NCBI RefSeq assembly: GCF_004006235.1
Contig: NZ_CP034753.1
Coordinates: forward strand, 372,001-436,000
Length of the DNA: 64,000 nucleotides
Direction: 5' to 3'
DNA from: Agromyces sp. LHK192
GTDB taxonomy: Bacteria > Actinomycetota > Actinomycetes > Actinomycetales > Microbacteriaceae
The position numbers were made by a program, and so were the translations under genes. Numbering within the stretch: position 1 is the stretch's first letter; every line of letters starts with the position of its first letter. This document shows positions 1 to 64,000 of the stretch, piece by piece. The notes beneath the pieces were generated by a model. That model was given only the letters and a program-made list of their open reading frames with translations, did no database searches and was not told where the DNA came from.

Positions 1-1
1 C

Positions 2-769
2 CTGTTCGCGCCGCCGCGGTGGGTCGGCTTCGACAACTTCGTGCGCCTCTGGAGCGATCCCGACTATCTGAAGGCCTGGGAGGTGACGGCGATCTACGTA
101 CTCGTCGGAACCCCGTTGAAGCTCATCGCCGCCCTCGCCGTTGCCATGCTCTTGAACGCGACCTTCCGAGGTACCGGCTTCTACCGATCCGCGTTCTACC
201 TCCCGTCACTCGTCGGCGCGTCGGTGTCGATCGCGGTTGTCTGGAAGGCGATGTTCATCGACAACGGCCCGGTCGACAACATCCAGCAGTTCTTCGGGTT
301 CCCAGCCGGTGGCTGGGTCGGAGACCCCGACCGCACGATGCCGATGCTCGTGCTCCTCGCAGTGTGGCAATTCGGTGCACCGATGGTGATCTTCCTCGCG
401 GGACTGAAGCAGGTCCCGATCGAGCTCTACGAAGCGGCGTCCGTGGATGGCGCAGGGCCGGTGCGAAAGTTCCGGAACATCACCTTGCCCATGCTCTCGC
501 CGGTGATCTTCTTCAATCTGCTGCTCGAGACGATCAACGCATTTCAGGTTTTCGCTTCGGCATTCGTCATCTCGGGCGGAACGGGTGGTCCGGCAAGATC
601 CACGCTGTTCTACACGCTCTACCTGTATTTCCGGGGCTTCCGTGATTTCCAGATGGGGTACGCGTCAGCGATGGCCTGGGTCCTCGTACTCGTGATCGCG
701 TTCATCACGGTGCTGTTCTTCCGGAGCTCGAAGGCATGGGTCCACTACGCAGGAGATGAAGGACGATGA
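2..769 (+). CDS. Sugar ABC transporter permease, MalF type (5' end outside window)
   Basis: The reading frame is open from base 2, so the N-terminus lies outside the window. It enters at the WVGFDNFV stretch typical of MalF/UgpA-like permeases. Hydrophobic segments follow, with the conserved cytoplasmic loop EAASVDGAGPVRKFRNITLP (EAA motif) that docks to the ATPase. It overlaps the next permease by 4 bp (ATGA), so the two are translationally coupled and probably form the membrane heterodimer of one importer. The pectin-degrading enzymes downstream suggest a rhamnogalacturonan-derived oligosaccharide as substrate; that is inference. The binding protein gene is presumably upstream of the window. 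Confidence 0.93.
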   Translation: MFAPPRWVGFDNFVRLWSDPDYLKAWEVTAIYVLVGTPLKLIAALAVAMLLNATFRGTGFYRSAFYLPSLVGASVSIAVVWKAMFIDNGPVDNIQQFFGFPAGGWVGDPDRTMPMLVLLAVWQFGAPMVIFLAGLKQVPIELYEAASVDGAGPVRKFRNITLPMLSPVIFFNLLLETINAFQVFASAFVISGGTGGPARSTLFYTLYLYFRGFRDFQMGYASAMAWVLVLVIAFITVLFFRSSKAWVHYAGDEGR

Positions 770-1662
770 CTCTGACCGAAGCAATCGTCACTCGACGTGA
801 GGCGCCGGTGCGCCGCCGCCGCCGAAATGGTTCGGTGTGGGGTGAGGTCGTATTCCATGTGGTCGTCCTCGCAATCCTCGTCGTGATCCTGTACCCCGTC
901 GTCTGGATGCTGCTGTCGACCTTCAAGCCATCCGCGGACATCGTCGGCAACGTGCAGCTCCTCCCGCGAGAGACGACGCTGGAGAATTACGAGACAGCCC
1001 TCGCCGGAATCGGTGGGGTCTCGTTTTGGACCTTCTTCCAGAATTCCGTCATCCTCGCCCTGGCATCCGTCGTCGGCGTGGTGTTGTCCTCGGCGGTCTC
1101 GGCGTACGCATTCGCGCGGATTCCGTTCCCCGGCCGCAACGTCTACTTCGGCCTCATGATCGCGACGCTGCTGCTGCCGTTCCACGTCGTGATCATCCCG
1201 CAGTACATCATGTTCAACACGCTCGGCATGGTGAACACCTTCTGGCCGCTGCTGCTCGGGAAGTTCCTCGCGACAGAGTCCTTCTTCATCTTCCTGATGG
1301 TGCAGTTCATGCGCGGCTTGCCGCGTGAGCTCGACGAAGCTGCCCGCATCGACGGGGCAGGGCACTACCGCACGTTCGTTTCGATCATGCTGCCGCTGCT
1401 GAAGCCCGCCCTTGTGACGAGCGCGATCTTCGCGTTCATCTGGAACTGGAACGACTTCTTCGGACCGTTGCTCTACCTCAAGGATCCCGACCTCTACACG
1501 CTTCCGATCGCGCTCCGGCTCTTCGTCGATCAGTCGAGCGCAGCCGACTACGGTGCACAGATGGCGATGGCGGTGCTTGCGCTCATCCCCGTGTTCCTGT
1601 TCTTCCTCATCTTCCAGCGGTACCTGGTCGACGGGGTCGCGACGCAGGGGCTGAAGGGGTGA
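766..1662 (+). CDS. Sugar ABC transporter permease, MalG/AraQ type
   Basis: This 298-residue inner-membrane protein has about six hydrophobic segments and the EAA loop at DEAARIDGAGHYRTFVSIMLP, the hallmark of carbohydrate uptake family 1 permeases of the MalG kind. Its ATG overlaps the stop of the preceding permease, and its own stop overlaps the GTG of the following gene, giving a tightly coupled three-gene set. No ATPase gene is seen here; such systems commonly share one MsmK-like ATPase encoded elsewhere. Substrate is inferred only from the neighbouring pectin enzymes. Confidence 0.94.
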   Translation: MTLTEAIVTRREAPVRRRRRNGSVWGEVVFHVVVLAILVVILYPVVWMLLSTFKPSADIVGNVQLLPRETTLENYETALAGIGGVSFWTFFQNSVILALASVVGVVLSSAVSAYAFARIPFPGRNVYFGLMIATLLLPFHVVIIPQYIMFNTLGMVNTFWPLLLGKFLATESFFIFLMVQFMRGLPRELDEAARIDGAGHYRTFVSIMLPLLKPALVTSAIFAFIWNWNDFFGPLLYLKDPDLYTLPIALRLFVDQSSAADYGAQMAMAVLALIPVFLFFLIFQRYLVDGVATQGLKG

Positions 1663-2288
1663 CCGCGGCAACCGACCGCCGGCGTCGTCGAAGCGAGGCA
1701 ACGCGGGGCAAGGTCGGCGCGGCGCTGCTTGGCCGGCCGGTCGCACTGTTCGGAGAGGTGGTGGTCGTCGGCCTCCTGGTGGCGCTCTTCGTACTGCCGA
1801 TCGTGACGGCGCCGGCGGCCCTGGCCGCCGGCGCAGCCCATCTTCGCCGCCACCTGCGTGGCGAGCCCGACCGAATCACCGCATTCCTGCTCGACCTGAT
1901 CACCGCCTTCCGCCAGGGATGGGTGTGGTGCGTGGGTATCGGCCTCGCGGGATTCGCGGTGGTGTTCAACCTCACGGCGCCTGCCACGTCGGAGGTGCCC
2001 GGTGGTGAGGTCGTGCGTTGGGCATCCATCGTGTTCGCCTTCGCGGGCCTGATCGTGGTCCTGCGAGCGGCGGCCGGTTGGACGCCAGGCGAACGGTGGT
2101 CGGACCTGATCCGTGGATCGGCCGTGGCGAGCGTGGCGGATCCGCTCGGATCGCTGATGATCGCCGTCGCCTGCGGCATGTGCGGCCTCATCGTCTGGAT
2201 GTTCGCGCCGCTGATCGTGTTGGTGCCCGGCTTGCTGGTCTTGGCCGCACTCGCGGTGACGTGGCGGGTCAACAGCCCTCGCCCGTAA
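1659..2288 (+). CDS. DUF624/YesL-like membrane protein
   Basis: This 209-residue protein has four or five hydrophobic segments and an arginine-rich cytoplasmic N-terminus. The pattern of a first membrane helix ending in LPIVTAPAALAAGAAHLRR followed by a conserved Trp-containing segment resembles the DUF624 (YesL) family. These proteins usually sit beside sugar ABC transporter genes, including rhamnogalacturonan loci, and have no firm biochemical role. The GTG start overlaps the upstream permease stop by 4 bp, so it belongs to that operon. Family assignment is by pattern recognition only; a generic membrane protein is the alternative. Confidence 0.7.
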   Translation: MTAATDRRRRRSEATRGKVGAALLGRPVALFGEVVVVGLLVALFVLPIVTAPAALAAGAAHLRRHLRGEPDRITAFLLDLITAFRQGWVWCVGIGLAGFAVVFNLTAPATSEVPGGEVVRWASIVFAFAGLIVVLRAAAGWTPGERWSDLIRGSAVASVADPLGSLMIAVACGMCGLIVWMFAPLIVLVPGLLVLAALAVTWRVNSPRP

Positions 2289-2856
2289 GGGTGTTCCGAG
2301 ACCGCGGAGTCGTGGGTTCGAGCAGTGGTCCCGCCGCGGCTGACGCATCGGTTGCGGGCCGCACAAGCACGCGTTCGGGACCGGAAACCGAACGGCACGA
2401 ACGCCCCGGCGCATCCAGACCGAATTCGACACGGGATGGGAAGGCTTGTCGTCGCCGTGGTTCACGGGAAGCACAGTCAGCGGAGTCCCAACCGCCAATA
2501 CGGCATCCCCGGTGCCGCCGGCAGGTCCATGGAACGCACTGGGGACTCAGCGCTGCGCGCGACCGGAACGATGACGTTCCCGTATGACGGGTCGACGAGA
2601 CCGCGATCGAGCCGACCGGACTGAATCGGAACGCTCCAGCACCTGTTCTCGGAAGCCAATCGTGACCGGCCGGCGTCGTGACCCCCGCCGCGCCGGCCGC
2701 GGCCAGGTTGAAGAGGGGCCGCCGGGGCCGCGCTGCCCCGGGATCCTGGCCGGAACGCGCCCACGTCGCTGTTCTGCCTTGCGCCGTCCTGTCCCCGTCA
2801 TCCCGAGGACAACCGTCATCCGCACCTTGGTCCTCGGTCGCGTCGCCTCCGAACGC
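2289..2856. other. Intergenic stretch without a convincing gene
   Basis: These 568 bases lie between two convergent genes. No open frame has convincing protein character or a ribosome site. On the minus strand a frame ending at 2477 reads as DLPAAPGMPYWRLGLR at its C-terminus, which looks more protein-like than its surroundings and could be a decayed gene end, but it cannot be extended to a recognisable domain. Several GC-rich hairpins are possible around 2690-2760; none has a T-tract. Confidence 0.4.
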
Positions 2857-3957
2857 TTACCGCCAGCGCCAGTCGGCGATCAGCCCGAGCCCGCGCAGCT
2901 CCTCCGCGACGATGCCTGCGTATACGGATGCCCCGTACTCCGAGGTGTGGGTCCGATCGCCGTTCACCCGGAAGAGGTAGATCGGCTCCGCCCCCACGGG
3001 ACCGAGGCCTTCGACGAGCTCCTTGCTGCGTGCCGTGAGATCGATGAGCGGCACGTCGAGCTCCTCGGCGACGCGTCGCATCTCGGCGGGCAGATCGGCG
3101 AGGTCGGTCACGATCAGGCCTGTCGAGTTGAGCACGGCGCCGCTGAACCGGAGTCGCACGATCGGGGTCACGAGCACGGGCGTCGCGCCTCGAGCGCGGA
3201 TGCGGTCGACGAGCTCAGCGAGGTTGGCGCGATACTGCTCAGCGGTCGTCGTCTTGTCGTTGTGCGCGAGCTGGATGAGCGCGACGTCGCCGCGTCGAAG
3301 CTGTGGTTCGGCCGCGTCGAACATCTCGGGGTTCTCGAGCATCGAGATGGTGCTCTCACCGGAGCCGGAGTGGTTGATCACACTGAGGCCGGGTCGGAAG
3401 TATGCCGGGAGACGCTGCCCCCAACCGGTGTAGGGCGGGTTGTCCTGGTCGGTCACGGTGGAGTCACCGAAGAGCACCAGCCGCTGCGCGAACCCGATCG
3501 TCGGGGTCACCAGCAGGTGCGCCACACGTGGTGCCGTCCCGGCGAACGCGAGCGTGAGGCCGGGGTTGCCGCGACCGTTGAATGCGTTCTGCTGGCCCTC
3601 GGGGTCGCGCACGTTCACGGTGAAGGCCCGGGCAATGTGCTCGCCCGCGGCGGTCCGAGTCTCGTCGATCATCAGGCGGCGGCTTTCGGCGTAGACGTTC
3701 GTGCTCGCCGCAGCGTCGTCCGCGCCGAGGACGACCGCGACGTTGTAGTGGCCCGGCGTCAGGTCAGGAAACGTGCACGTGATCGGTGCGGTGCCAGTGC
3801 AGTGTTCGAGCCCGTAGCGGAAGGCAGTCGACGCGCGCGCGGATTCGGCCGCGCCGGCTGCAGGTGCGGCCGCGAGCAACGCAGCGGTGAGCGCACCGCC
3901 CGCGGCGATGGCGGTCGCCCGGACGGCGCGAGTGGTGAGGCGGTGGTGAGCGGTCAT
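2857..3957 (-). CDS. Secreted SGNH hydrolase, rhamnogalacturonan acetylesterase type (CE12)
   Basis: The 366-residue product begins with a Sec-type signal peptide (about residues 1-37, AGA-like cleavage). A beta-rich accessory region (about 45-150) precedes an SGNH esterase domain (about 157-360). The nucleophile block is GDSTV with Ser166, the oxyanion Asn lies in the HND block (232-234), and the Asp/His pair is D334 and H337 in GDRTH. Order and spacing match CE12 rhamnogalacturonan acetylesterases, which remove acetyl groups from the pectin backbone so that lyases can act. The ATG at 3957 is chosen because GGAGGG lies upstream and the signal peptide begins there. It is divergent from the lyase gene, sharing a 243-bp control region. 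Confidence 0.88.
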   Translation of the reverse strand: MTAHHRLTTRAVRATAIAAGGALTAALLAAAPAAGAAESARASTAFRYGLEHCTGTAPITCTFPDLTPGHYNVAVVLGADDAAASTNVYAESRRLMIDETRTAAGEHIARAFTVNVRDPEGQQNAFNGRGNPGLTLAFAGTAPRVAHLLVTPTIGFAQRLVLFGDSTVTDQDNPPYTGWGQRLPAYFRPGLSVINHSGSGESTISMLENPEMFDAAEPQLRRGDVALIQLAHNDKTTTAEQYRANLAELVDRIRARGATPVLVTPIVRLRFSGAVLNSTGLIVTDLADLPAEMRRVAEELDVPLIDLTARSKELVEGLGPVGAEPIYLFRVNGDRTHTSEYGASVYAGIVAEELRGLGLIADWRWR

Positions 3958-4200
3958 GACGTCGTCGTCCCTCCGATTGTCGCCGTGACCTCGGCGTCCG
4001 GCGCGCGACCAGTATCGGAACGCACAAGGCGTCGCGGCACGAACCGGACATTTCCGGACATCCGATGGGACTGTTGTCCTCGTCATTACCCGGTGATCGC
4101 TTTTGTCCGGATCGACCCGAGGTCGGGTGACCGATTCGTAAGGTCGTGCCATTCGGAGCGCGTTCGACGCGCGGATGCCACTCAACGAGGAGTCGTGGAC
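3958..4200. promoter_or_regulatory. Divergent control region with CCGGACA repeats
   Basis: This region separates the esterase and lyase genes. CCGGACAT occurs at 4044-4051 and 4054-4061 as a direct repeat with 10-bp period, one helical turn. An inverted copy TGTCCGG lies at 4104-4110. This arrangement is typical of a regulator binding site serving both genes. The ribosome site GAGGAG at 4187-4192 is placed 8 nt before the lyase ATG. No clear -35/-10 pair is claimed. Confidence 0.5.
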
Positions 4201-6945
4201 ATGGAGATCAGTCGTCGGGGCCTGCTGCAGTCGTCGCTCGCGGTGGGGCTCACCGCAGCGCTCGGGTCACTCGGAGGGCAGGCGGCGCACGCGGCGCCGA
4301 TCGCGCGCGACGCTTTCGGGAGGATCCTCGCCGCAACGCCAACCGGACACGGCCCGGTGACGTTGCGGTGGCTCGAGGGTGCGGCGCCCGCACAGGTTGC
4401 ATCCGGCGCCACGTGGGGTGTCCCTTGGCCGAAGGGAGCACTCAGCCCCGATCAGGGGTTCTCACTCACCGCTGAGTCGGGCGTTTCGATCCCGGTGCAG
4501 TCGTGGCCGACCGGTTGGTGGCCCGACGGCACCGTCAAGTGGACAGCGCATGCAATCAGCGGCGACGCCGAGCGATCCGCGACCTATACGCTCGCGCCCG
4601 GAGACGCCGCGGCCCATCCGTCGGCACTCTCGGTCGCGGACTCAAGGTCGTCCGTGGTCGTGAACACGGGAACCATCCGCGTCGAGTTCCCCAAGCGAGG
4701 ACGCGTCCTGGTATCGGACATCCGGCGAGGTGCCACGGTGATTGCCGAGAACGGGCGGCTCGTGGCGTCCCGGCAGAACGCGCCCGACACCGACCGGCCC
4801 GACAAGGTCAACCACGAGTGGTTCGAAAGCCAGGTAGACGAAGTCGTCGTCGAGCAGACGGGTCCAGTGCGCGCGGTGATCCGTGTCACGGGCACGCACA
4901 AGAAGGGAGGACGCAACTGGTTGCCGTTCGACCTGCGGTTCTATCTCTACGCCGGTTCCGACGGCATCCGAGTCGTGCACAGCTTCGTCTTCGACGGCGA
5001 CGAGAAGACCGACTTCATCAACGGCCTCGGCGTGCAGTTCGACGTCCCGCTGCCGGCACAACCCCACGACCGGCACGTCAGGTTCGCCGGAGCAGGGGCA
5101 GGTGTGCTCGGCGAAGCCGTCCGCGGCATCACCGGCCTTCGGCGCGACCCCGGCGCGGCCGCACGCGAGGCGCAGATCGCCGGTGCTTGGACGCCGGACC
5201 CGGCGACGTGGGACCAACGCGTCACTTCGCGGCTGAAGTGGATCCCCGCCTGGGGCGACTACAGCCTCAGCCAGCTCACCGCGCACGGATTCGAGATTCG
5301 GAAGCGCACCTCGTCGGGGCACTCCTGGATCCGCGTCGACGGCGGCACGCGTTCCCGCGGTCTCGCGTACATCGGCACCCCCGCAGGGGGACTTGCGTTC
5401 GGTATGCGCAATTTCTGGCAGCTGCATCCGACCGAGCTCGAGATCTCGGGCGCCGCGACCGACCGTGCCACTGCGACCGTCTGGATGTGGTCGCCCAGGG
5501 CGGAGGCGATGGACCTGCGGTTCTACCACGACGGCATGGGACAGGACACCTACCCTGAGCAGCTGGACGCGCTCGAGATCACCTACGAGGACTACGAGCC
5601 CGGATTCGGGAGCCCGTACGGGGTGGCCCGCACGACCGAACTCATGTTCTGGGCCCTCCCCGCCACGCCGACGGCCGACGCGTTCAGCGCCCTCGCCGAC
5701 GCGAACTCGACACCGCCGTTGCTGGTCAGCCCGCCCGAGCACAATCACTCGGCCGGGGTGTTCGGGTCGTGGTCGCCGGTCGATCGCTCGTCCCCGGCGA
5801 AGATCGCGATCGAGGACAAGCTCGCGTTCATGCACGACCACTACGTGCAGCAGGTCGACCAGCGATCCTGGTACGGGTTCTGGGACTACGGCGACGTCAT
5901 GCACGACTTCGACCGCGACCGGCACGTCTGGCGGTACGACATCGGCGGATACGCGTGGGACAACTCCGAGCTCAGCACCGACATGTGGCTCTGGTACCAC
6001 TACCTGCGTACGGGCGACGCGACCGCGTTCCGGTTCGCCGAGGCGATGACGCGGCATACCGGTGAAGTCGACGTGTACCACCTCGGTCAGTGGGCCGACC
6101 TCGGCACCCGGCACGGCATCATGCACTGGGGCGACAGTGCGAAGCAGCAGCGCATCAGCAACGCTGGCTACCGCCGCTTCTATTACTTCCTCACCGCGGA
6201 CGAACGCGTCGGTGATCTCCTTCACGACCTCGTCGATGCAGACAAGACGTTCCTGGTGCTCGACCCATCGCGAAAGGTCCGTGACGACGTGTATGCACCA
6301 CAACCCGACGCGCTCGCCGTATCGAACACGACGGACTGGGGGGCGCTCGGGCTCGCTTGGCTCGCTGAATGGGAACGCAACGGCGACCCGATCGCCCAGC
6401 TCAAGCTCACCAACGGGGCGAAAACCATCGCCGCGATGCCCAATGGATGGGCGCAGGGCGGCACTCTCAAATACAACCTGGAAGACGGCACCTACGCCGA
6501 GGAGACCGAGCGAACCGTCAGCGTTGGCTCGCTTGACTCCGTGTTCGGACTGTTCGAGCTGATGACCGAGCTCATCGACCTCATGGGCGACCCCGAGGTC
6601 GAGCGGCAGTGGGTGAACTACTGCCGGCTGTACAACGGCACCTCCGCAGAGCAGATCGCGATCACCGGAACCTCCTGGGGCGGCCAGAACCTGCGCCAGG
6701 CATACTCGAGAGCGACCGCCTACGCGGCGACCCGGCTCGATGACACGGCGCTCGCCCAGCGCGCATGGAAGGAATTCCGCACCGGACACGCCGGCTATCC
6801 CGAGAGCCTGGCGTTCACGTCCACCCGGGTCGACGGCACTCGCGTGCTCAACCCGATCGATGAGGCTCCGTTCAGCACCAACGCCAGCGCCCAGTACGGA
6901 CTCGCGGCGATTCAAAACCTCGCGCTCGTGGGCAATCACGTCTGA
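4201..6945 (+). CDS. Tat-exported PcRGLX-type exo-rhamnogalacturonan lyase (PL26-like)
   Basis: The 914-residue protein starts with a twin-arginine signal (SRRGLL at residues 4-9, then a hydrophobic stretch ending near AHA at about 31). The N-terminal part contains the GPVTLRWLEGAAPAQ and WPDGTVKW features of the first RIFT-barrel domain of PcRGLX-like proteins. A long central and C-terminal region rich in Trp and Tyr is consistent with the remaining barrel and alpha-toroid domains. The family releases unsaturated disaccharides from the end of rhamnogalacturonan I. The ATG at 4201 has GAGGAG 8 nt upstream. The open frame extends upstream on the same strand, but that part lies antisense to the esterase and is shadow. 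A TatA-like gene follows 26 bp after the stop. Confidence 0.82.
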   Translation: MEISRRGLLQSSLAVGLTAALGSLGGQAAHAAPIARDAFGRILAATPTGHGPVTLRWLEGAAPAQVASGATWGVPWPKGALSPDQGFSLTAESGVSIPVQSWPTGWWPDGTVKWTAHAISGDAERSATYTLAPGDAAAHPSALSVADSRSSVVVNTGTIRVEFPKRGRVLVSDIRRGATVIAENGRLVASRQNAPDTDRPDKVNHEWFESQVDEVVVEQTGPVRAVIRVTGTHKKGGRNWLPFDLRFYLYAGSDGIRVVHSFVFDGDEKTDFINGLGVQFDVPLPAQPHDRHVRFAGAGAGVLGEAVRGITGLRRDPGAAAREAQIAGAWTPDPATWDQRVTSRLKWIPAWGDYSLSQLTAHGFEIRKRTSSGHSWIRVDGGTRSRGLAYIGTPAGGLAFGMRNFWQLHPTELEISGAATDRATATVWMWSPRAEAMDLRFYHDGMGQDTYPEQLDALEITYEDYEPGFGSPYGVARTTELMFWALPATPTADAFSALADANSTPPLLVSPPEHNHSAGVFGSWSPVDRSSPAKIAIEDKLAFMHDHYVQQVDQRSWYGFWDYGDVMHDFDRDRHVWRYDIGGYAWDNSELSTDMWLWYHYLRTGDATAFRFAEAMTRHTGEVDVYHLGQWADLGTRHGIMHWGDSAKQQRISNAGYRRFYYFLTADERVGDLLHDLVDADKTFLVLDPSRKVRDDVYAPQPDALAVSNTTDWGALGLAWLAEWERNGDPIAQLKLTNGAKTIAAMPNGWAQGGTLKYNLEDGTYAEETERTVSVGSLDSVFGLFELMTELIDLMGDPEVERQWVNYCRLYNGTSAEQIAITGTSWGGQNLRQAYSRATAYAATRLDDTALAQRAWKEFRTGHAGYPESLAFTSTRVDGTRVLNPIDEAPFSTNASAQYGLAAIQNLALVGNHV

Positions 6946-6971
6946 GACGACCCAACGGATCGGAGTACGAC

Positions 6972-7139
6972 ATGTTCGCGAACCTCACAGGCTGGCACCT
7001 CCTCATCGTGCTCGCCGTGATCCTCATCCTTTTCGGTGCCGCCAGACTGCCCGCCCTCGCCCGTGGGGTTGGCCAGTCGATTCGCATCCTGCGCAAGGAA
7101 TCCGGAGCGGATGAACCTACACCGGAGAACAGAGACTGA
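6972..7139 (+). CDS. TatA/TatE-like twin-arginine translocase subunit (55 aa)
   Basis: The 55-codon ORF reads as a short N-terminal membrane helix (residues about 8-20, HLLIVLAVILILFG). It continues as the hinge and amphipathic helix FGAARLPALARGVGQSIRIL and a short charged tail. The FGA-(K/R)LP-x-LARG-x-G pattern is the signature of TatA/TatE, which polymerise to let folded proteins cross the membrane. It starts 26 bp after the Tat-dependent lyase and is probably cotranscribed with it. It is shorter than usual actinobacterial TatA (about 80-100 aa), with nearly no acidic tail. The upstream GGAG at 6962-6965 serves as a weak ribosome site. Family recognition is strong; the idea of a dedicated role is inference. 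Confidence 0.85.
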   Translation: MFANLTGWHLLIVLAVILILFGAARLPALARGVGQSIRILRKESGADEPTPENRD

Positions 7140-7439
7140 TGGCATCGACGAACGCGCCATAGCCGACTCGATGCCCCACCCGTGCTGGTCGAAGTTGGTT
7201 GACGCCGATTCACATGCTCTGGGACGTGGGGAATCGATCACTCGGCGAAAACTCGGCGCACACCCGTCGCGAGTGTGCCCGAGGGAGTCGGGAGCGGACC
7301 TTGATTCGGCCTGGGTTTCGTGCCGTCCTCTAATTCAGGATGGATGACGAATTATTCTGGGACAGGTGCATGCCCAGTGTGTGTGCGGCCCCCAGCCGTC
7401 CCGCTTACGGTGGCGGTCTCGCAGGCAAGCAAGGCACCG

Positions 7440-7676
7440 CTACTGCGCATCCGAATTGTGTGGCATTGGCGGCGCGGAATTGTCCTCCCAGTCATCGCCT
7501 TCCTCGAACTCCGGCATGACGAAAGTCTCAAAGTGACGAGAGAGCTCGTCGATAACCGGTTCGCGATCAGAGATGCCCGCATTCTCGTAAGCGAAGAAGT
7601 TGTCTGTTGTCTGCGTGAGCGCGTCCTCGCGCGGTTCCTTGAGTCAGCGGATGTCCTGCTGCTGTAATCTCGGCAT
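7440..7676 (-). pseudogene. Broken small ORF with in-frame TGA
   Basis: On the minus strand an ATG at 7676 opens ten codons (MPRLQQQDIR), then a TGA at 7646-7644. The same frame then continues for 67 codons of clearly protein-like sequence ending DDWEDNSAPPMPHNSDAQ before TAG. The second part has acidic and aromatic residues, balanced codons and no usable start of its own. This suggests a gene fragment or a nonsense-mutated gene of unknown function. No homologous family is recognised and no ribosome site is visible. Confidence 0.4.
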
Positions 7677-7726
7677 ACTCGGCTCGGGGGAGTGAGATAA
7701 GACCTGTTCCTTGATTGGCGCTTGCA

Positions 7727-7945
7727 ATGTCTGACGGCGCGTGGGACGAGTCTGCTCTCTTGGAACTGCGAGGGAAGGATCCTGAGGCGGCTGCGGCCCA
7801 CCGCTATCGGATAAGTCTGCTCCGGGTGCTCCGAGAGGCATGGATGCAGGACCCTGACACGATTCAGGATCCGCTCCTTCGATTCGTGGTGTGGTTGGCA
7901 GACGAAAGTCGCATTACTGCAGAGGATGGCGGAGACGATGGGTGA
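7727..7945 (+). CDS. Hypothetical small protein
   Basis: This 72-residue ORF begins MSDGAWDESALL and contains RISLLRVLREAW and DPLLRFVVWLADESR, a helical, Trp-containing and mixed-charge composition that reads like a real small globular protein rather than GC shadow. A TTG at 7715 would add four residues. No convincing ribosome site is seen for either start. It sits in a low-coding, relatively AT-richer stretch and its function is unknown. Confidence 0.45.
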   Translation: MSDGAWDESALLELRGKDPEAAAAHRYRISLLRVLREAWMQDPDTIQDPLLRFVVWLADESRITAEDGGDDG

Positions 7946-8005
7946 GCGGGGACCCGGAGAACCGCGGCTGACGCTGGACCGTGGCTGCCATCTCCTTGGG
8001 TTGGA

Positions 8006-8152
8006 TCAGGCAGACGTCGCGCGTCGGCCCGCAACGAGTGGACGATCGTGCCATTCTCGTCCGCTGTAGGTGATGCCGACGGTGGACCACGTCTCCGTCT
8101 CGCCGAACGCCCGCGCTGACCCCTGATTCGAGACGCGGGGACCGATGGTCAC
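8006..8152 (-). CDS. Short hypothetical ORF or 3' gene fragment (48 aa)
   Basis: A GTG start at 8152 overlaps the stop of the ORF 8149-8397 in GTGA fashion. It gives a 48-residue sequence rich in Ser, Thr and Trp (for example TETWSTVGITYSGREWHDR). The frame is open for a few codons above the GTG as well. It may therefore be the frameshifted continuation of the upstream ORF rather than a separate gene. No family is recognised. Confidence 0.3.
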   Translation of the reverse strand: MTIGPRVSNQGSARAFGETETWSTVGITYSGREWHDRPLVAGRRATSA

Positions 8153-8397
8153 CGAGGTGAGGCCGAATCGTCAGCGCTGGAGAGGAGTTGCGCCGATTGG
8201 TGAGCGAGCAGCACGTTACCGCGGGCTCGCCCATCCGGCGCGGCAAAGCCCGCATAACAGGTCATATGGCCTAGATCCGTCACCGTGTCGGTGTCCTTCT
8301 TCGGCGCAATGTGAAGCCAGCCGTCATCGAGCGGCACGCGTTCTTCAGGGCGCAGGAAGCGCTCCTCCTTCTCGCAGTACACACGCTCGTCAGCCAT
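8149..8397 (-). CDS. Hypothetical protein, possibly N-terminal part of a frameshifted gene
   Basis: The 82-residue ORF starts MADERVYCEKEERFL and runs through WLHIAPKKDTDTVTDLGHMTCYAGFA. Its composition is plausible for a small cytosolic protein with Cys and His that could bind metal. A G-rich stretch lies upstream of the ATG at 8397 as a weak ribosome site. Just before the stop another frame becomes protein-like, suggesting a frameshift near 8150-8165. Function unknown; it belongs to the decayed region between the pectin and repair blocks. Confidence 0.35.
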   Translation of the reverse strand: MADERVYCEKEERFLRPEERVPLDDGWLHIAPKKDTDTVTDLGHMTCYAGFAAPDGRARGNVLLAHQSAQLLSSADDSASPR

Positions 8398-8899
8398 CGA
8401 TATGGTCGCCCCCAGTCGTACCTGAGGAAAGCTTGCATTCTCGGCCGTGGATGCGTCAACGGAACAAGTCACCCCAGAACAGGGGTTCGGTCAGCTCGCC
8501 AGCAGTGACAACCAGGGCAGGCTCTTCCTACTCAAACGAGGAAGTCTGAGCCCGTCTGCGGGATAGTGACGGTTCCTAGTCATGAACAGCCAGCCCGGCT
8601 GGCGTGTTCAAGTTGACCTCGAACTCAATCGGGTCAATCGCCCGAGCCGACGCTGGCTGGCGCATCGACGTAAGGACGGATCGAACCGGGAGGGACTTCG
8701 CGTTGCAAGGGTCCTACCCCGTGATGCCCCCCGAGCCATCCGACTGATCGAACCCCGCCGCGACTCCGAACGTCGCTCGGAGGGGGAAAAGCGACTCCGG
8801 CGAGGGGAAAAAACATTGAAGGCCTGCGCGTCTCCGGCGCGGATATTGGGCTCCAGAGTTTCTAGATGTCACCCACTCCACTCTCACTCTCTCTTGCGG
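8398..8899. other. Non-coding or decayed stretch
   Basis: No frame on either strand has convincing protein character, and composition is less GC-rich than the neighbours. A tRNA-T-arm-like GGTTCGATC is seen on the minus strand near 8690, but no cloverleaf can be completed. An imperfect stem pairs 8699-8707 with 8721-8729. With the fragments at 7440-8397 this looks like a degraded remnant of transferred DNA. Confidence 0.4.
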
Positions 8900-9457
8900 T
8901 CACCCCACGTCGGAGTTGTGCACGCATCCCGGCGGTTCGGAGTTCCCGCTGATCGTGAAGTCCTCGCAGGTCAGGAACGCCGGGTGGTTCGACCCGAGCA
9001 CGAACGACGCGAGCATCACGCCGGCGAGCGCACCCACCAGCATCCAGCGCTGCCCGCGGCTGAGGCCGCTGCCGTAGTCGGGCCAGACGATGCGGATCAG
9101 CACGATGAGCGTGAACGGCGCCCCGATGAGGGCGACGACGATGCCGGTGAGGTCGACGATGAAGACGAGCAGGTCGTCGGTCTCGTTCCGGAGGACGAAC
9201 GCGAGCGTCAGCCAGAGCGACGGCACGAGCAGCGCCAGGATCTTGCCGACCCGGTGCCGATGCGGTCGGGGCTGCACGCACACGATGAGCAGGCCTACGG
9301 TCGCCGCCACCCAGATCGTCAGCAACTGGTCGAAGAACAGGGTGCCCCACGCGCCGAGCGTGAACGCCGGCCACCAGACGGTGAGCGCCATGCCGACGAG
9401 CACGAGCGCGCCCTGCGTGGGTCGCCGAAGCGGCTTCGCGGGGGCATCCGTGGTCAT
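8900..9457 (-). CDS. Hypothetical membrane protein, four TM segments
   Basis: The 185-residue protein has hydrophobic segments at about 18-40, 48-62, 72-90 and 98-125, with a further one near 140-155, and a polar C-terminus containing two Cys. No family is recognised. The start is supported by a TACCGT -10 element (minus strand, 9464-9469) ending 6 nt before the ATG, implying a leaderless mRNA. It is divergent from a lipoprotein gene, with which it may share control. Confidence 0.7.
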   Translation of the reverse strand: MTTDAPAKPLRRPTQGALVLVGMALTVWWPAFTLGAWGTLFFDQLLTIWVAATVGLLIVCVQPRPHRHRVGKILALLVPSLWLTLAFVLRNETDDLLVFIVDLTGIVVALIGAPFTLIVLIRIVWPDYGSGLSRGQRWMLVGALAGVMLASFVLGSNHPAFLTCEDFTISGNSEPPGCVHNSDVG

Positions 9458-9549
9458 GGTCGTACGGTAGCCAGCGCTGTCGGCGGCAGGCGGTGCCGCG
9501 CCGAGGCGCCGCCGGATACGCTGATGGGAACCATGATCGGGGGATCATC

Positions 9550-9975
9550 ATGCAACGAACCACCACGTCCGTCGCGCTCGTCGCGGCGGGACTCCTGCTG
9601 CTCGCCGGCTGCGCGCAGGGGGGAGGCGGCGGCGCCACACCGGCCGCCGGGAGCTGCGACGCCGTGAACGACGAGGTCCGCAACATCTCGAACGGCGCCC
9701 AGAACGCGCTCGCGTCGACGCAGGCGCCGGACGAGATGCACGAGTACCTGGAGAGCCTGTCGGAGCGGGTCGACGACCTGTCCGACCAGGTCGAGGACCA
9801 GGCGGTCGAGGACGCGCTCGAGGTGCTCGACGAGCGGATCGATGCGGCCGCCGACTTCGCCGAGACCCTGCCCGCCGACCCTGAGGCCGAGCGCGACGCC
9901 GACGCGATCGCCGAGCAGCAGGCCGGCATCCAGGAGGCGGCGAGCGACGTCACCGCCGCCTGCACCGCCGAGTAG
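9550..9975 (+). CDS. Small lipoprotein with acidic helical domain
   Basis: The 141-residue product has a lipoprotein signal (VALVAAGLLLLAGC, Cys at residue 20), then a Gly-rich linker. A very acidic, probably coiled-coil helix follows (ESLSERVDDLSDQVEDQAVEDALEV). It should be anchored to the outer face of the membrane. A TACGCT -10 at 9517-9522 and a GGGGGA ribosome site support the ATG at 9550. It converges on ku with only three bases between the stop codons. Function unknown. Confidence 0.75.
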   Translation: MQRTTTSVALVAAGLLLLAGCAQGGGGGATPAAGSCDAVNDEVRNISNGAQNALASTQAPDEMHEYLESLSERVDDLSDQVEDQAVEDALEVLDERIDAAADFAETLPADPEAERDADAIAEQQAGIQEAASDVTAACTAE

Positions 9976-9978
9976 CGC

Positions 9979-10938
9979 CTAGGAGGCGGCCTTCTTCTTG
10001 GGGGCCGCCTTCTTCGCGTCGGATGCGCCGGCGCCGGACTTCTTCGCGGAGGCCTTCTTCGTGGAACTGCCCTTCGACGAAGCGGCGGCCTTCGAGCCGG
10101 CCTTCGTGGTGCCCTTCGACGCGCCCTTCGATTCGGTGGATGCCTCCGCGCCGCCGCGTTTCGTCGCGATGGAGCGACGCAGCGCCTCCATGAGGTCGAT
10201 GACCTCCCCGCCGTCCTCCTCCTCGGGCTGCTCTCCGAACGTCGCCGCGGTGTCGAGGGCGTCGCCCTGTTCGAGCTTGGCGGCGATGAGGGTGCGCAGG
10301 TCCTGCTGGTACTCGTCGACGTACTTGCCCGGCTCGAACTCGGAGACGAGGCTCTCGACGAGCTGCTTCGAGAGGTCGAGCTCCTTCGGCGAGATCTTCA
10401 CCTCCTCGTCGAGGCTCTTGAACGAGGCGGCCCGCACCTCGTCGCTCCACAGCAGGGTCTGCACCATGAGCACGTCGCCGAACACGCGAAGGGCTGCGAG
10501 GCGGGTCTTCTGGCGCAGCGCCATCTGCACGATCGCCGTGCGGTCGGTCGACTCGAGCGTGCGCCGCAGGAGCACGTACGCCTTCGACGACGCGGAGTCG
10601 GGTTCGAGGTAGTAGCTCTTGTCGTACATGATCGGGTCGATCTGCTCGGTCGGCACGAACTCGACGACCTCGATCTCGCGGCTGCGTTCGGCGGGCAGCG
10701 ACTTGAGGTCCTCGTCGGTGATGACGACGGTGCGTTCGCCGTCGTCGTAGGCCTTGTCGATGTCCTGGTACGCCACGACCTGCCCGTCGATCTCGCACAC
10801 GCGCTGGTAGCGGATCCGCCCGCCGTCCTCGGCGTGCACCTGGTGCAGGGACACGTCGTGATCCTCGGTGGCGCTGTACAGCTTGACGGGCACATTCACG
10901 AGGCCGAATGTGACCGCCCCCTTCCAGACGGCTCGCAT
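9979..10938 (-). CDS. ku: Non-homologous end-joining protein Ku
   Basis: The 319-residue protein starts with the family hallmark MRAVWKGAVTFGLVNVPVKLYSAT and has the bacterial Ku core to about residue 255. A Lys/Ala/Ser-rich basic tail follows (about 262-319), as found in many actinobacterial Ku proteins. Ku dimers encircle broken DNA ends and recruit LigD. The gene is divergent from ligD, 103 bp away, the classical NHEJ arrangement. The ATG at 10938 is chosen by the conserved N-terminus; the frame continues upstream but antisense to ligD. Confidence 0.96.
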   Translation of the reverse strand: MRAVWKGAVTFGLVNVPVKLYSATEDHDVSLHQVHAEDGGRIRYQRVCEIDGQVVAYQDIDKAYDDGERTVVITDEDLKSLPAERSREIEVVEFVPTEQIDPIMYDKSYYLEPDSASSKAYVLLRRTLESTDRTAIVQMALRQKTRLAALRVFGDVLMVQTLLWSDEVRAASFKSLDEEVKISPKELDLSKQLVESLVSEFEPGKYVDEYQQDLRTLIAAKLEQGDALDTAATFGEQPEEEDGGEVIDLMEALRRSIATKRGGAEASTESKGASKGTTKAGSKAAASSKGSSTKKASAKKSGAGASDAKKAAPKKKAAS

Positions 10939-11001
10939 CCCCCAAGTACACACCCCCGCGCCGCCGCGCGGAACCCCCTCGACCGGTGTCGGCGTGGAGG
11001 C

Positions 11002-11031
11002 GCACCGCGTACGGCAGCACCGCGTACGGCA
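11002..11031. repeat. Tandem 15-bp repeat before ligD
   Basis: GCACCGCGTACGGCA is present twice without a gap (11002-11016 and 11017-11031), ending 10 bp before the ligD start. Each copy contains GTAC at its centre. In the ku-ligD divergent region such a repeat could be a regulator site or a replication-slippage duplication; the second copy also supplies the start of the AGGATGGG ribosome site region. Confidence 0.7.
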
Positions 11032-11041
11032 GGATGGGCAC

Positions 11042-13537
11042 ATGGCCGAGGGGGAGCGCCAACTCGTCGAGGTCGACGGCCGGAGGCTCCGGCTGACGAA
11101 CCTCGACAAGGTCATGTACCCCGAGACCGGCACGACCAAGGGCGAGGTCATCGCGTACTCCGCGGAGGTCGCCCCGGCGATGCTGCCCCTGGTCGCCGGT
11201 CGCCCGGTGACGCGCAAGCGCTGGGTGCACGGCGTCGGAACGCCGGATGCCCCGGGCCAGGTGTTCTTCGAGAAGAACCTCGCCGACCACGCGCCCGACT
11301 GGCTGCGCAGCGGCGTGATCGAGCACAGCGACGGCCCCAAGACCTACCCGATCGCGGACTCGCGTGCCGCGCTGGTCTGGCTCGCACAGCAGGCGGCGCT
11401 CGAGGTGCACGTGCCGCAGTGGCGGTTCCGGCCCGACGGTTCGCGGGGCAACCCCGATCGCCTGGTGTTCGACCTCGACCCGGGCGAGGGCACCGGGCTC
11501 GCCGACTGCGCCGAGGTGGCGCGGCTCGTGCGCGACCTCATCGCGGGCATGGGGCTCGACGCGTACCCGGTCACGAGCGGCAGCAAGGGCATCCACCTGT
11601 ATTCCCCGCTGGATGGGTCGCAGACGTCGTCGCAGGTGTCGGATGTCGCGCACGAACTCGCCCGCGCGCTCGAGGCGGATCACCCCGAGCTCATCGTGTC
11701 GAGCATGAAGAAGACGTTGCGCACGGGGCGCGTGCTGATCGACTGGAGCCAGAACAACGCGGCGAAGACGACGATCGCGCCGTATTCGCTCCGAGGACGC
11801 GCTCGACCGACGGTCGCGGCGCCGCGCACGTGGGCGGAACTCGACGACACGGGCCTGCGGCAGCTCGAGTTCCACGAGGTGCTCGAGCGGCTCGCGGCGA
11901 GGAACGACCCGGCGGCACCGCTCGCCGCGGCGGGAGGGGCATCCGATCCGTCTTCAGGTCCCTTGGCGGCGTACCTGTCGATGCGATCGGCGGATGCCAC
12001 GCCTGAGCCGATGCCCGCCTACCCGTGGGGTGCGCCGGGGGAGGGGACGCCCCGCTTCGTGATCGGCGAGCACCATGCGCGGCGGCTGCACTTCGACCTG
12101 CGGCTCGAACGCGACGGTGTGCTGAAGAGCTGGGCCGTGCCCAAGGGGGTGCCCGAGGACGCCGGCACCAACCACCTCGCCGTTCAGACCGAGGACCACC
12201 CGCTCGAGTACCTGACCTTCGAAGGTTCGATCCCCGACGGGCAGTACGGCGCGGGAAGCATGACGGTCTGGGACACCGGCACGTACGACGCCGAGAAGTG
12301 GCGCGAGGGCGAGGTGATCTTCACGCTCACCGGGCGTGCGGGCGGGCCGCTCGGCACGGTGCGGCTCGCGCTCATCCGCACGTCGGGCGACGGCGAGAAG
12401 TCGCAGTGGCTGCTGCACCGCATGAAGGAGCAGGGCGGCGGGGGATCCGGCGGCGGCGCCCGAGGCGGGTCGCGGACGTCGCCCGCGGGCGGTGGCGTCC
12501 GGCCCGTCGGTCGCGCACGGGCCGGCGCCACGACACGGGACGGTGCGGCGACCGGGCGCGAGGCCGCTCCCGGCGAGCGACCGATGCTCGCGGTGCCGGG
12601 CAAGCCCGGGCTCGTCACCGGCGACGACTGGGCGCTCGAGTGGAAGTGGGACGGCATCCGGGTGCTCGCGCGGGTCGACGGCGACCGGGTGCGGCTGCTG
12701 AGCCGCAGCGGTCGCGACGAGACGGCGCGCTACCCCGAACTCGCCGGGCTGGCGCGGGTGCTCCGGGCCGACGCGCTCGTCGACGGCGAGATCGTCGCGC
12801 TCGACGACGAGGGCCGCCCCGACTTCGGTCGGCTCCAGCCGCGGATGAACGTGACGGGGTCGCGCGAGATCGCGGAACTCGCGGCATCCGTCCCGGTGCG
12901 GCTGCTGCTCTTCGACGTGCTCGAGATCGCCGGATCGCCGACGATCGACGAGCCGTGGAGCCAGCGTCGCGAGCGGCTCGAGCGCCTCGTCCGAGCCGGA
13001 GCGGATGCCCCCGTCGAGGTGCCCGCGCTCGCCGAGGGGACGCCGCAGGCCGCGCTCGACGAGGCGCGCGCGCTCGGGCTCGAGGGTCTCGTCGCGAAGC
13101 GACGCACGTCGAGGTATCGACCGGGCGCGCGCAGCGCGGACTGGGTCAAGCTCAAGCTGACCCGCACGCAGGACGTCGTCATCGGCGGCTACCGGCGCGG
13201 CGACGGCCGCACGACCGAGCACCTGCGGTCGCTCCTGGTCGGCATCCCGGGGCCGAACGGCCTCGAGTACGCGGGCCGGGTCGGCTCGGGCTTCACCCAG
13301 GCCGGGCTCGCAGCCCTGCTCGAACGGTTCGCGCCGCTCGAACGCGCCGCATCGCCGTTCGTCGAGGTCCCGGCCGTCGACGCCGCCGACGCCGTGTGGG
13401 TCGAGCCCGCGCTCGTCGGCGAGGTCGAGTTCGGCGAGTGGACGCGCACGGGCGTGCTCCGGCATCCGCGGTGGCGCGGGCTGCGGCCCGATCGGGCGCC
13501 TGAGGACGTGGTGCGGGAGCCGGATGTCGCGGGCTGA
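11042..13537 (+). CDS. ligD: Multifunctional ATP-dependent DNA ligase LigD (POL-PE-LIG)
   Basis: The 831-residue enzyme has three modules. An N-terminal primase-like polymerase domain (about 1-290) carries the metal motif DLD at 144-146. A phosphoesterase domain (about 335-470) contains HHARRLHFDLRLERD with H344. The C-terminal ATP-dependent ligase domain has the adenylated lysine K535 in KWDG. A Gly/Arg-rich linker (about 465-515) joins the last two. The module order equals mycobacterial LigD, which fills, trims and seals double-strand breaks with Ku. The start ATG follows AGGATGGG; upstream in-frame sequence lies in the ku-ligD spacer. Confidence 0.96.
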   Translation: MAEGERQLVEVDGRRLRLTNLDKVMYPETGTTKGEVIAYSAEVAPAMLPLVAGRPVTRKRWVHGVGTPDAPGQVFFEKNLADHAPDWLRSGVIEHSDGPKTYPIADSRAALVWLAQQAALEVHVPQWRFRPDGSRGNPDRLVFDLDPGEGTGLADCAEVARLVRDLIAGMGLDAYPVTSGSKGIHLYSPLDGSQTSSQVSDVAHELARALEADHPELIVSSMKKTLRTGRVLIDWSQNNAAKTTIAPYSLRGRARPTVAAPRTWAELDDTGLRQLEFHEVLERLAARNDPAAPLAAAGGASDPSSGPLAAYLSMRSADATPEPMPAYPWGAPGEGTPRFVIGEHHARRLHFDLRLERDGVLKSWAVPKGVPEDAGTNHLAVQTEDHPLEYLTFEGSIPDGQYGAGSMTVWDTGTYDAEKWREGEVIFTLTGRAGGPLGTVRLALIRTSGDGEKSQWLLHRMKEQGGGGSGGGARGGSRTSPAGGGVRPVGRARAGATTRDGAATGREAAPGERPMLAVPGKPGLVTGDDWALEWKWDGIRVLARVDGDRVRLLSRSGRDETARYPELAGLARVLRADALVDGEIVALDDEGRPDFGRLQPRMNVTGSREIAELAASVPVRLLLFDVLEIAGSPTIDEPWSQRRERLERLVRAGADAPVEVPALAEGTPQAALDEARALGLEGLVAKRRTSRYRPGARSADWVKLKLTRTQDVVIGGYRRGDGRTTEHLRSLLVGIPGPNGLEYAGRVGSGFTQAGLAALLERFAPLERAASPFVEVPAVDAADAVWVEPALVGEVEFGEWTRTGVLRHPRWRGLRPDRAPEDVVREPDVAG

Positions 13538-13599
13538 CGCGTTGCGCGAGCCGGCGTGGTCGCGTGGGCACGACCGGGCGACCGCGCGCGTGATCGCCG

Positions 13600-14598
13600 C
13601 TACGCGGCGTCGGACGCTCCGGGCGGTTCGACGAGCGCGAGCAGTGCACGCTCCGGCGCGCCTCGCCGGCTGAGCACGGCGCCCGTCTCGTACGCCGCGA
13701 TCACCCGCGGGTCGACGTAGCTCGCCTTCGCGATGGCCGGGGTGTTGCCGAGGGCGCCGGCCGCGGCCTCGATCGAGTCGCGCACCGCGGCGGCCCGGGC
13801 CCGCTCGGTCGTCTCCGGACCGAGCTCGGCGAGCCTGGTCGCGGCGGCCAGCGTGCCGCGCAGCGTGCGGAAGTCCTTCGCCGTGAAGTCCCCGCCGGTG
13901 CGCTCGCGCACGTCGTCGTTCACGTCGGCCGCGGTCAGCGCCCGGTACCGGCGCCCGTCACGCCAGGCATAGAGCCGAGCGGATGCCGACCGCTCGGCGT
14001 TGACCGTGACGAACACCGCCAGGTCGGGGTCGGGCACGAGCAGGTCCTGCGCGATGCCGCCCTTCGCCCGGAACCGGAAGCGCACGGCGTCGCCGTCGGC
14101 GTCGACCGAGTCGATCGAGGCGTTGCGCACGAGCAGGGTGGTGAGGCCGCGGCTGCGGGCCGTGGCGAGCGACTCCTCCGAGCCGACGCGCAGCCCGCCC
14201 CGGTCGAGCGTGCGGAAGGCGGCGGCGAGCACCCGCTCGCGGGGCAGTTCGTCGAGCGCGAGGTCGCGTGCGACCGACCGCCTCGCCGCGGGCAGGGCGC
14301 GCACCAGCTCGGTCATCCGCTGGAACTTCTCGGCATCCTGCCGTTCACGCCAGGCGGGGTGGTAGAGGTACTGCCGGCGCCCGGCGGCGTCGACGCCGAC
14401 CGCGAGGATGTGCGCGTTCGGAGCATCCGCGATCCAGACCTCCGTCCAGGCGGGCGGCACGGCGAGCTCGGCGAATCGGCTGCGCTCGGCGCGGCCGGCG
14501 TGCGCGCCGTCGTCGTGGACGTACGCGAAGCCGGTGCCGCGCCGGATCCGCCGCCACCCCGGGGTCGAATACGGTTCGACCCGTCTGAGCCGGGGCAT
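13600..14598 (-). CDS. DNA topoisomerase IB, poxvirus/bacterial type
   Basis: The 332-residue protein has the N-terminal beta domain with RRQYLYHPAWR (about 74-83). The catalytic domain has the Arg in GLRVGSEE (R137), the conserved TAKDFRT block (239-246) and the nucleophile Tyr294 in SYVDPRVI. It relaxes supercoils through a 3'-phosphotyrosine link without ATP. It lies 6 bp downstream of the basic SAP-like gene on the same strand, so they are probably cotranscribed, next to ku-ligD. Length matches the bacterial family. Confidence 0.92.
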   Translation of the reverse strand: MPRLRRVEPYSTPGWRRIRRGTGFAYVHDDGAHAGRAERSRFAELAVPPAWTEVWIADAPNAHILAVGVDAAGRRQYLYHPAWRERQDAEKFQRMTELVRALPAARRSVARDLALDELPRERVLAAAFRTLDRGGLRVGSEESLATARSRGLTTLLVRNASIDSVDADGDAVRFRFRAKGGIAQDLLVPDPDLAVFVTVNAERSASARLYAWRDGRRYRALTAADVNDDVRERTGGDFTAKDFRTLRGTLAAATRLAELGPETTERARAAAVRDSIEAAAGALGNTPAIAKASYVDPRVIAAYETGAVLSRRGAPERALLALVEPPGASDAA

Positions 14599-14604
14599 CC
14601 GCGG

Positions 14605-14871
14605 TCAGTGGTTGCGGAGGGCCGAGATCAGCTCGCCCTTGCGCTTGCCGCTGTAGCCGTGGAGCCCGAGTTCCTTGGCGCGCTTCTTGAGCTCGGGAAC
14701 CGTCCAGTCCTCGTAGTCGCCGGACTTGCCTCCCTTCCTTCCGATGGCCTTCCGGCCCTGCGCCGCGGCCGCGTTCGAGATGCGGGCGGACTTCTCCTTC
14801 GAGTTGCCCTCCTTGCGGAGCTCCTCGTACAGCTCGGGGTCCTTCAGTGAGGCGTTCCGTCGTCCTGGCAT
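14605..14871 (-). CDS. Small basic SAP/Rho-N-like protein (DUF7218-like)
   Basis: The 88-residue Lys/Arg-rich protein carries a central KEKSARISNAAAAQGRKAIGRKGG motif. The C-terminal helix-extended-helix WTVPELKKRAKELGLHGYSGKRKGELISAL (about 58-86) resembles SAP or Rho N-terminal nucleic-acid-binding domains. AGGAAGGAG lies just upstream of the ATG at 14871. Its operon position before topoisomerase IB and close to ku/ligD suggests a DNA-end or chromosome-structure role, but this is inference. Confidence 0.8.
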   Translation of the reverse strand: MPGRRNASLKDPELYEELRKEGNSKEKSARISNAAAAQGRKAIGRKGGKSGDYEDWTVPELKKRAKELGLHGYSGKRKGELISALRNH

Positions 14872-15212
14872 CGTCCACTCCTTCCTGCTCCTCCGCGGGG
14901 CCGCCGATCGGAGGCGGTGAGGCCGATCCGGGTCGGTGGGATGCCCCGCATGGCCGCCACGGTAGGGGGGATGCCTCGCCGGCGGCCACGGGGTTGACAT
15001 CCTCGCGTCGGCCGCTGCCGCCGAGCGTCACCCTTCCTCCGACGCGCGCGGGCCGCGCGGTAGCACCGTCTGCGAGGCGAGGTCAACCCCGTCGGCCTCG
15101 GAGCGGCGCGGGCATACCTTCGAGTCACGGAACGCCACCCGCGTTCCGAAAGCCCGGCCGCAGGCCGCAACCGCCCGCCCATCCGCGTGGCGGAACGTGA
15201 AGGAGATCAATC
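14872..15212. promoter_or_regulatory. Divergent intergenic region with inverted repeats
   Basis: This 341-bp spacer lies between two divergent small genes. GGGTTGAC at 14991-14998 is mirrored by GTCAACCC at 15082-15089, each providing a TTGAC-type -35 pointing inward. A second palindrome lies at 15128-15148. The sequence otherwise contains no plausible gene. Confidence 0.45.
15128..15148. promoter_or_regulatory. 21-bp palindrome (operator candidate)
   Basis: CGGAACGC and GCGTTCCG are perfect inverted 8-bp arms separated by five bases. A further CGGAACG lies at 15191-15197, beside the ribosome site of the following small gene. The symmetry suggests a dimeric repressor or activator site rather than a terminator, because no T-tract follows and no gene ends nearby. 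Confidence 0.45.
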
Positions 15213-15380
15213 GTGAACATCCTCGTCGCCGTCATCGTCATCGCAGCCATCGCACTGCTGATCGCCGGTGGCCTCGTCCCCACCCTGAACTTCCTGCTCT
15301 GGGTCGGGCTGGTGCTGGCCGTCATCGCGGTCATCGTGTTCCTCGTGCGCTACCTCGGAGGCAACCGCACCCGAGCGTGA
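15213..15380 (+). CDS. Small hydrophobic membrane protein (55 aa)
   Basis: A GTG at 15213 with GAAGGAG at 15199-15205 (7-nt spacing) opens 55 codons. They encode two membrane helices, roughly residues 3-20 and 26-46, separated by VPTLN and ending in RYLGGNRTRA. The composition is typical of the small two-helix stress-related membrane proteins common in actinobacteria. No function can be assigned. Confidence 0.75.
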   Translation: MNILVAVIVIAAIALLIAGGLVPTLNFLLWVGLVLAVIAVIVFLVRYLGGNRTRA

Positions 15381-15498
15381 CGCTCACCGGACCATCGCGA
15401 ACGGGCGCCCCTCGGGGCGCCCGTTCCGCGTCTGCCGACCCGTGCGCGCTGCTCGCTCGCGAGGCGCGCAGCGCGAGGCATCCGATCGTCGAGTTCTT

Positions 15499-15520
15499 GC
15501 AATGACTCGCGTACGATTGC
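15499..15520. promoter_or_regulatory. Operator and leaderless promoter of the LacI-type regulator gene
   Basis: GCAAT at 15499-15503 and ATTGC at 15516-15520 form an inverted repeat with 12-bp spacing. The -10 element TACGAT (15512-15517) lies inside it and ends 7 nt before the ATG, implying a leaderless transcript that the regulator could repress itself. The same GCAAT half-sites recur before the glucosidase gene. Confidence 0.6.
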
Positions 15521-15524
15521 CGCC

Positions 15525-16532
15525 ATGTCGAGACGGCTTGCGGATGTCGCGCGGAAGGTCGGAGTCAGCGAGGCCACGGTCTCGCGGGTCCTCAACGGCA
15601 AGCCCGGCGTCTCGGCATCCACCCGCGACGCGGTGCTGACCGCACTCGACGTGCTCGGCTACGAGCGGCCCACCAAGCTCCGCGGCGAACGGGCGCGGCT
15701 CGTCGGCCTGATGCTGCCCGAGCTGCAGAACCCGATCTTCCCGGCGCTCGCCGAGGTGCTCGGCGGCGGGCTCGCGCAGAACGGGTTCACGCCCGTGCTC
15801 TGCATCCAGACCGCCGGTGGCATCTCGGAGTCCGACTACGTCGAACTGCTGCTGCACCAGCAGGTGTCCGGCGTGATCTTCGCCGGCGGCGCGTACACGC
15901 AGGGCGAGGCGGGGCACGAGCACTACGAGCGGCTCGTCGAACTGAAGCTGCCGACGGTGCTCATCAGCGCTCCCGTCGACGGGCTCGAGTTCGCGACGGT
16001 CTCGTGCGACGACGCGGCCTCGACCGAGCAGGCGTTCGGCCACCTCGTGCAGCTCGGCCACCGGCGCATCGGTATCCTGCTGGGCCCGCGCGATCACGTG
16101 CCGTCGCAGCGCAAGCTCGCCGCCGCCGTCCGCATGGCGCAGCGGCACGGCATCGAGCTCACCGACGACCTGGTCGTGCACTCGCTGTACTCGCTCGAGG
16201 CGGGGCAGACCGCGGCGTCGCGGTTGATCGCGGCAGGTGCGACCGGCATCATCTGCGCGAGCGACCCGATGGCGCTCGGCGCGATCCGCGCCGTCCGGCG
16301 GGCGGGCCTGCGGGTGCCCGAGGACGTCTCGGTCATCGGCTACGACGACTCCGCGCTCATGAACTGCACGGAGCCGCCGTTGACCACGGTCCGCCAGCCG
16401 ATCGAGGCCATGGGCAAGACCGTGATCGAGCTGCTCATGCGGCAGATGTCGACGCACCAGCCGCTCGGCGACGAGGTCTTCTTCGCGCCCGAGCTGGTCG
16501 TGCGGTCGTCGACGGGCCCCGCGCCGCGCTGA
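15525..16532 (+). CDS. LacI-family transcriptional regulator of alpha-glucoside genes
   Basis: The 335-residue protein has an N-terminal LacI helix-turn-helix (LADVARKVGVSEATVSRVLN, residues 5-24) with hinge helix. A periplasmic-binding-protein-like effector domain follows (about 60-330), containing VIGYDDSALMNCTEPPLTTV. It precedes a GH13 glucosidase and sugar ABC genes, so it most likely represses them until an alpha-glucoside binds. Autoregulation is suggested by the GCAAT palindrome over its own promoter. Confidence 0.92.
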   Translation: MSRRLADVARKVGVSEATVSRVLNGKPGVSASTRDAVLTALDVLGYERPTKLRGERARLVGLMLPELQNPIFPALAEVLGGGLAQNGFTPVLCIQTAGGISESDYVELLLHQQVSGVIFAGGAYTQGEAGHEHYERLVELKLPTVLISAPVDGLEFATVSCDDAASTEQAFGHLVQLGHRRIGILLGPRDHVPSQRKLAAAVRMAQRHGIELTDDLVVHSLYSLEAGQTAASRLIAAGATGIICASDPMALGAIRAVRRAGLRVPEDVSVIGYDDSALMNCTEPPLTTVRQPIEAMGKTVIELLMRQMSTHQPLGDEVFFAPELVVRSSTGPAPR

Positions 16533-16555
16533 GCCCGGGCAGCTGAGCTCGTACC

Positions 16556-16615
16556 GTGCATGAGATTCCGCGGCATGCACGCGCGGGGGCATCCGTGCGC
16601 CGCATTCTCATGCAC
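16556..16615. repeat. Perfect 10-bp inverted repeat after the regulator gene
   Basis: GTGCATGAGA (16556-16565) and TCTCATGCAC (16606-16615) are exact inverted copies with 40 bases between them, starting 23 bp after the regulator stop. A GC-rich inner segment could extend the pairing. It may act as a terminator-like or processing stem, though it lacks a T-run. Confidence 0.55.
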
Positions 16616-16622
16616 TCGATGT

Positions 16623-16671
16623 CGGCGGACGGCGGACGGCGGACGGCGGACGGCGGTCGGCGGACGGCGGC
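16623..16671. repeat. Heptanucleotide tandem repeat, seven copies
   Basis: CGGCGGA is repeated head-to-tail seven times, with one T and one C variant in the last base of copies five and seven. It lies upstream of the operator cluster for the glucosidase operon. Tracts of this type change length by slippage and may vary between strains. Confidence 0.85.
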
Positions 16672-16700
16672 CCGGCAATCGGCCAGCCGGCTGGCGGCCG

Positions 16701-16791
16701 ATTGCTCGAATTCTGCAAGCCGCTTCCGCAATCCGCTGAAATCTGTCGCAATCTGATGGCGGTTTGTTGAAAAGTTGCTTCATTCTGTTGC
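16701..16791 (+). promoter_or_regulatory. Operator cluster before the alpha-glucoside operon
   Basis: ATTGC at 16701-16705, then GCAA at 16715-16718, GCAAT at 16728-16732 and GCAAT at 16748-16752 (exactly 20 bp apart, two helical turns). GTTGC follows at 16774-16778 and 16787-16791. These match the half-sites at the lacI-type gene's own promoter. The stretch is AT-richer than its surroundings and probably holds the promoter, but no unambiguous -10 is assigned. Confidence 0.55.
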
Positions 16792-16871
16792 CCTCATTAC
16801 GTTGACGAACATCGCGACGCCGACGTCCTCCCGACTCGGCCGAGCGCCGCCGAGCAACGAGGAGTGAACAG

Positions 16872-18548
16872 GTGACGATGCCGCTGACGGATGCCGCTGC
16901 GCAGGGCGTGCCGGCCGACGACGCGCAGTGGTGGCGCAGCGCCGTGATCTACCAGGTCTACGTGCGCAGCTTCGCGGACTCCGACGGCGACGGCACCGGC
17001 GACCTGCGCGGGGTGCGCTCCCGGCTGGGGTACCTCAAGGAACTCGGCGTCGACGCGCTCTGGTTCAACCCCTGGTACCCGTCGCCGTTCGCCGACGGCG
17101 GCTACGACGTCGCCGACTACCGCGACATCCACCCGGCGTTCGGCACCCTCGAGGATGCGGAGCAGCTCATCGCCGACGCGCTGGCGCTCGGCATCCGCAC
17201 GATCATCGACATCGTCCCGAACCACATCAGCTCGGAGCATCCGTGGTTCCAGGCGGCGCTGGCCGCCGGCCCGGGCAGCCCCGAGCGGGAACGGTTCTGG
17301 TTCCACCCCGGACGCGGCGCCGGCGGCGACGAGAAGCCGAACGGCTGGGTCTCCGAGTTCACCGGCGAACCGTGGACGCGCACCGTCAACCCCGACGGCA
17401 CGCCCGGCGACTGGTACCTCCACCTCTTCACGCCCGAGCAGCCCGACCTCAACTGGAACCATCCCGATGTGCGGGCCGAGCACGAGGACATCCTGCGCTT
17501 CTGGTTCGACCGCGGCGTCGCGGGCGTACGCATCGACTCGGCGGCGCAGCTGATGAAGCATCCCGACCTGGTCGACTACCCCGAGCAGCCCGGCCCGGGC
17601 GAGCACCCGCACATCGACCGCGACGAACTGCACGACGTGTACCGCTCGTGGCGGGCGATCGCCGACGAGTACGACGGCACGCGCGTCCTGGTGGGCGAGG
17701 TCTGGCTGCCCGACGCCGAGCGGTTCGCGGCCTACCTGCGACCCGACGAGATGCACACCGCGTTCAACTTCGACTTCATGTCCCGGCCGTGGGATGCCTC
17801 GGAGCTGCGCCGCTCGGTCGACCTCATGCTCGACGCGCACGCGCTCGTCGGCGCGCCGAGCACCTGGGTGCTCTCGAACCACGATGTGACCCGCCCGGTC
17901 ACCCGCTACGGCCGGGAGGACTCCAGCTTCGCGTTCGCCAAGAAGCGCTTCGGCACCCCGACCGACGTCGCCCTCGGCACGCGGCGCGCCCGCGCCGCGG
18001 CGTTGTTGACCGCAGCCCTGCCCGGCTCGCTCTACCTCTACCAGGGCGACGAGCTGGGCCTGCCCGAGGTCGAGCTGCCGCGCGACGTGCTCGAGGACCC
18101 GATGCACTTCCGGTCCGAGGGCGTCGACCCCGGCCGGGACGGATGCCGCGTGCCGATGCCCTGGCGCGGCACCGTCGAACCGTTCGGGTTCAGCCCGGAC
18201 GGGTCGTACGCCGCGCCGTGGCTGCCGCAGCCGGCCGCCTGGGCGGGGCTCAGCGTGCAGGCGCAGGAGGCGGACCCGGCCTCGATGCTCTGGCTCTACC
18301 GCCAGGCCCTGCGCATCCGCCGCCGGGAGACCGCCCTCGGCGACGGCCCGATGACCTGGCTCGACAGCGCGCCCGACGTACTCGCGTTCCGCCGGGGGTC
18401 CGGGCCCGACGAGGTCGTCTGCGTCGTCAACCTCGGCGCCGAGCCGATCGAACTTCCGGAGCACCACCACATCCTCCTCGCGAGCTCGCCGCTGGACGGC
18501 GGCCGGCTCCCCACCGACTCGACGGCATGGCTCCGCACCAGGAGCTGA
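16872..18548 (+). CDS. GH13 alpha-glucosidase
   Basis: The 558-residue cytoplasmic enzyme shows all GH13 regions: DIVPNH, the nucleophile D222 in GVRIDSA, the acid/base E276 in LVGEVWL and the transition-state Asp338 in SNHDVTR. The early YQVYVRSFADSDGDGTGDLRG stretch is typical of oligosaccharide-cleaving alpha-glucosidases. No signal peptide is present, which fits intracellular cleavage of imported maltose-like or isomaltose-like sugars. The GTG at 16872 is preferred because GGAG lies 8 nt upstream; an ATG two codons later is the alternative. It is first gene of the operon with the transporter. Confidence 0.92.
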   Translation: MTMPLTDAAAQGVPADDAQWWRSAVIYQVYVRSFADSDGDGTGDLRGVRSRLGYLKELGVDALWFNPWYPSPFADGGYDVADYRDIHPAFGTLEDAEQLIADALALGIRTIIDIVPNHISSEHPWFQAALAAGPGSPERERFWFHPGRGAGGDEKPNGWVSEFTGEPWTRTVNPDGTPGDWYLHLFTPEQPDLNWNHPDVRAEHEDILRFWFDRGVAGVRIDSAAQLMKHPDLVDYPEQPGPGEHPHIDRDELHDVYRSWRAIADEYDGTRVLVGEVWLPDAERFAAYLRPDEMHTAFNFDFMSRPWDASELRRSVDLMLDAHALVGAPSTWVLSNHDVTRPVTRYGREDSSFAFAKKRFGTPTDVALGTRRARAAALLTAALPGSLYLYQGDELGLPEVELPRDVLEDPMHFRSEGVDPGRDGCRVPMPWRGTVEPFGFSPDGSYAAPWLPQPAAWAGLSVQAQEADPASMLWLYRQALRIRRRETALGDGPMTWLDSAPDVLAFRRGSGPDEVVCVVNLGAEPIELPEHHHILLASSPLDGGRLPTDSTAWLRTRS

Positions 18549-18622
18549 TCGTCGACCCCTGCGGCCCCGCCGCGCACCTCCCACCGCACCACACCTGAAC
18601 ACAGCACCGAAAGGACTGGACA

Positions 18623-19984
18623 ATGAAGTCACCACGCAGGATCGCGATCGCGGGCATCGCCACGATCGCGATGGTCGGAGCCCTCGCCGCGTGCAGCCCC
18701 GGAGGGGAGAGCGACGACGGCAAGCTCGAGCTCCGCGTCGCGACGTTCCCACCCGGCGCCGACCAGGCCGCCTACGACGCCTTCGCCGAACAGGAGAAGC
18801 AGTTCGAGGAGGCCAACCCCGACATCGACATCGTCGGACTCGAGTACGAATGGACGGCGCCCACCTTCGCCGCGCAGCTCGCTGGCGGCAGCCTGCCCGA
18901 CGTCTTCACGGTGCCGTTCACCGACACCAAGACGCTCCTCGAGAACGACCAGCTCATGGACGTCACCGCCGAGATCGAGAGCCTCGGCTACTCCGACAAG
19001 TTCAACCCGATCCTCCTCGAGGAGGTCACCGGGTCGGACGGCGCGCTCTACGGCTTCCCGCGGCAGGCCTACGCGAACGGCCTGCACTACAACCGGGCGC
19101 TGTTCGAACAGGCCGGGCTCGACCCCGACAGCCCGCCCACGACGTGGGAAGAGGTCCGTGAGGCCGCGAAGACGATCGCCGAGAAGACCGGCAAGGCCGG
19201 CTACGCGACGATGACCAGCGGCAACACCGGCGGCTGGCAGCTGTCGGTGCAGGCCGACTCGCGCGGTGCCGAACTGCAGACCGACAACGGCGACGGCACT
19301 TACACGTCGACGATCGACAACGACGCGACGAAGGCGACCCTCGAGTACCTGCACGACCTCCGCTGGGAGGACAACTCGATGGGGGCGACGTTCGACCTCG
19401 ACTGGGGCGGCATCAACCAGGAGTTCGCCGCCGGGAACGTCGGCATGTACACGTCGGGCTCCGACGTCTACTACGCCCTCGTGCGCGACTTCGGGCTCGC
19501 GCCCGACGACTACGGCCTGACCGTCATCCCGACGGAGGACGGCGGCGCCGTGCTCGGCGGCGGCGACATCGCCGTCATGCCGCCCACGCTCGACGACGAC
19601 ACCAAGGCCGCAGCGGTCAAGTGGATCGACTGGTACTACATGCAGAAGCTGCTGAACGAGGATGCCGCCGTCGCCGACGCGAAGGCGCTCGCCGACGCCG
19701 ACCAGGCCGTGGGCACGCCCGTGCTGCCGGTGCTCGACCGGGAGACCTACGAGCAGTCGCTCGAGTGGATCGCCCCGTACGTCAACGTGCCGCTCGACCA
19801 GATGACCGGCTTCACCGAGGGGATCTTCGAGCAGACCCCGATCGGCGAGTTCAAGGGTCAGACCCAGCCGATCTACGCGCTCATGGACAACCTGGTGCAG
19901 GCGGTCCTGACCGACGAGAACGCCGACATCGACGCGCTGCTCAAGCAGGTCGACGTCGACGCGCAGGCCCTGCTCGACGAGTGA
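18623..19984 (+). CDS. Alpha-glucoside ABC transporter substrate-binding lipoprotein
   Basis: The 453-residue protein has a lipoprotein signal peptide (IATIAMVGALAAC, Cys at residue 24) followed by a MalE-type extracellular solute-binding domain with FEEANPDIDIVGLEYEWTAP early and a long helical C-terminal lobe. The AAAGGAC ribosome site lies before the ATG. It sits between the glucosidase and the two permease genes, so it should deliver the glucoside to that transporter. Confidence 0.93.
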   Translation: MKSPRRIAIAGIATIAMVGALAACSPGGESDDGKLELRVATFPPGADQAAYDAFAEQEKQFEEANPDIDIVGLEYEWTAPTFAAQLAGGSLPDVFTVPFTDTKTLLENDQLMDVTAEIESLGYSDKFNPILLEEVTGSDGALYGFPRQAYANGLHYNRALFEQAGLDPDSPPTTWEEVREAAKTIAEKTGKAGYATMTSGNTGGWQLSVQADSRGAELQTDNGDGTYTSTIDNDATKATLEYLHDLRWEDNSMGATFDLDWGGINQEFAAGNVGMYTSGSDVYYALVRDFGLAPDDYGLTVIPTEDGGAVLGGGDIAVMPPTLDDDTKAAAVKWIDWYYMQKLLNEDAAVADAKALADADQAVGTPVLPVLDRETYEQSLEWIAPYVNVPLDQMTGFTEGIFEQTPIGEFKGQTQPIYALMDNLVQAVLTDENADIDALLKQVDVDAQALLDE

Positions 19985-20057
19985 TCGGATGCCGCGGCCG
20001 CGTCCTCCCGCGCGGCCGCGGCATCCCGCCCGCTCCACGACACCCGAAGGACCACCG

Positions 20058-21041
20058 ATGACGATGACCCGAACGACGACGGATGCCCCTCCGCCGGCCT
20101 CCGCGCCGGCGCAGCCGCCGGCATCCGTGCGCGCAGTCAGGCGCCGCCGCACCCCGATGACCTGGTTCCGTGGCGGAGGCCTCTGGAACCTCGCGTTCCT
20201 CGCGCCGATGCTGATCGTGTTCGGCGTCTTCAGCTGGGGGCCGATCGCGCAGTCCGTGATCATGAGCTTCCAGGAGACCAACCTGATCACGACGCCCGAG
20301 TGGGTCGGGCTCGACAACTTCGTCCGGGTGCTCAGCGATCCGAACCTCGGCACCGCCGTGGTCAACACCCTCTACTTCGCGCTGCTCGCGCTCGTCTTCG
20401 GATTCCCGCTGCCGATCATCATGGCGGTGCTGATGAGCGAGGTCCGGCGCGGCAAGGGCCTCTACAGCGCGCTCGCCTACCTGCCCGTGGTGGTGCCGCC
20501 GGTCGTCGCGGTGCTGCTCTGGAAGGTGTTCTTCAACGCGTCGCCCGACGGCGTGTTCAACACGGTGCTCGGCTGGTTCGGCATCCCCGCACAGCCGTGG
20601 CTCCAGTCATCCGCGACGGCCATGCCGTCGCTCGTCATCGAGGCGACCTGGGCCGCGGCCGGCGGCTCGATCATCATCTACCTGGCGGCGCTGATCGCGG
20701 TCCCGCCGGAACTGTACGACGCGGCCGAGGTCGACGGCGCCGGCATCTGGCGCAAGATCTGGCACGTCACGCTCCCGCAGCTTCGCGGCATCCTCTTCAT
20801 CATGCTGATCCTGCAGGTGATCGGCACCGCGCAGGTGTTCCTCGAACCGTTCCTGTTCACGGGCGGCGGGCCGAACAACGCGACCCTCACCGTGCTCCTG
20901 CTCATCTACCGATACGCATTCCAGAACAGCCTCGGCGGCGACTACGGCGAGGCGACGGCGCTCAGCCTCATGCTCGCCGTGTTCCTGGGCCTGCTCAGCT
21001 GGCTCTACTTCAAGCTGACCGAACGTTGGAGCACGAATTGA
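20058..21041 (+). CDS. Alpha-glucoside ABC permease, MalF type
   Basis: The 327-residue protein has a Pro/Ala/Arg-rich cytoplasmic N-terminus (about 1-35) followed by six hydrophobic segments. The EAA loop YDAAEVDGAGIWRKIWHVTL contacts the ATPase. The ATG at 20058 has GAAGGA upstream. Its TGA overlaps the TTG start of the next permease. No ATPase gene is present in the operon, implying a shared ATPase. Confidence 0.94.
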   Translation: MTMTRTTTDAPPPASAPAQPPASVRAVRRRRTPMTWFRGGGLWNLAFLAPMLIVFGVFSWGPIAQSVIMSFQETNLITTPEWVGLDNFVRVLSDPNLGTAVVNTLYFALLALVFGFPLPIIMAVLMSEVRRGKGLYSALAYLPVVVPPVVAVLLWKVFFNASPDGVFNTVLGWFGIPAQPWLQSSATAMPSLVIEATWAAAGGSIIIYLAALIAVPPELYDAAEVDGAGIWRKIWHVTLPQLRGILFIMLILQVIGTAQVFLEPFLFTGGGPNNATLTVLLLIYRYAFQNSLGGDYGEATALSLMLAVFLGLLSWLYFKLTERWSTN

Positions 21042-22024
21042 CCACCCCAGGCACCACCGCCCCGGCGACGACGCCGGCCTCGGCCACGCTGCGCGGCAGG
21101 CTCGCGACGGCGACGCGCCGACGCGAGCGCGACGCCCGCGACGATGCGGGGGACCGGAGCATCCTCAGCGACCACGATCGCAAGCGCAGGGGCGTGCGCA
21201 TCTCGATGACGGGGGTGCACCTGTTCCTGTTCGTCGGGCTCGTCATCGCCGGGCTGGGCCCCCTGCTCTGGCTCGCGAAGGCGGCCGTCACGCCGACGCA
21301 GGACACGCTGAGCCAGCCGTTCGCGCTCTGGCCGAACGGGATCGACTGGGCGAACCTGTCGACCGCGTGGAACGACATCCACATCGACCAGTACTTCTGG
21401 AACACGATCGTCGTCGCCGCGGGCTCGTGGTTCTTCCAGGTCTTCATCGCGACGACCGCCGGCTACGCGCTGTCGGTGCTGCGGCCGAAGTACGCGCCGA
21501 TCCTGAACGCGCTCGTCCTCGCGACGCTCTTCATCCCGGCGGTCGTGCTGCTCGTGCCGCTCTACCTGACCATCCTGCATCCGCCCGTGATCGGGGTGTC
21601 GCTGCTCAACACGTACTGGGCGGTGTGGCTGCCTGCGGCGGCGAACGCGTTCAACATCCTGCTGGTCAAGCGGTTCTTCGATTCACTGCCCCGAGAGGTG
21701 TTCGAGGCTGCGAAGACCGACGGTGCGGGCCCGTTCCGGGTGTTCTGGTCGATCGTGCTGCCCATGTCGAGGCCGATCCTCGGCGTGGTGTCGGTGTTCG
21801 CGATCATCGCCGCGTGGAAGGACTTCCTCTGGCCGCTGCTCGTGCTGCCGGACCCGGCCGTGCAGCCGCTGTCGGTGCGGCTGCCCGCGGTGCAGTCGCA
21901 GACCGAGCTCGACGTGTTCCTCGCCGCGCTCGCGATCTCGACGCTGATCCCGGTCGTGCTGTTCCTCGTGTTCCAGCGACTGTTCCTGCGAGGCGCCGGG
22001 CTGGGCGGCGCGGTGAAGGGATGA
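21038..22024 (+). CDS. Alpha-glucoside ABC permease, MalG type
   Basis: The 328-residue product starts at a TTG at 21038 that overlaps the previous stop (TTGA) and is preceded by GGAG. A long charged N-terminal extension (about 60 residues, rich in Arg and Asp) precedes six membrane segments and the EAA loop FEAAKTDGAGPFRVFWSIVL. The frame runs further upstream but inside the preceding gene, so the TTG is the likely start. Last gene of the operon. Confidence 0.9.
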   Translation: MTTPGTTAPATTPASATLRGRLATATRRRERDARDDAGDRSILSDHDRKRRGVRISMTGVHLFLFVGLVIAGLGPLLWLAKAAVTPTQDTLSQPFALWPNGIDWANLSTAWNDIHIDQYFWNTIVVAAGSWFFQVFIATTAGYALSVLRPKYAPILNALVLATLFIPAVVLLVPLYLTILHPPVIGVSLLNTYWAVWLPAAANAFNILLVKRFFDSLPREVFEAAKTDGAGPFRVFWSIVLPMSRPILGVVSVFAIIAAWKDFLWPLLVLPDPAVQPLSVRLPAVQSQTELDVFLAALAISTLIPVVLFLVFQRLFLRGAGLGGAVKG

Positions 22025-22072
22025 CGGCCGCGCCCGATTTCCGTTCGGGGTGCCGCGTGGGTTAGACTCTCG

Positions 22073-22078
22073 TGGTTG
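22073..22078 (+). promoter_or_regulatory. -10 element for tRNA-Arg
   Basis: TAGACT lies 34 nt before the tRNA 5' end, giving a short leader typical of tRNA genes. A good -35 is not obvious, as is common in this genome. Confidence 0.45.
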
Positions 22079-22112
22079 CCTGATCGCAGAGATGTGCCGG
22101 GCTGCATCCCAT

Positions 22113-22185
22113 GCGCCCGTAGCTCAATGGATAGAGCATCTGACTACGGATCAGAAGGTTGGGGGTTCGAGTCCCTCCGGGCGCA
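22113..22185 (+). tRNA. tRNA-Arg(ACG)
   Basis: A complete cloverleaf is visible. The acceptor arms GCGCCCG and CGGGCGC pair perfectly. The D arm is GCTC...GAGC and the anticodon stem TCTGA/TCAGA encloses loop CTACGGA with anticodon ACG. The T arm is GGGGGTTCGAGTCCCTC, and A is the discriminator base. CCA is not encoded. The ACG anticodon (read as ICG after TadA deamination) ties in with the tadA gene at 36.1 kb. Confidence 0.97.
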
Positions 22186-22222
22186 CACTGCGCAAGCAGA
22201 CAGAACTGTGTTGAGACAGTGA

Positions 22223-22252
22223 ACGAACGGCCCGCGGAAGCGGGCCGTTCGT
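22223..22252 (+). terminator. Terminator after tRNA-Arg
   Basis: ACGAACGGCCCGC and GCGGGCCGTTCGT pair perfectly over 13 bp around a four-base GGAA loop. The tail is only weakly T-rich, as in many actinobacterial terminators. It lies 38 bp after the tRNA. Confidence 0.8.
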
Positions 22253-22387
22253 GTCTCCGGGGGCGTTCGGTCCCCGCTGGGAATCGGCTGAACATGGACG
22301 CTCGGCCTCCGGATCGCCGGTGCGCGGTTCCGGCTCTGGTGGTTATGCTCCAATCACGACCGTTCTCCCGTGATCAAGGGTTCGCAT

Positions 22388-23728
22388 ATGTGGGGTGTGC
22401 AATCCGGCGACCAAGCCGTTCCCACGATCGCGAACCTGGTGGTCGGTCGGGGTGGCCAGGCGTGCGTGCGGCGCGTGCTCGCCCTCATGATCGCCATCGC
22501 GTTCGCGATCGTGACGTTCCAGTTGCTCGAGCACCGACCCGGCGGGTTGCCGTTGCACACCGCGGCCATGTTCTGGGCGCTCCCCGCCGTGGCCGGGGGA
22601 GCCGGGATCGGGGCCGCGATCCTCGGTGCGTCCGCATCGCCGTCCACCCTCGCGGTGCTGAACCGGCACGGGTTCCGGGTGGTCGTCGCGCGCTATCGTG
22701 CCGGTACCAACGGCCTGTCGTGGGCGGCGATCGGACTCCTCGCCGTGCACTTCACGGCCGAGGCGTTCCGCCCCCTGCCCGGCGGGCCGATCCTCGCAGG
22801 CGCGGTGCTCGCATCCGTGCTCGGCATCGCGACGGGCCGGCTGCACGCGTCGGCCGCCGACCACGAGGCCTATCGCACCTTCAACCTCGTCGCCATGCTG
22901 CTCGCCGCGGGCGCGCTCGCCAGCATGTCGCTCACGCCGACCGGACCGTGGTGGTCGGTCAACTTCAGCACGCTGGGCACCTCGGACGACCTCGCCGCCG
23001 CATGCTTCAACATCGCCATCATCGTGGCCGGACTCGCGATGGCGGCACTCGGTCCGGCGATGAGCCGTGCGCTCAGGGTTCCGCGGTTCGGGCTCCGGCG
23101 CGGCGGCCTGGCGACGATCCGCGCGCTCATCGTCCTGATCGGGGTGAGCCTCGCCGGAGTCGGCCTGGTGCCGATCGACGGCGCCACGGTGCTCCACAAC
23201 GTGTTCGCGTGCACCGCCGCGGCGGGGTTCGCAGCACTCGCGGTCGGCATCCGCGGCTTCGCCAGATGGATGCCGCTCAGGCTGGTCGTCTTCTCGTACT
23301 GCGCGGTCGCCGTCGAGGTCGGCGCGATGATCGCGTACGACGGGTTGGACCTGTTCAACCTCACGGTGTTCGAGATCGTGGCGTTCTCGCTCGTGTTCGC
23401 CTGGCTCATCGCGCTCGTCGCCACCACGCACGGCGGGGAGCACGGCGAAGCGGCCCGTGCGCGCCGGCACCTCGGGCGTCGCCGTCGACGTCGGGGTGTG
23501 GCCCATCCGCATCCCGGCGCCGCGGCAAGGGGCCTGCGCCGTCCACCTCGCAGCGGGCGCCGCGGCAGGTCGGGTGGTCTTCGCGTCGGGTCGTCCCGGC
23601 GTCGCGACGGCGTCGAGCCGGAGCCGGTGGGCGCGGCCTGCGATCGACGCGGCCCGCCGAGGAGCCTCCCGATTCAGGCCGATCGGAATACTCCGCAGGC
23701 CGGTGCGTTGGCCTCGGTGAGGCGATGA
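22388..23728 (+). CDS. DUF998-like multi-span membrane protein with anomalous C-terminal tail
   Basis: About eight hydrophobic segments fill residues 20-345, with the pattern of DUF998 family membrane proteins (for example THFTAEAFRPLPG-like loops and FGLRRGGLATIRALIVLIG). AAGGG lies 7 nt before the ATG at 22388; a GTG at 22370 is an alternative. From about residue 355 the sequence becomes a roughly 90-residue Arg/Gly/Pro-rich tail unlike a folded domain. A frameshift near 23460 that lost the original stop, or a recently gained extension, would explain it. Function unknown. Confidence 0.65.
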   Translation: MWGVQSGDQAVPTIANLVVGRGGQACVRRVLALMIAIAFAIVTFQLLEHRPGGLPLHTAAMFWALPAVAGGAGIGAAILGASASPSTLAVLNRHGFRVVVARYRAGTNGLSWAAIGLLAVHFTAEAFRPLPGGPILAGAVLASVLGIATGRLHASAADHEAYRTFNLVAMLLAAGALASMSLTPTGPWWSVNFSTLGTSDDLAAACFNIAIIVAGLAMAALGPAMSRALRVPRFGLRRGGLATIRALIVLIGVSLAGVGLVPIDGATVLHNVFACTAAAGFAALAVGIRGFARWMPLRLVVFSYCAVAVEVGAMIAYDGLDLFNLTVFEIVAFSLVFAWLIALVATTHGGEHGEAARARRHLGRRRRRRGVAHPHPGAAARGLRRPPRSGRRGRSGGLRVGSSRRRDGVEPEPVGAACDRRGPPRSLPIQADRNTPQAGALASVRR

Positions 23729-23744
23729 CGGCAGGAGGCATCCG

Positions 23745-24035
23745 ATGAGCAGCGAGGCGATCGCGATCACGCGCAACACGACGCGTGGTCGGTACGAGGT
23801 CGAGATCGACGGCGAGGTCGCGGCGTTCGCGATGTACCGGGAGGAACCCGGACGCATCGTCTTCACCCACACCGTGGTGAGGCCCGAGTTCGAGGGCCGC
23901 GGCATCGGCAGTCGCCTCGCGTCGCACGTGCTCGACGAGGCGGTCGAGCACGGGCTCGAGATCGTGCCCGAGTGCCCCTTCATCGCGTCGTACATCGAGC
24001 AGCACCCCGAGTACTCGACGTACGTGGCCGCCTGA
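23745..24035 (+). CDS. Small GNAT-fold N-acetyltransferase (YjdJ/GATD-like)
   Basis: The 96-residue protein carries the short GNAT core with FTHTVVRPEFEGRGIGSRLASHVLDEA, the acetyl-CoA pyrophosphate loop of the single-domain NAT family, and the closing CPFIASYIEQHPEY typical of this group. AGGAGG lies upstream of the ATG. Substrates of the family are unknown. It follows the DUF998-like gene by 16 bp. Confidence 0.87.
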   Translation: MSSEAIAITRNTTRGRYEVEIDGEVAAFAMYREEPGRIVFTHTVVRPEFEGRGIGSRLASHVLDEAVEHGLEIVPECPFIASYIEQHPEYSTYVAA

Positions 24036-24296
24036 CCGCGTCGATCGCGAAGCGCACGGCGCCGTCCACCCCTGTTCGGGGGCGGGTGAGGAAACGCCGT
24101 CGGGCGTTACGATTCGAGCAAACCCGAGTCGGACCAGCGCCGACGAGGCCGCGCGCGGCCTTCGATCCCGAACGATCGGCGGGAGCTGACTCGCCGGGCT
24201 CAGTTCGGGTCGCCCGGCGGGAATGGCCTCCGATGGGGGTCGCGGTGGGGCGGGAGGTAGGGTTCCCGTCCCACCGTCATTCCCGCTCCCGGGTCG

Positions 24297-24770
24297 TCAG
24301 GCCTCGACGACTGGTGCCTCGGGGCCGGCGTCGCCGGTGATGCCGATGCGCAGCCGGTCGCAGAGCGCGGCGAGGGTCGCGAGTTCCTCGTCGTCGAGCA
24401 CTGCCCCGACGTTGCGCGAGATCGCGTCCATGTGGACGAACGCGACCTGGCGGAACAGGCTGAAGCCCTTCGGCGTGAGGGCGACGACGGTGCCCCGCCC
24501 GTCGAGCGGATCCTCGCTCTTCTCGACGAGGCCGCGCGCGACCAGGCGGTCGATGAGCCGGCTCACGCTCGGCTGCGTGATGAGCACCTGCCGGTTGAGT
24601 TCACGGAGCCGCAGCCGACGACCGGGTGCCCGGGAGATGTTGAAGAGCACGTCGTACTCGTTCAACGACATGATGTCGGACGGGAACTCCGCGGACAGGG
24701 TGCGCATCACGCTGACCTGGGCGCGGAAGAGCGACTCCCATGCGGAGACGGTCTGAATGCGTTCGGCCAC
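24297..24770 (-). CDS. MarR-family transcriptional regulator
   Basis: The 157-residue protein has the MarR winged helix: LRLRELNRQVLITQPSVSRLIDRLVARGLVEKSEDPLDGRGTVVALTPKG (about 58-107) includes recognition helix and wing with the DxRG motif, flanked by dimerisation helices. The GTG at 24770 with GGAG upstream is preferred over longer frames because it fits the family length. A 19-bp palindrome 30 bp upstream suggests autoregulation. No obvious target enzyme is adjacent. Confidence 0.88.
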   Translation of the reverse strand: MAERIQTVSAWESLFRAQVSVMRTLSAEFPSDIMSLNEYDVLFNISRAPGRRLRLRELNRQVLITQPSVSRLIDRLVARGLVEKSEDPLDGRGTVVALTPKGFSLFRQVAFVHMDAISRNVGAVLDDEELATLAALCDRLRIGITGDAGPEAPVVEA

Positions 24771-24799
24771 GGCGGCTCCGTTCGGTACACGGTCGGACT

Positions 24800-24818
24800 G
24801 GTTCAACAATACGGAACC
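24800..24818 (-). promoter_or_regulatory. MarR operator candidate
   Basis: GGTTC and GAACC are perfect inverted arms with nine bases between, a 19-bp site of the size bound by MarR dimers, 30 bp upstream of the regulator's GTG. Flanking GGAC/GTCC bases lengthen the partial symmetry. Confidence 0.55.
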
Positions 24819-24832
24819 GTCCGGACATGAGT

Positions 24833-24866
24833 GAGGGCCGGTCGCAGAGGCTGGCGACCGACCCTC
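24833..24866. other. Stable hairpin in the marR upstream region
   Basis: GAGGG-CC-GGTCGC pairs with GCGACC-GA-CCCTC around an 8-base loop, giving two helices of 5 and 6 bp with a 2x2 internal loop. There is no T-tract. It may be a structured 5' leader element or a terminator remnant. Confidence 0.4.
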
Positions 24867-25063
24867 TCCCTTGCACCAAGAGTGTCCTGCAATCACATTC
24901 CGCACCGACCGCCACAGCAAACAGTCGGTGCTCTTCGAATATATAACGGATAGGTAACGAGCGCTAGTTATCGTTCCGTGATTTTTCGTCAGGCCCCGGT
25001 CTTCGGTTCGATGCCCGCTCCGTCGGGCCTGGGTGTCGCGTCGACGCGGCATATGGTTGGCGG

Positions 25064-25849
25064 GTGAGCTCCCATCGATTGCGCCGTATCGCCGGCCTGC
25101 TGCTGCTCGCGGCGGTCACGGCCGGCGGGTTGAGCGGCTGCGCGGTCGACTACTTCGCGAAGACGAACGAGGGGCAGCAGCGCGTCGACCAGGCCATCGC
25201 TGCGGCCGGTCTGCAGGACGTCGTCGAGGCGGAATTCTCCTGCACGGGAGCCCTTCCGCTGACGGCGACCACCTGCCGGCCGAAGGTGACGATCACGACC
25301 GACGATCTCGACGACGTCCAGGCGGCGATCGGGATCCAGGCACTTCGAGCCGAGCCGGATGAGTCGCGCTGGACCCTCGTCTATCAGGGACGCGTCTACC
25401 GCGGCGCACCGGACGACCTGCGTCGCGCCGAGGCGATCGCCCCGACCCTGCCGACCGACGCCGACGTCGACGAGGTCCTGCTGGCGGCGGACGGGTACAC
25501 GCTCTGGCTCGACGGCGTCACGACGTTCGATCGGCTGTGCCGCATCGCGACCTCGGCTGATCCGGCGCCGTCGATCACCTCGCGTTCCGCAGGCGCCCCC
25601 GACCTGGAGATCCGTGCGGATGCCCCGGGCTCGGACGGCTTCGCGGAGGCGTGCGGCTTCGCCGACACGGCGATCGACGACCTCGGCGGTGCACACCTCA
25701 CCCGGGTCGGGCTCTCGCGGGCGGAGGACGGGCTCGTCGAGGTGACCGTCATCTCGGACTCCGAGCAGGCGAGGGACGCGGCCGTTGCGTGGGCCGAGAC
25801 CGTCACCGTGCCGAGCGGCGTCGACCTGGACGTCGGCGTCTACTACTGA
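25064..25849 (+). CDS. Secreted lipoprotein of unknown function
   Basis: The 261-residue protein has a lipoprotein signal (LLLLAAVTAGGLSGC, Cys at residue 26). A polar exported domain follows with three further Cys (SFC-type positions near 66, 77 and 165-205). No domain family is recognised. The -10 element TATGGT (25052-25057) ends 6 nt before the GTG start, so the transcript is probably leaderless. Confidence 0.75.
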   Translation: MSSHRLRRIAGLLLLAAVTAGGLSGCAVDYFAKTNEGQQRVDQAIAAAGLQDVVEAEFSCTGALPLTATTCRPKVTITTDDLDDVQAAIGIQALRAEPDESRWTLVYQGRVYRGAPDDLRRAEAIAPTLPTDADVDEVLLAADGYTLWLDGVTTFDRLCRIATSADPAPSITSRSAGAPDLEIRADAPGSDGFAEACGFADTAIDDLGGAHLTRVGLSRAEDGLVEVTVISDSEQARDAAVAWAETVTVPSGVDLDVGVYY

Positions 25850-26042
25850 CGATCGCTGCCGCTGGCCCTCCAACTGGGGGTCGGGCTCGCAGGCCGGGGC
25901 AAACGTTCTCCTGAAAGGATCGACACGGCGGTCGAATCGATTCACTCGCATGGATCGGTGCGGATGCCGCCACCCCCCATCGCCCGGCCCGCACCGCGGG
26001 CGTCGACCGACGTCCCCGCGCGAGCACGACCTGAGGAGTTCC

Positions 26043-27494
26043 ATGCCCCGCAACCGCATCGCCGCCGCGACCATCTCGGCTGCCGCGCTCACCGCGCTCA
26101 TGTGCTCGGCCCCGATCGCCGCGCACGCCGACGGCGCCGACACCGTCAAGCCGGTCATCGCCGACACGGCGTTCGGCACGGTCAAGGGCATCGTCACCTT
26201 CACCGTCACGCAGGCCGAGGATGCCCCGAAGCGCGCATACGTCGAGATCCAGCAGCTCGGCGCCGACGCCAAGTGGAAGAAGCTCAAGGGCCAGGAGTTC
26301 AAGGGCACCAACGAGTTCGCGCTCACCGTCGACACGGCCGCGCTCGCCGAGGGCGTCGCCACCCAGGTCAAGGTGTCGAGCTGGGACCTCAACGACAACC
26401 ACACGAGCAAGACCTTCCCGGTCGTGATCGACCGCACGAAGCCCGTCGCGAACCTGGTCACGCCGGCGACCGGCGGCCCGTTCAACACTTCGACCATCGA
26501 GCTGACCGTCGACGCGACCGACAACCTCGGCCTCGACCGCGTCACGGCGAACGTCTACCAGGCCGGCAAGCTCGTGAAGAGCACCTCGTCGAGCGCGGGC
26601 GGTGCCACCGCGGCGACGCACAGCAAGTCGGTCACGCTGCCCGACGGCGAGTACTCGATCCGCTTCAACGCGTCGGACCTCGCCGGCAGCGTCTCCACGA
26701 CCGGCCAGTTCGCCTTCGAGATCGACACCGTCGCCCCGACCGTGACCCCCAAGGACGAGACCCCCGCCAAGGGCGTCTTCGGGTCGGCGCCGAGCTTCAA
26801 GCTGAGCGACGCGGGCGTCGGTGAGGTCGACTACGTCGAGATCAACGGCGTGAAGAAGGACCTGACGAACAACAAGTGGTCCGACCTCAACACGGGCGGC
26901 TACACCCCCGCACAGGGTGTGAACACCATCGTCGCCGTCGACACCGCGGGCAACCGCAGCGAGCCCGTGACCTTCACGTTCGACTCGGTCGCCCCGAAGG
27001 CCGAGGTGAAGCCCGGCGTCGAAGCCGTCGACGGCGTGTACACGAAGGCCCCGAGCTTCAAGCTGAGCGACGCGGGCATCGGCAAGGTCGACTACCTCGT
27101 GGTCAACGGCGTGAAGAAGGACCTGACCGACAACAAGTGGTCCGACCTGAACGCCGGCGCCTACACCCCGGTGCAGGGGAAGAACACGATCGTCGTGGTC
27201 GACACCGCGGGCAACGCCTCGGAGGTGACGTTCGAGTTCGACGACGTGGAGCCGGTCGTCACGGCGGAGTCCGAGACCTGGGAATCGAAGGAGAGCGGCC
27301 GCTGGGCGGTCACGCTGACGTTCAGCGAGCCCGTCTCGGGTGCATCGCTCGGCCAGGGCTGGTACGGCGACGACACCGTCTACACCAAGGTGTTCTACCG
27401 CGCCAAGACGGTCGATGTCGCATTCACCGACCTCGCCGGCAACCCCGGGTCGTACCCGCTCGTCGTCGACGCGGTCGCGCCCGCAGCGGAGTAG
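26043..27494 (+). CDS. Secreted Ig-like repeat protein
   Basis: The 483-residue protein has a Sec signal peptide ending at AHA (about residue 29). A series of beta-sandwich modules follows with TVAPTVTPK, SVAPKAEVK and DVEPVVT junctions and GxNTIVxVDTAGN motifs, as in bacterial Ig-like (Big) domains of surface adhesins or enzyme accessory regions. Two consecutive modules are nearly identical with an 87-residue period. The ATG has GAGGAG upstream. There is no sortase motif, so it is released or held non-covalently. Confidence 0.8.
   Translation: MPRNRIAAATISAAALTALMCSAPIAAHADGADTVKPVIADTAFGTVKGIVTFTVTQAEDAPKRAYVEIQQLGADAKWKKLKGQEFKGTNEFALTVDTAALAEGVATQVKVSSWDLNDNHTSKTFPVVIDRTKPVANLVTPATGGPFNTSTIELTVDATDNLGLDRVTANVYQAGKLVKSTSSSAGGATAATHSKSVTLPDGEYSIRFNASDLAGSVSTTGQFAFEIDTVAPTVTPKDETPAKGVFGSAPSFKLSDAGVGEVDYVEINGVKKDLTNNKWSDLNTGGYTPAQGVNTIVAVDTAGNRSEPVTFTFDSVAPKAEVKPGVEAVDGVYTKAPSFKLSDAGIGKVDYLVVNGVKKDLTDNKWSDLNAGAYTPVQGKNTIVVVDTAGNASEVTFEFDDVEPVVTAESETWESKESGRWAVTLTFSEPVSGASLGQGWYGDDTVYTKVFYRAKTVDVAFTDLAGNPGSYPLVVDAVAPAAE
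26791..27312 (+). repeat. Two 261-bp in-frame repeats within the Ig-like gene
   Basis: CGAGCTTCAAGCTGAGCGAC starts at 26791 and again at 27052, and the similarity continues through GGCGTGAAGAAGGACCTGAC and CAACAAGTGGTCCGACCT with few changes. The 87-codon period marks a recent domain duplication. The last third of the second unit is less similar. Confidence 0.8.
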
Positions 27495-27507
27495 TCGCAT
27501 CGCACCG

Positions 27508-27540
27508 AGGGGCGGCAGGCCGATGGCCTGCCGCCCCTTG
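27508..27540 (+). terminator. Terminator after the Ig-like gene
   Basis: AGGGGCGGCAGGCC (27508-27521) pairs with GGCCTGCCGCCCCT (27525-27538) around a GAT loop, a 14-bp perfect stem followed by TTG, 13 bp after the stop codon. Confidence 0.88.
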
Positions 27541-27682
27541 TCGTGCGCGTCGCGGATGTCCCGCACGACGTCACGTCCGCGAAACATCCCCTCCCGAAAC
27601 GTGGAAACACTCCGCCCGTAGCGTCGCGGTCGCGCGACTTCCCGCGCGACGACACAGCGACACCACGCTTCGAGGAGGCCAG

Positions 27683-28429
27683 GTGCAAGCACCACCACGT
27701 ACACGTAGGAACCGGACGCCGTACGCGATCATCGGCGGCGCGGCGGTCGCAGCCGCCGCGATCGTCGGCGGCGCCCTGATGATCCCGTCCGTCAGCGGGG
27801 CTGCGGGCGGCGAGGCATCCGCCGCCGAGGAGGTCGCCCGGGTCTCCGAGCGACCGGCGCTCGGCCACGCCCGCGACCCACTGAGCGCCGAGGAGCTGAG
27901 CTATGCGCTCCACCTCGCCACGACGGACGCGAGCCTGCCCGAGGACGTGACGTCCGTCGACGGATCCGACGCGCCGCAGGTGCTGTCGATCGACATCGCC
28001 ACACGCGATGTCGATTCGGATGCCCGCACGGCCGACGTCGTGCTCTACGACTACACGTCGAACCGGGCCTTCCTGCAGGCCGTGAACCTCGCCGACGGCA
28101 CGGTCACGAGCTCGGCGACGCAGGGCGTCCAGCCGCCGCCGAGCGCGGACGAGGTCGACTTCGCGTTCTCCGTCTTCCTCGGCGACACCGTCGCGAGCGA
28201 CGCCGTGCGCGCCGAGTTCGCCGCCGTGACCGGTGACGCGCTCTCCTCGATCGACCAGCTGGGCGTGACCGGCGGCGCATTCGTGCCCGATGCGGGCACG
28301 GTCGGTGCCGATGCCTGCGCCATCGACCGCTGCGTCGAGATGCAGTTCCGCATCCCCGGCGGCGGCTACCTCGACACGACCGGGTTCGTCGTCGACCTGT
28401 CCACCCGCTCCGTCATCGGCATCCAGTGA
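27683..28429 (+). CDS. Membrane-anchored or exported protein, tyramine oxidase subunit B-like
   Basis: The 248-residue protein has a basic N-terminus and one hydrophobic segment (about 14-36), then an exported domain. That domain contains LSAEELSYALHLATTDAS, TADVVLYDYTSNRAFLQAVNLADGTV and a C-terminal two-Cys motif DACAIDRCVEMQFRIPGGGYLDTTGFVVDLSTRSV. This resembles proteins annotated as tyramine oxidase subunit B, found beside copper-amine-oxidase-like genes in actinobacteria. The GTG start has GAGGAGG upstream and its stop overlaps the next gene. The sequence also looks like the N-terminal (N2/N3-like) part of an amine oxidase supplied as a separate chain; that is inference. Confidence 0.6.
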   Translation: MQAPPRTRRNRTPYAIIGGAAVAAAAIVGGALMIPSVSGAAGGEASAAEEVARVSERPALGHARDPLSAEELSYALHLATTDASLPEDVTSVDGSDAPQVLSIDIATRDVDSDARTADVVLYDYTSNRAFLQAVNLADGTVTSSATQGVQPPPSADEVDFAFSVFLGDTVASDAVRAEFAAVTGDALSSIDQLGVTGGAFVPDAGTVGADACAIDRCVEMQFRIPGGGYLDTTGFVVDLSTRSVIGIQ

Positions 28430-28461
28430 AGGGCATGACCTCCGTGAAGGACACGACCTCC
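28426..28461 (+). repeat. 18-bp imperfect tandem duplication at the start of the amine-oxidase-like gene
   Basis: GTGAAGGGCATGACCTCC (28426-28443) is followed directly by GTGAAGGACACGACCTCC (28444-28461), differing at two positions. Each copy carries a GTG and a GAAGG ribosome-site-like element, so the duplication multiplies candidate initiation sites. Confidence 0.8.
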
Positions 28462-30357
28462 GTGAGCGCACGCCTCACGCGATCCATCGCGCTCGCCGCG
28501 ACCGCCGTGGCGGCGTTCGCCGGCCTCGCGCTCGTCCCGGCGACGGCGGCGTCCGCTGCCCCGCCGCCCATCAACTGCTCCGGCGATGCGCTCATCGAGA
28601 AGGAGTTCGATAACGGCACCGCGTGGCAGATGTGCTGGCGCGTCGACAGCAAGAAGGGCCTCGTGCTCGAGCAGGTGGCGGTCAAGGCGCCGGGGGAGGA
28701 CGGCTACCGCCGGGTCCTCGACTCGGTGTACCTGAGCCAACTGCACGTGCCGTACGACACCGGCAAGAACGTCTGGAACGACATCACATCGTACGGCTTC
28801 GGAAACCAGTACCTGCAGAAGCTCAGCCCCGCCGAGTGCGGCGACGGCACGCTCCGCGACGTCGCCCAGACATGGACGACGACCCGCCGCGGCGAGACGA
28901 CGACCTGGATGCGGACCATCCCGGCGCTGTGCATCACCGACACCACCAGCCCGCTGGCCTACCGGTCGCACGAGCAGTCGTGGGGGTCCATCGAGGACGC
29001 ACCGCTGTTCACGGCCGACAAGCAGGGCTTCACGCTCCAGACGATCTCGAAGGTCGACTGGTACGAGTACGCCACGAAGGTCGAGTTCACCGACGAGGGC
29101 GGCATCTCGTTCGACCTCGGTGCCACCGGCGACGTCTCGTACGAGGACTTCGACGCGGACGCGACGACCGGCTGGCCGATCGGCACGGATGCCTCCGCGT
29201 TCGCGGCCTCGCACTGGCACAACGCGATCTGGCGCCTCGACTTCGGTCTCGACGGCCAGGAAGCGATGCAGGTCGAGCAGTACGACTCGGTGGTGGGCGA
29301 GATGGGCGAGAAGACCGAGCTCATGCACACGACGGCGCAGACGATCGCGAATCCCGCGAACCTCGCCCCCGTCGACGACCTCACCTGGTGGCGGGTCGCC
29401 GCGCCGGGCAGCGTCAACGGCGACGGGCACGTCCGCTCGTACGAGTTCGTGTTCCCCGGCTCGCAGTTGTACCAGGCCGACCCGGTCACGCAGCCGCTCA
29501 TCACGGTGACGAACTACAACGCCTGCCAGGAGTACGCGACGAACAACCTCAACCCCGCGTGCACGGAGAAGAACGTCATCGACTACGTCGCGACGTCGGC
29601 CGACCAGTCGCTCACCGACCCGGTCGCGTGGGTGAACAGCGGGTTCCACCACGTCGTCCGCGACGAGGACCAGAGCCCGATGCAGACCCACTGGCAGTCG
29701 TTCTCGATCATCCCGCGCGACTGGACGGCGCAGTCGATGGGCACGCCCGCAGGCCGGTCGTGCATCAACGGCGACCCGGGCGGCGAGATCCACACGGACG
29801 AGCAGCCCTGCGAGCAGCCGACCGAGCCGACCGAGCAGCCGACCGAGCCGACCGAGGAGCCGACCGCGCCGACGGAGCAGCCCACGGAGCCGACCGAGCA
29901 ACCGACCGAGCCGACCGAGCAGCCGACGGAGGGCGCCACCCTCACGCTGTCCGCGACCGAGCTGTCGCCGGGCGAGGAGTTCGACCTGGAAGGCACGGGC
30001 TTCGCGCCGGACGAGTCGGTCGCGGTCGAACTCCATTCCGAGCCGATCCCGGTCGGGTCACTGGCGGCGGATGCCTCCGGCGCGGTCGCGGGCACGCTCA
30101 CCGTGCCGGCAGGGGCTCCGGCCGGGGCGCACCGCGTCGTCGTGACCGGCGCAACCAGCGGCGTCACCGCCGCGGTCGACATCACGGTGCTGAAGGCCGC
30201 AGCCGCAGCCGCATCCGCGTCGTCGTCGGGCAGTGGCCTCGCCAGTACCGGGACGACGATCGCGTGGGGGGCCGGCGGGCTCGCGCTCGCGTTGGTCGCG
30301 CTCGGTATCGCGCTCGTCGTGCGCCGCCGCCGCGCCACCTCGATCACCGCCGAGTGA
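28426..30357 (+). CDS. Divergent copper-amine-oxidase-like surface protein with LASTG sorting signal
   Basis: The 643-residue protein has a signal peptide (about 16-45) and a copper amine oxidase catalytic-domain-like region (about 50-440). It then has a Thr/Glu/Pro repeat spacer (462-502), a small beta domain (about 503-590), LASTG (605-609), a membrane helix and an Arg-rich tail. By manual alignment the general-base Asp is D119 (NDITSYGFG), the topaquinone Tyr would be Y213 in WYEY instead of the usual NYD/E, the copper ligands are H263 and H265 (HWH), and the third His is H408 or H409 before RDEDQSP. LAxTG is the class E sortase signal. The start is uncertain: GTG 28426, ATG 28435, GTG 28444 or GTG 28462. 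Confidence 0.72.
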   Translation: MKGMTSVKDTTSVSARLTRSIALAATAVAAFAGLALVPATAASAAPPPINCSGDALIEKEFDNGTAWQMCWRVDSKKGLVLEQVAVKAPGEDGYRRVLDSVYLSQLHVPYDTGKNVWNDITSYGFGNQYLQKLSPAECGDGTLRDVAQTWTTTRRGETTTWMRTIPALCITDTTSPLAYRSHEQSWGSIEDAPLFTADKQGFTLQTISKVDWYEYATKVEFTDEGGISFDLGATGDVSYEDFDADATTGWPIGTDASAFAASHWHNAIWRLDFGLDGQEAMQVEQYDSVVGEMGEKTELMHTTAQTIANPANLAPVDDLTWWRVAAPGSVNGDGHVRSYEFVFPGSQLYQADPVTQPLITVTNYNACQEYATNNLNPACTEKNVIDYVATSADQSLTDPVAWVNSGFHHVVRDEDQSPMQTHWQSFSIIPRDWTAQSMGTPAGRSCINGDPGGEIHTDEQPCEQPTEPTEQPTEPTEEPTAPTEQPTEPTEQPTEPTEQPTEGATLTLSATELSPGEEFDLEGTGFAPDESVAVELHSEPIPVGSLAADASGAVAGTLTVPAGAPAGAHRVVVTGATSGVTAAVDITVLKAAAAAASASSSGSGLASTGTTIAWGAGGLALALVALGIALVVRRRRATSITAE

Positions 30358-30360
30358 CCC

Positions 30361-30395
30361 GGGGGCGACCCGGCCGCCCGGTCGGGTCGCCCCTT
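30361..30395 (+). terminator. Hairpin between the surface protein and DUF305 genes
   Basis: GGGGCGACCCG pairs with CGGGTCGCCCC around a short GC-rich loop and is followed by TTCC. It lies immediately after the stop codon and may reduce read-through into the DUF305 gene. Confidence 0.7.
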
Positions 30396-30424
30396 CCTCA
30401 CCTCACCGAACCCAGGAGGCCGCC

Positions 30425-31102
30425 ATGCGACGACCGCTCGCCACATCCATCTCGATCGCGGCCGTCGTGCTGGCGAGCGCACTCGGGGTCGGCGTCGTGC
30501 TCGCCGGTGCGCCGCCCGAGGCCGTCGCCGGCGGCGCGGCCGAGGCATCCCGTGCGGGCGGCACTGCGGGCGGCACTGCGGGAGCCGACGGCGCTGCCGC
30601 CGTCTTCGCGGCGGCCCAGGTGGAGCGGGATCCGCTCGGCGACGTGCCGAACGAGGCGGACCTCGAGTTCGCGACGATGATGATCCCGCACCACGCGCAG
30701 GCCGTCGAGCTGTCGCGGATCCTCGCCGCGACCCGGGGGATCGACCAGACCTCCGCGGCCCTCGCCGCGTTCATCGAGCGCGATCAGGGCGCCGAGATCG
30801 TGCGCATGCAGGGGTGGCTCGACGCTTGGCACGAGACCGGCGCGGTCGGGCACGAGCATGGAGGATTCATGTCGGGCATGGCGACCGCCGAGCAGATCGC
30901 CGAGTTCGACGCGCTCGACGGCGTCGCTGCGGAACGTCGATTCCTCGAGCTCATGATCGTGCACCACGAGGGCGCGCTCGCGATGACCAGGGACGCCATC
31001 GCGGCAGGCCGCAACAGCTGGATCCGGGCGCTCGCAAAGCACATCGCGAGCGAGCAGCAGCGCGAGATCGAGGCGATGGTCGCGAGGCTGGAGCAGCTGT
31101 GA
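30425..31102 (+). CDS. Exported DUF305 protein
   Basis: The 225-residue protein has a signal peptide or anchor (about 5-35), an Ala/Gly-rich linker and a DUF305 ferritin-like helical domain. The paired metal-binding motifs are MMIPHHAQAVELS (H89, H90) and LMIVHHEGALAMT (H180, H181), with His and Met residues between them (HETGAVGHEHGGFMSGM). DUF305 proteins occur with copper handling genes, fitting a copper supply or storage role for the adjacent amine-oxidase-like protein; that link is inference. AGGAGG lies upstream of the ATG. Confidence 0.88.
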   Translation: MRRPLATSISIAAVVLASALGVGVVLAGAPPEAVAGGAAEASRAGGTAGGTAGADGAAAVFAAAQVERDPLGDVPNEADLEFATMMIPHHAQAVELSRILAATRGIDQTSAALAAFIERDQGAEIVRMQGWLDAWHETGAVGHEHGGFMSGMATAEQIAEFDALDGVAAERRFLELMIVHHEGALAMTRDAIAAGRNSWIRALAKHIASEQQREIEAMVARLEQL

Positions 31103-31653
31103 GCCGGATCCGCCTCGTCGCGGCCGCCGCCGGCGTGGGGCTGCTGGCGTCGCTCGTTCTGACGGGCGCGCTGCGGTTCGAGGTGTTCCGGCTCGGGTCG
31201 GATTCGATGGCGCCCGCGATCGACGCGGGCGATGTCGTCGTCGTGGAACGCGCCGACGGTGACGCGCTGCGCCGCGGCGACGTCGTCGTCTTCGACGACC
31301 CGGGCGGCTGGGCGGCCGACGTCGAGCGGCTCAGCGGCGAACCGGCGGCGCCGATCTTCGTGAAGCGGGTCATCGGCCTGCCGGGCGAGCGGGTCGCGTG
31401 CTGCGACGAGGCCGGCCGCCTCACCGTCGACGGGGTCCGCCGGGACGAGCCATACCTGGCGGAGCCCGACCGACTCGCGAGCGTGCTCGCGTTCGACGTC
31501 GTCGTGCCGGATGCCTCGGTGTTCGTCCTCGGCGACAACCGCGGCGCGTCGATCGACTCCAGGTACCTGGGGCCGGTTCCGTGGTCGGCGGTCCGCGGCC
31601 TGGCGCGGGTGGTGCTCGACCTGCCGATGTCGAAGACGGATGCCGCGCCCTGA
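31099..31653 (+). CDS. Signal peptidase I (S26 family)
   Basis: The 184-residue enzyme has one N-terminal membrane anchor (about 7-25). The Ser/Lys dyad is S36 in GSDSMAPAIDAGD and K89 in IFVKRVIGLPGERV, and the conserved VLGDNRGASIDSRYLGPVP box comes later. The GTG start overlaps the DUF305 stop by 4 bp with GGAG upstream, so it is translationally coupled. A second signal peptidase inside a surface-protein cassette suggests processing of the neighbouring exported proteins. Confidence 0.92.
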   Translation: MSRIRLVAAAAGVGLLASLVLTGALRFEVFRLGSDSMAPAIDAGDVVVVERADGDALRRGDVVVFDDPGGWAADVERLSGEPAAPIFVKRVIGLPGERVACCDEAGRLTVDGVRRDEPYLAEPDRLASVLAFDVVVPDASVFVLGDNRGASIDSRYLGPVPWSAVRGLARVVLDLPMSKTDAAP

Positions 31654-31694
31654 GCCCGGGTGTCGGGCTCGCCCCGCATGCGCATGGTGTTCGC

Positions 31695-32465
31695 CTAGGT
31701 CCACACCGCCGTGCGGGTCCCGCGATCTCCGCCCGGCTGCGAGAGGCGGTCCGCGGCGTTGAAGAGCGCATCGAGGTGGCTGCGGGCGACCTCGGGGTCG
31801 CCGCTCGGGGTCGCGAGCGCCAGCGCGCCGTGGATGCGGCCACCCCCCGATCGCAACGGAACCGCGATGCATGCCCGAGCCGACGGTCCGGCCTCGGCGT
31901 ATGCGGCGAACCCGACCTCGGCCACGGACGCCGCGATGTCGCGGTGCTCGCGTGCCGTGATGCCCGAGGCGGCCGCGGTCGTGGTCACGGTCATCACGGC
32001 GGCACGATCCGTATGCCCCGCGAAGGGCGGCCCGTAGGCGGCGAGGAGCAGTCGGCCGATCGCGGTCGACCCGAGCTGGAGCCGGGTTCGATCGAGCGAC
32101 CTGAGCGGCATCGTCGGATCCTCGTCGGCGACGACGACCCGGCCGTCGCGATAGCGCACGAGATGCACGGCGGCACCCGTCGCGGCGCGCACCCCTGCCA
32201 CCGTGTCCTGCGTCGGGTCGGCGTGGGCGGGCGCGACCAGGTGCGCGAGTTCGACGACGCGCACCCCGAGCAGGAATCCCGGCAGTTCGGGATGCCGGAG
32301 CAGGTATTCGTCGGCGACGAGCGAGTTGATCAGGCGGTACGCCGTGGCGCGCGGGATCCCGAGCGCTCGCGCGATGCCGTTCGCCGACGCCGCGGGACCC
32401 GACCGCGCGACCTCCTCGAGCACCGCGAGGGTCTGCCCGATACCGCTCCGCCCGGCCGCGCTCAC
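31695..32465 (-). CDS. IclR-family transcriptional regulator
   Basis: The 256-residue protein has an N-terminal winged helix (GQTLAVLEEVARSGPAASANGIARALGIPRATAYRLINSLVADEYL, about 9-53) and a C-terminal IclR effector domain with GSTAIGRLLLAAYGPP and SGITAREHRDIAASVAEVGFAAY. The GTG at 32465 overlaps the stop of the upstream APC transporter gene by 4 bp (GTGA). It therefore likely controls that transporter's operon and senses an amino acid or amine related to the transported substrate. Confidence 0.88.
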   Translation of the reverse strand: MSAAGRSGIGQTLAVLEEVARSGPAASANGIARALGIPRATAYRLINSLVADEYLLRHPELPGFLLGVRVVELAHLVAPAHADPTQDTVAGVRAATGAAVHLVRYRDGRVVVADEDPTMPLRSLDRTRLQLGSTAIGRLLLAAYGPPFAGHTDRAAVMTVTTTAAASGITAREHRDIAASVAEVGFAAYAEAGPSARACIAVPLRSGGGRIHGALALATPSGDPEVARSHLDALFNAADRLSQPGGDRGTRTAVWT

Positions 32466-33967
32466 GACCGTCCTTGTCGCTCGCCGCTCGTCGCGAGCGC
32501 GTCCCGGGCGACAGGGGTGTCGTACACGCCCGTGCTCGCCGCGACGACGGCCCCCCGGCGCAGTCGTACCACATGGATTGCGGTCGCCGCGCCGACCACG
32601 ACGATCAGCACGCCGAGTGCGGCGAGGTCGACGCCCGAGAGCGTCAGTGTCTCGGCCAGGGCGATCGCCCCCAGGATGCCGACGCCGAGCATCGCCGGCC
32701 AGGCCTCGCGAAGGGTGAACTCGCCGATGCCCATCAGGTACGCGACCGCGGCGGCGCTCAGCAGGAGGTAGGCGATGACGAAGCCGAGACCCGAGGCCAG
32801 CGCCGCGGTCGCGTCGAACATGGCCCCGCGACCCGTCGCCGACTCGATCAGCGTGCCCGCTCCGATGAGGACGCCGACGGCCACGGCGGCGACATGGGGG
32901 GTGCCGAACCGGTGGGAGGTGCGGCCGAGCCACGCGGGAAGCACGCCCTCGCGCGCCATCGTCAGCACGAGCCTGACGAGCGCGTTCGTGCAGGCGAGCG
33001 TGCAGGCGATCCAGGACGCGGCGACGACGACCTCGACGACGGTCCCGAGCCAGGGTGCGAGCGCGACCGCGCTGCCCTGGAGGCCCGACGTGCGCCCGGT
33101 CGCGCCGCTCGCGGACGCGGAGACCTCGGCCGCCGCACCGAACAGGTAGACGAGCGCGAGCGCCGCGCCGGTCCACACCAGCGCGCGGGGGACGCTCGCG
33201 AGGGGCCGCCGAGCCTCGGGCCCGAGCGCGGCGCCGCTCTCGAAGCCGACGAACGACATCAGTGCGAGACCGAGTCCCGCCGCGAACGCGCCGACCGACG
33301 GCACGTCGTCGAGATCCGGAACCAATTGACCCAGGTTCCAGCCCGTCGTCGCGAACACGACGAGCGAGAGCGCCAGGATTCCGGAGACCGCCGCGATCTC
33401 GATCACGAGCAGTACCCGCGTGGTGGCTCGTGCACCGACCACGATCACGAGCACGATGACGGCGACGGCGACGACCGTGACGAGCGCGACCATGCCCGGG
33501 TCGGTGGAGGGCCCGCTGCCGGGCGGTGCGGCGGACGCCGGATCGCCCGGCTGGAGCAGGCGAGCGATCCGGCGCGCGCCGCTGTGCAGCGTGTCGATCG
33601 ACATGCCGGCATACCCGGCGGCGATCGCCGCGCCGGCGACGAACCCGAGGATCGGGCCGAGGCCGCGCGTGACGAAGGTGTAGACGCCGCCGGCGGCCGC
33701 GATCCTGCGCGCGAACACGGATGCCGAGCCGGCGACGAGCATGACCACGCCCGCCGCCACGACGAGCGTCGCATAGGCCCAGGTGCCGAGCCCTTCGGCC
33801 AGGCCCGCCTGGGTCAGCAGGACGCCCGCGGGTGCGGCCGCGGCCACGGACTGCGCGACGAGGTCGACCGTGCCGAGCGATCCGCGCCGCAGCCCGTGCA
33901 GCGGCGATGTCGCGCGCAGGCTCACGGCCGGCTGCCGACGGGCGATGGCCTCGCCGAGTGCGCTCAT
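32462..33967 (-). CDS. APC-family amino acid or amine permease
   Basis: The 501-residue membrane protein has about twelve hydrophobic segments. The N-terminal unwound-helix region has AAAAPAGVLLTQAG, followed by GGVYTFVTRGLGPILGFVAG, the family signature, and FVGFESGAALGPEARRP. It should import amino acids or amines. The ATG at 33967 has GGAGGG upstream. It is cotranscribed with the IclR regulator. Substrate cannot be read from sequence; the amine-oxidase-like block nearby makes an amine possible. Confidence 0.88.
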   Translation of the reverse strand: MSALGEAIARRQPAVSLRATSPLHGLRRGSLGTVDLVAQSVAAAAPAGVLLTQAGLAEGLGTWAYATLVVAAGVVMLVAGSASVFARRIAAAGGVYTFVTRGLGPILGFVAGAAIAAGYAGMSIDTLHSGARRIARLLQPGDPASAAPPGSGPSTDPGMVALVTVVAVAVIVLVIVVGARATTRVLLVIEIAAVSGILALSLVVFATTGWNLGQLVPDLDDVPSVGAFAAGLGLALMSFVGFESGAALGPEARRPLASVPRALVWTGAALALVYLFGAAAEVSASASGATGRTSGLQGSAVALAPWLGTVVEVVVAASWIACTLACTNALVRLVLTMAREGVLPAWLGRTSHRFGTPHVAAVAVGVLIGAGTLIESATGRGAMFDATAALASGLGFVIAYLLLSAAAVAYLMGIGEFTLREAWPAMLGVGILGAIALAETLTLSGVDLAALGVLIVVVGAATAIHVVRLRRGAVVAASTGVYDTPVARDALATSGERQGRS

Positions 33968-34083
33968 GCCCGACCCTCCGAATCCTCGCAAGGAGGCTAC
34001 GGAGGGCCGGTTTCACGCCTGGCGCGCGGACGTTTCGATCGTGTGTCGCCGTGCGGGACGCCGCGAGTGCCGCGCCGACCCGA

Positions 34084-34863
34084 TCAGAACACGTCGGGCG
34101 ACGGCGTCGATGCCTGGCGGATCGAGACGTCGGCGTGGCGGTCGAACCGGTATCCGGAGCCACGGACGGTGCGGACGATGTCCTGGTAGTGCGCGAGCTT
34201 CGAGCGCAGGCGACGCACGTGCACGTCGATGGTGCGCTCGCTCGGGATCTCGTCGTCGGCCGCCGCCCAGAGGTTGTCGATGAGCTCGTGGCGGTCGATC
34301 GTGCGGCCCTCGCGGAGCACGAGGTACTGGAGAAGTTCGAACTCCTTGTAGGTGAGGCCCGCGGCCTCGCCGTCGAGCAGCACGCGCTTGCGCGAGATGT
34401 CGATGATGACGCCGTTCGGGTGGCGGTCGGCGTCCTCGCCCGGATGCTGCTGCTCGCGCTGCTTGGCGAGCGCTGCCGGGTCCTGCAGGGCGAGGCGCAC
34501 GACGTCGACGTCGCGGCCGCCGGCGCCCTCCGGTGCGAGGGCGACCGCCGCGTAGGTCTCGGACGACGGCGCGATCTCGGCGGTCAGTCGGCGAAGCGCC
34601 TCGACGATGCGGTGGAGGCTGGTGCCATCCTCGAGGGCCTTGGCCTCGTCGATGCCGACGTACAGCACGAAGCCGCGGGCCTCGGTGCCCTCGGGCACGG
34701 CGCGGACGCGGGGTGCCGCCGGGGCGGTGGGCGCGGCCTGGATCGACGGCGCAGGCCGGGTCGCGACGGGCGTCGCGGTGACGGCGGTCGGCTGCGGCGC
34801 GAGCGACACGGGGCGGGCGGGGTGGACGACGTTCTGACGAGCGGGAGCGTAGGCGAGAGACAT
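34084..34863 (-). CDS. Winged-helix DNA-binding protein without receiver domain
   Basis: The 259-residue protein has an Ala/Pro-rich disordered N-terminus (1-58), a small unassigned alpha/beta segment (about 62-128), and a C-terminal OmpR/PhoB-type winged helix (about 150-241). The winged helix contains YKEFELLQYLVLREGRTIDR, the recognition helix SERTIDVHVRRLRSKL and the wing GSGYRF. No phospho-acceptor domain is present, so it is not a standard response regulator; control by protein level or by the N-terminal segment is likely. AAGGA precedes the ATG. Its targets are unknown. Confidence 0.85.
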   Translation of the reverse strand: MSLAYAPARQNVVHPARPVSLAPQPTAVTATPVATRPAPSIQAAPTAPAAPRVRAVPEGTEARGFVLYVGIDEAKALEDGTSLHRIVEALRRLTAEIAPSSETYAAVALAPEGAGGRDVDVVRLALQDPAALAKQREQQHPGEDADRHPNGVIIDISRKRVLLDGEAAGLTYKEFELLQYLVLREGRTIDRHELIDNLWAAADDEIPSERTIDVHVRRLRSKLAHYQDIVRTVRGSGYRFDRHADVSIRQASTPSPDVF

Positions 34864-35366
34864 GACGAATCCTTGCTGGCGAGGTGGTGCATGCGACTGA
34901 CCCCGATTGCGGGGTCGGCGACGAATGGCCGTCGGTGGCCGGGCGAACCCTCCGGGATCGGTGGGTTCAACGGAGCCGGGGCGACCGGGATCTGGTCGCT
35001 CTCGCGGGCTCGGCGGAAAGGGCGCGGGTCAGCGGCACATTCGACAACACATGGGCGCGCGCGCCGACATCATCATGTCGGTGGTCCTGAAAGCCTCGGG
35101 GGCGGTCAGGTGGCGGGCCGTGTCAGTCATGGGTGCGAGTAAATCCGATGTATTCGGATGTGTCAATTCGTGACGCCCGGATGACGGGGCGTGACGTCGC
35201 ATCGGGTGCGGGGCCCGCCGAGGCATCCGGAAGGATCACGGATGACGATGAATCATGCGAAAGGAGCTTCGACGAATCAGTCGAGAGAAAAATCTTCTGT
35301 AGTGATTGCCCGGATATCCTCGGGTCGAGGCGCAGATCCTTCGGATCTCGGAGGATCCGCCCCGGC
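34864..35366. promoter_or_regulatory. Long intergenic region upstream of the wHTH gene
   Basis: This 503-bp region has no convincing gene. It contains GACCCCG/CGGGGTC hairpin arms at 34899-34916. A palindrome ATCCGA-TGTAT-TCGGAT lies at 35143-35159. Two CGTGACG words flank 35175-35195, and an AT-richer segment near 35240-35300 probably holds promoters. The palindrome is a candidate autoregulatory site for the winged-helix protein. Confidence 0.4.
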
Positions 35367-35999
35367 TTATACCGTGCCGTAGAGGCGATCGCCCGCGTCG
35401 CCGAGCCCGGGGACGATGAACCCGTGCTCGTTGAGACGCTCGTCGAGCGCGCCGAGCACCACGGTGACCTCGCGGCCGTGCAACGCCTCCTCGACGGCCG
35501 CCAGGCCCTCGGGCGCGGCGAGGATGCAGATCGCCGTCACGTCGACCGCCCCGCGGGCGAAGAGGAACTCGATCGCGGCCGTGAGCGAGCCGCCGGTCGC
35601 AAGCATCGGGTCGAGCACGAAGCACTGCCGGTTCGAGAGGTCCTCGGGCAGCCGCTCGGCGTAGGTCGTCGGCTCCAGCGTCTCCTCGTCGCGGGCCATC
35701 CCGAGGAATCCGACCTCCGCGCTCGGCAGCAGGGTCACCATGCCGTCGAGCATGCCGAGGCCCGCGCGCAGGATCGGCACGATGAGCGGCTTCGGGTCGG
35801 CGATCCGCACGCCGGTCGTCGGCGCGACCGGGGTCACGATGTCGACGGGCTCGACGCGGACGCCGCGCGTGCCCTCGTAGGCGAGGAGGGTCATGAGCTC
35901 CTGGACGAGCGAGCGGAACACCGGCGACGGCGTGTCCTTGTCGCGCAGGACCGTCAGCTTGTGGGTGATGAGCGGGTGGTCTGCAACGTGGACTCGCAT
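35367..35999 (-). CDS. upp: Uracil phosphoribosyltransferase
   Basis: The 210-residue enzyme converts uracil and PRPP to UMP in pyrimidine salvage. It begins [20 protein letters not shown]. It contains the PRPP loop [19 protein letters not shown] and the uracil-binding C-terminal [16 protein letters not shown], all diagnostic of Upp. The TAGACT -10 (minus strand, 36007-36012) ends 7 nt before the ATG, implying a leaderless mRNA. It is divergent from tadA. Confidence 0.97.
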
Positions 36000-36055
36000 A
36001 GGCTCGAGTCTAGTTCCGGGGGTGTCGATTCCCGGAGGGGGCGGAGGGAGTTCGC

Positions 36056-36532
36056 GTGGAGGTCCTGCCCGTCCACCGCGACTGGATGCGCCTCGCACTC
36101 GCCGAGGCCGCGCAGGCGCCCGCGACCCGCGACGTGCCGGTCGGTGCGATCGTCGTCGACGCCGCCGGCGAGGTGATCGCCGCAGCGCGCAACGAGCGCG
36201 AACTGACCGGTGACCCGACCGCGCACGCCGAGGTGCTCGCCATCCGGGCCGCGGCGGAGCAGCTCGGCGACTGGCGGTTGAGCGGATGCACCCTCGTGGT
36301 GACCCTCGAACCGTGCCTGCTCTGCGCGGGCGCCATCCTCGCCGCGCGCGTGCCCACCGTCGTGTTCGGCGCATGGGACGAGAAGGCCGGCGCCGCGGGG
36401 AGCCTCTACGACCTCCTGCGCGATCGCCGGCTCAACCACCGGGTCGAGGTCTATGCCGGCGTCGAAGCGGATGCCTCGGCCGCGCTGCTCGTCGAATTCT
36501 TCGAGGATCCCCTCCGACGGCCGGTGGACTGA
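36056..36532 (+). CDS. tadA: tRNA(adenine34) deaminase TadA
   Basis: The 158-residue protein has the cytidine-deaminase fold with zinc ligands H57 (HAE, proton shuttle E59), C87 and C90 (PCLLC). The TadA-specific [19 protein letters not shown] and C-terminal FFEDPLRR elements are present. It makes inosine at position 34 of tRNA-Arg(ACG), which is itself encoded at 22.1 kb. The GTG start follows GGAGGGAG. Confidence 0.95.
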
Positions 36533-36560
36533 ACGCCGGATCGGATGCCTGGCCCGTCGT

Positions 36561-37295
36561 TCACGCGGCCAGCGTGCCCTCGCCCAACCCGTCGAGGAAC
36601 TCGCCCAGGAGCGCCGCGGAAGCGATCTCGGCCGGCCCGCCGAAGTCGGCGCGCTCGGCGCGCAGCCGCTCGGCGCTCAACCCGTACCCGGGCAGTTCGT
36701 CGCCCCACGCCGCGAGCCAGTCCTCGTGGATCTCGGGGGTCACCTCGGGGTGGAACTGCACCGCGAGGAGCCAGTCGCCGCGGCTGAACGCCTGGTTCGG
36801 GTACTGGGCGCTGCCCGCGAGCCGCTCGACGCCCTCGGGCAGGTCGAACGTGTCGCCGTGCCACTGCACCGCGGGCACCCCGCGGAAGTGGCGCACCGGC
36901 GAACGGTCGCCGGCCTCGGTCGGTTCGACCGTCAGCCAGCCGACCTCCTTGCGCGGGCCGCGGTAGACCTTCGCGTCGAGCGACGCGGCGAGCAGCTGCG
37001 CGCCGAGGCAGACGCCGAACACGGGCGCCTCGGCCGCGATCCGCTCCCGCAGCAGGGCGATCTCGTCGACGAGGTACGGGTACCGATCGGTCTCGTACGC
37101 GCCCTCCTCGCCACCGAGCACCACGACGAGGTCGGGCTCGAGCGCGTCGAGCGCGGAGACATCCGTCGTCGGTGCGTCGATGAACCGGATGTCGTATCCG
37201 TGCGCTTCGAGCGTGGGGCCCAGGTTGCCGAGGCCGATCGCGGAGTCGTGCCGGAGCACGAGCGCGGTGCGCCGCACCGGGTCCGGCCGTGTCAC
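36561..37295 (-). CDS. Class I glutamine amidotransferase-like protein
   Basis: The 244-residue protein has the catalytic triad of class I amidotransferases: C96 in GVCLGAQ, then H182 and E184 in QFHPEV. It lacks a synthase domain, like the stand-alone GMP-synthase-like GATases. The GTG at 37295 overlaps the stop of the upstream cation transporter by 4 bp, so they are cotranscribed. Its ammonia acceptor is unknown. Confidence 0.88.
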   Translation of the reverse strand: MTRPDPVRRTALVLRHDSAIGLGNLGPTLEAHGYDIRFIDAPTTDVSALDALEPDLVVVLGGEEGAYETDRYPYLVDEIALLRERIAAEAPVFGVCLGAQLLAASLDAKVYRGPRKEVGWLTVEPTEAGDRSPVRHFRGVPAVQWHGDTFDLPEGVERLAGSAQYPNQAFSRGDWLLAVQFHPEVTPEIHEDWLAAWGDELPGYGLSAERLRAERADFGGPAEIASAALLGEFLDGLGEGTLAA

Positions 37296-38254
37296 TCGAG
37301 GCCCTTGATGACGATCGCGTCGGTCGGCGGCGTGGTCGTGGTCGGGTCGACGTACACGTCGGGTTCGATGTAGATGACCCGTGCGGCCGGAACCGCCGCC
37401 CGGATGCGCTGCTCGATCGCGTTGGTGGCGGCCGCGACCTCGAGGAGCTTCTGGTCCTCGGGGAAGCCGAGCTTCGCGCCCACGAGCAGCTCGTCGGGCC
37501 CGAGGTAGAGGGTCTTCATGTGGATGATCCGCAGGCCCTCGTCGCCGGACAGGATCGCCTGCTCGATCTTCTCGAGGTCGTCGTCGCCCGCGCCCTCGCC
37601 CACGAGCAGGCTCTTCGTCTCGATGCCGAGGACCACGGCGACCGCGACGAGCAGCAGGCCGATCGCGATCGTGCCGATCGCGTCCCACATCGGGTCGCCA
37701 GTGAGCACGGTGAGGCCGACGCCGAGGAGCGCGAACACGAGGCCGGTCAGCGCCGCGATGTCCTCGAGGAGCACAACGGGCAGCTCAGGCGCCTTGGCGC
37801 GGCGCACGAACTGCACCCACGACTGGTTGCCGCGCACGTGGTTCGACTCCTTCACCGCCGTGCGCAGCGAGAACGACTCGAGGCCGATCGCGATGACGAG
37901 CACGAGCAGCGGCAGCCAGGCGTTGGTGAGCTCGTGCGGGTGCGTGAGCTTCTCGACACCCTCGTACAGCGAGAACACCCCGCCGACCGAGAACAGGATG
38001 ATCGACACCACGAACGCGTACACGTAGCGCTCGCGTCCGTAGCCGAAGGGATGCTCCTTGTCGGCGGCGCGCTTCGCGCGGCGGCCGCCCAGCAGGAGGA
38101 GCAGCTGGTTGCCCGAGTCGGCGACCGAGTGGATGCCCTCGGCGAGCATCGAGGCCGAGCCCGAGACGGCCCAGGCGATGAACTTGGTGATCGCGATACC
38201 GAGGTTCGCGGCGAACGCCGCAACGATCGCCTTCGTTCCGCCTGAAGCACTCAT
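37292..38254 (-). CDS. Cation diffusion facilitator transporter
   Basis: The 320-residue protein has six membrane segments, with metal-site residues in HSVADSGNQ (second helix) and EDIAALTGL (fifth helix, D). A cytoplasmic C-terminal domain (about 215-310) is typical of CDF proteins. The HSVADSGNQLLLLLG wording places it near the TMEM163/SLC30A9-like branch, exporting zinc or related ions. It is transcribed from a promoter that overlaps that of proC. Confidence 0.9.
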   Translation of the reverse strand: MSASGGTKAIVAAFAANLGIAITKFIAWAVSGSASMLAEGIHSVADSGNQLLLLLGGRRAKRAADKEHPFGYGRERYVYAFVVSIILFSVGGVFSLYEGVEKLTHPHELTNAWLPLLVLVIAIGLESFSLRTAVKESNHVRGNQSWVQFVRRAKAPELPVVLLEDIAALTGLVFALLGVGLTVLTGDPMWDAIGTIAIGLLLVAVAVVLGIETKSLLVGEGAGDDDLEKIEQAILSGDEGLRIIHMKTLYLGPDELLVGAKLGFPEDQKLLEVAAATNAIEQRIRAAVPAARVIYIEPDVYVDPTTTTPPTDAIVIKGLE

Positions 38255-38261
38255 GCGGCCA

Positions 38262-38271
38262 ATCCTAGGAT
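38262..38271. promoter_or_regulatory. Palindromic shared -10 for two divergent leaderless genes
   Basis: ATCCTAGGAT is a perfect palindrome reading as TAGGAT on both strands. On the plus strand it ends 6 nt before the proC ATG; on the minus strand it ends 7 nt before the cation transporter ATG. Only 23 bp separate the two start codons. Confidence 0.7.
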
Positions 38272-38277
38272 GGTCGC

Positions 38278-39126
38278 ATGACCGTCGACACCGTCGTGAA
38301 GCTGCCCGTGATCGCCTTCCTCGGGGCCGGTTCGATGTCCGGCGCGATCCTCTCGGGGCTGCTCCGGCCGGGCGTCGAGGTCGAGGGGATCCGTGCGACG
38401 AACCGCACGACGGCGAAGGCCGAGGCGCTCGCCGCGCTGCCCGGCGTGACCTCGTACTCGACCGAGACGGATGCCTCCGCGAACCGCGACGCGGTCGCCG
38501 GGGCCCGGGTCGTCGTGGTCGGCGTGAAGCCTGCGATGGTGCCCGACCTGCTGCGCGAGATCGCCGACGCGCTGGAGCCGGGCACGCTCGTGATCAGCGT
38601 CGCAGCGGGCGTCACCGTGGCGACGTTCGAGTCGATCCTGCCCGAGCACGTCTCGGTGGTCCGCACCATGCCGAACACCCCGGCGATCGTGGGCCGTGCG
38701 GTCACCGGGGTCGCCGCGGGCTTGCGGTCGAGCGACGACGACCTGGCGCTCGCGGTCTCGCTGTTCGAGACGGTCGGCGAGGTGCTCGTCGTGCCCGAGT
38801 CGAAGCTCGACGCGCTGTCGACCATCTCCGGGTCCGGGCCCGCGTACGTCTTCTACCTGATCGAACAGCTCACCGCGACGGCGATCGACCTGGGCTTCAC
38901 GCCCGAGGAGGCCGCGAGGATGGTGCAGGGCACGTTCCGCGGGGCATCCGAGCTGCTCGCGGCGGAGCACGTCGAGCCGACCGAGCTGCGGCGCCGGGTG
39001 ACGAGCCCGAAGGGCACGACCGAGCGCGCGATCGCCGTGCTCGAGGAGGCCTCCCTCAAGGCGACCTTCGACTCCGCGACGCAGGCCGCGCTCGCTCGCG
39101 CCCGCGAACTGGCCGCCGGCGCGTGA
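38278..39126 (+). CDS. proC: Pyrroline-5-carboxylate reductase
   Basis: The 282-residue enzyme reduces pyrroline-5-carboxylate to proline. It has an N-terminal NAD(P) Rossmann fold (IAFLGAGSMSGAILSGLL), the VVGVKPAMVPDLL segment and VRTMPNTPAIVG. The C-terminal dimerisation and catalytic signature SGSGPAYVFYLIEQL precedes RRRVTSPKGTT, which is diagnostic. Its stop overlaps the next start. Confidence 0.97.
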   Translation: MTVDTVVKLPVIAFLGAGSMSGAILSGLLRPGVEVEGIRATNRTTAKAEALAALPGVTSYSTETDASANRDAVAGARVVVVGVKPAMVPDLLREIADALEPGTLVISVAAGVTVATFESILPEHVSVVRTMPNTPAIVGRAVTGVAAGLRSSDDDLALAVSLFETVGEVLVVPESKLDALSTISGSGPAYVFYLIEQLTATAIDLGFTPEEAARMVQGTFRGASELLAAEHVEPTELRRRVTSPKGTTERAIAVLEEASLKATFDSATQAALARARELAAGA

Positions 39127-40460
39127 GCGCCTTGCCCGGAAGCGCCGCGCCGGTGGACGGCGCTCGCGCCGACCGTGCGCCGCTCGCGCTCGACGGCGAG
39201 CCGCGGTTCGCCTGGCGCGGGGTCATGCTCGACGTCGCCCGCCGGTTCCGGCCGCTGCCCGACCTGTACCGGTTCGTCGACCTCGTCGCCGCGCACGGAC
39301 TCAACGTGCTGCAGCTGCACCTCACCGACGACCAGGGCTGGCGCTTCGAGGTGCCGAGGTACCCGCGCCTGACCGAAGTGGGCGCGCGGCGATCGGGCAC
39401 GCAGGTCGGCCACGGCCCGGCGTCGACGGTCGACGACGTGCCGCACGAGGGATGGTATTCGCAGGAAGACCTCCGCGAGCTGGTGCGGTACGCGGGGGAG
39501 CGGGGCATCCGGGTGGTGCCCGAGGTCGACGTTCCGGGGCACGCGACGGCGATCCTGGCGGCGTACCCCGAGTTCGGCGTGGGCGGCGCCGATGCCGTGC
39601 GCGAGCGCATCGGCGAGCCGTGGAAGCGGTTCGGCGTCTCCGACGAGTTGCTCAACGTCGAGGACGCGACCGTCGCGTTCGTCTGCGACGTGCTCGACGA
39701 CGTGTGCGACGTGTTCGACTCGGACGTCGTCGGGTTCGGCGGTGACGAGGTGCGCAAGGACCGCTGGCGCGACGACCCGCGCACGCAGGAGCTCATGGCC
39801 GAGCGCGGCATCGCCGACGAGGGCGAACTGCAGGCCTGGTTCCTGGGCCGTGTGGCCGACCACCTCGCCGCCCAGGGGCGACGCGTCGTCGGCTGGGACG
39901 AGATGCTCGAGGGCGGCGCCCGAGGCATTCCCGCCGACGCCGTCGTCGCGTCGTGGCGCGGGCCGGTGGGCGCGGAGCTCGGCGCCCGCACCGGACACGA
40001 CGTCGTCTTGTGCCCCGACCTGTGGACCTACCTCGACTACCGGCAGTCGGATGCCGCGACCGAGCCGATCCCGGTCGGCACGGTGCTCTCGATCGAGGAC
40101 GTCGCGACGTTCGATCCGGTGCCTGCGGATGCCCCGGCCTGGTACGCCGACCGAATCGTCGGCGTGCAGGCGAACGTGTGGTGCGAGCACCTCGACACCC
40201 GCGACCGCCTCGACTACGCGGTGTTCCCGCGCCTCGGCGCATTCGCCGAGGTCGCCTGGAACGGCGGTCCGCTCGACTGGGCCGACTTCGCGACGCGGCT
40301 GCCCGGCTACCTCGCGTGGCTCGGCGAGCGCGGCGCCGACTTCCGCCCGCTCGACGGCCCGCGGCCCGACCAGCAGCGCCCCGGCGTGCCCGGCGTCCCG
40401 CGCAGCCGCGAGGAGCGTCTCGCCGAACTCGCCCGGCTCACGGCGTCGCTCGCGGAGTAG
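39123..40460 (+). CDS. GH20 beta-N-acetylhexosaminidase, short intracellular form
   Basis: The 445-residue protein consists mainly of the GH20 TIM barrel. It starts at the FAWRGVMLDVARRF strand and has LQLHLTDDQGWRFE, EVDVPGHATAILAAYPE and the catalytic Asp-Glu pair in FGGDEVRKDRW (about residues 206-207). GWDEMLEGG and a Trp-rich end VQANVWCEH follow. It lacks the usual N-terminal GH20b domain and any signal peptide, so it probably acts on imported chitobiose-like sugars. The HxGGDE motif has Phe rather than His before GGDE. The GTG start overlaps the proC stop. Confidence 0.88.
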   Translation: MSALPGSAAPVDGARADRAPLALDGEPRFAWRGVMLDVARRFRPLPDLYRFVDLVAAHGLNVLQLHLTDDQGWRFEVPRYPRLTEVGARRSGTQVGHGPASTVDDVPHEGWYSQEDLRELVRYAGERGIRVVPEVDVPGHATAILAAYPEFGVGGADAVRERIGEPWKRFGVSDELLNVEDATVAFVCDVLDDVCDVFDSDVVGFGGDEVRKDRWRDDPRTQELMAERGIADEGELQAWFLGRVADHLAAQGRRVVGWDEMLEGGARGIPADAVVASWRGPVGAELGARTGHDVVLCPDLWTYLDYRQSDAATEPIPVGTVLSIEDVATFDPVPADAPAWYADRIVGVQANVWCEHLDTRDRLDYAVFPRLGAFAEVAWNGGPLDWADFATRLPGYLAWLGERGADFRPLDGPRPDQQRPGVPGVPRSREERLAELARLTASLAE

Positions 40461-40472
40461 TGACGCAGGCGC

Positions 40473-41657
40473 CTACTCGACCACTGGAACACGTCGCTCC
40501 AGCAGCACCATGACCTCGAAGTGGGTCGTCTGGGGGAACATGTCGAACACGCGCGCCCGCACCGGGCGCAGCGACGGCATCGCCGCGAGGTCCTTCGCGA
40601 GCGAGGCCGCGTTGCAGCTCGAGTAGAGCACGTTCGACACCTCGGATGCCTCGAGCCAGGCTGCGAGCTCCGGCCCGATGCCGCGGCGCGGCGGGTTCAC
40701 GACCACGAGATCGGGCACGGCGGATGCTTCCGCGCCCAGCGCGAACGCGGTCGCGTCGCCCGCGGCGAATCGCACGCGCTCGAGCGCGGCATCCGATCGG
40801 CTGAGCTCGGCGCTCGCGACCGCCTCGACGCTCGTCTCGATGCCGGTGACCTGCGGGCCGCCCGCGACGGGTGCAGGCCCCGTGCCCGAGGCATCCGCCG
40901 CCGTCGCGAGGTGCAGCGCGAACCCGCCGACGCCCGAGTAGAGGTCCCAGGCGGAATCGGGGGCGAGGTCGCGGATCCAGTCCCGCGCCACTGCGTACAG
41001 CGCTGCGGCGATCTCGGAGTTGGTCTGGAAGAAGCTCTGCGGGCGCAGGTGCATCGTGACGTCGTTCAGGCGCATCGGCAGGGTCTGCTGCTCGGTGAGC
41101 ACGATCTCGTCGGCGCCCTCGACGACGGCCTTGTGCTCGGGCAGCAGGTTGACCGTGACGACCCGCGCGCTCGGCAGTTCGGCCAGCAGCGACGGCAGGT
41201 GCTTGCGGATGCGGGCGACGGGCTCGGTCGACCGCAGCACGAAGCGGATCATCAGCTCGCCGTCGGGCGACTCGGTGACGATCAGGTGCTTCAGCTCGCC
41301 GGTGCGCGTCGCGACGTCGTAGGGGCGGATGCGGGCGAGCGTGATGAACCGGGCGATCGCGGGGAACGCGGCCCGGTGCCCCGGCGAGCAGATGCCGCAC
41401 GCCTGCAGGTCGATGCCGTGCCCGTCGGCATCGAGGATGCCGATCGTCGGCGCGTCGACGGTGCCGCCGACGACCATCTTCGCCTTGTTGCGGTACGACG
41501 CCTCGGCGCTCGCGACCGGCGTGAGCCACGAGTCGACGGCGAACGGGGCGAGCAGCGCCTCGGCGTGCGCCTGCTTGCCCGCGAGCTGATCGGCGTACGG
41601 CTGCCCCATGAGCGAGCACGACCGGCATCGCCCCGCGTCGAAGTAGGCGCAGTCCAC
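40473..41657 (-). CDS. 23S rRNA uracil-C5 methyltransferase, RlmC/TrmA family
   Basis: The 394-residue enzyme has iron-sulfur cysteines in MDCAYFDAGRCRSCSL (C3, C11, C14) and CGICSPGH (about 91-94). The SAM site is DLYSGVGGFALHLA, and NPPRRG and the catalytic nucleophile Cys in YSSCNAASL follow. The absence of a TRAM domain and the N-terminal cluster fit RlmC. It is cytosolic and modifies rRNA. The GTG at 41657 is supported by a TACGCT -10 (minus strand, 41665-41670) ending 7 nt before it. Confidence 0.9.
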   Translation of the reverse strand: MDCAYFDAGRCRSCSLMGQPYADQLAGKQAHAEALLAPFAVDSWLTPVASAEASYRNKAKMVVGGTVDAPTIGILDADGHGIDLQACGICSPGHRAAFPAIARFITLARIRPYDVATRTGELKHLIVTESPDGELMIRFVLRSTEPVARIRKHLPSLLAELPSARVVTVNLLPEHKAVVEGADEIVLTEQQTLPMRLNDVTMHLRPQSFFQTNSEIAAALYAVARDWIRDLAPDSAWDLYSGVGGFALHLATAADASGTGPAPVAGGPQVTGIETSVEAVASAELSRSDAALERVRFAAGDATAFALGAEASAVPDLVVVNPPRRGIGPELAAWLEASEVSNVLYSSCNAASLAKDLAAMPSLRPVRARVFDMFPQTTHFEVMVLLERRVPVVE

Positions 41658-41692
41658 GCGTCCAAGCGTAAGCCGGGGCGTAGGATCGCCCC
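41658..41692. promoter_or_regulatory. Divergent leaderless promoters of the rRNA methyltransferase and DUF402 genes
   Basis: The minus-strand -10 TACGCT (41665-41670) and plus-strand -10 TAGGAT (41681-41686) are each 6-7 nt before their start codon. Only 35 bp separate the two genes, so the promoters face away from each other with their upstream parts overlapping. Confidence 0.65.
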
Positions 41693-42253
41693 ATGCCCCC
41701 CGTTCCAGATGGGCGCCCGAGCGCGCCCGGCACCCCGGTGCGCGTCCGCTACACGAAGTGGGACGGCTCGCCGCACTGGGCGTACGACGGCATCTGGCTC
41801 GGCCGCGACGAGCACGGCGAATGGGTCGGGTACCCGCGCGGCACGCGGTACAGCCGCCCCGGCCGGGACTTCGAGGCATCCTGGTCGTCGGTGGGCCTGT
41901 TCCCCGACGCGGGCTGGACACCGGGCTTCAATTTCGACGGCTACCGCACGCCGATCTACGTCGACGTGTCGTCGACGCCGACCTGGTCTCGCGACGCCGA
42001 TGGCGGGTACACCGTGACCATGCACGATCTCGACCTGGACGTCGTGCTGCGGTCCGTCGGCGAGCCGTACATCGACGACGAGGACGAGTTCGCCGAGCAC
42101 CGGGCGAAGTACGGGTACCCGGACGAGGTCGTCGCCCGCGTCGAGGCCGACGCCGACGCCGTGCTCGCCGCGATGCAGCGGTTCGAGGCGCCGTTCGACG
42201 GCGCGACGGCCGAGCGATGGCGGCATCGGCTCGAGGAGCTGGCGGCGGGGTAG
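41693..42253 (+). CDS. DUF402 domain protein, nucleotide phosphatase-like
   Basis: The 186-residue protein contains the DUF402 fold. It has VRVRYTKWDGSPHWAYDGIWLGRDEHG near the N-terminus, FNFDGYRTPIYVDVSSTP in the core, and the acidic cluster LDLDVVLRSVGEPYIDDEDEF that coordinates metal in nucleoside tri/diphosphatases of this family. The substrate here is not known. It converges on kdpE with 13 bp between stop codons. Confidence 0.85.
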   Translation: MPPVPDGRPSAPGTPVRVRYTKWDGSPHWAYDGIWLGRDEHGEWVGYPRGTRYSRPGRDFEASWSSVGLFPDAGWTPGFNFDGYRTPIYVDVSSTPTWSRDADGGYTVTMHDLDLDVVLRSVGEPYIDDEDEFAEHRAKYGYPDEVVARVEADADAVLAAMQRFEAPFDGATAERWRHRLEELAAG

Positions 42254-42266
42254 CGCAGCAACCGTC

Positions 42267-42989
42267 TCACACCGGTGCCGCAGTCCCGCCGTCCGGCTCG
42301 AACCGGTAGCCGAGGCCCGGCTCATTCAGGAAGAACCGCGGCTCGCCCGGCACCGGCTCGAGCTTGCGCCGCAATTGCGCGACGTACAGGCGCAGGTAGC
42401 CGGCGTCGTTCGCGTGGTACGGACCCCAGACGTCGCTGAGCAGCATCTGCCGGGTGAGGAGCTTGCCGGGATTGCGCAGGAACAACTCCAGCAGCCGCCA
42501 CTCGGTGGGCGTCAGCCGCACGGATGCCGCACCGCGCGCGTCGCCGTCGCGTCGCACGGTCTTCGCCGCCAGGTCGACCACGAGGTCGCCGATGCGGTGG
42601 GTGGAGGCATCCGTGTCGCCCGAGGCATCCGTGCCCGCCGCCCGCGCCCGAGCCCGGATGCGAGCGAGCAGCTCGTCCATCGCGAACGGCTTGGTGACGT
42701 AGTCGTCGGCGCCCGCGTCGAGCGCCTCGACCTTCTCGGCCGAGTCGGTTCGGCCCGACAGCACGACGATCGGCACCTTCGACCACGCCCGCACCGCACG
42801 GATCACGTCGAGGCCGTCGACGTTCGGCATGCCGAGGTCGAGCAGCACCAGGTCGGGGTGGCCGTTCGCCGCGACGTCGATCGCCTCGGCGCCGTCGTGC
42901 GCGGTGAGCACCTCGTACCCGCGGGCGGCCAGCGTGATGCGCAGGGCGCGCTGCAACTGCGCATCGTCGTCGGCGACCAGGATCCTCAT
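42267..42989 (-). CDS. kdpE: Response regulator KdpE
   Basis: The 240-residue regulator has a receiver domain (phospho-acceptor Asp in LVLLDLGMPNVDG, about residue 51, switch Thr/Ser and K in YVTKPF) and an OmpR-type winged helix (LTPTEWRLLELFLRNPGKLLTR to GLGYRF). It activates the kdp operon when potassium or turgor is low. The start overlaps the kdpD stop (ATGA); it is the last gene of the operon. Confidence 0.95.
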   Translation of the reverse strand: MRILVADDDAQLQRALRITLAARGYEVLTAHDGAEAIDVAANGHPDLVLLDLGMPNVDGLDVIRAVRAWSKVPIVVLSGRTDSAEKVEALDAGADDYVTKPFAMDELLARIRARARAAGTDASGDTDASTHRIGDLVVDLAAKTVRRDGDARGAASVRLTPTEWRLLELFLRNPGKLLTRQMLLSDVWGPYHANDAGYLRLYVAQLRRKLEPVPGEPRFFLNEPGLGYRFEPDGGTAAPV

Positions 42990-45520
42990 CGCGTCTCCTC
43001 CTTCGCGCCGGCGGCCGGCAGCGTGACGACCATCGTGAGGCCGCCGCCCGGCGTGTCCTCGGCTTCGAGCGTGCCCGACATGCCCTCGACGAATCCCTTC
43101 GACAGGGCCAGCCCGAGCCCGAGGCCGGTGTCGTTGTCGGTGTCGCCGAGTCGCTGGAACGGCGTGAACATCTCGTCGCGACGGTCCGCGCTGATGCCCG
43201 GGCCGCGGTCGACCACGCGCAGTTCGACGCGGTCGAGGAACGCGCTGGCCGCGACGCGCACCCGTTGCCCCGCTGGGGAGTGCCGCACCGCGTTCGCGAG
43301 GAGGTTCACCATGACGCGCTGGAGCAGCACCGCGTCGGCCGACGCCGGACGCAGGTCGTCGGCGAAGTGCAGTTCGACCTCGCCGGGCCCCAGGCCCAGC
43401 TCGTCGAGCGCGGGGAGCACGACGTCGACGACGTCGGTCGGTGCGAGCGTCACCGCGAGGGCGCCGGCCTGCACGCGGCTCGTGTCGAGCAGGTTCTCGA
43501 CGAGCGCCGCGAGCGCGTCGAGGCTCTCCGACGCCGTCGCGAGCAACTCGGCCCGCTCGTCGTCGGTGAGGCGCAGGTCGGGTTCCCGCAGCGCGCTCAC
43601 CGACGCCGACGCCGAGGTGAGCGGGCGGCGCAGGTCGTGGCCGACCGCGGCCAGCAGCGCCGAGCGCACCCGATCGGCAGCGGCGAGCTCGCCGGCCTCC
43701 TCCGCCGCGCGTTCGAGCCCGCCGTGTTCGACCGCCGCATCGAGCCGGGTCGCGATGACCTGGAGCAGACGGCGTTCGGATGCCTCGAGGTCGGGCCCGT
43801 GCAGTACGAGCACGCCGCGCGTGCCGATCGGGATCTCGGTGATCCGGTCGTCGTTGGCGGGCTCGCCGTCGGCCACCCGGGGCTCGCCGTCGACGAGCAG
43901 GCGCACCCCGGTGAGCCCGAACGCCTCGCGCGTCTGCGTGACCATGGCCTGCAATGCGTCCTCGCCGCGAAGCACGCTGCCGGCGATCGTGGCGAGCAGC
44001 TGCGACTCGGCGGCCGCGCGCCTGGCGACGCGGGTGCGGCGGGCTGCCTGGTCGACGACGTAGCTGACGAGCAGGGCGTTGAGCACGTAGAACACGAGGG
44101 CGAGGAACTGCCGCGGTTCGGCGATGGTCAGCGTGTACAGCGGCTGGATGAACAGGAAGTTGAGGGTGAGCCCCGACAGCACGGCCGCGAACAGGGCCGG
44201 CCAGATGCCGCCGACGAGGGCCACCACGACGACCAGGAGCTGGTACGCCAGCACGTCGCTGGTGATCGACGCCTCGGTATGGAAGATCGTCAGCAGCCAG
44301 CTCACCAGCGGGCCGGCGACGAGCGCGATCGCGAAGCCGGCGAGCAGGCGCGTGCGGCTGAGGGCGCCGCCGATGCGGGGGAGCGTGAACCCGCGCCCGG
44401 CTGCCGCATGCGTGACGATGTGCACGTCGATGTCGCCCGACTCGCGGATCACGGTGGCGCCGATGCCGGGCCCGGTGAATGCGGCCTGGAGACGCGAACG
44501 CCGGCTCACGCCGATGACGAGCTGCGTGGCATCCGAACCCCGCGCGAAGTCGACCAGGGCGCGGGGCACGTCCTCGCCGACCACCTGGTGGAATGTGCCG
44601 CCGAGCTGCTCGACGAGCGTTCGCTGCCGGTCGATCGCCTCGGGATGCCGGGCCCGCAGGCCGTCGGGGGTCGTGACGTGAACGGCCATGAGCTGCCCGC
44701 CCGACGACCGCGACGCGATGCGCGCGCCCCGTCGCAGCAGGGTCTCGCCTTCGGGCCCACCGGGCAGGGCGACCACGACGCGTTCGCGGGCCTCCCACTT
44801 GCGGTCGATCCCGTGCTCGGCCCGGTACGCCTTCAGGGCCTGGTCGACCTCGTCGGCGAGCCACAGCAGCGCGAGCTCGCGCAACGCCGTCAGGTTGCCG
44901 AGCCGGAAGTAGTTCGACAGCGCGGCGTCGATGCGCTCGGCGGGGTAGACGAGGCCCTGCGCGAGCCGGTCGCGCAGCGCCTGCGGCGCCAGGTCGACCA
45001 CCTCGACCTGGTCGGCGCTGCGGAGCACGGCGTCGGGGATCGTCTCGCGTTGCGCGGCACCGGTGATCTCGAGCACGACGTCTCCGAGCGACTCGATGTG
45101 CTGGGCGTTCACCGTCGAGATGACGTCGATGCCGGCGTCGAGGAGGTCCTGCACGTCCTGCCAGCGCTTCGCGTGCCGGCCGCCCGGCGCGTTGGTGTGC
45201 GCGAGCTCGTCGACCAGGGCGATCTCGGGGGCCCGGGCGAGGACCGCGTCGAGGTCGAGCTCGTCGAGCCCGAGTCCGCGGTGCTCCTCGCGGCGACGCG
45301 GCACGACCTCGAGGCCGTCGACCATCGCGGCGGTCGCCGCCCGCCCGTGCGTCTCCACGAAGGCGACCACGATGTCTCGGCCCTCCGCCAGGAGCCGGCG
45401 GCCCTCCTCGAGCATCGTGTACGTCTTCCCGACGCCGGGGGCGGCTCCGAGGAGGACTCGGAGCCGCCCCCGGCGGGAATGGGCGGAAGTCGCCGTGCCC
45501 TGGTCGGCACTCGTGGTCAC
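42986..45520 (-). CDS. kdpD: Sensor histidine kinase KdpD
   Basis: The 844-residue kinase has the N-terminal KdpD domain with Walker motif GAAPGVGKTYTMLEEG and VDELAHTNAPG. Next come a universal-stress-protein-like domain (about 230-370), four membrane helices (about 390-490), a GAF-like segment, the phospho-acceptor His in GHDLRRPLTS, and a HATPase with NAVRHSPAGQRV and DRGPGIS. It senses potassium limitation and phosphorylates KdpE. It is 30 bp downstream of kdpC. Confidence 0.96.
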   Translation of the reverse strand: MTTSADQGTATSAHSRRGRLRVLLGAAPGVGKTYTMLEEGRRLLAEGRDIVVAFVETHGRAATAAMVDGLEVVPRRREEHRGLGLDELDLDAVLARAPEIALVDELAHTNAPGGRHAKRWQDVQDLLDAGIDVISTVNAQHIESLGDVVLEITGAAQRETIPDAVLRSADQVEVVDLAPQALRDRLAQGLVYPAERIDAALSNYFRLGNLTALRELALLWLADEVDQALKAYRAEHGIDRKWEARERVVVALPGGPEGETLLRRGARIASRSSGGQLMAVHVTTPDGLRARHPEAIDRQRTLVEQLGGTFHQVVGEDVPRALVDFARGSDATQLVIGVSRRSRLQAAFTGPGIGATVIRESGDIDVHIVTHAAAGRGFTLPRIGGALSRTRLLAGFAIALVAGPLVSWLLTIFHTEASITSDVLAYQLLVVVVALVGGIWPALFAAVLSGLTLNFLFIQPLYTLTIAEPRQFLALVFYVLNALLVSYVVDQAARRTRVARRAAAESQLLATIAGSVLRGEDALQAMVTQTREAFGLTGVRLLVDGEPRVADGEPANDDRITEIPIGTRGVLVLHGPDLEASERRLLQVIATRLDAAVEHGGLERAAEEAGELAAADRVRSALLAAVGHDLRRPLTSASASVSALREPDLRLTDDERAELLATASESLDALAALVENLLDTSRVQAGALAVTLAPTDVVDVVLPALDELGLGPGEVELHFADDLRPASADAVLLQRVMVNLLANAVRHSPAGQRVRVAASAFLDRVELRVVDRGPGISADRRDEMFTPFQRLGDTDNDTGLGLGLALSKGFVEGMSGTLEAEDTPGGGLTMVVTLPAAGAKEETR

Positions 45521-45550
45521 GCGGTCAGTCTCCCACGCCGGTCGCCCGGA

Positions 45551-46162
45551 TCATCGGCCGAGCTCGGTGAGCGCGAGGTTCAGCTCGAGCACGTTGACCG
45601 TCGGCTCGCCGAGGTATCCGAGGTCCCGGCCCTGCGTGTGCTGTTCGACGAGGGACGCGACCTCGTCGGCGGGCAGGTCGCGTGCCGCGGCGACGCGATC
45701 GACCTGCAGCCGCGCGTACGCGGGGCTGATGTGCGGGTCGAGGCCCGACGCGGATGCGGTGACCGCGTCGGCCGGGACCTCCGCCTCGGGGACGCCGTCG
45801 AACTCGGCGACCTGCGCCTTGCGCTCGGTGATCGCGGCGATGAGGTCCTCGTTCTCGGGCCCGAGGTTGCTGCCGCTCGATGCGCCGCCGTCGTAGCCGT
45901 CGCCGGCGGCCGAGGGCCGCGGCTGGAACCATTCGGCCAGCGGTTCGCCGTCGGCGTCGGTGAACGACTGGCCGATGAGCGAGGAGCCGACGACATCGCC
46001 GTCGGCGTTCCGGACGATCGAGCCGTTCGCCTGGGCCGGCATCGCGACCTGGCCGATCACGGTGACCGCGAGCGGGTAGCCGAGGCCGAGCACGACGGTG
46101 AACACGAGGAGGGCGCGCAGTGCGGTCCAGTGGGTGCGCGCGGTCTGCGTGGTGGTGGACAT
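45551..46162 (-). CDS. kdpC: Potassium-transporting ATPase subunit KdpC
   Basis: The 203-residue protein has one N-terminal membrane helix (about 15-35) and an exported domain. That domain has GSSLIGQSF, WFQPRPSAAGDGYDGGASSGSNLGPEN and ASASGLDPHISPAYA, all hallmarks of KdpC, which stabilises the KdpFABC complex. The ATG at 46162 has a GGAAGG-like site upstream and lies 25 bp after kdpB. Confidence 0.97.
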   Translation of the reverse strand: MSTTTQTARTHWTALRALLVFTVVLGLGYPLAVTVIGQVAMPAQANGSIVRNADGDVVGSSLIGQSFTDADGEPLAEWFQPRPSAAGDGYDGGASSGSNLGPENEDLIAAITERKAQVAEFDGVPEAEVPADAVTASASGLDPHISPAYARLQVDRVAAARDLPADEVASLVEQHTQGRDLGYLGEPTVNVLELNLALTELGR

Positions 46163-46187
46163 GGGTGTGGTTTCCTTCCGTCCGGAC

Positions 46188-48437
46188 TCAGAATCCGGGG
46201 ATGAGGCGCACGACGAGGTCGATGAGCCAGATGCCGATGAACGGGGCGATGATGCCGCCGAGCCCGTAGACCAGCAGGTTGCGGCCGAGCACCTTCGAGG
46301 CACTGCCCGCGCGATAGCGGACGCCGCGGAGGGCGAGCGGGATCAGCACGATGATGATGATCGCGTTGAAGATGATCGCCGACAGCACGGCCGAGGCCGG
46401 CGAGTGCAGCTGCATCAGGTTCAGCGCCTGGAGGCCCGGGAACACGCCCGCGAACATCGCCGGGATGATCGCGAAGTACTTCGCGATGTCGTTGGCGATC
46501 GAGAACGTGGTCAGGGCGCCGCGCGTGATGAGCAACTGCTTGCCGATGCGCACGATGTCGATGAGCTTCGTCGGGTCGCTGTCGAGGTCGACCATGTTGC
46601 CGGCCTCCTTCGCGGCCGACGTGCCGGAGTTCATCGCGACGCCGACGTCGGCCTGCGCGAGCGCGGGCGCGTCGTTGGTGCCGTCGCCGGTCATCGCGAC
46701 GAGGTCACCGTCCTCCTGCGCCTTCCTGATCAGCGCCAGCTTGTCCTCGGGCGTCGCCTCGGCGAGGTAGTCGTCGACGCCGGCCTCGGCGGCGATGGCC
46801 TTTGCGGTGAGCGGGTTGTCGCCCGTGATCATGACTGTGCGGATGCCCATCGCGCGCAGTTCCGCGAACCGCTCGACGAGGCCGTCCTTGACGACGTCCT
46901 TGAGGTGGATGACGCCGAGCAGGCGCGTCGCCGGCTCCGCCCCGTCGGCGCCGGGCGTGCGCACGGCGACGACGAGCGGGGTGCCGCCGGACGACGAGAT
47001 CGCGTCGACGTGTCGCTGGAGTTCGTCGTGCAGGTTCACGGGGATGCGCCCGGTCTCCTCGGTCCAGGCGAGGACGGCGGATGCCGCACCCTTGCGCACG
47101 ACCAGGCCGCCGGCGAGGTCGATGCCCGACATGCGGGTCTGGGCGGTGAACGGCACCGGCTCGCCGGCGGGCACGGAGGCCGGGTCGTCGAACCGGATGC
47201 CGCGGGTCGCGGCGAGCTCGACGATCGAGCTGCCCTCAGGGGTCGGGTCGGCGAGCGACGCGAGCGCGGCGGCACGGGTGAACTCGTGCTCGGCGACGCC
47301 CGAGAGCGCGACGAACTCGGTCGCCCGACGGTTGCCGTAGGTGATCGTGCCGGTCTTGTCGAGCAGCAGCGTGGTCACGTCGCCCGCGGCCTCGACCGCG
47401 CGCCCCGACATGGCGAGCACGTTGCGCTGCACCAGGCGGTCCATGCCGGCGATGCCGATGGCCGAGAGGAGAGCGCCGATCGTCGTCGGGATCAGGCAGA
47501 CGAGCAGTGCGATGAGCACCGGGATGCTCGCCGGCGCCGCCGCGTAGGACGCGATCGGGTTGATCGTCAGCACGACGACCAGGAACACGATCGACAGGCT
47601 TGCCAGCAGGATGTTCAGCGCCACCTCGTTCGGCGTCTTCTGCCGGGCGGCGCCCTCGACGAGCGCGATCATGCGGTCGACGAACGTCTCGCCCGGCTTC
47701 GACGTGATGCGGACGACGATGCGGTCGCTCAGCACGCGGGTGCCGCCGGTGACGGCCGAGCGGTCGCCGCCCGACTCGCGGACGACGGGGGCCGACTCGC
47801 CGGTGATGGCCGACTCGTCGACCGACGCGATGCCGTCGACGATGTCGCCGTCGCCAGGGATGAGGTCGCCCGCCGCCACGACGACCACGTCGCCGATGCG
47901 CAGGTCGCCGCTCGCGACATCCGTCGTCGATGCGGTGCGCGCCGCCGGGTCGGCCTTCGCGTCGTACTGCTCGACGCGGTGCGCGACCGTGGACGTGCGG
48001 GTCTTGCGCAGGGTGTCGGCCTGCGCCTTGCCGCGGCCCTCGGCGACCGACTCCGCGAGGTTCGCGAAGACGACTGTGAGCCAGAGCCAGGCCGCGATGG
48101 CCCAGGTGAAGCTCGCGGGGACGTCGGAGCCGCCGGAGGTCGACGGGCCGCCCAGGAAGGGTTCGGCGATCGCGATCGCCGTGGTGAGCAGGGCGCCGAT
48201 CTCCACGATGAACATGACGGGGTTCCGCCACATTTCGCGGGGGTCGAGCTTGCGCAGTGCGCCGGGGAGGGCGGCGACGACCTGCTTCACGCCGAAGGGG
48301 GCCTTCGGCTGGCCGTGGTCGTGGCCGGAGTCACCCGGGTGGCCGGGACCGCTGACGGCAGGGCCGGTGGAGCCCGTGGCGCCCGCGGCGCCCGGGCCGT
48401 CGCTCGGCGACGAGGTGCGTGTGGTGATGGTGGACAT
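46188..48437 (-). CDS. kdpB: Potassium-transporting P-type ATPase subunit KdpB
   Basis: The 749-residue ATPase begins with a Pro/Gly-rich stretch of about 30 residues longer than usual. It has the TGES actuator loop, the phosphorylation site [28 protein letters not shown] and [20 protein letters not shown]. It powers KdpA-mediated potassium uptake. It is separated from kdpA by 3 bp. Confidence 0.98.
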
Positions 48438-48440
48438 GGA

Positions 48441-50114
48441 TCAGCTCAGCCCTTCCGCCAGGGGACCCAGCGTGAGAACGGGGAAATAGGTGAGTGCGGT
48501 CACGATGACCGTGACGCCGACGAGGAGGCCGACGAACTGCGGCCGGTGCGTCGGCAGGGTGCCCGCCGTCGAGGGAACGCGGTCCTGCGCGGCGAGGCTG
48601 CCGGCCAGGGCGAGCACCAGGACGATCGGGATGAACCGGCCGAGCAGCATCGCGATGCCGAGCGCGGTGTTCATCCAGTCGGTGTTCGCCGTCAGGCCGG
48701 CGAACGCGGAGCCGTTGTTGTTCGCCGCCGAGGTGAACGCGTACAGCACCTCGCTCAGGCCGTGCACACCGGGGTTCCAGATCGACGTGGACTCGACGTC
48801 CTCGCGAACGCCGGGGAGCGCGAAGCTCAGCGCGGTGCCGGCGAGCACGAGCGTCGGGGTGACGAGGATGTACAGGGCCGCGAGCTTGATCTCGCGCGGC
48901 CCGATCTTCTTGCCGAGGTACTCGGGCGTGCGGCCGACGAGGAGCCCCGCGATGAACACCGCGATGACCGCGAGCACGAGCATGCCGTACAGGCCCGAGC
49001 CGACGCCGCCGGGGGCGACCTCGCCGAGCATCATGTTCAGCATCGGCATCATGCCGCCGAGCGCCGTGTACGAGTCGTGCATCGAGTTGACCGCGCCCGT
49101 CGACGTGAGGGTCGTCGCGCTGGCGAACAGCGTCGAGCCGGCGATGCCGTAGCGGGTCTCCTTGCCCTCCATGGCGCCGCCCGCGAGTTCGGGGGCGGTG
49201 CCGGAGCCGACCATCTCGAACGCGGTCGCCGCGACGAGGGAGGCGACGAAGAGCGTCGACATCACGCCCAGGATCGCGTAGCCCTGCCTGTTCGAGCCGA
49301 CCATGCGGCCGAAGGTGCGGGGGAGCGCGAACGGGATGGCAAGCAGCAGCACGATCTCGAAGAGGCTCGTCCACGCCGTCGGGTTCTCGAACGGGTGCGC
49401 CGAGTTCGCGTTGAAGAATCCGCCGCCGTTCGTGCCGAGTTCCTTGATCGCCTCCTGCGAGGCGACGGGGCCGCCGGGGAGCACCTGCGTGCCGCCCGAG
49501 AGCGTGGTGGCCTCGGTGAAGCCGTTGACGTTCTGCACCACTCCGCCGATGAGCAGCACGATGGCCGCGACGAACGAGAGCGGGAGCAGCACGCGGAACG
49601 AACCGCGCACGATGTCGACCCAGACGTTGCCGATCGTGCCGCTGCGGCGGCGGGCGAACCCGCGCACCAGGGCGATCGCGACGGCGATGCCGACGGCGCC
49701 GGAGACGAAGTTCTGCACCGCGAGTCCGGCGAACTGCACCGTGTACCCGAGCGTGAGCTCGGGCGAGTACGACTGCCAGTTCGTGTTGGTGACGAACGAT
49801 GCGGCGGTGTTGAACGAGAGGCCCTCGGGCACGGCCGGCAGGCCGAGCGAGTACGGCAGCAGGGCCTGCGTGCGCTGCAGTGCGTAGACCAGCAGCACGC
49901 CGACGACGCTGAACGCGAGCACGCCCCGCGTGTACGCGCCGGCCGTCTGCTCGCGGTCGGGGTCGACCCCGATCAGGCGGTAGACGCCGCGCTCGATGCG
50001 GGCGTGCTTCTCGGTGGTGAAGACGTGGGCGAGGTAGTCGCCCAGCGGGCGATACAACAGGGCGATGATCAGGGCGACCGTCGCGGCCTGGAGGATGGCG
50101 AAGAGGACGTCCAA
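48441..50114 (-). CDS. kdpA: Potassium-transporting ATPase subunit KdpA
   Basis: The 557-residue membrane protein has about ten helices with the four selectivity-filter-like regions of KdpA, for example [45 protein letters not shown] and [14 protein letters not shown]. It forms the potassium channel of the Kdp pump. The start is a TTG at 50114, with GAGAGG upstream inside the end of kdpF; no ATG fits the conserved N-terminus. Confidence 0.97.
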
Positions 50115-50115
50115 C

Positions 50116-50205
50116 TCAGAACCTCTCGGGACGGATCAGGGCGACCACGAGGTACGCGATGGCGGCGACCCCCAGCGCGGCGGCGAGCAGCTCGAAGACG
50201 ATCAC
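50116..50205 (-). CDS. kdpF: Potassium-transporting ATPase subunit KdpF (29 aa)
   Basis: The 29-codon ORF has one membrane helix and ends VALIRPERF, the characteristic KdpF ending. It starts with GTG overlapping the stop of the preceding tiny ORF and ends one base before the kdpA TTG. KdpF is the lipid-like stabilising peptide of the Kdp complex. Confidence 0.92.
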
Positions 50206-50285
50206 AGCTTCTCGACCCCCTTCGCGATGAGGCCGAGGAGGGCGAACGTCGCGATGACGATGGCGACGTAGACGAGGTCCAGCAC
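50202..50285 (-). CDS. 27-residue membrane peptide upstream of kdpF
   Basis: A GTG at 50285 with GGAG six bases upstream opens a 27-codon ORF. It reads as one hydrophobic helix followed by LIAKGVEKL, with its TGA overlapping the kdpF GTG. The -CEKL/-VEKL-ended peptide occurs in front of kdp operons in several phyla by my recollection, but it has no standard name. It may be a further small subunit or a translational coupler. Confidence 0.72.
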   Translation of the reverse strand: MLDLVYVAIVIATFALLGLIAKGVEKL

Positions 50286-50330
50286 GGGGACTCCAGGCTT
50301 GGGATTCCGGGGCCGCGGACGCGGCGGCGG

Positions 50331-50348
50331 GCAGCCCGATCGGGCTGC
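50331..50348. promoter_or_regulatory. 18-bp perfect palindrome upstream of the kdp operon
   Basis: GCAGCCCGATCGGGCTGC is fully self-complementary and lies 46 bp before the first kdp start codon. It could be a KdpE or other regulator site, or a leader stem. Confidence 0.5.
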
Positions 50349-50556
50349 ACGGAAGATGCAACACCCGGTCCCGCCGCGTCGTGCCGATCCTCACGGATCC
50401 CTAACGGCCGGCGCCGCGATCCTGACGCGTCGCAGATCGGATGCCCCGCCGAACGCCCGATGCGTCAGCCGGTCGCTCGCCCGCCGCGCCGGTCGCCGCT
50501 GCGCGATCCGAGCCCGCCGGCGCGGCTTCGGGCCGTGGTGCGGATACGCTCAGCAC

Positions 50557-50979
50557 GTGACCGCGCTCGAGATCCTCTCCGTCGCCGTCGAGGTGCTGAG
50601 TTGGATCGGACTCGGCGTCGGCGTGCCGCTGCTCATCGCCGCGCTGATCGCGCGGGCGGTCGACGCGAGCCGCGACGAGGTCGACGTCGTCGTCCTGCAC
50701 CCCGAGGTCGCCGAAGGCGCGGAGCGGATGCCCGGCCAGGGGCGCCCGGTGCTGCGCTGGTTCGCGGGCGACGAGCTGCACGAACGCCCCGTGGAGCCTG
50801 GCGAGCTCGACGAGATCGACGACCACGACGGCGCCGTCGGCTACGCGCGCGGCGGCGACCTGCGCTTCCATCGCCGCGGTTCGGCGGCGAAGGTGCTCAC
50901 GACGCTCGCGGTCGTGCTGCTCGGCGTGGGTTCGCTGTCGCTCATCGCCTCGTTCGTGCTGATGTTCGTCGACGGCTGA
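50557..50979 (+). CDS. Small two-span membrane protein
   Basis: The 140-residue protein has membrane helices at about 8-35 and 112-138 with an acidic cytoplasmic or exposed loop between them (VEPGELDEIDDHDGAVGYARGG). No family is recognised. A TACGCT -10 (50545-50550) ends 6 nt before the GTG, so the transcript is probably leaderless. It is divergent from kdp. Confidence 0.75.
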   Translation: MTALEILSVAVEVLSWIGLGVGVPLLIAALIARAVDASRDEVDVVVLHPEVAEGAERMPGQGRPVLRWFAGDELHERPVEPGELDEIDDHDGAVGYARGGDLRFHRRGSAAKVLTTLAVVLLGVGSLSLIASFVLMFVDG

Positions 50980-51031
50980 GCGGGGCTCGTCGAGGGCTGA
51001 GCGGCTGAGCGGGCTGGGCGGATCGCCCGGA

Positions 51032-51580
51032 TCAGTCGTCCAGCAGCGACGCCGCTCGACGGGCCTCGGCGTGGGCCCGCGTCCACGCCGTCCGATGGTC
51101 GTCGGCGGTCTGGGCGCCTGAAGCGAGCCGGTCGTCGGCTCGTTCGAGGTCCGCCCGGATCCGGCGGACCTTCGCGCAGCCGCGTTCCTCGGCGAGCGTC
51201 GGGTGCAGGTCGGAGTGGTGCGCGCTGAGCACCGCGGTCCGCCGACGCACCCTCGCGGTGAGCACGGCGACCGTGATCGACGAGATCACGGCGAGGGCGG
51301 CGCCCGCGGCGACGCCGGCCATGACGGCGTCGAGGCCGCCGAGGAGCGCGGCGACGGCCGCGGCGCCCACGACCGCCGCGATCGCGACCAGCGGCGAGGC
51401 GCGGTGCACGCGGACCAGCCGTCGGAGGGCGTCGGGCGTGCCGGGCGGCAGGATCACGAGGAAGGTCGTGGTCTCGCCGTACCGGCCGGTCTCGGTCTCG
51501 GTCCATCCCCATGGATGCGCCCGCCGAGCCGGGCGTGCGACGAGGGGATGACTCGGGGGCTCCGTTCGCGTGGACGTCAT
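51032..51580 (-). CDS. Hypothetical two-span membrane protein
   Basis: The 182-residue product has a basic Trp-containing N-terminal segment, two hydrophobic helices (about 62-82 and 88-108) and a long charged helical C-terminus (RADLERADDRLASGAQTADDHRTAW) likely to form a coiled coil. ATG 51580 is chosen although the ribosome site is weak. No family is recognised. Confidence 0.65.
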   Translation of the reverse strand: MTSTRTEPPSHPLVARPARRAHPWGWTETETGRYGETTTFLVILPPGTPDALRRLVRVHRASPLVAIAAVVGAAAVAALLGGLDAVMAGVAAGAALAVISSITVAVLTARVRRRTAVLSAHHSDLHPTLAEERGCAKVRRIRADLERADDRLASGAQTADDHRTAWTRAHAEARRAASLLDD

Positions 51581-51691
51581 GTCGCCATCGTGCGTCGCCC
51601 GGCGCCGGTGCGGAGGCATCCTCACGGAATCCGAACGCCTCGGCGGGCGATCCCGACGGCCCGCACACGACCGCCATCCTGAGGAGTACCC

Positions 51692-51764
51692 GATTCAGGA
51701 GATCGGAAGCTGTTCAGGACCAGATCGCCGATACGCTCCTGAGCAGCTTCCGATCTCCTGAATC
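51692..51764. repeat. 28-bp near-perfect inverted repeat (large hairpin)
   Basis: The arm 51692-51719 and its inverse 51737-51764 agree at 27 of 28 positions, with a 17-base loop; the odd position would be a G-U pair in RNA. Within each arm the word TTCAGGA (or TCAGGA) occurs at both ends. It lies 37 bp beyond the stop of the ABC-2 permease gene. It may be that operon's terminator, an RNase III-type processing stem, or a miniature mobile palindrome. There is no T-run on either side. Confidence 0.9.
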
Positions 51765-51801
51765 CGGCGTTGCCTGTCGGCGGTGGATGCCTCGGCGCGC
51801 G

Positions 51802-53415
51802 CTATCCGCCGGTGGCGAGCTCGCGGCGCCGCATGCCGGCCACCGCCGCGACGGTGCCGACGACCGCGAGGCCGAGCATCCAGAACGCGCCCGACCAGTC
51901 GACGTCGTCGCCGACCGGCACGGGCGAGTGCGCGAACGGCGAGAGGTCGTGCGTCCAATCGGGCAGGCCGAGCAGGTCGCCGAACACGCCCAGGAACGCC
52001 AGCACCCCGAGCACGGCCCACGCGAGCGCGATCGTCAGTCGCGGCACGAAGACGAGCAGCAGGAGCCCGAACGCGAGGAACAGCAGCGCTGCGGGGAACT
52101 GCGCGGCCGCGGCCTCGAGGGCGTCGCCCGCGGCCTGCGCCGGGTCGTCGGCGCGCTGTGCCCCGACCACGCCGCCGAGGGCCGCGCTCGCCAGGATCGC
52201 GGTCACGGCGACGACGCCGATGACGAGGTAGCCGCTGAGCCAGCGCAGCCTCGACAGCGGCGTCGCGAGGATGAGCTCTGCCGTGCCGTGCGCCTCCTCC
52301 TGCCGGGCCCTGATCACGACCTGCAGCGCCGCCGCGGAGGCCAGGATGCCGACGATGCTGAAGAAGGTCGCCGTCAGCGCCTGCGCCATCGACCCGCCGG
52401 GATTCAGCTGCTGGAGCGTCTGCGCGACCGCGGGGACCTCGGTGCCGATCTGGTCGATGAGCGGGCTCAACGCGGTCGCCAGCAGGCCCGTCGCGACGGC
52501 GCCCACCGCCCACGCGATGACCGCGCCCCGGTTGAGGGCCCAGGCGAGGCCAGTGCCACCGCTCAGCAGCGCGCCGGCGGTCGCGCGACCCCGACCGCCT
52601 GCGAAGATGCTCGCGCCCTGGTCGCGTGCCGACTGGAAGGCGAACACGAGGCCGACGAGCACCGCAGCGAAGCCGAGCGAGAGCAGCAGCGGGGTCAGGT
52701 CGTTCGCGTCGAACGCCTCGGTGCGCTGCGCCCAGCCGATCGGCGACAGCCAGCTCACCCACGACGGCGTCACGTGCTGCCCGTCGTCGGAGTAGGTGCC
52801 CGTCGCGTCGCCGATGCCGCGCACGAGGTACGCGCCGAGCACGAATGCGACCGACGCCGCGTTCGCCGCCCGAGAGGTTCGGAACAGCTGAGCCGCGAAC
52901 AAGCCGAACCCGAGGAACGCGACGCCGCTCGCCGCGGTCGCGGCACCCGTGGTGAGCGACCCCCCGGCGTCGAACCCGCCCGCGATGAACACCGCCGCGA
53001 CCGCGAGGCCGAGCAGCACGTTCGCGCCGATGCCGTGCGCGAGCGTCGCGACGGTGGGCAGCACCCGGCCCGCCGGCGTGGCCGCGACGAGCTCGGCACG
53101 CCCCTGCTCCTCGTCGGCCCGCGTGTGCCGGACCGCGAGGAACGTGCTCATGAGCCCCGCCATGAGCGCGAGGAACGCGAAGATCAGGAAGAACGCGAAC
53201 GGCCCCTCGTCGGCGCCGTTCGGGGTTCCGCGGAAGATCAGGATGGCGGGCGCCGTCGCGGTCAGCGCGAGCACCCCGGCGCGCTCGGTCGCGTCGGCGA
53301 ACGTCGTCGTCACCGCGGTGCCCGCGGCGCCGGCGAGCGCGGCGGTCCCCGCGATCCACAGCAGCAGCTGCAGCCAGTCGCGGCGCACCCGCTGCCCCAG
53401 CAGGGTGCGCATCAT
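51802..53415 (-). CDS. ABC-2 type exporter permease
   Basis: The 537-residue protein has about twelve hydrophobic segments in two halves. Each half has a cytoplasmic RADEEQGRAELVAATPAGR-like or ARQEEAHGTAELILATPLSR loop, the feature of fused ABC-2 permeases such as those of antibiotic exporters. The ATG at 53415 overlaps the ATPase gene stop. With the ATPase it probably exports a drug or lipid-like compound; substrate unknown. Confidence 0.88.
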   Translation of the reverse strand: MMRTLLGQRVRRDWLQLLLWIAGTAALAGAAGTAVTTTFADATERAGVLALTATAPAILIFRGTPNGADEGPFAFFLIFAFLALMAGLMSTFLAVRHTRADEEQGRAELVAATPAGRVLPTVATLAHGIGANVLLGLAVAAVFIAGGFDAGGSLTTGAATAASGVAFLGFGLFAAQLFRTSRAANAASVAFVLGAYLVRGIGDATGTYSDDGQHVTPSWVSWLSPIGWAQRTEAFDANDLTPLLLSLGFAAVLVGLVFAFQSARDQGASIFAGGRGRATAGALLSGGTGLAWALNRGAVIAWAVGAVATGLLATALSPLIDQIGTEVPAVAQTLQQLNPGGSMAQALTATFFSIVGILASAAALQVVIRARQEEAHGTAELILATPLSRLRWLSGYLVIGVVAVTAILASAALGGVVGAQRADDPAQAAGDALEAAAAQFPAALLFLAFGLLLLVFVPRLTIALAWAVLGVLAFLGVFGDLLGLPDWTHDLSPFAHSPVPVGDDVDWSGAFWMLGLAVVGTVAAVAGMRRRELATGG

Positions 53416-54413
53416 CCCTCCCGCGAGCCGGCCCGCGAGCCGGGCCGTGCGGCGGCACGATCGGATGCTGCGCCGACGCCATCGGATGCCGCGAGATCGT
53501 CGCCGTAGTGCCGCAGGAACAGCTCCTCGAGCGACGGCGGCGTGATCGTGAGCCCCTCCACTCCGAGCCGCCCGAGGTCGGGCAGGATCCCCGCCACCCG
53601 ATCGCTGTCGACCGTGAACCTCACGCGTCCGCTGTCGACGCGCACGTCGTGCGCACCGTCGAGCGCCGCGACCGCCGCGTCGCGGGCGGGGTCGTGCACG
53701 AACGCGACCTCGGTGCGCGTGAGGTGCCGAAGCTCGGCGAGCGTGCCGGACTCGACGAGCCGTCCGGCCCGGATGATGCTCACCCGGTCGCAGAGCTCCT
53801 CGACCTCGGAGAGGATGTGGCTCGACAGCAGCACGGTCGCGCCCTCGGCGGCGACACGCGCGATCTCGCGGTTGAAGACCTGCTCCATGAGCGGGTCGAG
53901 CCCGCTCGTCGGCTCGTCGAGCAGGTACAGGTCGGCGGGCGTCGCGAACGCCGCCACCAGCGCGACCTTCTGCCGGTTGCCCTTCGAGTACGCGCGGCCC
54001 TTCTTGCGCGGGTCGAGCTGGAACGCGTCGAGCAGGCGCTGTCGGCGGTCGGCGTACGTCGCCCGGTCGGCGGTGCCGCCCCGCAGCCTCGACAGCAGGT
54101 CGATCGCCTCGCCGCCGGTCAGGTTCGGCCAGAGGCTGACATCGCCGGGCACGTAGGCGACCCGTCGGTGCAGGTCGGCGGCTTCGGTCCACGGGTCGCG
54201 CCCGAACAGCCGGGCGGTGCCCGACGTCGCCCGCGCGAGGCCGAGCAGGATGCGGATGGTGGTGGACTTGCCGGCGCCGTTCGGGCCGAGGAAGCCGTGG
54301 ACCTCGCCCTCCGAGACGCGGAGTTCGAACTCGTCGAGGGCGGTCGTGCGGCCGAACCGCTTGACCAGCCCCTCGATCTCGATGACGGGCGCGCCGGCGC
54401 CGGACTGTTCCAT
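53412..54413 (-). CDS. ABC exporter ATP-binding protein
   Basis: The 333-residue ATPase has Walker A GPNGAGKST, the signature region YSKGNRQKVALVAAF, Walker B LYLLDEPTSGLDP and the switch His in LLSSHIL. A C-terminal extension (about 220-310) is of the type found in drug-exporter ATPases. The signature has N in place of Q before RQK-like residues. ATG 54413 is chosen with AGGA 8 nt upstream; ATG 54422 is the alternative. Confidence 0.92.
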   Translation of the reverse strand: MEQSGAGAPVIEIEGLVKRFGRTTALDEFELRVSEGEVHGFLGPNGAGKSTTIRILLGLARATSGTARLFGRDPWTEAADLHRRVAYVPGDVSLWPNLTGGEAIDLLSRLRGGTADRATYADRRQRLLDAFQLDPRKKGRAYSKGNRQKVALVAAFATPADLYLLDEPTSGLDPLMEQVFNREIARVAAEGATVLLSSHILSEVEELCDRVSIIRAGRLVESGTLAELRHLTRTEVAFVHDPARDAAVAALDGAHDVRVDSGRVRFTVDSDRVAGILPDLGRLGVEGLTITPPSLEELFLRHYGDDLAASDGVGAASDRAAARPGSRAGSREG

Positions 54414-54507
54414 GGCGCCCATCCTGCTCCTGGGAACGGCCCCTTGGGAACAACGCATCGTCGGATGATCGGATGCCCCGCCTCGCGCCCGGCGGCATCC
54501 GATCACG

Positions 54508-55176
54508 TCACTCGAGCGCCGCGAACTTCTCGATGTCGCCCTCGGTGCCCGACACGATGATCAGGTCGTGGTTCGACACCACGGTGTGCTCGGTCGCGTA
54601 CGTGAACGGCTTCCCCGGGCTCTTCACGCCGACCACCGTCACGCGGTGCCGGCTGCGCACGCCCGACTCGGTCAGGTTCTTGCCGCGGATCGGCTTGGGC
54701 GGGTACATCTTCACGAGCGCGAAGTCGTCGTCGAACTCGATGAAGTCGAGCATCCGACCGCTGACCAGATGCGCGGTGCGCTCACCCGCCTCGCGCTCGG
54801 GGTAGATGACGTGATTCGCGCCGATGCGCTCGAGGATCTTGCCGTGCGACGCCGAGATGGCCTTCGCCCAGATCTGCGGAATCTTGAGGTCCACGAGGTT
54901 CGCCGTGATGAGCACGGATGCCTCGACCGAGGAGCCGACGGCGCACACCGCGATCGAGAAGTCCTGGGCGCCGATCTGGCGCAGCGCGTCGATCGACTTC
55001 GCGTCGGCGACGACCGCGTGCGTCACGCGATCCGACCACTTCTGCACGAGCGTCTCGTCGGTGTCCACCGCGAGCACCTCGCGGCCGAGGCGGTCGAGCT
55101 GGCCTGCGGTGGCCGCCCCGAACCGTCCGAGCCCGATGACGAGCACGGGGGCGTCATGCTTGATGCGATCAACCAA
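54508..55176 (-). CDS. Potassium uptake regulatory subunit, TrkA/KtrA family
   Basis: The 222-residue cytoplasmic protein has an N-terminal RCK domain with the nucleotide loop GLGRFG (15-20) and the acidic residue in AVDTDE. A C-terminal TrkA-C domain (about 135-220) ends in HDLIIVSGTEGDIEKF. It gates the adjacent channel in response to ATP/ADP or cyclic di-AMP in relatives. Its start overlaps the channel gene by 8 bp. Confidence 0.93.
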   Translation of the reverse strand: MVDRIKHDAPVLVIGLGRFGAATAGQLDRLGREVLAVDTDETLVQKWSDRVTHAVVADAKSIDALRQIGAQDFSIAVCAVGSSVEASVLITANLVDLKIPQIWAKAISASHGKILERIGANHVIYPEREAGERTAHLVSGRMLDFIEFDDDFALVKMYPPKPIRGKNLTESGVRSRHRVTVVGVKSPGKPFTYATEHTVVSNHDLIIVSGTEGDIEKFAALE

Positions 55177-56614
55177 CGATGGGCCTCTCTTCCGGTCGCT
55201 TGTACAACTGCCGCTTCTGGCTGGCCGCGAGGGCAGCGGCGAGGGTCACGGTGCCCACGCGGCCCATGAACATCGTCAGGGCCATCACGTAGACGCCCGA
55301 CGGAGGCAGTTCGGCGGTCAGCCCCGTCGACAGGCCGCAGGTCGCGAACGCGGAGATCACGTCGAACAACACGTTCTCGAACGGCGCCTTCGTGATCTGC
55401 AGGATCGCGATCGACGACGCCGCGACGATCGTCGCGCCCCACAGGACGACGCTGACCGACAGGCGCAGCATGTCGCGTGGGATGCGGCGCCCGAACGCCT
55501 CCATCGAGGGCGCGCCGCGGGCCTCGGCGAACGCGGCGAGGAACAGCACCGCAAGGGTCGTCACCTTGATGCCTCCGGCCGTCGACGCGGAGCCGCCGCC
55601 GACGAACATCAGCATGCTGCTGACGAGCTGGCTCGAGCCGTACAGGTCGTGCATGTCGATGGTGGCGAACCCTCCCGACCTCGTCATCATCGACATGAAG
55701 AACGACTGGTAGATCGTCGGTCCTGCGTCGAGGTGACCGTACGTCTTGGGGTTGGCGTGCTCGAGCAGCAGGAACATCGCCGCACCGGCGACGAACAGGA
55801 TCGTCGTGGTCGTCAGCGTCAGCTTGACGTGCACGCTCCACTTGCGGGGCTGCCGCCAGCCGCGCGCGAGCGCGAAGATCACCGGGAAGCCCAGGCTGCC
55901 GAGGAACACCCCGAGCATGAGCATCGTCAGCATCCAGTAGTCGTGCTCGAAGGGTGCGAGGCCGCCCGGATTCGGGCTGAACCCCGTGTTCGTGAACGCC
56001 ATCGCCGAGTAGTACATGCTGTACCAGATCGACTGCAGCCAGCTGAACCCCTCGGCGAGCATGCTCGGAACCATCGCGAGGGCGATGATCCCCTCGATCA
56101 CGAGGGCGCTGACCGCGACGGTGACGAGCAGCCCGCCGACCTCGCCGAGTCGTACCGCCTGGCGTTCGGCCACTGGACCGACGTGGATGCGGGAGGGGTT
56201 CGAATCGCTCGCCGCGATGAGCTTGGCGCGCAGCCCGAGCCGTCGGGAGATCACCAGGCCGAGGATCGAGGCGAGGGTGAGCACGCCGATACCGCCGATG
56301 TTCACCCCGATGAACACGAGGGCGTGACCGAACGGCGACCAGTAGGTGGCCATGTCCACGGTCGCCAGGCCGGTGACGCAGATCACGGAGACGGCGGTGA
56401 ACAGCGCGTCGTGCAGCGGCGCGGAGCCGCTGGTTCCCGCGCGCGCGATCGGCAACGAGAACAGCAGCGTGAAGATCAGGATGAGCCCGGCGAACACGAG
56501 GATCGCGAACCGCGACGGCGAGTGACGCAGGACGCCGTCGAGACCGTCACGGAACCGGCCGAGCCACGAGCGGGGCTGCAGCCCGCCGCGAGGGCTCGCC
56601 GATCGAAGTGCCAT
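55169..56614 (-). CDS. Potassium channel subunit, TrkH/KtrB family
   Basis: The 481-residue membrane protein has the four pore repeats of TrkH/KtrB, including TAVSVICVTGLATVD, AMAFTNTGFSPNPGG, MMTRSGGFATID and ISAFATCGLSTGLT, each supplying a filter glycine. With the following RCK subunit it forms a constitutive low-affinity uptake system, complementing Kdp. GAAGGGGG lies upstream of the ATG. Confidence 0.95.
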   Translation of the reverse strand: MALRSASPRGGLQPRSWLGRFRDGLDGVLRHSPSRFAILVFAGLILIFTLLFSLPIARAGTSGSAPLHDALFTAVSVICVTGLATVDMATYWSPFGHALVFIGVNIGGIGVLTLASILGLVISRRLGLRAKLIAASDSNPSRIHVGPVAERQAVRLGEVGGLLVTVAVSALVIEGIIALAMVPSMLAEGFSWLQSIWYSMYYSAMAFTNTGFSPNPGGLAPFEHDYWMLTMLMLGVFLGSLGFPVIFALARGWRQPRKWSVHVKLTLTTTTILFVAGAAMFLLLEHANPKTYGHLDAGPTIYQSFFMSMMTRSGGFATIDMHDLYGSSQLVSSMLMFVGGGSASTAGGIKVTTLAVLFLAAFAEARGAPSMEAFGRRIPRDMLRLSVSVVLWGATIVAASSIAILQITKAPFENVLFDVISAFATCGLSTGLTAELPPSGVYVMALTMFMGRVGTVTLAAALAASQKRQLYKRPEERPIVG

Positions 56615-56685
56615 CCGCGCCCCCTTCGTGCTCCGCCGACGCGTGTGTCATGGTACTCCCCGCGCCGAGTGGCTAGCCTTGCACC

Positions 56686-57117
56686 ATGGCGGACATCTTC
56701 GACGTGGTGGCGGACCGGACCCGGCGCGACATCCTCGGGGTGCTCCTCGAACGCGAGTCCGTCGAGCCGCAGTCGAACGGCGAGATCAGCGTCTCCGAGA
56801 TCGTCGCGACCCTCGGCACGAGCCAGCCCACCGTGTCGAAGCACCTCAAGGTGCTGCGCGAGGCCGGGCTCGTCGTCGTCCGCGAGGAGGGCCAGCACCG
56901 GTACTACCGGCTCGACCGCACCCCGCTCGAGACGCTCGAGGACTGGCTCATCCCGTTCTTCTCGGACGGCGCGGCCGCGGATGCCGCGACCCTCGCATCG
57001 GCCGAGTCGGCCGCCGCCGAGGGACTGAGCGACGAGCAGCGCGCCTTCGCGTCGGCGATCGGCAAGGCCTTCGCCGAGACCGCGCAGAAGGTCACCGCGG
57101 TCGTCGGCCGCAAGTAG
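56686..57117 (+). CDS. ArsR-type winged-helix regulator
   Basis: The 143-residue protein starts MADIFDVVADRTRRDIL and has an ArsR-like HTH with ISVSEIVATLGTSQPTVSKHLKVLREAGLVVVREEGQHRYYRLD (about 34-77), followed by a helical C-terminus. No metal-binding Cys pair is present, so it is not an obvious metal sensor. A TAGCCT -10 ends 6 nt before the ATG, implying a leaderless mRNA. Targets unknown. Confidence 0.9.
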   Translation: MADIFDVVADRTRRDILGVLLERESVEPQSNGEISVSEIVATLGTSQPTVSKHLKVLREAGLVVVREEGQHRYYRLDRTPLETLEDWLIPFFSDGAAADAATLASAESAAAEGLSDEQRAFASAIGKAFAETAQKVTAVVGRK

Positions 57118-57149
57118 CGCCGCGCCGCCGGGCGATCACCGGGTAGCGC

Positions 57150-57632
57150 TCACCACGCCAGCGCGAGGGCGATCGCGAAGAGCCCGCAGGAGACGGATGC
57201 CCCGAGCGTGCGCACGTGGTTCCAGCCCATCCATCCCGGTCGGAATGCGGCCCACGCGGCGGCCAGTGCCGCGTCGTCGGCCGGGGCGCGCATGAGCGCG
57301 TCGTTGCGCGGGACGTTCGCGGCAGCGGTCACGACGACGACCGTGACCACGTAGACGGCGGCTGCCGCGACCGTCCACCAGGTCTCGGGCCCGGGGGCGA
57401 CCAGCACGAGCACCGCGACGGCGGCCGCGACGAGTGCGGTGCCGAAGAGTTCGAGCATGAGCGGCGGCCGCAGCGCCGTCTCGTTGATGCCGCGCATGGC
57501 GCGGGCCGCGTCGGCGGGCGCGAGGCGCTCGAGGCCCTGCACCACGAAGCCCGAGAAGGCGAAGAAGATGCCACCGGCGACGCCGGCGCCGACCGTTGCG
57601 ATCACGAGCAGGGCGAGGATCCATCCATCCAT
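57150..57632 (-). CDS. DUF1772 membrane protein (anthrone oxygenase-like)
   Basis: The 160-residue protein has four hydrophobic helices and the family landmarks GGIFFAFSGFVVQGL near the N-terminus and NVPRNDAL...WMGWNHVRTLGA near the C-terminus. Members are small membrane proteins of uncertain enzymology. The CAGACT -10-like element lies 6 nt before the ATG. Confidence 0.85.
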   Translation of the reverse strand: MDGWILALLVIATVGAGVAGGIFFAFSGFVVQGLERLAPADAARAMRGINETALRPPLMLELFGTALVAAAVAVLVLVAPGPETWWTVAAAAVYVVTVVVVTAAANVPRNDALMRAPADDAALAAAWAAFRPGWMGWNHVRTLGASVSCGLFAIALALAW

Positions 57633-57729
57633 GCGCCCAGTCTGGCGTCTCGACCCGGCAGCTGCGGCCCCGTGTCATGGTCACCCTCGCGCAGCGGGCT
57701 CCCGTCGCGGATGCGGGTCGGTCGTGCGC

Positions 57730-58239
57730 TCAGGCGAGCGGCTTGATCATCTCGAGCTCGAGGCCACCCGGCTCGAGTTCGTACCGGCGGCTGCGCCCGG
57801 TGAGCGTGAAGCCGAGCTTCTCGTAGAACCTGCGGGCGCGCGGGTTCTCCTCGTGCACCTCGAGGCGCAGGGTGGAGCCGAACTGCCGCGCCCAGCGCTC
57901 GACCTCGTCGAGCAGTGCGCGGGCGACGCCGGCCTGGTCGCCGCGCCGATCGGGCGCGACGTAGACGGCGACGAGCACTGGTCCGGTCGCGGCATCCGGG
58001 AGGTACCCGCCCATGTGTCCGACCCAGCGTGCTCCTTCGATCGCGACCACCGAGGTCTGCCCGGCGGTCTCGCCGCGGCGGGCGCGCAGTCGCCACGCCG
58101 GCTCCTCGACCTGGAGCGCGTGCTCGAGGGTCTCCGCGTAGGCGAGCGGGGTGTCGCGGAGCATCTCGAGGCGCAACGCGCGCACGGCCTGCCAGTCCTC
58201 CTCGCGAGTGGTCCGGATCAGCAGGGTGGAGCGGGACAT
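57730..58239 (-). CDS. GNAT-family N-acetyltransferase
   Basis: The 169-residue protein has the full GNAT fold: IRTTREEDWQAVRALRLEML at the N-terminus, the acetyl-CoA motif VAVYVAPDRRGDQAGVARALLDEVERWA, and LEVHEENPRARRFYEKLGFTLTG at the C-terminus. Substrate unknown. The start at 58239 rather than 58257 is supported by a TACGCT -10 (minus strand, 58246-58251) ending 6 nt before the ATG. Confidence 0.9.
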   Translation of the reverse strand: MSRSTLLIRTTREEDWQAVRALRLEMLRDTPLAYAETLEHALQVEEPAWRLRARRGETAGQTSVVAIEGARWVGHMGGYLPDAATGPVLVAVYVAPDRRGDQAGVARALLDEVERWARQFGSTLRLEVHEENPRARRFYEKLGFTLTGRSRRYELEPGGLELEMIKPLA

Positions 58240-58294
58240 CACGCGAGCGTAACGCACGATCCCGGCCGCGTTCGGGGGCGCGTGCTGAATCGGC

Positions 58295-58300
58295 TAGACT
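58295..58300 (+). promoter_or_regulatory. -10 element of the bS22 gene
   Basis: TAGACT (extended to TAGACTAT) lies 67 nt before the ATG, giving a 5' leader of about 60 nt with GAGG before the start. No strong -35 is seen. Confidence 0.5.
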
Positions 58301-58367
58301 ATCCCGAGGCTTTCCTGCCCCCGGCAGCGGCACGCGCCGCCGGCTCGACTTTCTCTGTGAGGTTCTG

Positions 58368-58466
58368 ATGGGTTCCGTCATCAAGAAGCGTCGCAAGCGT
58401 ATGGCGAAGAAGAAGCACCGCAAGCTGCTTCGCAAGACTCGCCACCAGCGTCGCAACAAGAAGTAG
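58368..58466 (+). CDS. Ribosomal protein bS22-like, AURKAIP1/COX24 domain (32 aa)
   Basis: The 32-residue peptide MGSVIKKRRKRMAKKKHRK plus LLRKTRHQRRNKK is almost entirely Lys, Arg and His. It matches the short AURKAIP1/COX24 protein of actinobacteria, identified as the extra small-subunit protein bS22 that sits near the decoding centre. It has its own promoter and a strong terminator, consistent with high expression. Confidence 0.95.
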   Translation: MGSVIKKRRKRMAKKKHRKLLRKTRHQRRNKK

Positions 58467-58488
58467 GTCGTCGTCAGACGATCGGCTG

Positions 58489-58518
58489 AGCGTCGGGTCC
58501 CCTGGACCCGGCGCTTTT
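58489..58518 (+). terminator. Intrinsic terminator after bS22
   Basis: GCGTCGGGTCC pairs with GGACCCGGCGC (one G-U) around a CCT loop and is followed by TTTT, 23 bp after the stop codon. It is the best intrinsic terminator in the window. Confidence 0.92.
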
Positions 58519-58536
58519 CGCTGTCCCCGCGTACCG

Positions 58537-58600
58537 GTCTCGATACGCTCCGCTACTCGACCACCGGTGGTCGAGTAGCGACGAAGGAGCGTATCGAGAC
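58537..58600. repeat. Intergenic palindromic repeat (REP-like)
   Basis: GTCTCGATACGCTCC with GCTACTCGACCACC is mirrored by GGTGGTCGAGTAGC, GACGAAG and GAGCGTATCGAGAC. The arms are identical apart from a 6-base insertion in the right arm. Words of this kind (TCTCGATACGCTC, CTCGACCACCGG) are familiar from dispersed intergenic repeats in Microbacteriaceae genomes; this recollection needs a genome search. Confidence 0.8.
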
Positions 58601-58624
58601 TCGGGCCCGCGTACCCTCGATATC

Positions 58625-58888
58625 GTGACGACGCACCGACTCACGCTCATCGGCAAGCCCGGATGCCACCTCTGCGATGACGCCCGCGACATCGTCGCCG
58701 CGGTCCGCGAGGAACTCGCTGCGCAACCGGATGCCCCCGCGATCGAGTTCGACGAGCAGTCGATCCTCGACGACGCGGCGCTCGCCGAGCGGTTCGCCGA
58801 GGAGATCCCCGTCGTGCTCATCGACGGCGAGGTGCACGGCTACTGGCGGATCGACCCGGTCCGGCTGAAGACGGCCCTGCTGCGCTGA
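58625..58888 (+). CDS. Glutaredoxin-like protein (DUF836)
   Basis: The 87-residue thioredoxin-fold protein has the redox motif CHLC (residues 14-17) after LTLIGKPG, the cis-Pro in EEIPVVLIDGEV and a short C-terminal helix. It probably performs thiol-disulfide exchange in the cytosol. TACCCT (58612-58617) ends 7 nt before the GTG, supporting a leaderless start. Confidence 0.88.
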   Translation: MTTHRLTLIGKPGCHLCDDARDIVAAVREELAAQPDAPAIEFDEQSILDDAALAERFAEEIPVVLIDGEVHGYWRIDPVRLKTALLR

Positions 58889-58993
58889 GCGCCTGCGGTC
58901 ACCCCTAGCCCGGGCGGGTTCTCGGCGCTAGGTTCGAACCCGGGGGAGGGCGTCGGCTCATCCCCGTTGTCGTCTCGATGGGGGTAATTGAGC

Positions 58994-61336
58994 ATGGCTC
59001 GGGAATTCAAGGGTGAGATCGAACTCGACGTCCGCGACTCGAAGGCGGACTGGGACGCCTTCCTGCCCGACCCGGCACCGGAAGGAGCCCCGAACGTGCT
59101 CGTCGTGCTCTACGACGACACCGGCATGGCCGCGTGGTCGCCCTACGGTGGCCGCATCAACATGCCGACGATGGACCGCCTCGCCGCCGACGGACTCACC
59201 TACTCGCAGTGGCACACGACGGCGCTGTGCTCGCCGACGCGCTCGACGTTCCTGACCGGGCGCAACCACCACCTGAACGGCTTCGCGACGATCTCCGAGT
59301 CCTCCACGGGATTCCCCGGGTACAACTCCCACATCCCGCCTTCCAACGTGACCATGGCGCACCTGCTGCGCGACGCCGGCTGGTCGACGTTCTGGGTCGG
59401 AAAGAACCACAACGTGCCCATCGACGAGTGGACGGCAGGCGCGTCGAAGAAGAACTGGCCGCTCGCGCAGGGGTACGACCGGTTCTACGGATTCATCGGC
59501 GGCGAGACGAACAACTGGTACCCCTCGCTCGCCGAGGACAACCACTACATCGACCAGCCGTACCTGCCGGAGGACGGTTACCACCTCTCGAAGGATCTCG
59601 CCGACCAGGCGCTCAAGATGATCCGCGACGTGAAGCAGACCGAGCCCGACAAGCCCTGGTACCTCTGGTTCTGCCCGGGAGCGAACCACGCACCCCACCA
59701 CGCGCCGCAGGAGTACATCGACCGGTACAAGGGCAGGTTCGACGACGGCTACGAGGCCTACCGGGAGTGGGTGCTGCCGCGGATGATCGAGCGTGGCATC
59801 CTGCCCGACGACACCGACCTGACGGACATCAACCCGATGCCCGACGGAACCTTCACCCAGACCGACCTGGTGCGCCCGTGGGCAGAGCTCGACGATCAGG
59901 AACGGGCGATGTTCTCTCGAATGGCCGAGGTGTTCGCGGGCTTCTCCGAGTACACCGACGCGCAGGTCGGCCGTATCGTCGACTACCTCGAGGAGTCGGG
60001 GCAGTTGGAGAACACCCTGATCATCTACTGCGCCGACAACGGTGCGTCGGGCGAGGGCAGCCCGAACGGATCGGTGAACGAGGGCAAGATCTTCGGCGGC
60101 TACCCCGACGACGAGGCGGACAACCTGCGACTGGTCGACGAGCTCGGCAGCCCCGAGACCTACAACCACTACCCGACCGGGTGGGCTATGGCGTTCTCGA
60201 CGCCGTACCGGATGTTCAAGCGGTACACCTACCAGGGCGGCGTCTGCGATCCGCTCGTCATCCATTGGCCGGCGGGGTTCCATGCGAAAGGCGAAGTCCG
60301 CTCGCAGTACCACCACTCGACGGACATCGTCCCCACCATCCTCGATGCGTGCGGCGTCGAGATGCCCGAGACCTACAACGGCGTCCAGCAGACGCCGTTG
60401 TCCGGCGTCTCGATGAGGTACTCGTTCGACGCCGCGCCGGACGGCCCGACCACCAAGCGCACGCAGTACTACGAGATGCTCGGGAGCCGCGGGATCTGGC
60501 ACGAAGGTTGGAAAGCGGTCGCCGAGCATGGGCCGATGGCCGGCACGAGCGGTTTCGAGGACGACGTGTGGCAACTGTTCCACACCGACGTCGACCGGGC
60601 GGAGGCACACGACCTCGCCGACGAGCATCCCGAGAAGCTCGAGGAGTTGAAGGCGCTCTGGCTCGAGGAGGCGAAGGCCAACCAGGTGCTGCCGCTCAAC
60701 GACCTGCAGATCATCGGCAATCCGAAGGACTTCGAGACGTTCGTCGCGATGGAGTTCCACCAGCCGGCGCCGCCGAGCGGGCGGTTCGTCTACTATCCGG
60801 GCACCTCCGAGGTGCCCGAACGCTCCGCGGCGAACGTCCACGGGGTCTCGTACAAGATCGCGGCAGAGGTCGAGTTCACGCCCGAGTCCCAGGGCGTGAT
60901 CTTCGCGCACGGGTCGAGGTTCGGCGGGCACGCGCTGGTGGTCAAGGACGGTCAGGTGCACTACGTGTACAACTTCCTGGGCATCCCGCCCGAGGATCGC
61001 GTGTCGGCTCCCGTCCCGACCTCGGGCCGCCACATCATCGGGGTCGAGTTCACCAAGACCGGCACAGGACCCTACCGTGAGGGCACCGGCCCGGTGAAGC
61101 TCTACATCGACGACGAGCAGGTCGACGAGAAGGACATCCGCACCGTGCTCGGTCACTTCTCGCTCTGCGGCGAGGGGCTGACGATCGGTCGCGACAGCGC
61201 CGATCCCGTCTCCTCGCTGTACGGGTACGGGTTCGACTTCACGGGCGGCGAGGTCGCCAAGGTCGTGTTCGACATCGCGGACGACGCGTACCTCGACCTG
61301 GAGGCGCACCTGGCCGCGGCGATGGCGCGTGACTGA
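58994..61336 (+). CDS. Arylsulfatase, formylglycine type
   Basis: The 780-residue enzyme has metal ligands D41-D42 (LYDDTG) and the sulfatase signature LCSPTRSTFLTGR with C79 as the formylglycine precursor (CxPxR). A His-rich region (NHAPHHAPQEY) and CADNGASGEGSPNGSVNEG resemble the large arylsulfatase AtsA group. A C-terminal beta domain spans about 590-780. No signal peptide is visible, so it is probably cytosolic and needs a formylglycine-generating enzyme encoded elsewhere. The ATG follows GGGGG; it starts a three-gene sulfur cluster. Confidence 0.94.
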   Translation: MAREFKGEIELDVRDSKADWDAFLPDPAPEGAPNVLVVLYDDTGMAAWSPYGGRINMPTMDRLAADGLTYSQWHTTALCSPTRSTFLTGRNHHLNGFATISESSTGFPGYNSHIPPSNVTMAHLLRDAGWSTFWVGKNHNVPIDEWTAGASKKNWPLAQGYDRFYGFIGGETNNWYPSLAEDNHYIDQPYLPEDGYHLSKDLADQALKMIRDVKQTEPDKPWYLWFCPGANHAPHHAPQEYIDRYKGRFDDGYEAYREWVLPRMIERGILPDDTDLTDINPMPDGTFTQTDLVRPWAELDDQERAMFSRMAEVFAGFSEYTDAQVGRIVDYLEESGQLENTLIIYCADNGASGEGSPNGSVNEGKIFGGYPDDEADNLRLVDELGSPETYNHYPTGWAMAFSTPYRMFKRYTYQGGVCDPLVIHWPAGFHAKGEVRSQYHHSTDIVPTILDACGVEMPETYNGVQQTPLSGVSMRYSFDAAPDGPTTKRTQYYEMLGSRGIWHEGWKAVAEHGPMAGTSGFEDDVWQLFHTDVDRAEAHDLADEHPEKLEELKALWLEEAKANQVLPLNDLQIIGNPKDFETFVAMEFHQPAPPSGRFVYYPGTSEVPERSAANVHGVSYKIAAEVEFTPESQGVIFAHGSRFGGHALVVKDGQVHYVYNFLGIPPEDRVSAPVPTSGRHIIGVEFTKTGTGPYREGTGPVKLYIDDEQVDEKDIRTVLGHFSLCGEGLTIGRDSADPVSSLYGYGFDFTGGEVAKVVFDIADDAYLDLEAHLAAAMARD

Positions 61337-62285
61337 GCAGCCCGTGACTGAGGCATCCGACCGCGACCGCGCCCTGCCGTCGTGGGCCGAGGGACCGACC
61401 CGCGACGCGATCCTCGCGTTCGTCGCGTCGGTCTCGTCGGGTCCCGATGCCGTGCCCGAGGCCGAACGCATCGCGGTGTTCGACAACGACGGCACCCTCT
61501 GGACCGAGAAGCCGATGCCCACGCAACTCGCGTACATCGTCGAGGAGTGGAAGCGGCAGGCGCAGCAGGATGCCTCGCTCGCCGAGCGGCAACCGTGGAA
61601 GGCCGCCGTGACGGGCGACTACGGCTGGCTCGGGGGTGCCCTCGACAAGCACTACGCCGGCGACGACGCAGACCTGCAGGTGCTCATCCGCGGCGTGGTC
61701 GGCATCACCGCCGGCATGAGCGTCGAGGACTACGCGGCGTCGGTGTCGCGGTTCTACGCCGAGGCGAAGCACCTCACGCTCGGTCGGCCCTACTCGGCGG
61801 CGGTGTTCAAGCCGATGATCGAACTGCTGCGGTACCTCGAGGCGCATGGCTTCACCGTCTACCTCGTCTCGGGCGGTGAGCGCGACTTCATGCGACCGAT
61901 GACGGAGGACTACTACGGCATCCCGCCCGAGCACGTCGTGGGGACCGCGCTCGGACTCGAATGGGACGAGGAGACCGGTGACGTCAGGTACACCGCAGCG
62001 CTCGACTTCTTCGACGACGGCCCCGTCAAACCGGTCCGCATCTGGAGCAGGATCGGGCGACGCCCGCTGCTCGCCGGAGGCAACTCGAACGGGGACATGG
62101 CGATGCTCGACTTCGCGCGCAAGGGCGGCGGGATGGCGCTCCTGGTGCATCATGACGACGACTCCGGTCGTGGCGACCAGCCGTACGACGCCGGAGCCGA
62201 GCGGGCGCTCGGCGCGGCATCCGATCGCGGCTACACGGTCGTCAGCGTCAAGCGCGACTGGACCGACGTCTTCCCGGAGGCCTGA
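61329..62285 (+). CDS. HAD-superfamily phosphatase
   Basis: The 318-residue protein has HAD motif I DNDGTLW (about residues 52-58), motif II VYLVSGGERDF, and motif IV GNSNGDMAM. A helical cap lies between motif I and II, as in phosphoserine-phosphatase-like enzymes. The GTG overlaps the arylsulfatase stop by 8 bp. GTGACTGAG is duplicated 15 bp apart here, giving two possible starts. Its substrate is unknown; the tight link to the sulfatase suggests the same pathway. Confidence 0.9.
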   Translation: MTEQPVTEASDRDRALPSWAEGPTRDAILAFVASVSSGPDAVPEAERIAVFDNDGTLWTEKPMPTQLAYIVEEWKRQAQQDASLAERQPWKAAVTGDYGWLGGALDKHYAGDDADLQVLIRGVVGITAGMSVEDYAASVSRFYAEAKHLTLGRPYSAAVFKPMIELLRYLEAHGFTVYLVSGGERDFMRPMTEDYYGIPPEHVVGTALGLEWDEETGDVRYTAALDFFDDGPVKPVRIWSRIGRRPLLAGGNSNGDMAMLDFARKGGGMALLVHHDDDSGRGDQPYDAGAERALGAASDRGYTVVSVKRDWTDVFPEA

Positions 62286-62289
62286 CCCG

Positions 62290-63945
62290 GTGGCCCGGCC
62301 CGCGACGCCCGCGAGGCCCCCGGCGGCGCGCCGGTTCCGTCTCTTCCCGACGCTGGTCGGATACCGGCGCGGATGGCTCGGCCCCGACCTCCTCGCCGGG
62401 CTCTCGGCCGGGGCCGTCGTCATTCCACAGGCCATGGCGTACGCCACGATCGCGAACCTGCCGGTGCAGCTCGGGCTCTACACCTGCATGGTGCCGATGC
62501 TCGTCTACGCGATGCTCGGCGGCTCTCGGGCGATGAGCGTGTCGACCACGTCGACCATCGCCACGCTCACCGCCACCACCCTCGTCAGCGCCGGTATCGC
62601 CGCGGGTTCCGACGACCCGGTGCCCGACCTCATCGCCCTCACGCTCCTCGTCGGCGTCATCCTGCTGCTCGCACGGCTCGCCAGGCTCGGCTCGCTCGTG
62701 GAGAACATCTCGCAGGCGACGATCGTCGGCATCCAGATCGGCGTCGGCGCGACCGTGGCGGTCGGTCAGTTGCCCAAGCTCCTCGGCGAGACCGGGAACC
62801 CGTCGGGCGAGGGCTTCTTCGCCGCCGTGAACGCCGCGGTGCGGGCGCTGCCGACGGTGCACCTGCCCACCGTCGTGCTGTCGGCTGCGTCGATCGCGGT
62901 GCTGCTCGTGCTGAAACGGCTGCTCCCCAGGGTTCCTGCGCCGCTGGTCGTCGTCGCCGCGGGCATCCTGCTCGTCGCCCTCACGCCCGTCGAGGACCAG
63001 GGCCTCGAGCTCATCGCCGCGGTGCCGCAGGGGTTCCCGCCGCTCGAGCTGCCGACCTTCGCGGACCTCGGTCCCATGGTCCCCGGGGCGCTCGCCATCG
63101 CCGTCATGGCCTTCCTCGAGTCGGCGGCCGTGGCGCGAGGCATCCGCCGCCTCGGCGAGCCGCAGGTCGACAGCAACCAGGAGCTGTTCGCGACCGGCGC
63201 CGCGAACGCGGTCGGGTCGTTCTTCCAGGTGCTGCCCGCGGCCGGCGGTTTCTCGCAGAGCGCGGTGAACCAGGGTGCAGGTGCCAGGACGCAGCTCTCG
63301 TCGATCGTGACCGTCGGGCTCGCCGTGCTCGTCGCGCTCTTCCTCGGGCCGGTGCTGAGCCTGCTCCCGCAGGCGACGCTCGCGTCGCTCGTGTTCGTCG
63401 CCGTCATCGGGCTCATCGACGTGCGGTCGCTCGTACGGTTCCGGCGGATCAGCCGCAACGACTTCTGGATCGCCACGATCACCGCGATCGTCGGCCTCAC
63501 GGCGGGCCTGCTGGTCGCGGTGGCCGTCGGCGTGATCGCGACCCTCATCGTCGTCCTGCGCGAACTCGACCGGGTGCGGATCGAGGCCGACGAACCGCGC
63601 GACGGCGTGCTTCCGATCCGCCTGCTCGGCCCGCTGTACACGGCGAACATACTCGCGTACGAGACCGCGATCCTCGGCGACGTGGACGCCCGGCCGGACA
63701 TCCGCGCCGTCGCGCTCGAGCTGACGCGGCTCGAAGTCGTATCGGTCACCATCCTCGACGGGCTGGCCGAACTCGACCGGGAGCTCGAAGCCCGCGGGAT
63801 CGAGCTCCGCCTTGCGGCCGTTCCCGAAGCGGGCGCAACCGCGGCCCGGCGAGGCACCTGGTTCACCGGGCTCGAGGCAGCCGGCCGCGTGCACCCGACG
63901 CTCGAAGCAGCGGTCGCCGCACCGCCGACGGAGCAGCGGACCTGA
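62290..63945 (+). CDS. SulP-family anion transporter with STAS domain
   Basis: The 551-residue protein has about ten to twelve membrane segments with the SulP signature AGLSAGAVVIPQAMAYATIANLP, later NQELFATGAANAVGSFFQVLPAAGGFSQSAVNQGAGA, and a C-terminal STAS domain (about 435-540). It should move sulfate or a related anion. GGAGG lies 9 nt before the GTG, four bases after the HAD stop. With the arylsulfatase it fits sulfate-ester scavenging; import versus export of freed sulfate cannot be told from sequence. Confidence 0.93.
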   Translation: MARPATPARPPAARRFRLFPTLVGYRRGWLGPDLLAGLSAGAVVIPQAMAYATIANLPVQLGLYTCMVPMLVYAMLGGSRAMSVSTTSTIATLTATTLVSAGIAAGSDDPVPDLIALTLLVGVILLLARLARLGSLVENISQATIVGIQIGVGATVAVGQLPKLLGETGNPSGEGFFAAVNAAVRALPTVHLPTVVLSAASIAVLLVLKRLLPRVPAPLVVVAAGILLVALTPVEDQGLELIAAVPQGFPPLELPTFADLGPMVPGALAIAVMAFLESAAVARGIRRLGEPQVDSNQELFATGAANAVGSFFQVLPAAGGFSQSAVNQGAGARTQLSSIVTVGLAVLVALFLGPVLSLLPQATLASLVFVAVIGLIDVRSLVRFRRISRNDFWIATITAIVGLTAGLLVAVAVGVIATLIVVLRELDRVRIEADEPRDGVLPIRLLGPLYTANILAYETAILGDVDARPDIRAVALELTRLEVVSVTILDGLAELDRELEARGIELRLAAVPEAGATAARRGTWFTGLEAAGRVHPTLEAAVAAPPTEQRT

Positions 63946-63964
63946 GCGACGCGAGGAGCGTCGC
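63946..63964. terminator. Hairpin between convergent genes
   Basis: GCGACGC pairs with GCGTCGC around a five-base loop directly after the SulP stop. It could terminate both this gene and the minus-strand gene entering from the right. Confidence 0.6.
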
Positions 63965-63966
63965 GC

Positions 63967-64000
63967 TTACGGCAGCAGGCGGGTCGGCCCGCGGAACAGG
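63967..64000 (-). CDS. Possible C-terminal end of a minus-strand gene (partial)
   Basis: The minus strand reads ...LFRGPTRLLP followed by TAA at 63969-63967. The position right after a hairpin fits the 3' end of a gene whose body lies outside the window, but ten residues cannot identify it. Confidence 0.35.
   Translation of the reverse strand, partial: LFRGPTRLLP

Follow-up and report, generated by a model that had tools for sequence, protein, structure and literature searches.

A putative exported copper amine oxidase encoded as two subunits in an Agromyces gene cassette

Two neighbouring genes of Agromyces sp. LHK192 probably encode a single exported copper amine oxidase (CAO) in two pieces, which would assemble into an active copper quinoenzyme; we put the probability of this reading at roughly 0.7. 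The computed support comes from homology, predicted folds, gene order, a near-obligate pairing of the two genes, invariance of the catalytic residues and export-type N-termini. The smaller product, subunit B, would supply domains D2 and D3 of the enzyme, and the larger, catalytic subunit would supply D4. The two genes lie in a 64,000-nucleotide stretch of contig NZ_CP034753.1 (the window) and are followed by genes for a DUF305 protein and a signal peptidase I (Table 1). Judged by its sequence and predicted folds, the pair works like a copper amine oxidase. It is a real and conserved CAO variant, which appears intact and is apparently uncharacterised; nothing on a split or wall-anchored CAO cassette, on a CAO pseudoenzyme or on an amine oxidase with DUF305 was found in open-licence PMC papers, partly judged by title.

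Table 1. Features of the cassette and of the genes that adjoin it, in positions of the window
Feature	Position	Strand	Description
Subunit B gene	27683..28429	+	248 aa; CAO domains D2+D3 at about residues 57-248, preceded by a hydrophobic N-terminal segment
Catalytic subunit gene	28426..30357	+	As listed, 643 aa; likely start GTG 28462
D119 codon	28780..28782	+	Putative catalytic base equivalent (Asp298 in AGAO) by hhalign; invariant 83/83, 60/60
WYEY codons 212-215	29059..29070	+	Trp for consensus Asn; Tyr213 at quinone precursor position
H263-W-H265	29212..29220	+	Predicted first two copper ligands
H408-H409	29647..29652	+	H409, predicted third copper ligand (His592 in AGAO)
LASTG sorting signal	30238..30354	+	With hydrophobic stretch and Arg-rich tail; NF058582
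DUF305 gene	30425..31102	+	225 aa; exported, relative of CopM; possible copper carrier
Signal peptidase I gene	31099..31653	+	184 aa; GTGA overlap with DUF305 gene
IclR-type regulator	31695..32474	-	PF09339; adjoins cassette; possible regulator
Amino-acid permease	32462..33991	-	PF00324, 43.6 bits; adjoins cassette; possible amine-related transporter

Gene calls and neighbourhood

The four consecutive plus-strand reading frames of the original prediction are all present. The GTGA overlap proposed as the start of the second gene is doubtful and was dropped, since close relatives begin this gene past the stop of the first, 11 bases behind it in one locus (L005) and 14 in another (L003). Homologues of the catalytic subunit begin with an MKKLTR-like sequence, whose equivalent here is GTG 28462; for this reason, and because of the starts in close relatives, GTG 28462 is probably the true start, leaving 32 bases between the first stop and the second gene. 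In a more distant relative (L014), an ATG overlapping the stop of the first gene could serve as start. The other GTGA overlap, between the DUF305 and peptidase genes, is in the sequence and is found at the same place in four relatives (L003, L005, L008 and L027).

A scan of genome contigs found relatives encoded at 485 loci, of which the best 80 were taken. Among these 80, relatives of the permease occur in 25 and of the IclR-type regulator in 26; both neighbours fit an amine-related role and name no substrate. On the 5' side of the cassette, positions 25980-27494 of the plus strand encode a protein of secreted type that has weak bacterial Ig-like domains and for which no relative at E 1e-10 was found in the best 80 of the 485 loci.

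The catalytic subunit and its clade

The catalytic subunit consists, in order, of a signal segment, CAO domain D4, a Pro/Glu/Thr repeat, an Ig-like domain and the LASTG wall-sorting tail. Residues 66-436 of the 28426-30357 product match PF01179 at 104.3 bits (cut-off 27), with an identity to AGAO of about 20%; the match to NCBIfam NF008559, at 68.9 bits, lies under its cut-off of 651. The predicted structure has the D4 fold, in support of the CAO relationship first proposed. D119, Y213, H263 and H265 lie where they had been claimed, and WYEY is at residues 212-215. Both members of the H408/H409 pair are present, and the copper ligand by alignment is H409. With Y110 as the putative gate Tyr, equivalents of the three His ligands, the base Asp and the precursor Tyr can all be assigned.

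These residues are strongly conserved. Alignment A1 holds 83 rows, made up of the cassette's own fragment and 82 of the 120 homologues listed (of 224), and its rows are 41-86% identical to the cassette's own catalytic subunit. All seven catalytic residues fall among its 36 fully invariant columns of 399, which would happen by chance with a probability of about 3e-8, a figure that ignores that catalytic residue types are often conserved.

The surroundings of the precursor Tyr depart from the cofactor consensus (PMC3382800), reading Lys209-x-x-Trp212-Tyr213-Glu214. At the Thr position of this consensus, A1 has Lys in 76/83 rows and Arg in 7/83, and Gln occurs in some Streptomyces-type loci. An LTQ-like cross-link between Lys209 and Tyr213 was considered as the general cofactor and dropped on account of this Arg and Gln. 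The Asn normally found before the precursor Tyr is described as strictly conserved and as keeping the quinone productively placed (PMC3382800, PMC9491219). In AGAO N381A, TPQ still forms, though 180-fold more slowly, and kcat falls 160-fold (PMC9491219), suggesting that loss of the Asn slows the formation of the cofactor and does not abolish it.

WYEY had first been taken for a peculiarity of one protein. It is instead the signature of a clade, found in 120/120 of the listed homologues (the cassette's own included; 120 of 224 listed). Within the class, 90 of 296 genomes have PF01179 matches, which divide by score into a high group of 76 full matches (470-561 bits) and a low group of 30 matches in 30 genomes (103-151 bits); one further match (183 bits) is a contig-end fragment. 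The motif was read in 30 of the 76 full canonical matches and in every one of the 30 low-group matches, one of which is the cassette itself and four of which are identical to members of the best 80 loci. In the high group the motif is NY(D/E) in 29/30 and VYDY in one; in the low group, cassette included, it is WYEY in 26/30 and WYTY in 4/30. The VYDY protein is a high-scoring canonical CAO (L104), and the WYTY loci (L136, L143, L144 and L145; family f23) form a branch of the split clade with Thr after the Tyr. Equivalents of Y110, D119, C138, C169, Y213, H263, H265, H409, E414, D415 and M419 are kept in 60/60, while D333, H335 and P418 are present in 30/30 low-group loci against 0/30 canonical ones.

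In the tree, 54 split sequences lie on one side of a branch with support 99/99, and 30 canonical sequences group with 99/98; some branches are long, and a tentative separation of the WYEY group from WYTY has support 42/83. A further alignment (A3) comprised 55 of the best 80 loci, nine further proteins and the cassette's own. One genome, Microbacterium yannicii PS01, carries two split cassettes from different branches (L003 and L029). The split WYEY clade belongs to the PF01179 superfamily and is related to the classical TPQ oxidases; it is not filed as an ordinary member because it has neither the cofactor consensus nor the single chain.

Subunit B, export and partner genes

The existence of a separate subunit B, as originally predicted, is borne out, and this protein corresponds to the D2+D3 half of a CAO. 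It aligns over its full length with D2+D3; its gene product gave no Pfam family above cut-off, and none of the B proteins tested gave an NCBIfam family over its cut-off. The enzyme is not the classical single D2+D3+D4 chain: D2 and D3 are absent from the catalytic chain and are encoded by the separate gene. In 80/80 of the best 80 of the 485 loci, a same-strand B gene precedes the D4 match by 14-443 bases, and the two never share one reading frame. A separate B gene also accompanies 29 of the 30 low-group loci. In the exception (L141, genome G183), the WYEY D4 gene sits on a long branch, and the 5.9 kb of sequence covered contain no B gene. A plasmid search gave no match to annotated subunit B. 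'Tyramine oxidase subunit B' is an annotation name, and the earlier wording 'subunit B' presumably came from such a record name; the phrase was not found in open-licence PMC papers. By alignment, subunit B covers the HPAO span 17-207. Because positions 155 and 156 of the HPAO amine channel (PMC3382800) fall inside this span, subunit B probably shapes substrate access, by analogy with HPAO.

Both subunits appear to be exported. An N-terminal hydrophobic segment, scored by a simple hydrophobicity threshold, is found in 117/120 split catalytic subunits and 28/28 B subunits, compared with 1/30 canonical reading frames (taken from longest-ORF starts) and 1/120 fused WYRY proteins. The LASTG tail scores 32.5 bits with NCBIfam NF058582 (cut-off 27), and the class E sortase whose presence the original prediction made checkable was found in the genome (NF033747, 225.6 bits; cut-off 160), where it is the single sortase by PF04203. 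An LAxTG-type tail coexists with a class E sortase, and wall anchoring of the catalytic subunit in this organism is supported. Wall-anchor-like ends occur in 25/120 split catalytic subunits, so anchoring is a local option.

The identities proposed for the third and fourth genes hold: the third matches DUF305 (PF03713, 130.1 bits; cut-off 27) and the fourth a signal peptidase (PF10502, S26, 107.6 bits; TIGR02227, 106.3 bits against a cut-off of 47); the genome has two PF10502 genes, this one included. Against the CopM family (NF049983) the DUF305 product scores 78.2 bits, under the cut-off of 90. Among the best 80 of the 485 loci, 45 have DUF305 immediately downstream and 25 the peptidase; 21 loci carry both, 24 DUF305 alone, 4 the peptidase alone and 31 neither. 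In two of the 80, the sequence available downstream is shorter than 2.6 kb. By genus labels taken from record titles, DUF305 adjoins 13/13 Microbacterium, 13/13 Actinoplanes and 0/25 Streptomyces loci of these 80. The claim of one four-gene cassette stands as a recurrent association and falls as regards core membership: DUF305 and the peptidase are frequent partners, and were dropped as core parts because the 25 loci labelled Streptomyces have neither (one, L034, has only 111 bases downstream). Nor is the peptidase a mere companion of DUF305, a view dropped since it occurs without DUF305 in 4/80 and the reverse in 24/80. Neither partner was found beside canonical CAOs at 30 loci, within flanks of only about 1.5 kb, which cover little. 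CopM, a DUF305 protein, binds copper (PMC4335983), which makes it plausible that the DUF305 product supplies copper to the oxidase.

Proposed mechanism, alternatives and known systems

In the proposed mechanism, the DUF305 protein would bring copper to the oxidase site. Processing of the exported proteins would fall to the cassette's signal peptidase and, in this genome, wall attachment of the catalytic subunit to the class E sortase. The two pieces would assemble outside the membrane, probably as B2A2 in view of the homodimeric state of known CAOs. H263, H265 and H409 would bind Cu(II), and oxidation of Y213 in situ would give a quinone of the topaquinone type. D119 would then take the proton as a primary amine is converted to aldehyde, ammonia and H2O2. 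With Trp212 in place of the Asn that usually holds the quinone ring, both the biogenesis of the cofactor and the motion of its ring would be expected to differ from those of known enzymes.

The original prediction had left a choice between an oxidase with altered chemistry and a copper-binding surface pseudo-oxidase, in which fold and copper site would serve binding, adhesion or copper storage and Trp212 would block the quinone. The latter half of this choice now seems improbable. All relatives depart from the consensus at two positions around the precursor Tyr, a DUF305 copper-type protein adjoins, and Asn mutants of known CAOs form cofactor poorly (PMC9491219, PMC3382800); yet D119, Y110, Y213 and M419 show the same invariance as the three His, in 83/83 rows and 30/30 divergent loci. 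An active quinoprotein with changed ring control is favoured, since base, gate Tyr and Met would be dispensable in a relic that binds copper and does no more. The same invariance, together with the VYDY of canonical L104, which indicates that Asn is not absolutely required in nature, would suit an ordinary TPQ amine oxidase in which gene split and Asn-to-Trp change are neutral drift of no functional meaning. Selection is suggested instead by the Trp itself, invariant in 83/83 rows of 41-86% identity and in 30/30 divergent loci, and D333, H335 and P418 are also clade-specific; drift is thus an unlikely account.

Subunit B might alternatively be an export or maturation chaperone with a D2/D3-like fold, which would leave the catalytic chain after acting on it. 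Its own hydrophobic segment in 28/28 cases, a sorting tail found here on the catalytic subunit only and the B-less locus L141 would agree with such a role, which is nevertheless very unlikely given its full-length alignment with D2+D3, the lack of these domains in the catalytic chain and the near-perfect pairing. Returning to the two-piece oxidase, a bolder and less likely extension is that it represents a separate CAO class: a quinoenzyme outside the cell that requires both subunits and has a Trp packed on the cofactor instead of the ring-guiding Asn, perhaps acting on large or surface-bound amines with dedicated DUF305 copper loading. Its cofactor cycle would then be different, with the ring locked or with a Trp-stabilised radical or quinone state. 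A natural Trp-for-Asn clade that keeps the other catalytic residues offers a ready-made experiment on how the quinone is built and guided, and the gene split makes the action of D2/D3 in trans testable. If copper delivery by DUF305 is true, a family of unknown function gains an enzyme partner.

Canonical TPQ CAOs (AGAO, ECAO, HPAO; PF01179) share with the split enzyme, by alignment, the D4 fold, three His, base Asp, gate Tyr, precursor Tyr, Met and disulfide Cys, and with subunit B the D2+D3 fold. The split enzyme differs in being exported and encoded by two genes rather than as one chain, and its clade has Trp for Asn and Lys, Arg or Gln for Thr in the cofactor consensus. AGAO N381A (PDB 7wir, 7wis) also lacks the Asn before the precursor Tyr, but it is a laboratory mutant with Ala where the split enzyme has Trp (PMC9491219). 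CopM of Synechocystis resembles the cassette's DUF305 protein in its DUF305 domain, HH motifs and export (PMC4335983); CopM binds copper, whereas the cassette protein falls under the CopM family cut-off and its copper role is predicted.

A possible fused relative of the split clade is a large single-chain CAO-like family of about 530 aa (L154:495-2075, L163 and P0149-P0268), with 2696 matches, whose members come from metagenomes and from actinobacteria of the Rubrobacter type. Among 120 members (A5; for example P0149 of Rubrobacter MAGs), the motif is WYRY in 72, YYRY in 6 and not read by the pattern in 42. The fused WYRY proteins share Trp-Tyr at the cofactor position and the HxH, and carry a D2-like part at their own N-terminus; they differ in being one chain, with Arg after the Tyr and an export segment in 1/120. 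Their place in the tree beside the split clade (96/77) is unsure, with long branches. Two other loci have unusual arrangements. The frame of L159 (genome G521), 549 aa long, has a B-like part at its N-terminus, HxH and, by eye, EYVL at the cofactor place; it gave no D4 profile match and is perhaps a truly degenerate amine oxidase. In L157 (genome G049), a canonical CAO extends over two neighbouring frames (B-like part and D4), through a broken gene or a sequencing error.

The Agromyces genome itself also encodes a canonical CAO (G000:C1:1286665) with the motif NYDY, adjoined by an amino-acid permease and an aldehyde dehydrogenase, neighbours that are expected for intracellular amine catabolism. 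The split enzyme is the exported counterpart of this canonical CAO.
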